From the IMG/VR virus record IMGVR_UViG_3300046007_006213, positions 1-21,769 of that record: a stretch of 21,769 nucleotides of DNA. One strand, given 5' to 3'. This stretch comes from a virus. The stretch's first letter is position 1. Every line of letters begins with the position of its first letter. A model generated the notes under the pieces. The model had not been told where the DNA came from, searched no databases, and was given only the letters and a program-made list of their open reading frames with translations. Shown here piece by piece: positions 1 through 21,769 of the stretch. A program made the position numbers and the translations under genes.

Positions 1-280
1 GAGGCTTTACCTCAATAATATAAGTCATTACCTTGCCGTCTTTCAACCTCATTTTGGCGATAAAGTCTGGAAAGTAGCGGTGCATTTTATTGTCGATTGG
101 AGACTTGTATGGTACTGCCAATTCTTCTGACGACCACCAGAGAACATTCGGATGTTCATCCAACCATTTCATTACCCTGCGTTCCCATGTTGACCGATAG
201 ACGATGTTATCCGCATCACCTTTATATTTGGTGGGATGCCTTGGATTGAACCATCCTTTATAAGTTTTGCCGAATGTCAT
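1..280 (-). CDS. 4: gp4-like head-completion protein, PD-(D/E)xK nuclease fold (partial, C-terminus off the left edge)
   Basis: Reading the minus strand from ATG at 280-278 gives 93 codons with no stop before the left edge. The protein begins MTFGKTYKGWFNP and resembles T4 gp4, the head-completion protein that finishes packaged heads before tail joining. Visible landmarks are Y28-R-S-T-W-E33-R-R, H67-R-Y-F-P-D72-F and I-I-E90-V-K92-P. These fit the E...PD...ExK layout of PD-(D/E)xK nucleases; gp4 relatives also resemble the TnsA endonuclease N-terminal family (recalled, not searched). The gene is divergent from the baseplate operon and is separated from it by 33 bases. No NATAAATA box faces it in that gap, and its ribosome-binding site is weak. 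Its DNA looks less AT-rich than the genes to the right. Family assignment is firm; nuclease activity is inferred from the motif. Confidence 0.85.
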   Translation of the reverse strand, partial: MTFGKTYKGWFNPRHPTKYKGDADNIVYRSTWERRVMKWLDEHPNVLWWSSEELAVPYKSPIDNKMHRYFPDFIAKMRLKDGKVMTYIIEVKP

Positions 281-287
281 ATAAATA
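280..287 (+). promoter_or_regulatory. T4-type late promoter box TATAAATA
   Basis: TATAAATA is an exact match to the T4 late promoter element recognised by the gp55/gp33/gp45 system. It lies in the gap between the divergent gp4 gene and the gp48 gene. With T4 spacing, transcription would start near 293, giving a leader of about 21 bases that contains the AGGA ribosome-binding site at 304-307. It probably drives the baseplate operon. The first base of the box overlaps the gp4 start codon. Confidence 0.75.
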
Positions 288-303
288 TGTAGTAAATCTC
301 CAT

Positions 304-307
304 AGGA
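304..307 (+). promoter_or_regulatory. Ribosome-binding site of the gp48 gene
   Basis: AGGA sits 6 bases before the ATG at 314. It supports that start codon as the true one and lies downstream of the predicted transcript start. Confidence 0.6.
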
Positions 308-313
308 TACTAA

Positions 314-1540
314 ATGGCACTTTTCAATCTCACCAATATTAGATTTAACGCTCCAGGTTCAGCAAAAGGTCCCCTTGCTTCTTTGACTGAAAATGCGGAG
401 TATGCAAGAAACACTTATCGTTATCCTAGTGATTTGGGAAGTAGTGATAAAGCTCACTATATGGTTATCAACATTAACACACAAAGAATGACTAGTTATA
501 GAACTGGAGATACTGTTTTTGGAGACACTCCTCAAGCAATTAAAAACGCCAAAGATTATGGATCTTATTCTGCTGGAACAAGTCAACAATTTTCCAATTT
601 AGGTAATCTTATTAATCAGGTAGGCAAAACTGAATTTGCAGATTCATTAAACCAACAAATTAACAAATTAGGAAATACTGCACGTGAAATACGTGATGGT
701 TTTCAAAATGTTACCGCTAAAGTTATTGATAGATTACAAAATGGCAGTATAAGAGCCGAAAGAAGAATAACCGATACTGTTGCTCTGTATATGCCAGATA
801 CTTTAAGTTTTCAACAGAGTCAATCATATGATGATATTAAAGCCGGAGGTTTAGCTGCAGGAGTTTTGGCTGGAGGCCAAAGTGTTATTGATGCCGTTAC
901 AAACAGTAAAAATGCTCCAGAAGCTTTTGCAAATGCTATAGGACAAGTTTCTCCGTTTATTTTAAGTGGTTTAGCAAAACAAGCTGGTGGAATATTTCAA
1001 GTTGCTTTTTCTCAAGCATTTGGAGTGGTTCAAAATCCAATGATTGAATTAATATATTCATCACCACAATTACGAGAATTTAGATTTGATTTTCAATTTT
1101 ATCCAAGGTCAGAACAAGAGGCCAAAGAAGTTCAAAATATTATTGAGCGTTTAAGATTTCATCAAGCACCAGAAGTTGCACAGGGTGGATCTAATGGATT
1201 CTTTTTAGTTCCTCCTTCTGAATTTGATATTAGTTTTTATTATAATGGTCGAGTAAATCCAAACATACCAAAAATTTCAACCTGTGTTTTAACAAACATA
1301 GATGTAGATTATGCACCAGGTGGTTTTTCTGCTTATGAAGTTCCTGGTCAAAATGCTACAGTTGGTGGAACAGGTATGCCAGTTTCAATTCGTTTGGGAC
1401 TACAATTCAAAGAAACCGAAATTGTTACCAAAACTTCTATTCTTGGTAGATTACCAACAGCAACAGAAAAAAATAAAGATATTAGTGAAGCTTATAGACA
1501 AGCAGGTCAGGTTAATGAAAAAGGCGAGGCAACATTTTAA
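314..1540 (+). CDS. 48: gp48-like baseplate tail-tube cap protein
   Basis: This 408-residue protein resembles the gp48 tail-tube cap of aquatic T4-like phages. In T4, gp48 and its relative gp54 sit on the completed baseplate hub and prime polymerisation of the gp19 tail tube. The C-terminal half carries the most recognisable blocks: FRFDFQFYPRSEQEAKEV from about residue 255, then FLVPPSEFDISFYYNGR from about 296, followed by a region containing STCVLTNIDVDYAPGGFSAYE, and GTGMPVSIRLGLQFKETEI after that. The tube-like fold is in this half. The N-terminal half is rich in Ala, Gly and Gln and contains a stretch that may be helical (about 190-240). The protein is somewhat longer than T4 gp48 (about 364 residues). 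It is the first gene after the late promoter, and its stop overlaps the gp53 start as TAATG. No separate gp54 gene is seen in the window. Confidence 0.85.
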   Translation: MALFNLTNIRFNAPGSAKGPLASLTENAEYARNTYRYPSDLGSSDKAHYMVININTQRMTSYRTGDTVFGDTPQAIKNAKDYGSYSAGTSQQFSNLGNLINQVGKTEFADSLNQQINKLGNTAREIRDGFQNVTAKVIDRLQNGSIRAERRITDTVALYMPDTLSFQQSQSYDDIKAGGLAAGVLAGGQSVIDAVTNSKNAPEAFANAIGQVSPFILSGLAKQAGGIFQVAFSQAFGVVQNPMIELIYSSPQLREFRFDFQFYPRSEQEAKEVQNIIERLRFHQAPEVAQGGSNGFFLVPPSEFDISFYYNGRVNPNIPKISTCVLTNIDVDYAPGGFSAYEVPGQNATVGGTGMPVSIRLGLQFKETEIVTKTSILGRLPTATEKNKDISEAYRQAGQVNEKGEATF

Positions 1541-2169
1541 TGTCAAAATATTTTAGTTATTTTCCAAAAACAATCTATACTCTTGATTCGTCAAATGCCG
1601 ATGCTGTTACCAGCATAGTATCACGCTTTGCTTTTGAAAGTTCATTTAGAAATAATACTGCTGTTTATTATGAATATAATATCCAAGATAGTGATACACC
1701 AGAAATAATTGCCAATAAGTTTTATGGAGATTCAGAGAAACATTGGGTAGTATTAATGTTGAATCAAATCGTTGACCCTCAATTTGACTGGCCTCTTGAC
1801 CAAAGAACCATTATTTCTTTTATCAATGAAAAATATTCAGCTAATGCAAGTGTGGGTCAATCTGGAATAACTTGGGCTCAAGGAAATACACATTCATATT
1901 ATAAGATTGAAACAAGAACTACAAATTCAACAAACACAGAATTGCAAACAAAACTGCAAATTGATGCCAATACATATGCTAATGTTGTTTCATCAACATC
2001 TAATTTAATTTTAGAAGATGGCAATTCAATTACTATTAAGGTATCTAAAGAAACTAAATCATACTATGATTATGAAGTTGAACAAAATGAAACCAAAAGA
2101 ATAATTAAATTGTTAAAACCAGAATTTGTTTCTTCTGTTGAAGATGAGTTGAGAGCTGTTTTTAGATAA
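1540..2169 (+). CDS. 53: gp53-like baseplate wedge protein
   Basis: This 209-residue protein matches gp53, the wedge subunit that in T4 completes each wedge and clamps wedges together around the hub (T4 gp53 is about 196 residues). The N-terminus has the family hallmark YFSYFPKTIYTLD, then YYEYNIQDSDTPEIIANKFYG at about residues 43-63, and HWVVLMLNQIVDPQFDWPL up to about 86. The 46-80 stretch looks like the LysM-type fold known in gp53. The C-terminal part is less conserved and charged. The start overlaps the gp48 stop (TAATG), and its own stop overlaps the next start in the same way, so translation of these three genes is probably coupled. Confidence 0.85.
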   Translation: MSKYFSYFPKTIYTLDSSNADAVTSIVSRFAFESSFRNNTAVYYEYNIQDSDTPEIIANKFYGDSEKHWVVLMLNQIVDPQFDWPLDQRTIISFINEKYSANASVGQSGITWAQGNTHSYYKIETRTTNSTNTELQTKLQIDANTYANVVSSTSNLILEDGNSITIKVSKETKSYYDYEVEQNETKRIIKLLKPEFVSSVEDELRAVFR

Positions 2170-3491
2170 TGTCTTTTCAATTAAAACAAACTACACAATT
2201 TGAAATCAAAAAATTGGCAATCGTGTCAAAGTTTGGCACGTTTGATATATCAAGTATTTTTGTTGAATTGAATATTTTTGATAGCATATTAATGCCTTGT
2301 ATGTCTGGTAATATTGGAGTAAAAGATTCGGTTGGTTTATCTAAAAGGTTATTGTTTGATGGTTCAGAATATTTGATTGTAAATATTTCAAAATCTGGCG
2401 AAGATAATCTAACAAACATTGCAAAAACTTTTAGAATATACAAACAAACAAATAGAAAAAATGTAAATCAAAATACCGAAGCCTACATTTTGCATTTTGT
2501 TTCTGAAGAAATGATTTATTCGGAACAACAAAAAGTTAACCAACATTATACCGGAACATATGACCAAATAGCATTATCAGTATTGTTGAAATACTTAAAA
2601 GTTTCAAATGACAAAGTTGGAATTGTTGAAAAAACTAAAGGTGTCCACGATTCTATTGTGCCACTTTTAACACCATTTGAAACGGTACAATGGTTATCAA
2701 AACGAGCAGTTAATTCTGATAATAAAGCTAATTTTTTATTTTTTGAAAACAATCAAGGGTTTAATTTTGTTTCACTATCAACCCTATACGCCAGTGGCTC
2801 ACTTTTAACAATTAATTTTGATGCTAAAAATTTGAGTGATAATATTAGTAATGAATTTTTGGGTATTCGTGATTTTAATTTTACAGTATCTTTTGATTTT
2901 TTAGAAAATATAAGAAACGGATTTTTTGCAAACAAATTTATTGGGTTTGACATTCTTACTAGGAATATTCAAACAACACGATTAGATATTAATAATAATT
3001 TTAAGAGAGGCAAATCTCTAAACGATTATCCAACAGCTTCTGCTGGATTAAACAGAGAAAATAAAAATGCTTCACAAATGTATGATTCTAAGGTTGTTTT
3101 GTATCCATATCAGACAAGTAGATTCAATACGACATATGTAAAAACAAATGATAATGCAGCCGCAACCATTATTGATGATACGCATACATATCTTCCTCAA
3201 AGAAAAGCAACATTAAACAATCTTTTACAGAGAAGAATGAATATTACTTTGCCTGGTAACTTTGCAATTAGTTCTGGTTTTGTTTTGAACCTCAATGCAC
3301 ATTCTTTTTCTTTGAATGACAATAATAATGTTGATAAATCTATTTCAGGAAAGTATTTGGTTGTTGGAACAAGGCATATGATTAGGCCAGAAAAACATGA
3401 AACAATTTGTGAGATATCTTCTGATTCCACAAATAATGAATTTATTTTAGCTGGTAATCTATTAAAACAAGCTGAAGAAGGGATTTATTAA
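2169..3491 (+). CDS. gp27-type baseplate hub protein
   Basis: This 440-residue protein is probably the hub subunit equivalent to T4 gp27, the trimeric ring that joins the tube to the gp5 spike. The evidence is order and architecture: it lies directly before a gp5 OB-fold gene, and it carries a hub-like block near residues 167-205 with PFETVQWLSKRAVNSDN followed by NFLFFENNQGFNFVSL. That pattern of FExxxWLxxRA followed by FxFFExxxGFxFxSL is typical of gp27/gpD-like hubs as I remember them. The N-terminus, with short beta strands and VELNIFDSILMP near residue 33, also fits a tube-like domain. The length is close to T4 gp27 (391). Sequence identity with T4 gp27 would be low, so the name rests on position and general pattern. 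The DNA is notably AT-rich. Both ends are TAATG overlaps. Confidence 0.7.
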   Translation: MSFQLKQTTQFEIKKLAIVSKFGTFDISSIFVELNIFDSILMPCMSGNIGVKDSVGLSKRLLFDGSEYLIVNISKSGEDNLTNIAKTFRIYKQTNRKNVNQNTEAYILHFVSEEMIYSEQQKVNQHYTGTYDQIALSVLLKYLKVSNDKVGIVEKTKGVHDSIVPLLTPFETVQWLSKRAVNSDNKANFLFFENNQGFNFVSLSTLYASGSLLTINFDAKNLSDNISNEFLGIRDFNFTVSFDFLENIRNGFFANKFIGFDILTRNIQTTRLDINNNFKRGKSLNDYPTASAGLNRENKNASQMYDSKVVLYPYQTSRFNTTYVKTNDNAAATIIDDTHTYLPQRKATLNNLLQRRMNITLPGNFAISSGFVLNLNAHSFSLNDNNNVDKSISGKYLVVGTRHMIRPEKHETICEISSDSTNNEFILAGNLLKQAEEGIY

Positions 3492-3796
3492 TGGAAAATA
3501 TTGATTTCGCTGGTAAAAACGGTTTTATCTGGTGGGTTGGCGTAATTGAGAATCGTGTTGATCCATTAGCGCTTGGTCGTTGTCAAGTTCGTATTATTGG
3601 TTGGCACAACCAAGATAAAAGCAAAGTTACAACTGAAAATTTACCATGGGCTCACCCAATGTATCCATTAAATAATTCTAACACATTTTCATCACCTAAA
3701 TTAGGAGATTGGGTTGTTGGTTTTTTCTTAGATGGTGAAAATGCTCAACAACCTGTAATGATGGGCATGATGCCTGGCATTAAACAAAAGGTATAA
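3491..3796 (+). CDS. 5: gp5 N-terminal OB-fold protein (stand-alone)
   Basis: This 101-residue protein matches only the N-terminal OB domain of T4 gp5, the domain that binds the gp27 trimer. Visible signatures are FIWWVGVIENRVDPLALGR at residues 12-30, LPWAHPM at 51-57, LGDWVVGFFLDG at 71-82 and QPVMMGMMPG at 87-96. T4 gp5 is 575 residues, with an OB fold, a lysozyme domain and a beta-helix. Here the protein ends straight after the OB fold, with neither lysozyme nor helix. The two following genes appear to supply the rest of the spike. It overlaps the hub gene by one base (TAATG) and is 2 bases from the next ATG, so the hub genes form a tight translational unit. The stop is clean; there is no sign of a frameshift joining it to the next frame. 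Confidence 0.85.
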   Translation: MENIDFAGKNGFIWWVGVIENRVDPLALGRCQVRIIGWHNQDKSKVTTENLPWAHPMYPLNNSNTFSSPKLGDWVVGFFLDGENAQQPVMMGMMPGIKQKV

Positions 3797-3798
3797 CT

Positions 3799-4704
3799 AT
3801 GGCAATTATAGGCGCAAACGGAGTTGTGTATGATGAATCTGGTAATGTTACTGGAGGTGTTGATGATGTCATAGCATCCACAGTTACACCAAAACCATTT
3901 ACGCAATTAAAAAAAGAAGCTCAGACAAATGCTGGTGTTCAAGCATCAACAAGAACAAATGCTCAAGGTAAAGTAATTGAAACTAATCCACCAAAAGTTA
4001 CAAACATTGGCGATACAGCATTAATTGGTGCACCTACTGTTTCAAATTTGGCAAGAGGTATAGTTGATAATACTGGTGTTGCTGTTGCTGATAATAATCG
4101 TGAACACGCTTGCGATATTGCTGTTTATATTCAATCCACAATGGCTAAAACTAAAGTTTTAGCTGGAGATTTAGTAAGAGCAATTAGATTAGCAATTAGA
4201 AAAATTATTGATGCATTGGGTATATCTCCTGCTTCTTCTGGTATGACCGAATTTCTAAAAGACTTAGCAAGAAGAATTAAAGAAATTACTCGTTGGGTTA
4301 ATGAAAAGATTGTAGAAACGGCAAAATATTTGGATGGCATTAAAAAGATTCGTGCTATTATTGAATATATTCTTTCATTGCCTGCTAATCTTTTGGCTAT
4401 GTTTCAAAAGTGTTTGTCAGAGGCATATGGCGAATTAGCAAAAGGATTATTTTCAATTGCGAGTTCTTTGTCTGTTGATACTGGAACTTCCGGGTTAACA
4501 GATGCAGCTAAAGAAGTATTGAGTGAATCTCAATCATTGTTACAAAGCACACAAGCAGTATTGTCCATTCCAGCTCAAGCGGTTAGTAATTTAACTAGTC
4601 CAAGTGGAATGAATGATGCTGAAAAACAGGCATTAGTTTTAAGTTTATATCCAGATTCTACTGGAACAAATTATGACCCATCATCCTTTCAGGCAACAAT
4701 ATAA
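3799..4704 (+). CDS. Helical hub-associated protein of unknown function, between the two gp5 parts
   Basis: I cannot assign a known function to this 301-residue protein. Residues 1-80 are polar, Gly/Thr/Asn-rich and probably extended. Residues about 97-225 look strongly alpha-helical, starting at REHACDIAVYIQSTMAK and continuing through amphipathic stretches such as FLKDLARRIKEITRWVNEKI and IRAIIEYILSLPANLLAMFQ. The last 75 residues are Ser/Ala/Gln-rich. Only a few cysteines are seen (HAC, QKC). No T4-lysozyme-like catalytic pattern or other peptidoglycan hydrolase motif is apparent. It occupies the place that the lysozyme domain holds inside T4 gp5. I have an impression that similar helical proteins or domains accompany gp5 in cyanophages, but cannot verify it. 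It overlaps the spike gene by TAATG. A structural adaptor between OB fold and spike is the most economical guess. Confidence 0.6.
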   Translation: MAIIGANGVVYDESGNVTGGVDDVIASTVTPKPFTQLKKEAQTNAGVQASTRTNAQGKVIETNPPKVTNIGDTALIGAPTVSNLARGIVDNTGVAVADNNREHACDIAVYIQSTMAKTKVLAGDLVRAIRLAIRKIIDALGISPASSGMTEFLKDLARRIKEITRWVNEKIVETAKYLDGIKKIRAIIEYILSLPANLLAMFQKCLSEAYGELAKGLFSIASSLSVDTGTSGLTDAAKEVLSESQSLLQSTQAVLSIPAQAVSNLTSPSGMNDAEKQALVLSLYPDSTGTNYDPSSFQATI

Positions 4705-5516
4705 TGGCAACTACACCACAACCAAGTGAGTATTCGTGGACTGAACCAGAATCAGAATACGCAGCTAAATATCCATATAATAATGTAACACAAACTGAAT
4801 CTGGTCATTTTCAGGAGTTTGATGATACTCCTGGTGCCGAGCGTATTCGCACACAACATCGTTCAGGCACATATACAGAAGTTCAAGCTGATGGCACAAG
4901 AGTAAATAAAATTGTTGGTGATAACTATGAGATTGTTGCTAATAATAACAATGTAAAGATTAATGGCATCTGTAACATAACCATTGTTGGCGATTCAGTT
5001 GTTTCTGTTCAAGGAAACAAATATGAAAGAGTTACTGGTAATTATTACTTAGAAGTTGATGGTGATTATCAACAAGTTGTCAATAAAAAAGTTTCTGTTA
5101 CCTCTGGTGACGATATGGAACTAACTGTTGGTTCTTCATTAGGTCAATTTATATTAAATGCTGGTGATGCACTACAATTAAATTCTGATTTAACAGTTGA
5201 TGGAAGTATTACGGGAGGTGCAATCACATCTACAGGCTCTGTTGTTGCTGGTACAGGTATTCATGCTGGTGTTCCAGGCTCACTAAATCCTATTGCTGGT
5301 ATATCAACACTTGGTGGAATAGCCGCAGGATTTCCTGTTGCACCTCCAGTTCCTGGTATGATAGAAGCTACTGTAAGTGTTAATGCACCTTTAATTTCTG
5401 GTATTGTTGTTACTGATATTAAGGGACCAATGGAACTAATTCGTTTATTGTATGATATGCATTATCATATTGGTAACCGTGGATGGCCAACATCAACACC
5501 TACTCCTTTAATGTAA
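4704..5516 (+). CDS. gp5 C-terminal-type beta-helix spike protein
   Basis: This 270-residue protein resembles the membrane-piercing end of gp5/VgrG-like spikes. Residues about 7-60 carry EYAAKYPYNNVTQTESGH, then FQEFDDTPGAERIRTQHRSG, the segment that leads into the helix in gp5. Residues about 65-160 show repeated short strands of the V-x-G type (IVGDSVVSVQG, RVTGNYYLEVDGDY), as expected for an intertwined triple-stranded beta-helix. Residues 165-240 are Gly/Ala/Val-rich. The end reads M252-H-Y-H255-IGNRGWPTSTPTPLM; the HxH pair is similar to the iron-binding tip of P2 gpV-type spikes. There is no lysozyme domain. It should assemble as a trimer under the OB-fold ring. The start overlaps the preceding stop by one base (TAATG). 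Assignment to the spike is confident; the metal site is inference. Confidence 0.8.
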   Translation: MATTPQPSEYSWTEPESEYAAKYPYNNVTQTESGHFQEFDDTPGAERIRTQHRSGTYTEVQADGTRVNKIVGDNYEIVANNNNVKINGICNITIVGDSVVSVQGNKYERVTGNYYLEVDGDYQQVVNKKVSVTSGDDMELTVGSSLGQFILNAGDALQLNSDLTVDGSITGGAITSTGSVVAGTGIHAGVPGSLNPIAGISTLGGIAAGFPVAPPVPGMIEATVSVNAPLISGIVVTDIKGPMELIRLLYDMHYHIGNRGWPTSTPTPLM

Positions 5517-5525
5517 TGGAATATT

Positions 5526-6353
5526 ATGGCTGCTAATAGTGTATTTGCTCGTTTAGATTATAATTTTGAAGATTCAAAATTTGGTGGTTCTCTTTATTTA
5601 ACAGATGGAGCAAAAAAGTATCTATCTGCTTCAAACACAAGCCTTCCCGAATGGCAACAAAATGATATTGCTGATGGAGTGGCATCTTCTCGGTCAAGGT
5701 ATTATAAAAACCCTCACGCAGGTGTTATTGTAACTTTAACTGCCAATACCAATTTAATACTTACAGTAGCAAATACTGACCCAGCAAACACTTTTTCTGA
5801 TCCTGTGGCTGCAACTATGGCACCATTTCTTGCCAATGCAGCTAGAGGTTATATAATTGAATTGGCGTCTTTCAAATCTCATACTGACAATATATCTGGT
5901 TTAACTGCCACAACAGATGGCAATTTAACTGCACCAAACTATGATTTGGCAACAGGTGTTGGTCAACAAATTTTGAAGATTACTAATGCAACAGATGATG
6001 TGGCCAATGCTACTCCAATGTTGGGTAGTTTCACTAGTTTGTATATTGGTGACGATTTAACTGGAAATAACACTATTATTGCAAATGATTGGATTACTAT
6101 GAACTCTGCAATTGCTCCAAATGGAAATTGCACTTTAACTGGCGGTCAGGTAAACACTATCATTACTCATATCACAACAGCAAATTCGTTGATTTCTACA
6201 AGGCGAAACCACGACTTTAACTTTTATCAAAAGTCCAGAGCTATTGTGAATGATTATATCTTTCTAACTCGTTTTGATAATCTTGGAAACACACAAAATT
6301 ACATGGTAGAAAATTTGATTGGAACAGACTTTTTGAAATCAAATTTGTCCTAA
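5526..6353 (+). CDS. Uncharacterised virion-type protein between the spike gene and gp25
   Basis: This 275-residue protein has no function I can name. It lies between the spike and gp25, so a baseplate or hub role is likely. Visible features are a conserved-looking N-terminus (NSVFARLDYNFEDSKFGGSL), an Ala/Thr/Asn-rich middle with beta character (VIVTLTANTNLILTVANTD), and a C-terminal block from about residue 225 (RRNHDFNFYQKSRAIVNDYI followed by TRFDNLGNTQNYMVENLIG). I recall comparable C-terminal blocks in structural proteins of aquatic T4-like phages, without being able to name one. No signal peptide or membrane segment is seen. The ATG at 5526 is preferred over the TAATG restart at 5516, which only yields a six-codon peptide in another frame. 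Confidence 0.7.
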   Translation: MAANSVFARLDYNFEDSKFGGSLYLTDGAKKYLSASNTSLPEWQQNDIADGVASSRSRYYKNPHAGVIVTLTANTNLILTVANTDPANTFSDPVAATMAPFLANAARGYIIELASFKSHTDNISGLTATTDGNLTAPNYDLATGVGQQILKITNATDDVANATPMLGSFTSLYIGDDLTGNNTIIANDWITMNSAIAPNGNCTLTGGQVNTIITHITTANSLISTRRNHDFNFYQKSRAIVNDYIFLTRFDNLGNTQNYMVENLIGTDFLKSNLS

Positions 6354-6358
6354 GGTAG

Positions 6359-6366
6359 AATAAATA
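6359..6366 (+). promoter_or_regulatory. Possible late promoter box AATAAATA next to the gp25 start
   Basis: AATAAATA fits the relaxed NATAAATA late box but ends only 4 bases before the gp25 ATG. With T4 spacing, transcription would start at about the ATG itself. It may make leaderless gp25 messages, serve downstream gp6, or be chance in AT-rich DNA. Confidence 0.3.
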
Positions 6367-6370
6367 AGAT

Positions 6371-6775
6371 ATGGCAACCGTAACCACAAACATCGCTCGA
6401 GAATATAGTGATTTAGACTTAAATTTCACTATTCATCCAGTCAAAAAAGACATAAACCGCCATGTTGGTGAGATGGCAGTCATCAATTCAGTAAAGAATT
6501 TGGTGTTAACTAGCCACTATGAAAGACCTTTTCAACCAGAGATTGGCAGTAATATTCGCCGTCTTTTGTTTGAAAACATGGATACAATTACCGCTTCTTC
6601 CATAGAAAGCGAAATACAACAGACAGTAACAAACTACGAACCTAGAGCTAGAATTTCCAGAATTAATGCTATCGCAGATTTTGACAGAAACGGGTTTATG
6701 GTAGAAATGGAATTCTTTGTTATCAATAGAACTGACCCAATTACAATTAATTTTTTCCTAGAACGGATTAGATAA
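6371..6775 (+). CDS. 25: gp25-like baseplate wedge protein (GPW/gp25 family)
   Basis: This 134-residue protein has the length and signature of gp25 (T4: 132 residues), a small wedge subunit that joins the gp6 ring and helps trigger sheath contraction. Visible motifs are DLNFTIHPVKKDINRHVGE at residues 16-34, HYERPFQPEIGSNIRRLLFE at 49-68, and NYEPRARI around E90-P-R92, the family's EPR core. No catalytic residues are expected, despite the family's old link to lysozyme. The gene is followed 2 bases later by gp6, keeping the order gp25-gp6 known in many contractile systems. The nearest purine-rich ribosome-binding sequence (AAGG, about 6352-6355) is rather far from the ATG, and a NATAAATA box lies just before it. 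Confidence 0.92.
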   Translation: MATVTTNIAREYSDLDLNFTIHPVKKDINRHVGEMAVINSVKNLVLTSHYERPFQPEIGSNIRRLLFENMDTITASSIESEIQQTVTNYEPRARISRINAIADFDRNGFMVEMEFFVINRTDPITINFFLERIR

Positions 6776-6777
6776 AG

Positions 6778-8832
6778 ATGGCTAACGCTCGTTTACAAAT
6801 CTCTGACCTTGATTTTGACCAAATCAAGACAAATCTAAAAGCATATCTAAAACAACAATCTCAATTTCAAGATTATGATTTTGAAGGTGCTGGCTTAAAT
6901 ATTCTTTTAGATATTCTTGCTTATAATACCCATTACAATTCTTACTATCTGAATATGGTGGCTAATGAATCGTTTTTAGATACCGCTATATTACGAGATT
7001 CAGTTGTTTCTCATGCTAAAACTTTAGGTTATATTCCATTCTCCGTTACTGCACCACGAGCTATTGTTAATGTAACAGTTGATAGTGGAACAACCACGCC
7101 GGAAACTTTAACTATTCCAAAAGGCTTTAGTTTTAGTTCTAGTATTATTGATAATGTTTCTTATAATTTTGTTGCTTTAGAAGAAACCACAGTAACCAAA
7201 TCTAACACATCTTTTTACTTTGAAAACTTGAACATCTATGAAGGTTCATTGGTAAATTATGTTTTCAATTATGTAGAAAATTCAAATCCAAAATCTGTGT
7301 TTGTTTTACCTGATAACAATATTGATACAACAACAATTTCTGTATCGGTGGCACCAAATGTTGGAAACACAGCAACACAAGTTTATAATCAAGTAACAGA
7401 CATACTTGACATTACTTCAGAATCACCTGTATATTTTTTACAAGAAAGTAAAAATGGAAACTATGAAATTTACTTTGGTGATGGTGTAGTTGGTAAAGCT
7501 CTTGATGATGGTGCAGTTGTTACAGTTACATATTTGGTTACAAACGGTGTTGTTGCCAATCAGGCCAATGGTTTTGTTGCTGCTTCTTCAATTGGTGCTT
7601 ATTCTGATATCGTTATTGATGTTGTTGATGTAGCATCTGGTGGTGCAACCCGTGAAACAGTTGATTCAATTAAATATTCCGCTGCAGCTCAATATGCAAC
7701 ACAAAACAGATTAGTTACTGTTAAAGATTATGAATCATATATTAAGAGTAAATATCCAAGTGTAGATTCTTTATCTGTTTGGGGTGGCGAAACTGAAACA
7801 CCAAAAGTATTTGGTAAAGTTTATATTGCATTAAAACCAAAAGCCAATTATTACATTTCTGAAACTGAAAAACAAAGAATTATTGATGAGATTATTAGTC
7901 CAAAATCTATTGTATCTGTTAATGCAGAGATTCGTGACCCACAATATTTGTATTTAATTGTTGAAAGTCTAGTTCAATATGACCCAAAGAAAACTTCTTT
8001 GGATGAAGGCAGCATTAAAACAAATATTCGCCAAGCAATTTTAGATTATCGTGATATTAATTTGAATAAATTTGCCGGTACATTTGTGCTTTCAAAATTG
8101 CAAGATGCAATTGATTCAACCAATGGCGATTCAATCATAGGTTCAGAGAGTGTGGTTCGTGTTCAACGCCGTTTTCAACCTCAATTAAATGAATCTGTAA
8201 GTTATACAATTAAATATAATGTTCCTATTCATCGTGGGACATTAATAAATAAATTAACTTCAACTCAATTTACAGTATTTGATGTTACTGGAGTGGTAAG
8301 AACAGCGCAGCTTGAAGAAATTCCACAATCTTTTACTGGTATATCTTCAATTCAAATTACAAATCCTGGAACAGGATACACAACCACACCAACCATTACA
8401 ATTAATGGTGACGGAACAAACGCAACAGCAGAAGCCGTAATTGTTAATGGTAGAATTCAAACAATTAACATTACTAATCGTGGTACGGACTATACTCGTG
8501 CTACAATTTCTATTACTGGTGGTAATGGATATGGTGCAGAAGCTGTTGCTGTAATTGATGGTAAAACGGGAACACTCAGAACAGTTTATTACGACAGTTT
8601 AGCTCAAAGACAAATTATTAATTCTAATGCAGGCACTATTGATTATGACAATGGTATTTTAACAATTAATAATATTCGTTTTTTAACTGTTGATTCAGAC
8701 GATGGGTTAATTCGTGTAACTATTGAAGCAGAAAAAGGAATCATTGAATCAACAAGAGATACAATTCTTACAATTGATGAAACTGATCCAATAGCAATTT
8801 CAACAATATTAGAAAAGAAATATAATTCATAA
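6778..8832 (+). CDS. 6: gp6-like baseplate wedge protein
   Basis: This 684-residue protein matches gp6 (T4: 660), which forms the continuous ring at the baseplate core and belongs to the J-like family of contractile systems. The N-terminus is diagnostic: LKAYLKQQSQFQDYDFEGAG, NILLDILAYNTHYNSYYLNM and NESFLDTAILRDSVVSHAKT within the first 85 residues. A J-like core follows, including IYFGDGVVGKALDDGAVVTV near residue 230 and SGGATRETVDSIKYSAAAQY near 285. Residues about 520-595 hold two tandem GTGY-type beta modules (NPGTGYTTTPTITINGDGT and NRGTDYTRATISITGGNGYG) that look inserted relative to T4. The start is 2 bases after the gp25 stop, and its stop overlaps the next start (TAATG). gp6 family membership is confident; the module insertion is read directly. 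Confidence 0.92.
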   Translation: MANARLQISDLDFDQIKTNLKAYLKQQSQFQDYDFEGAGLNILLDILAYNTHYNSYYLNMVANESFLDTAILRDSVVSHAKTLGYIPFSVTAPRAIVNVTVDSGTTTPETLTIPKGFSFSSSIIDNVSYNFVALEETTVTKSNTSFYFENLNIYEGSLVNYVFNYVENSNPKSVFVLPDNNIDTTTISVSVAPNVGNTATQVYNQVTDILDITSESPVYFLQESKNGNYEIYFGDGVVGKALDDGAVVTVTYLVTNGVVANQANGFVAASSIGAYSDIVIDVVDVASGGATRETVDSIKYSAAAQYATQNRLVTVKDYESYIKSKYPSVDSLSVWGGETETPKVFGKVYIALKPKANYYISETEKQRIIDEIISPKSIVSVNAEIRDPQYLYLIVESLVQYDPKKTSLDEGSIKTNIRQAILDYRDINLNKFAGTFVLSKLQDAIDSTNGDSIIGSESVVRVQRRFQPQLNESVSYTIKYNVPIHRGTLINKLTSTQFTVFDVTGVVRTAQLEEIPQSFTGISSIQITNPGTGYTTTPTITINGDGTNATAEAVIVNGRIQTINITNRGTDYTRATISITGGNGYGAEAVAVIDGKTGTLRTVYYDSLAQRQIINSNAGTIDYDNGILTINNIRFLTVDSDDGLIRVTIEAEKGIIESTRDTILTIDETDPIAISTILEKKYNS
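8338..8560 (+). repeat. Tandem GTGY beta modules in gp6
   Basis: Two successive units of about 36 residues share the pattern I-x-I-T-N-x-G-T-G/D-Y-T ... T-I-S/T-I-x-G-G/D-G ... A-x-A-V-I. They are protein-level repeats; the DNA copies have diverged. Related units occur in the next three baseplate genes. Confidence 0.7.
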
Positions 8833-11336
8833 TGGCTGACCAAAAAACATCGTTACTGATTAATCGTCAGGTACCGGAGTTTGTTCGTGAAGAACATCCT
8901 AATTTTATTGCTTTTTTAGAAGCATATTATGAATTTTTGGAAAACAAACAAGGTACAAAAAAGAACGATTTAGTAACTAAATCGAAAGACCTTCGTTATG
9001 TTTCTGATGTTGATGCTTCTATTGCAGAATTTGAAAACCACTTTTTTAACACTTACGGCAATTTAATTCCTCGTAATGTTGAAGTAGATAAAGCATTTTT
9101 AATTAAAAACATTTTGCCATTATATTTGGCAAAAGGTAGTGATAAATCATTTCAACTTTTATTCAGACTTCTATTCAATCAAGAAGTAGAAATTGTTAAA
9201 CCAAATCAAAGCGTTTTGCGAGCTTCTGATGGTAAATGGTTAATTGAAAATGCATTTAGAACCGAACAAGGTGTGTATAGTGTATATACAGGAAATGGTT
9301 CAAATACCACATTTAAGTTAGCACAAATTGTTTCTGCTAATAACATTTCTGTTTACATTAACAATGTCTTACAAACTTCTGGTTTTAATATTCGTAGAGA
9401 AACTAGAAAGTTAATATTCAATACTGCACCGGCAAACAACTCTGTAATTGAAGTTTTGTATAGTGATTTTGATTTTGATTTATTGACAAACAGAAAAATA
9501 ACAGGTACTGTATCTGGTGCTACTGCTCTTATTGAAAGAACAGCTCAAAAAACTGTTAATGCTATTCCAATTTTTGAATTGTATATTAATACAAAAACTT
9601 TACTTGGAACTTTTGAAAATGGCGAAACTGCTACATTAGACATTATTGATCCTGACGATAACACTCTTATTACTATTAGAGTTCATGGGTTATCCATTCT
9701 TCGTAATATTTTTATTATAGATGGTGGTGCTAGTTATAATGTTGGAGATCCAGTTATTATTTCTGGTGGTGAAGCAACACGAGATGCTCAAGCTGTTGTT
9801 TCTGAAGTATTTTCTGGATTCATTAATCAAATTAGAGTTTTAGCTGGTGGTGCAGGCTTCAAAACTGGTTCTAATGTTTATGTAATTGGTGCAGGAAGTG
9901 GATCTTTAACACTTGCTATTGATGCTGTTGATGTTTCTGGCCAAAATACTTCTAACTTTTTTGTTGTAAACACAGATAGAATTGCTGATTATGGAAGCAT
10001 TGCAATTAATGCTGCTAATTATGGTTTTAATGCTTCAGTTGTTACAGAAAATGTTAATTCAAAAATTGTTGATGCATTAACTTTTGAAAATGTTACAAGT
10101 ATTGGTGCAATTACCAATGTGGCAATTTTATTTGCAAATGCAACTTTTGCAAGTGTTCCAATATTAAATGCTGATTCGGCACCATTTCAAGCAAATGGAA
10201 CAACACATCATGTTTTAAGTTCTCATTCTTTAGGTCGAATTAGAATTAATAGTGGCGGATTAAATTATCAAATTGGTGATGAACTGCTATTTGCAGAAAC
10301 ACAACCAATGTCAATTGGTGTTGGTGCAGCTGCAGCGGTAACAAATGTTGCAGCCAATGGTGCTATTACTAAAGTTGAATTTCAACCATCAAGAATTAGT
10401 GGAACAGCAAATACTTTTGCTAATATTAATGTAACAGTTATTGGAACCGGAACATTATTTGAAGATGAGTTGCGTGTTGGTGACCGCATTATGATTAATA
10501 ATGAATCTCGTTATATTAATGCAATCAGTTCAAATACATCATTAAATGTTAATGCAAATTTTGTGTATGCGACCACAAGTAAAAAGATTGGTAAATACGA
10601 TGAGTATCCAATTGGCGGGCAAAATTATAGTCAAACACACCCACCAACAATAACAGTATCGTCTATAACAGGATCAAATGCCAATTTGTCAATGGTAGCT
10701 TTGATGGGTGATGGAGAAAATTTATTTGCAACTGCTGACCAGGATCCAGGTGCAATTACAAAGATTCGTATTATTGATGCTGGTTCTGGTTATGTGTTTC
10801 CGCCACAAATTGATTTAACACAGTCTGGTGATGGAACAGCTTTAGCTAATGCGTCTATTGAACCAAGTTATGTTACATTCCCTGGCCGTTGGACAACATC
10901 TGATTCTATTCTATCAACCACAGAAAGAGTTATTCAAGGTCGAGAATACTTTGTTGACTATTCTTATGTGTTATCCTCACAGGTTGAATTTACTAAGTTC
11001 AAAGATGTGTTCAAATCTCTAGTTCATCCAGCTGGATTTGTTGAATATGCACAATATAACATTAATGAAATTGTTTCTGCCAATAATGTTAGCCGTAGTA
11101 ACATTACAGTTGCCAATACAATTTCTGGAACAGTCAATGTAAATAGCAGCATCTATATAACTGGTACAAACACTAAGTTTAATGTTGTAAACAATAAAGT
11201 TATAACAATTGGTTCTCAGATTGCGGTTAATTCTGAGATTAGGTACATTAATGCTATTTACAGCAACGGAACAATGACAGTCAACACGGCATTTACAATC
11301 ACTTCAAACAATGAAACTCTTGTAATTGTTACATAA
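8832..11336 (+). CDS. Baseplate wedge-type protein in the gp7 position
   Basis: This 834-residue protein sits between gp6 and gp8, the place of gp7 in T4 (1032 residues), so a wedge-initiator role is likely but not proven by sequence. The N-terminus is characteristic of aquatic T4-like phages: QVPEFVREEHPNFIAFLEAY in residues 13-32, and LPLYLAKGSDKSFQLLFRLL near 95. The rest is a chain of beta modules: GASYNVGDP near 297, a second glycine-rich unit near 335-365, GGLNYQIGDEL near 471, and GSGYVFPPQIDL near 648. A duplicated unit of about 65 residues lies at 521-586 and again at 764-833, each containing RYINAI-x-SN. Aromatic-rich residues 690-750 separate them. It overlaps gp6 by TAATG. Its stop codon lies inside a late promoter box for gp8. 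Confidence 0.7.
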   Translation: MADQKTSLLINRQVPEFVREEHPNFIAFLEAYYEFLENKQGTKKNDLVTKSKDLRYVSDVDASIAEFENHFFNTYGNLIPRNVEVDKAFLIKNILPLYLAKGSDKSFQLLFRLLFNQEVEIVKPNQSVLRASDGKWLIENAFRTEQGVYSVYTGNGSNTTFKLAQIVSANNISVYINNVLQTSGFNIRRETRKLIFNTAPANNSVIEVLYSDFDFDLLTNRKITGTVSGATALIERTAQKTVNAIPIFELYINTKTLLGTFENGETATLDIIDPDDNTLITIRVHGLSILRNIFIIDGGASYNVGDPVIISGGEATRDAQAVVSEVFSGFINQIRVLAGGAGFKTGSNVYVIGAGSGSLTLAIDAVDVSGQNTSNFFVVNTDRIADYGSIAINAANYGFNASVVTENVNSKIVDALTFENVTSIGAITNVAILFANATFASVPILNADSAPFQANGTTHHVLSSHSLGRIRINSGGLNYQIGDELLFAETQPMSIGVGAAAAVTNVAANGAITKVEFQPSRISGTANTFANINVTVIGTGTLFEDELRVGDRIMINNESRYINAISSNTSLNVNANFVYATTSKKIGKYDEYPIGGQNYSQTHPPTITVSSITGSNANLSMVALMGDGENLFATADQDPGAITKIRIIDAGSGYVFPPQIDLTQSGDGTALANASIEPSYVTFPGRWTTSDSILSTTERVIQGREYFVDYSYVLSSQVEFTKFKDVFKSLVHPAGFVEYAQYNINEIVSANNVSRSNITVANTISGTVNVNSSIYITGTNTKFNVVNNKVITIGSQIAVNSEIRYINAIYSNGTMTVNTAFTITSNNETLVIVT
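9700..10870 (+). repeat. GTGY-like beta modules in the gp7-position gene
   Basis: Units occur at about 9700-9930 (GGASYNVGDPVIISGG and GGAGFKTGSNVYVIGAGSG), 10228-10370 (GGLNYQIGDELLF) and 10755-10870 (AGSGYVFPPQIDL). Each has a conserved Gly-x-x-aromatic turn followed by a short strand and an Ala/Gly-rich strand. Confidence 0.55.
10394..11333 (+). repeat. Internal duplication in the gp7-position gene (two copies, 10394-10590 and 11121-11333)
   Basis: Both copies read ISGTxN ... (V)I/YITGTxTxF ... L/IxIGS/DxI-x-N-x-E-x-RYINAI-x-SN ... VNxxF. They are separated by a GTGY unit and an aromatic-rich segment. The match is at protein level. Confidence 0.65.
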
Positions 11337-11339
11337 ATA
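11332..11339 (+). promoter_or_regulatory. Late promoter box CATAAATA before gp8
   Basis: CATAAATA fits the NATAAATA form of the T4-type late element. It overlaps the stop codon of the preceding gene and ends 12 bases before the gp8 ATG. T4 spacing would place the start near 11345, leaving a leader of about 7 bases with no ribosome-binding site. That is odd for a gene served by this promoter. Confidence 0.5.
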
Positions 11340-11351
11340 GAATACTAAACC

Positions 11352-12908
11352 ATGGCAACTTTTTATACTTCCAAAAAACTTTCGTTTAATAACGCAGAAC
11401 AATTCAAAGAATCGTTCTATGAGCCAGAGCCAGCTACAGTTGGTTATGTGACCATTGGTAACCATGTTCCGTATGCAAACGAATCTTCTCCAAACTCCAT
11501 AGTTGATTCTGTATCAGACGAAAAATCTGTATGGGACAATATGTATGCGGCCAAAAAGATTACAGGCAACGATGTTGAGTTGGTTATTCCTCGTGTTAAT
11601 TGGACATCCAGCACAAAATACAAACAATACGATGACATAATTTCAGTTGACGATTTGCTAACTGGCAATACGACAATAAATGTGAAACCGATGTATGTTC
11701 TTACATCTTCACGAAATGTCTATAAGTGCCTATCTAATAATTCTTCTGCCAATTCTACGGTTGAACCATCTGGTGACTTTACAACGGCTAACGGAACAAT
11801 CTCTACTGCCGATGGATACATCTGGAAGTACCTGTATAATGTTAAACCTACCAATAGGTTTTTAACAACAGATTGGATTCCTGCACCAATATCAACAAAT
11901 AAATTGGACTATAATGTAAGTCAGACCAGTCCGATTGATGGTGAAGTAACCACAATTGTAGTAACAAATAGGGGCACAGGTTATGCTCACCCAACAATTA
12001 ATGCTTCTGCATTTGGAACAGGAGTGACCACAATTACTCTTGCTAATACCACAAATGTGGCTGCCAATATGATTGTTACTGGAACAGGTATTGCGACTGG
12101 AACATTAGTAACGGCTGTCAATTCGGTTACAAGTATTATTACAATAGATACTGCAACAAGCGCCAATGGTGGCGGAACAACAGCAAATGCTTTGAGTTTT
12201 TTAACCAGAATTTATATTCAAGGTGATGGCGCAAGTCTTGAAGCCTCCGCTAATCTTTTCGCTAATGGTGCGGTTTCTAAAATTACTGTTGATGTAACTG
12301 GCACAGGATATTCGTATGCCAATGCCACAATCTATGGCTCTGGCACAGGTGCAAATACTCGTGTGATTTTGCCACCAAAGTTTGGCCATGGATTTAACTC
12401 AGCAAAAGAATTGGATGCAACAAATGTGATGATATCGGAGAGAATTGGTTCAATTGATTCGACAGAAAATGGATTAATTTCTACTTCTACATCATTCCGA
12501 CAGTATGGACTTCTAAGGGATCCGTATAAATATGGCAATACTTCACCAGTAATTAGTTCAAATGCTAATACTGTTATTTCACAGACCACAAACATAACTC
12601 TAATTGCTGGTACAAATTTTGAGTTAAATGAGTTTGTCTATCAAGGTGCTGCTGCTAATAGTGCCTATTTTTATGGTTTTGTGAACTCACAGACAGCAAA
12701 TGAAGTTAGATTGACTAAAGTTAGAGGAACAATTACAGTAGGTGGATTATTGATTGGTGCAAATTCGGGTGTCAATAGAACTGTTGTAAAATTGACTAAT
12801 CCTGAATTTCAACCATATACCGGTGATATATTGTATGCTGAAAATATTCAACAAGTTACACGAGCAGATGGACAAGCTGAAAATGTCAAGTTTGTTATTA
12901 GATTCTAA
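11352..12908 (+). CDS. 8: gp8-like baseplate wedge protein with inserted beta modules
   Basis: This 518-residue protein matches gp8, a wedge subunit that in T4 (334 residues) binds gp10, gp7 and gp6. Diagnostic N-terminal blocks are YVTIGNHVPYANESSPNSIV near residue 31, VWDNMYAAKKITGNDVELVI near 60, PRVNWTSSTKYKQYDD near 81, and the pair NVYKCLSNN / TADGYIWKYLYNVKP at about 120-165. The extra length comes mainly from residues about 197-340, which hold GTGY-type beta units (TNRGTGYAHPTI and DVTGTGYSYANATIYGSGTG) plus a Thr/Ala-rich strand repeat. The C-terminal 180 residues return to gp8-like sequence. No ribosome-binding site precedes the ATG; the 15-base gap holds a late promoter box. It is followed by the DUF4815-type gene. 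Confidence 0.88.
   Translation: MATFYTSKKLSFNNAEQFKESFYEPEPATVGYVTIGNHVPYANESSPNSIVDSVSDEKSVWDNMYAAKKITGNDVELVIPRVNWTSSTKYKQYDDIISVDDLLTGNTTINVKPMYVLTSSRNVYKCLSNNSSANSTVEPSGDFTTANGTISTADGYIWKYLYNVKPTNRFLTTDWIPAPISTNKLDYNVSQTSPIDGEVTTIVVTNRGTGYAHPTINASAFGTGVTTITLANTTNVAANMIVTGTGIATGTLVTAVNSVTSIITIDTATSANGGGTTANALSFLTRIYIQGDGASLEASANLFANGAVSKITVDVTGTGYSYANATIYGSGTGANTRVILPPKFGHGFNSAKELDATNVMISERIGSIDSTENGLISTSTSFRQYGLLRDPYKYGNTSPVISSNANTVISQTTNITLIAGTNFELNEFVYQGAAANSAYFYGFVNSQTANEVRLTKVRGTITVGGLLIGANSGVNRTVVKLTNPEFQPYTGDILYAENIQQVTRADGQAENVKFVIRF
11937..12370 (+). repeat. GTGY beta modules inserted in gp8
   Basis: The first unit (GTGYAHPTINASAFGTG) starts near 11940 and the second (GTGYSYANATIYGSGTG) near 12262. 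They bracket a strand-rich segment with a second short similarity, GTGIATGTLVTAV. This region accounts for most of the extra length relative to T4 gp8. Confidence 0.6.
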
Positions 12909-12911
12909 GGA
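12907..12911 (+). promoter_or_regulatory. Ribosome-binding site of the 1999-residue structural protein
   Basis: AAGGA overlaps the gp8 stop codon (TAAGGA) and lies 9 bases before the ATG at 12921. It supports that start. Confidence 0.55.
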
Positions 12912-12920
12912 AAATAGTTA

Positions 12921-15900
12921 ATGTCGTTAAATACCAATTTTAATGTCAATCCATATTATGATGATTTTGACGAAGATAAAAAATTTCTTCGGATATTATT
13001 TAAGCCTGGTTTTGCTGTTCAAGCTCGTGAATTAACACAATCTCAAACTATTTTACAAAAGCAAGTTGAACGCTTTGGTAGCCATGTTTTCAAAAATGGT
13101 TCAGTAGTTTCTGGTGGTGAACTGTTTATCCATAATTCAACATATCTAAATGTAGCAACTGACTACGCTGGTACAGCGGTTAATATCAATAACTTTAATG
13201 GTAAAACAATTACCAATTTGGCAGGGACAAAAACTGGCCAAGTAGTTGTTGTTTATGATGCTAACGCTGGTACTGGTGATCCAAAGACAGTCTATGTAAA
13301 ACAAATTTCAGGTAGTGCTTTTGCTGCTGGTGATACAATTACCACAGTTGAAGATGCTCCAGTTTTTGCCAATGTTTCAACAGGTGGTGCAGGAACAGGT
13401 CAACTATTTTCTGTAAATGATGGTGTATTTTTCTATGATGGTTTCTTTCTTAAAAATTCAGCACAAACAATTGCAATTAGTAAATATGGAACATCTTCTA
13501 ATGCAAGAATTGGTTTTGAAATTACAGAATCTATTGTTGAATATACACAAGATACATCATTATTGGATCCAGCACAAGATGCTTCCAACTTTCAAGCTCC
13601 AGGTGCAGACCGATTTAAGATTGATTTAATTCTTTCTAGCAGAGCTCTTGACTCTGCTGACGATACACAATTTATTGAATTAGCTAGAGTTCAAAATGGA
13701 ACTTTATCTTACGCATTAATTTACCCACAGTATGCTGTGCTTGAAGATACTTTAGCACGCAGAACATATGATGAATCTGGTAATTATACTGTTCGACAAT
13801 TCAAAATTGCACTAGAAACAAGTGCAGCTAATACCGCAAAGGCTAATGTCATTCTATCGCCAGGTAAGGCATATGTTTATGGTTACGAATATGAAACCAT
13901 TGCACCAACAACAATTACATTTGATAAACCACGCACAACCGATTCAGTTGCAAATAAACGACTGACTGCTGACTATGGTTATTATGTGTATTCAAATACG
14001 CATTTTGGTTCTTTACCAATTAACAGTTTACAAACAGTAGATTTACATTGTGTATCAAATAGCACAATCAATGTAACAACTGCCGGTACGATTACTAACA
14101 CTAAGATTGGTACAGCTCGTGTTAAATCTATTGCATTTGATTCGGCATCTAATACACAAAATTCTGCAACATACACCTATCGCACATACTTGTTTGATGT
14201 AAATGTTGGTTCTATTACAGGTGGTAATGTAGTTGTTTTAGGAACAAACACGGGTTATGTTCAGATTGCAAATAGTATAACTGGTTCACAATTATATTCT
14301 ACTGCTAATAGTGCTTATACTGGTTCTAAGTTTAGGATTTTAACTGGTCCTGGTGCCGGCGAAACACCAAAAACAATTACCAACTACAATGGTGCAACTC
14401 AGACAATTCAACTTTCTGAACCTTTTATTAACACACCAAATTCTTTATCTAACTGGTCTATTGATTTTGAAGTTAATGATATTAAATCTTTATCAGTAGT
14501 TAGTGGTACAACTCGTTTGGCCGCAGCTGATATTGATATTTCATCAAAAGATCCGGCTTCAACATATAACGACACATTTATTTCAGATAGTAACCTTGAG
14601 CCATTATTGTTTAATCTTGGCCAAAACTATATTGCACAAAACACAATTGCCGATTTTTCATACTCTTATAAGCGTTTGTATGAATCTCAGTCATTTTCAT
14701 CTTCGGATTCTCCAGCACTAACTGTTGGTACTGGTGAAACAATTTCTGCTGCTACAAGTTCTTCTGCAAAGGCTGAGAATTATCAAATTGTTGTAACAAC
14801 TGCAGGCACATCACCATATACTGTTGGTCAAATTATTCCTGCTAATCTGTTTACTGTTGATACTGGCACTCGTAAAATTACTGTTACATCTGGTAACAAC
14901 ATGGTTGCAAACATTACTGCAACAATTGATGCAAGTAATCCTGGTTCAAAAGGTAAAACATATGTTGGTGCCAATTCTACTGTGCAAACATCTGACGGAA
15001 CAAGCATTTTTGCAAACAATGGAGTAATTCTCTATACTGCAAATGGCCAAGTTCATATTATGGCTAACACAGTTTATAAAACTCCAGGTTCCGTTCAATC
15101 ATTGTTTGTTCCTGATGTCATTGAATTGGTTTCTGTTTTAGATTTTAATGGTAATCAAATTACTGTTGCTAACTCAACAACTGCAACCAATGTTACATCA
15201 CGATACACATTAGATAATGGCCAAAGAGATTCATTTTATGACCATTCATCTATTAGATTAAAAGCTGGCTCATTGGCACCTAATGGCCCGTTGCTTGTTA
15301 GGTTTAATCGTTTCAGTTCATCTGGTGCAGGATTCTTTACCGTAGATTCTTATGTTGGATATAATTACGGAAGTATTCCTTCCTACACTTCTCAGGCAAT
15401 TGGGCAAATTTATCAATTAAGAGATTGCCTTGATTACAGACCTGTTAGGTCGATACCGACAACACCAGCGACAGCAAACACCGTCAGCTTTGATGTTGAT
15501 TCAACCACGACTGGTCCTAAGATTCCAGAGAATGGTTCCGACATACTTTTAGATTATCAATATTATCTACCAAGAATTGACAAGGTAATATTAAACAAAA
15601 ATCGTAACTTTGAAGTTCTTCAAGGCAATCCATCTTTGACACCAGTTGTGCCTAATGACAAAGACGGTGCCATGACTTTGTATATACTCCGTGAAAGAGC
15701 ATATGTTGCCAACACATCTGATATTGATGTTGAATATATTGATAATAAACGTTATACAATGCGTGATATAGGTAACATTGATAAACGTATTGGTAATTTA
15801 GAGTATTATACTTCACTTTCTTTGCTTGAACAAAGTGCATTAAATAAACAAGATTTGACCATTTTAGATTCTACAAATTTACCACGATTTAAGAATGGTA

Positions 15901-18900
15901 TTGTTGTAGATTCATTTAACGGCACATCCGTTGCTGATGTAACTAATACTGATTATTCTATTGCTGTTGACCCTAAGAGAAAAGAAATTAGGCCAACATT
16001 TAACATTACATCACACCTATTAACATTTGATTCCGCTAATTCATCTAACTATTTGAAGGCTGGTCCAATTGTGATGCCTACAGCAACACATACTGTTTTT
16101 GTTGACCAAAACAAATCTTCAAAAGTATATAATATTAATCCATTTAATATTGTAAACTACATTGGTAAAATTCAATTAGACCCACCATCAGATGTTTGGA
16201 TTGATACAGACAAACAACCAGATGTTCTTGTAAACCTTGAAGGTGATAGAGATGCATGGGCTTTAATTACTGCAAATGCATACAATTATGAATGGGGTAA
16301 TTGGGAAACTTATTGGACAGGAACCTCAGAAACAACAAGTGTTCGTGGCGAAGGCGGTTGGATTAATGGTCAAGCAAACTTAGGCGGAGTTTGGAATGGC
16401 CAAGGCGGCGGCGGTGGCGCAGGTGCAGCTTGGGTTCAATCATCAGTAGTTACAACAACATCAGCTCAAACTCGCTCAGGTACATTTTCTAGGGTTGTTC
16501 CATCAACCATTACTCAATCATTGGGTGACCGTGTTATTGATGTGTCAATTATTCCTTATATGCGTAACCGTGGTGTATTGTTTAGTTGTTCTGATTTCAA
16601 ACCAACCACAGAGTTATATGGTTTCTTTGATAACATTAGTGTAAACAAATACATTGCTCGTGCAAACAAGTTCACATTAAGTTCTAATAACTTAGGTTAT
16701 ATCACACAGTCTGGTAATCCAGAAGCTGTGAATGTTACCAATACCGCAACAAGCACCGTTAACGCAACAGCATTTATTGTTCGCACATCAAATAGGGAAG
16801 CATTTGTAGTTAATTTGAGTCCTTCAACATTGTTGAATGGTGCAACTATGAATTTGGTTGGCCAATCTAGTGGCACAACAATTAAGATTAACGGGTATGA
16901 CCACTATTCTGGATTTGTAACTTCTGCTACATCTAATACAATTGTATTGGCTGTGGATGCTACAAGTGCAAATAATACTGGTGATTATGCTGGTTCAACA
17001 GTTTATATTGTTTCTGGTACTGGTGCTGGTCAATCTGCAACAGTTTCTTCTTACACCGCAGGAACAAGAACATTAACAATCGTTGGAACATGGACAACAA
17101 CACCAACATCTAGTTCTGTTTACTCAATTGGTAATCTAACAACAACATCCGCAGGCGATGTTGCTGGTGTATTTAATATTCCAAATGGTGTGTTCCGCAT
17201 TGGTGAGAAAAACTTCCGATTAATTGACAATTCAACTGGTGATATTGGTTCATCTTCTACAAACGGAGATGCCACATTCTTTGCACAAGGTATTTTGCAA
17301 AGAACAGAAAACACAATTATTTCTGCTACTGTTCCAACAACTCAGCGTGTTGCTGTTAATGACAATAGAGTTGTTACGACAACAGCTGTTGCAGAGCGTG
17401 TTATTGGTTGGTATGACCCATTAGCACAAACATTCTTAGTATCTCCAACAAATTACCCACAAGGTATTTTCTTATCTAAGGCTCGTTTCTGCTTTAAGAC
17501 AAAAGATCCAACTGTACCTGTTACACTACAAGTTCGTTCTGTTGTAAATGGATATCCTTCAACATCTTTGGTTTATCCATATACGACAGTTACATTAACA
17601 CCAGATAAAGTTAAAACAACTACATCTCCTAATTTGGATGATCCAACCAAATACACAGAATTTGTATTTGATTCTCCAATATTCTTGCAACCTGGTGAAC
17701 ATTGCTTTGTGTTAGCATCTAATTCTAACAAGTATGAAACATATGCGGCTGAAATTGGTAAATTAGATACGGTATCAGCAAGACAAATTTCAGAGCAACC
17801 ATATCAAGGTTCATTGTTCTTATCACAAAACGGTTCTACATGGACTGCTGAGCAAAACTCAGATTTAATGTTTAGATTGTTTAGATATACATTTGATACT
17901 GGTACAACTCAGGCACAATTTAATGTTAATTATCCATCTGCAAACACAGTATATGATTTGATGCATTTAATTTCAAATGATGTTTCTGTTGAAAATACTT
18001 CAATTTCATATCAGTTTAATTCTGAAAAAGCTGTGACTGGCGGTAAAACAGGCTTCTTGCCATTTACTCCTTTGACAGACTATCCAATGACCGATGGTAA
18101 TGGACGCCGTGTATTAACAACAACTGCTAATACGACATTGACAGTTAAAGCTACAATGGCAACCAACAACCCTGACATTGCACCATTTATTGATACTTCA
18201 CGCATAAGCATGATTGCGGTTGAAAACAATATTAATGATTTACCATTAAGTAATTCTGGAATTGTATTGTCAAGTGGTGGAACAGGTTACTCTACTAATG
18301 CAAATGCAATTGTAACAATTACTGGCGGTGGCGGTTCAGGTGCAACTGCAGCTGCTGTTGTAACCAATAATGTGGTCACATCGGTATACTTGACTGCTGC
18401 TGGTTCTGGTTACGAAACATCTCCAACAATTACATTGACAGATGCAAATACAACACCAGGTACCGGTGCAACAATCACCTATAACGGTGAAGATAAGAAA
18501 TCCGGTGGTAACTCTAATGTTCGTTACATTACTCGCAAGGTTAATTTAGCAGACGGGTTTGATTCTGGTGATTTGCGTGTTTATCTAACCGCATATAAAC
18601 CATCAAGCTCAAACATTCGTGTTTACTATAAAGTATTGTCTATCTCTGATCCTGATGCATTTGAAGATAAAAACTATCAGTTAATGACACAGTTGAATAA
18701 TACCAATTTTGTGTCGGCTAACTATAATGACTATCGTGAAATCTCATATGCTCCAGGTGTCAACGGCACAGCAAATAATTCTGTAAGTTACACTTCAGGT
18801 TCCACTTCGTTTAGTAACTTCAGAACATTTGCTATTAAGATTGTATTGACTGGCACATCAACAACTGATGTTCCTAAGGTGCGTGATTTCCGTGCAATTG

Positions 18901-18920
18901 CTTTACCTGCAGGTAGTTAA
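12921..18920 (+). CDS. Very large DUF4815-type baseplate/tail-fibre structural protein
   Basis: This 1999-residue protein is the largest in the window. Its N-terminus (FNVNPYYDDFDEDKKFLRIL, then FKPGFAVQARELTQSQTILQ) matches the phage family I know as DUF4815, found in virion proteins of aquatic T4-like phages; no function is proven. The N-terminal family region covers roughly the first 350 residues or more. Beta modules follow. A short module with GAG-E/Q and a later TxTxxxxW occurs near 473 and again near 1364. A Gly/Trp-rich segment spans 1143-1171. GWYDPLAQTFLVSP, a phage tail motif, lies near 1494. GTGY units start near 1787. The end (from about 1868) is KVNLADGFDSGDLRVYLTAY and ASxNxRYY-like strands. 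Position after gp8 suggests it takes the peripheral baseplate or fibre-anchor place of T4 gp9/gp10. No frameshift is seen across 6 kb. Confidence 0.75.
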   Translation: MSLNTNFNVNPYYDDFDEDKKFLRILFKPGFAVQARELTQSQTILQKQVERFGSHVFKNGSVVSGGELFIHNSTYLNVATDYAGTAVNINNFNGKTITNLAGTKTGQVVVVYDANAGTGDPKTVYVKQISGSAFAAGDTITTVEDAPVFANVSTGGAGTGQLFSVNDGVFFYDGFFLKNSAQTIAISKYGTSSNARIGFEITESIVEYTQDTSLLDPAQDASNFQAPGADRFKIDLILSSRALDSADDTQFIELARVQNGTLSYALIYPQYAVLEDTLARRTYDESGNYTVRQFKIALETSAANTAKANVILSPGKAYVYGYEYETIAPTTITFDKPRTTDSVANKRLTADYGYYVYSNTHFGSLPINSLQTVDLHCVSNSTINVTTAGTITNTKIGTARVKSIAFDSASNTQNSATYTYRTYLFDVNVGSITGGNVVVLGTNTGYVQIANSITGSQLYSTANSAYTGSKFRILTGPGAGETPKTITNYNGATQTIQLSEPFINTPNSLSNWSIDFEVNDIKSLSVVSGTTRLAAADIDISSKDPASTYNDTFISDSNLEPLLFNLGQNYIAQNTIADFSYSYKRLYESQSFSSSDSPALTVGTGETISAATSSSAKAENYQIVVTTAGTSPYTVGQIIPANLFTVDTGTRKITVTSGNNMVANITATIDASNPGSKGKTYVGANSTVQTSDGTSIFANNGVILYTANGQVHIMANTVYKTPGSVQSLFVPDVIELVSVLDFNGNQITVANSTTATNVTSRYTLDNGQRDSFYDHSSIRLKAGSLAPNGPLLVRFNRFSSSGAGFFTVDSYVGYNYGSIPSYTSQAIGQIYQLRDCLDYRPVRSIPTTPATANTVSFDVDSTTTGPKIPENGSDILLDYQYYLPRIDKVILNKNRNFEVLQGNPSLTPVVPNDKDGAMTLYILRERAYVANTSDIDVEYIDNKRYTMRDIGNIDKRIGNLEYYTSLSLLEQSALNKQDLTILDSTNLPRFKNGIVVDSFNGTSVADVTNTDYSIAVDPKRKEIRPTFNITSHLLTFDSANSSNYLKAGPIVMPTATHTVFVDQNKSSKVYNINPFNIVNYIGKIQLDPPSDVWIDTDKQPDVLVNLEGDRDAWALITANAYNYEWGNWETYWTGTSETTSVRGEGGWINGQANLGGVWNGQGGGGGAGAAWVQSSVVTTTSAQTRSGTFSRVVPSTITQSLGDRVIDVSIIPYMRNRGVLFSCSDFKPTTELYGFFDNISVNKYIARANKFTLSSNNLGYITQSGNPEAVNVTNTATSTVNATAFIVRTSNREAFVVNLSPSTLLNGATMNLVGQSSGTTIKINGYDHYSGFVTSATSNTIVLAVDATSANNTGDYAGSTVYIVSGTGAGQSATVSSYTAGTRTLTIVGTWTTTPTSSSVYSIGNLTTTSAGDVAGVFNIPNGVFRIGEKNFRLIDNSTGDIGSSSTNGDATFFAQGILQRTENTIISATVPTTQRVAVNDNRVVTTTAVAERVIGWYDPLAQTFLVSPTNYPQGIFLSKARFCFKTKDPTVPVTLQVRSVVNGYPSTSLVYPYTTVTLTPDKVKTTTSPNLDDPTKYTEFVFDSPIFLQPGEHCFVLASNSNKYETYAAEIGKLDTVSARQISEQPYQGSLFLSQNGSTWTAEQNSDLMFRLFRYTFDTGTTQAQFNVNYPSANTVYDLMHLISNDVSVENTSISYQFNSEKAVTGGKTGFLPFTPLTDYPMTDGNGRRVLTTTANTTLTVKATMATNNPDIAPFIDTSRISMIAVENNINDLPLSNSGIVLSSGGTGYSTNANAIVTITGGGGSGATAAAVVTNNVVTSVYLTAAGSGYETSPTITLTDANTTPGTGATITYNGEDKKSGGNSNVRYITRKVNLADGFDSGDLRVYLTAYKPSSSNIRVYYKVLSISDPDAFEDKNYQLMTQLNNTNFVSANYNDYREISYAPGVNGTANNSVSYTSGSTSFSNFRTFAIKIVLTGTSTTDVPKVRDFRAIALPAGS
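16347..16433 (+). other. Gly/Trp-rich linker in the DUF4815-type protein
   Basis: Residues 1143-1171 read as a run of Gly with Trp, Asn and Gln, ending GQGGGGGAGAAW. The DNA here is richer in G and C than its surroundings. It probably forms a flexible hinge between the N-terminal and C-terminal halves. Confidence 0.5.
18256..18480 (+). repeat. Tandem GTGY beta modules near the end of the DUF4815-type protein
   Basis: Two units, GGTGYSTNANAIVTITGGGG and AGSGYETSPTITLTDANTT, are followed by GTGATITYNG. They are close in pattern to those in gp6, the gp7-position gene and gp8. Confidence 0.65.
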
Positions 18921-18922
18921 TT

Positions 18923-19147
18923 ATGTTTGCTAAAGTAAAAGACCACGAAAACTTAGTAAGAGATATGAACTCCAAAGCGATTCTAAATACAGATAAATTA
19001 GCTTTGCAAGAGTATTATCAGAAAAGAGAAATGGCAAAAAAAGAACTATCTGAAAAGGTAGAATCAAAACAACGCCTAGATAAAATAGAAAACGAAATGT
19101 CAGAAATAAAAGACTTGTTGCGTGAACTTATTGGCAGAGGTAAATAA
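18923..19147 (+). CDS. Small coiled-coil protein
   Basis: This 74-residue protein is highly charged and predicted to be mostly helical. From about residue 32 the sequence REMAKKELSEKVESKQRL and the following DKIENEMSEIKDLLREL show hydrophobic residues at heptad-like spacing, so a coiled coil is likely. I know of no function. It begins 2 bases after the stop of the large structural protein and overlaps the next start (TAATG), so it belongs to the same late unit and could be a chaperone or a small trimerising connector for the fibre genes. Similar short charged proteins occur among structural genes of aquatic T4-like phages, as a general impression only. Confidence 0.7.
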   Translation: MFAKVKDHENLVRDMNSKAILNTDKLALQEYYQKREMAKKELSEKVESKQRLDKIENEMSEIKDLLRELIGRGK

Positions 19148-19848
19148 TGGCTATTACACAATTATCAACAGCCAATACATTCCAACAATGGTTGATTGCA
19201 ACACAAGCATTAATTACCACATCAAACACATTAACTGATGGTAATGGCGCTTCGTTTATTGCTAACACCAAGTTAGATGTTTCTGGTGCAGGTTCACAGT
19301 TAAATGTCCGCAATAGTGCTGGTATCAATACACTCTATGCGAACAATGCAATTCTTGGTGGCTTCACTAATGTAACCACACTTAATGTATCAACAACAGG
19401 TTATATTGGTGGTGATTTAACGGTTGCAGGAAATGTAACTGTTTCTGGTAATATCATATTAGATTCTATTGGCTTTGATGATATTATTGCCAATGGTTCT
19501 ATAACGGCCGCAAATAATTTAACAATTGGTGGTTTTGCAACTATTACTGGCAATACCACTCTAAGTAATACCACAGTAACTTATGGCAATTTTAGTACCG
19601 CCAATGTTACAATTTTGACTGGTTCGGCCAACACAGCAATATATAGCAATATTACGATAGCCTCAGCAACAGCAACATCTGCTGGGTCATATGCTAACTC
19701 AGCATTTTTACAGGCTAACACTCCAAGTTTTACTGCCAACTCTGGTTCAGCATATGCAAATAGTGCTTTTGTATCGGCAAATAGTGCATTTACCGCTGCC
19801 AATAATGCGATAGATAGTGCAGTAGCTTTGTCAATTGCACTTGGATAA
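19147..19848 (+). CDS. Repetitive fibre-like structural protein
   Basis: This 233-residue protein has low-complexity, Ala/Asn/Thr/Ser-rich sequence typical of phage fibre proteins. The N-terminus (MAITQLSTANTFQQWLIATQ) may be an attachment segment. Residues about 90-165 carry short strand repeats of the form GDLTVAGNVTVSGNI, NNLTIGGFATITGNT and YGNFSTANVTIL, consistent with a beta-helical or trimeric stem. The end has YANSAF at 182 and 203 and ANSAF again at 211-215, spaced by Gln/Ala/Asn/Ser stretches. No enzymatic motif is visible. The start overlaps the preceding coiled-coil gene by one base, and two late promoter boxes cover its last codons. A short fibre or collar of the baseplate is likely; exact role unknown. 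Confidence 0.7.
   Translation: MAITQLSTANTFQQWLIATQALITTSNTLTDGNGASFIANTKLDVSGAGSQLNVRNSAGINTLYANNAILGGFTNVTTLNVSTTGYIGGDLTVAGNVTVSGNIILDSIGFDDIIANGSITAANNLTIGGFATITGNTTLSNTTVTYGNFSTANVTILTGSANTAIYSNITIASATATSAGSYANSAFLQANTPSFTANSGSAYANSAFVSANSAFTAANNAIDSAVALSIALG
19687..19806 (+). repeat. YANSAF / ANSAF repeats at the C-terminus of the fibre-like protein
   Basis: YANSAF occurs twice, 21 residues apart, and ANSAF once more 8 residues later (counting from the second ANSAF). Intervening residues are Ala, Asn, Ser, Gln and Thr. The pattern suggests a helical or trimeric stalk. Confidence 0.65.
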
Positions 19849-19859
19849 ATACATAAATA
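19844..19859 (+). promoter_or_regulatory. Tandem late promoter boxes GATAAATA and CATAAATA
   Basis: GATAAATA at 19844-19851 and CATAAATA at 19852-19859 lie back to back. The first overlaps the stop codon of the fibre-like gene. T4 spacing predicts starts near 19857 and 19865. Both give leaders that reach the ribosome-binding site at 19867-19871 (barely for the second). They probably boost the two following genes. Confidence 0.6.
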
Positions 19860-19866
19860 GAGTATT

Positions 19867-19871
19867 AAGGA
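19867..19871 (+). promoter_or_regulatory. Ribosome-binding site of the 108-residue protein
   Basis: AAGGA lies 12 bases before the ATG at 19884, slightly farther than usual, in the only real intergenic gap on the plus strand. Confidence 0.5.
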
Positions 19872-19883
19872 ACATAAAATAAT

Positions 19884-20210
19884 ATGCCAAATACATTCAA
19901 ATCAAATGTAGCACTCAATGTAGAAACAACTGGTAATACAGTTTATACTTGTCCTAGTGCAACACAAACAACTCTCATTGGAATGACATTATCCAATAAA
20001 TCAACGGGAACTATTACAGCAAATGTTTACTTGCGCCGTTCTTCTGTTGATTATTCGTTAATCTCCAATGCACCAATTCTAACTGGTTCAACATTAGTAC
20101 CAATTGGTGGAGACCAAAAAGTTGTTTTACAAGCTGCAGATACACTTAAAGTAACAACAAGTGCCAACAACTCTGTTGATGTAATCACAAGTTTGTTAGA
20201 AATTAGCTAA
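19884..20210 (+). CDS. Small beta-rich virion-type protein
   Basis: This 108-residue protein is probably an all-beta sandwich: NTVYTCPSATQTTLIGMTLS, GTITANVYLRRSSVDYSLIS and a C-terminal ADTLKVTTSANNSVDVITSL give alternating strands. Proteins of this size and style occur beside tail-fibre genes in aquatic phages and are usually called virion structural; no specific role is known to me. It has no signal peptide or membrane segment. It follows a tandem late promoter, and its stop codon forms part of the TAAGGA ribosome-binding site for the tail fibre gene 9 bases later. A fibre-capping or decoration role is inferred from position only. Confidence 0.7.
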   Translation: MPNTFKSNVALNVETTGNTVYTCPSATQTTLIGMTLSNKSTGTITANVYLRRSSVDYSLISNAPILTGSTLVPIGGDQKVVLQAADTLKVTTSANNSVDVITSLLEIS

Positions 20211-20213
20211 GGA
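20209..20213 (+). promoter_or_regulatory. Ribosome-binding site of the tail fibre gene
   Basis: AAGGA lies 6 bases before the ATG at 20220 and overlaps the preceding stop codon. It identifies the start of a gene that has no stop inside the window. Confidence 0.65.
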
Positions 20214-20219
20214 TAATTC

Positions 20220-21769
20220 ATGGGATATCTTGGAGCAGTAGGTCCTGCATACGATCCAACTAGAGCAACTGTACCTCAATTAGACGCTGAGCGTTTTAGT
20301 GGTAACAATTCTGCCGTTGCATTTACACTTTCACGACAGGTTGTAAGTCCAACCGATGTAGATGTTATTGTTGAAAATGTTCGACAAGAACCAATCGTTG
20401 CTTACAGCATTGTAAACGGTAGCACATTAACATTTACAGAAGCTCCACAGACCGGTACAAATAACATCTATGTTATCTATCGTGGCTCTGGTATGTCAAA
20501 TTATGCTTTTGTACCAGATGGTTCAATCTCATATGCCAAGTTAGCAAACAATATTCGCCAGTTCAATGTAGATAATTTTACTGCAAACGGAACTGGTCAA
20601 ACATTTACACTCTCTGAAACTCCTGCTACTGCCAATACAATTATGGTGGCAATTGACGGTGTAGTTCAGACCGCTCCAAGAAATTACAGTATTGCTGGAT
20701 CAACTATTATATTTGATTCTGCTCCAGCAGCATCTGCCAATGTTACAGTAAGACATTTAGGTTTTAGAACAACTGCAACAGTTACCGCATTATCAGCAGG
20801 TTCTGTAACGGCTACTGAGATAGTCGATGGTGCCGTTACTAATGCAAAACTTGCTGGTTCTATTACATCTGATAAAATTTCATCTGTTAATGGTGCATCA
20901 CTATTAGCAAATACTATTGCAGTTAATACAGTAAGCGGTAATGTTATTGTTGCAAATACTGTAAGTAACTCTGCATTTGCTACAGGTACTATTGAGAATT
21001 ATATGCGTAGCCAAACATTAGACTTTGGTATGCGGAATAGAATTATCAATGGCGCCATGCGGATTGACCAAAGAAATAATGGTGCAGCTAATACTCCAGT
21101 AAATAATGGGTATACACTTGATAGATGGAAATTTGGATTAACACAAGCTTCCAAATTTACTGCACAACAAGATTCTTCTGCTAATACAGTTGCTGGTTTT
21201 ACCAGTTCAATGAAAGTAACATCATCTTCTGCTTATTCTGTTACAACAGGAGATACTTTCTTTTTTGACCAAATTATTGAAGGAAACAATGTTGCTGATT
21301 TACGCTGGGGAACAGCAAGTGCTAGACCAGTTACATTATCATTTTGGGTTCGCAGTTCATTAACAGGACAATTTGGTGGAGCTTTAAGAAATAGTGCCGC
21401 CGATAGAGCATATCCATTTTTATATACAATAGTTGCCGCAAATACTTGGGAACAAAAATTTATTACAGTTGCTGGCGATACAAGCGGAACTTGGCTAACA
21501 ACTAACGGAACAGGTATTGAAATTGTATGGAATTTGGGTTCAGTTTCATCATACTTAGCCACAGCAGGTGATTGGACAGCCGGCAATATTATTGGCGCTA
21601 CAGGCGATACTTCAGTAGTTGGTACAAACGGCGCTACTTGGTATATTACTGGCATCCAATTGGAAGAAGGTTCTGTTCCAACTCCTTTTGAATACCGTCA
21701 ATATGGAACTGAGTTACATCTTTGCCAACGCTATTACAAACGAATTAGTCGTGTTGATTCTTCTGGTGG
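20220..21769 (+). CDS. Tail fibre protein with carbohydrate-binding-like C-terminal region (partial, right edge)
   Basis: The reading frame from ATG at 20220 stays open for 516 codons to the right edge. Residues about 35-95 and 129-190 are two copies of a beta unit starting FTLS and reading on to VDGVVQ-like, Y-S-I and a final RHLG/YRG; such units are common in phage fibre stems. Residues about 200-230 (TALSAGSVTATEIVDGAVTN, then AKLAG) resemble trimeric fibre shaft repeats. From N273-R-I-I-N-G-A-M the protein enters a domain with YTLDRW (298-303), TLSFWVRSS, TWYITGIQLEEGSVPTPFEY and LCQRYY. That order is familiar from receptor-binding or carbohydrate-binding modules of many phage fibres. The product probably recognises the host surface. 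The remaining C-terminus lies outside the window. It follows the small beta-rich gene at 9 bases, with a strong ribosome-binding site. Confidence 0.82.
   Translation, partial: MGYLGAVGPAYDPTRATVPQLDAERFSGNNSAVAFTLSRQVVSPTDVDVIVENVRQEPIVAYSIVNGSTLTFTEAPQTGTNNIYVIYRGSGMSNYAFVPDGSISYAKLANNIRQFNVDNFTANGTGQTFTLSETPATANTIMVAIDGVVQTAPRNYSIAGSTIIFDSAPAASANVTVRHLGFRTTATVTALSAGSVTATEIVDGAVTNAKLAGSITSDKISSVNGASLLANTIAVNTVSGNVIVANTVSNSAFATGTIENYMRSQTLDFGMRNRIINGAMRIDQRNNGAANTPVNNGYTLDRWKFGLTQASKFTAQQDSSANTVAGFTSSMKVTSSSAYSVTTGDTFFFDQIIEGNNVADLRWGTASARPVTLSFWVRSSLTGQFGGALRNSAADRAYPFLYTIVAANTWEQKFITVAGDTSGTWLTTNGTGIEIVWNLGSVSSYLATAGDWTAGNIIGATGDTSVVGTNGATWYITGIQLEEGSVPTPFEYRQYGTELHLCQRYYKRISRVDSSG
20320..20760 (+). 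repeat. Duplicated beta unit in the tail fibre (copies at about 20322-20500 and 20604-20763)
   Basis: Both copies begin FTLS, then have a short V/I-x-V strand (VDVIVENV and IMVAIDGV), Y-S-I, T-L/I-x-F, A-P and end in an aromatic/Arg strand. They begin 94 residues apart. Confidence 0.65.

Follow-up and report, generated by a model that had tools for sequence, protein, structure and literature searches.

A probable three-protein counterpart of the T4 gp5 hub encoded in a T4-like myovirus record

In phage T4, the maturation cut of gp5 and the loss of gp5C release lysozyme activity. The cut falls between Ser351 and Ala352 (PMC3004832). Lysozyme-free gp5 is already known from KVP40, whose own record states that the lysozyme domain is lacking, and from phage P1, which is described as having a gp5-like needle without lysozyme and the lysozyme on its tape measure protein, Sit (PMC9024508). 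Other phages carry GH19, Phage_lysozyme2, M15 or CHAP domains in the slot of gp5 that is occupied by lysozyme in T4. An HxH iron site has been described for the spikes of P2 gpV, phi92 and R2 pyocin (PMC6116203).

We analyzed IMG/VR record IMGVR_UViG_3300046007_006213, positions 1 to 21,769; this 21.8-kb record is referred to as the window. It probably encodes the hub of a T4-like myovirus with gp5 divided over three proteins, an OB-domain protein and a helical protein corresponding to gp5* and a spike corresponding to gp5C. No description of this gp5 split was found in searches covering listings of open-licence PMC papers.

Gene order and domain content of the hub locus

Three consecutive genes encode proteins of 101, 301, and 270 amino acids (aa) (Table 1). 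These reading frames bear out an earlier interpretation of the same DNA, the sequence-only reading, in that the OB domain and the spike are separate genes with the 301-aa gene between them. The 101-aa protein carries the N-terminal OB domain of T4 gp5: it aligned with T4 gp5 residues 6 to 103 (8e-10), reached 25.5 bits against Pfam Gp5_OB (cut-off, 25) and matched phrog_430 at 2.8e-31, gp5 PHROGs being matched at their N-terminal end. The 270-aa protein carries the C-terminal gp5C trimerization/spike domain, matching T4 gp5 residues 369 to 490 in PDB sequences (3e-21) and phrog_430 at positions 315 to 464 (4.2e-50); its score against Pfam Gp5_trimer_C was just below the cut-off. The central lysozyme domain of T4 gp5 was found in none of the three proteins. 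Pfam and PHROG searches matched no lysozyme family in any of them, in agreement with the sequence-only reading, and the release of lysozyme activity seen in T4 has no counterpart among them.

Table 1. Features of the hub locus and its flanking genes, in window coordinates
Feature	Position	Strand	Evidence
gp48-like baseplate tail tube cap	314..1540	+	phrog_230, 1.1e-51
gp53-like baseplate wedge protein	1540..2169	+	Pfam Phage_gp53 47.4 bits (cut-off 21); phrog_232
gp27-position hub protein	2169..3491	+	phrog_350 'tail protein' 6.1e-74; position
gp5 OB domain as own gene, 101 aa	3491..3796	+	Gp5_OB, phrog_430, T4 gp5
Helical protein, 301 aa	3799..4704	+	Fused to OB in 61/237 loci; alignments
H-x-C motif of helical protein, residues 103-105	4105..4113	+	Alignment, 76 sequences
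gp5C-like trimeric spike gene, 270 aa	4704..5516	+	T4 gp5 369-490; phrog_430 4.2e-50
HxH motif of spike, residues 253-255	5460..5468	+	Alignment, 22 sequences; 138/143 spikes
Conserved 275-aa gene between spike and gp25	5526..6353	+	Kept in relatives
gp25-like wedge	6371..6775	+	GPW_gp25 41.4 bits (cut-off 27.2)
gp6-like wedge	6778..8832	+	Gp6-like_1st 79.3 bits (cut-off 27); phrog_219

The hub gene lies directly 5' of the OB gene and overlaps its start in the sequence TAATG; the stop of the helical gene and the start of the spike gene overlap in the same way (TAATG). Such start/stop overlaps are typical of coupled genes. The gp27 identity of the hub protein rests on its position and on annotation in other records, and an 18-sequence profile of it gave no match in PDB. 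No family was matched by the 275-aa protein in Pfam and PHROG searches.

T4 gp5 is a single chain cut at Ser351/Ala352, whereas the window has separate genes. The start of the spike gene corresponds to T4 gp5 residue 365, 13 to 14 residues past Ser351/Ala352, and the gene border that is never closed in relatives falls beside the T4 maturation cut. This arrangement would be compatible with the suggestion of the sequence-only reading that the split stands in place of proteolytic maturation.

Of 143 distinct complete spikes, 138 had HxH near the C-terminus and five lacked it; in shuffled tails, the frequency was 4.4%. Both histidines were invariant in a 22-sequence spike alignment, the members of which were picked from HxH-bearing spikes. 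The family thereby shares the C-terminal motif of self-capped spikes of the P2 gpV type; a comparison of the tip with known or solved HxH spikes gave no PDB sequence match. A PAAR cap gene was detected in 0 of 11 relatives, with both controls positive (2/2). The spike seems to close its own tip through a histidine metal site, without a PAAR cap, with metal presumably bound by the HxH.

The helical protein and the location of lysozyme-like domains

The 301-aa protein had no family match in Pfam, PHROG or PDB. Of 237 related loci, 61 have it joined to the OB domain, and none joins it to the spike. Its description as unrelated in the sequence-only reading does not hold, because these fusions link it to the OB half of gp5. 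We regard it as the predicted second domain of a gp5*-like half, occupying the position that lysozyme has in T4. Among 76 aligned sequences, the invariant residues were limited to the H and C of the H-x-C motif, P195, and C205, and no Glu or Asp was conserved at 90%. Neither a match to PF00959 or PF18013 nor a conserved catalytic acid, as expected of a phage lysozyme, was found. Similarly, 31 helical homologues showed no lysozyme family among the 25 families listed of 100 and 114. Structure prediction yielded a poor model of the 301-aa protein (pLDDT 45.7; 31 sequences) and a low-confidence model of the helical core consisting entirely of long helices (pLDDT 54.6; 76 sequences). Foldseek returned nothing at an E value of 0.001 or less with a model of poor quality. 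A lysozyme fold in this protein, which the sequence-only reading had named as evidence against itself, gained no support from family matches or conserved acids, the models (pLDDT 46 and 55) being too poor a basis for a judgement by fold.

Comparison of the helical domain with the helical middle of cyanophage gp5 gave an HH-suite probability of 22% and a best domain E value of about 0.3, and homology is therefore not claimed. Fused proteins produced long PHROG alignments into phrog_1922, for which their OB part may be the basis. Matches of the helical family to tape-measure PHROGs were weak, looked like the generic hits that helices give, and were disregarded. In two loci, the OB domain is part of a 552- to 601-aa protein with another helical stretch that does not have the HxC motif.

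The sequence-only reading also held that wall digestion must come from elsewhere or be unnecessary. The former was borne out in relatives, by the protein in the tape measure position; the window ends before the tape-measure region, and hydrolase location was seen in relatives. Of 12 relatives, 7 had predicted lysozyme-like (muralytic) domains, from three Pfam families and one endolysin PHROG, on this protein. Three of the 12 proteins gave no match to a hydrolase or any other family, and two matched only PHROGs of unknown function. The nearest relative with this region, L014, is split like the window and has an OB domain 93% identical to that of the window; its tape-measure-position protein matched PF18013 at 122.6 bits. 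Gene order around this protein was as in HTVC008M. Several hydrolase searches of large relatives were empty. Another 11 records gave nothing when searched with a tape-measure profile, in a run without a positive control; for three of these records, the sequence following gp51 was therefore inspected directly. The phage of the window probably has a hydrolase-bearing tail protein like those of its relatives.

Recurrence of the split and alternative explanations

Related viral contigs supplied 177 distinct sequence sets for comparison. The same three genes recur there in the same order, which rules out both chance and an assembly error as the source of the split. The spike was a separate gene in all 157 distinct sets showing it, and in 217 of 217 loci where it was visible when all related loci were counted without deduplication. 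The first figure excludes the sequencing frameshift that the sequence-only reading had raised against itself. The probability that a single gp5 gene was broken by a sequencing or assembly error is practically nil: the one gene of T4 is the sole point in its favor, whereas identical borders, each having a start and a stop of its own, occur in many independent contigs, and the overlaps are those of coupled genes. A less remote, but still unlikely, possibility is a helical gene that is only a neighbor, unrelated to gp5 and encoding perhaps an assembly chaperone or an internal tail protein, with OB fusions arising secondarily between co-transcribed genes. The lack of a family match and the variable length of the separate protein (214 to 440 aa) fit such a neighbor. 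So does the spike-only tree (150 rows: 50 OB-helix fused, 100 split), which leaves the direction of change between fused and split unfixed. The OB/helix border changed six times on this tree, at least five of the changes being forced by well-supported branches, and the window's own well-supported group of 15 includes fused members. Fusion to OB and never to the spike, and a position tightly fixed between the two, argue against a neighbor.

The helical protein sits exactly where T4 has its lysozyme and where other phages have other hydrolases, and might accordingly be an unrecognized peptidoglycan hydrolase, the enzyme never having left gp5. We consider this very unlikely given the absence of lysozyme family matches, an invariant set of H, C, P, and C with no conserved acid, a best model of long helices (of low confidence), and lysozyme families on another tail protein in relatives. 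Slightly less improbable, and still doubtful, is that phages of this clade penetrate purely by mechanical force, a mechanism proposed for phiCD508 (PMC11948020), and that the tape-measure-position domains are nonessential. The five of 12 proteins without a hydrolase family and the empty searches of large relatives agree with this proposal; the recognizable muralytic domains in the other seven speak against it.

The three-protein gp5 hub remains our preferred reading. In this cell-puncturing hub, the OB and helical proteins would together correspond to T4 gp5* and sit as a trimer on the gp27-like protein, with the helical domain occupying the place of lysozyme and the spike gene supplying gp5C. 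Where T4 cuts one chain, these phages would arrive at the equivalent parts by translating separate, tightly coupled genes, and the three proteins would assemble around a trimeric spike whose tip is closed by the HxH metal site rather than a PAAR cap. Assembly and stoichiometry are what we infer from this arrangement. More tentatively, and with confidence somewhat short of even, the pattern may apply lineage-wide: the maturation cut would be written into the genome as the spike-gene border, the HxC helical protein would replace lysozyme as third hub component, the metal self-cap would replace PAAR, and the murein hydrolase would have been relocated to the tape measure, where it forms a swappable tail-end cassette.

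These findings turn the T4 gp5 cut into a testable question, namely, whether a covalent OB-spike precursor is needed or just the three domains. They show that one spike slot is filled by phages with different hydrolases, helices or nothing, and they define a conserved hub protein that carries HxC and has no known fold. It should be noted that 'tail lysozyme' labels inherited through gp5 homology can be wrong.

Comparison with described hubs

Among systems without lysozyme in gp5, P1 resembles the window in its gp5-like needle. However, the P1 account describes OB and beta-helix as kept in one gp5 and reports no helical middle protein (PMC9024508). The Sit-type trait, in which the tape measure bears a lysozyme-like domain, was seen in the seven relatives, in a region outside the window. 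The gp5 proteins of Vibrio phage KVP40 and pelagiphages HTVC008M and Mosig likewise combine OB and spike without lysozyme, but in one fused chain of 350 to 421 aa with no HxH in the last 60 residues; KVP40 also has a PAAR gene. In Methylophilales phage Melnitz, OB and spike are two adjacent genes, as they are separate here, but the OB gene there has no helical domain and shows, in its stead, a weak match below the cut-off to a VanY-like domain. The spikes of P2 gpV, phi92 and R2 pyocin share the HxH near the C-terminal end and differ in having no detectable sequence similarity, the shaft in the window being gp5C-like. Finally, the locus resembles the (gp27-gp5*-gp5C)3 complex of T4 in its succession of OB, middle domain and gp5C-type spike, in its neighbors gp48, gp53, gp25, and gp6, and in a border near the maturation cut. 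It differs from T4 in that one gp5 gene with lysozyme is represented by three genes without it, and in a spike that ends in HxH, with no PAAR found in relatives.

Gene content and identity of the three hub genes

The window (IMG/VR virus record, 21,769 bases) carries a T4-type baseplate operon in the order gp48-like, gp53-like, gp27-position protein, OB, helical, spike, a 275-aa gene matching no family, gp25-like, and gp6-like; farther along it encodes a wedge-type protein, a gp8-like protein, and a DUF4815 protein. The anatomy of the three-gene hub is well supported. The gene preceding OB is a putative gp27, as judged by its position and PHROG annotation. The helical protein yielded no confident Pfam, PHROG, or PDB family match, and tblastn against 50,697 phage records gave no match either for it or for a second family member. 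The 275-aa protein, which had no Pfam or PHROG family match, is kept across relatives at about 25 to 99% identity and occupies the position of 5.1 and PAAR gene 5.4 in T4-like phages, RB49 and KVP40 among them.

Coordinates of features in the window and in related loci (L-handles)
Feature	Location	Description
OB gene	window 3491-3796	101 aa; N-terminus of gp5 families; T4 gp5 residues 6-103 (PDB sequences)
Helical gene	window 3799-4704	301 aa
Spike gene	window 4704-5516	270 aa; C-terminal part of gp5 families; T4 gp5 residues 369-490 (PDB sequences)
275-aa gene	window 5526-6353	between spike and gp25
DUF4815 gene	window 12921-18920	1,999 aa; baseplate operon; long similarity to phrog_358 (unknown function)
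Small ORF	L015 3864-4082; L022 6300-6533; others	about 70-104 aa, between OB and helical gene; absent from window
OB-helix fusion	L253 294-2099; L260 866-2524	different long helical stretch without HxC, the motif of the helical protein; spike separate
OB-helix fusion	L285 (168-kb contig)	relative of the L253/L260 type
Spike in two ORFs	L087 2628-3214	141 + 60 aa; this contig alone, assembly error possible
gp6-like gene in two ORFs	L082 7658-9711	138 + 527 aa
Ochrobactrum phage ORM_20 gp5	L097 3474-4385	OB + CHAP in the same ORF, without spike
Rhizobium phage RL38J1 gp5	L099 3459-4325	resembles the ORM_20 arrangement (by eye)
Phage C48C1 gp5	L098 3483-5676	very short OB-spike, 196 aa; then 76-aa ORF and 451-aa protein of unknown function, helical by eye

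Gene borders across relatives

An OB-protein scan of IMG/VR identified 501 encoding relatives, 80 of which were taken; scans that used the helical protein itself, or alignments of it, contributed 6 loci in one case, 80 of 151 in another, and 80 of 589 in a third. Sorting of ORFs by profile HMMs gave 238 environmental loci, or 237 without L186, which is not a gp5 locus. OB and the helical domain occupied separate ORFs in 163 of the 237 loci and a single ORF in 61 (318 to 501 aa in the first set of fused proteins); the others held OB alone (7), no OB in view (4), or OB and spike without a helical match (2). Because several loci derive from the same contigs, distinct sequence sets were also counted. 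These numbered 177, blank L186 included: 111 split, 54 fused, 7 OB only, 2 helical plus spike, and 2 OB plus spike. The spike shared an ORF with OB or the helical domain in none of the 217 loci where it was visible and was separate in 157 of 157 distinct sets, bearing out the sequence-only reading that OB and spike are separate genes. Judged by this recurrence, the split arrangement is no accident.

The same reading had called the helical gene unrelated, a description contradicted by the 61 loci in which it is fused to OB. These fusions show the 301-aa protein to be the second domain of the N-terminal gp5 half and not an unrelated insertion. A tree from the spike alone (150 rows, window included) required six split/fused changes, of which well supported branches force at least five; in this unrooted tree the direction of change is not fixed. 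The smallest well supported mixed-state group containing the window comprised 8 split and 7 fused rows. Since the spike was never fused, these changes indicate a labile OB/helix border and a stable helix/spike border.

Maturation and the source of muralytic activity

Spike residue 5 aligned to T4 gp5 residue 369, so the spike gene starts at the equivalent of T4 residue 365. According to PMC3004832, cleavage of T4 gp5 takes place in the linker that joins lysozyme to beta-helix, at Ser351/Ala352; the spike gene start is thus 13 to 14 residues from the cut. A split that replaces proteolytic maturation would be compatible with this border position. TAATG overlaps at both the gp27-position/OB and helix/spike junctions, together with a gap of two bases between the OB and helical genes, suggest translational coupling.

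Cell wall digestion might reside in the helical protein itself. Across 76 aligned helical cores of the clade, only H23, C25, P115, and C125 were invariant (residues 103, 105, 195, and 205 of the window protein), and no acidic residue was conserved at 90%. The structure prediction proposed in the sequence-only reading returned largely helical AlphaFold2 models, although both were of low confidence (45.7 and 54.6) and had no PDB fold match. On these grounds, a catalytic fold in this protein is unlikely.

That reading had also proposed that digestion comes from elsewhere or is unnecessary. In relatives with enough sequence, gp4, gp2, gp54, gp26, and gp51 run divergently from gp48 and are followed by a large protein, the same gene order as for the putative tape measure of HTVC008M. 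This tape-measure-position protein was examined in 12 records of relatives, the window record being without that region. Two were obtained via lysozyme-family searches, seven via similarity to the first of those, and three by direct reading of the region after gp51 where the profile search had failed. Pfam matches above the cut-off were obtained for six: PF18013 (L268, L273, L281, and L282), PF00959 (L284), and GH19, barely above it (L298). L272 matched an endolysin PHROG (2e-21), L279 and L297 matched PHROGs of unknown function only, and L280, L283, and L299 had no Pfam or PHROG match. The case closest to the window is L014, whose OB is 93% identical over the aligned part and split identically; its tape-measure-position protein, L273, carries PF18013 at 122.6 bits. 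Genome-scale searches of relatives' partial records recovered PF18013 in 4/14, PF00959 in 0/9 and 1/14, SLT in 1/9 and 0/14, and M15, NlpC/P60, and M23 in 0/9 each. Digestion from elsewhere is thus favored by muralytic signatures in 7 of the 12 relatives, with five lacking one and the window itself without the gene. A division of labor among the proteins is likely. As a separate observation, the C-terminal domains of L268, L272, L273, L279 to L284, and L298 come from different hydrolase families, resembling a cassette swap, and nine of these proteins have a similar N-terminus in common.

Comparison with known gp5 systems

In ten gp5 proteins from nine cultured phages, the domain after OB was GH19 in BUCT-ZZ01, Phage_lysozyme2 in Cr30 and OC (with an M15 peptidase too in OC), and CHAP in ORM_20, while X1, Syn33, KVP40, and HTVC008M gave no enzyme match there. 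This slot is therefore a swappable module. The KVP40 database record itself notes the missing lysozyme domain; together with the enzyme-free slots, this means that lysozyme-free gp5 was known already. Melnitz resembles the window in having OB and spike as separate genes but differs in a VanY-like domain (below cut-off) after OB.

Of 143 distinct complete spikes, 138 carried an HxH motif within their final 60 residues, compared with 4.4% once those tails were shuffled; an earlier count found it in the last 50 residues of 62 of 66. Both histidines were invariant in spike alignment A5, although its 22 spikes were picked from HxH-bearing members and are not independent evidence. According to PMC6116203, HxH is the iron site of P2, phi92, and R2 pyocin spikes. 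The spike tip had no sequence match to solved structures, so the apparent likeness of the window's clade to these spikes is at the level of the motif. PAAR (PF05488) was found in 0 of 11 related records, several being fragments, in agreement with a putatively self-capped tip. Control phages KVP40 and RB49 show the reverse: a PAAR gene is present, and the final 60 residues of gp5 lack HxH.

A published precedent is phage P1 (PMC9024508), which combines a gp5 without lysozyme with an SLT domain located toward the end of the tape measure protein, Sit. The predicted three-gene hub is best seen as a variation on an already known machine.
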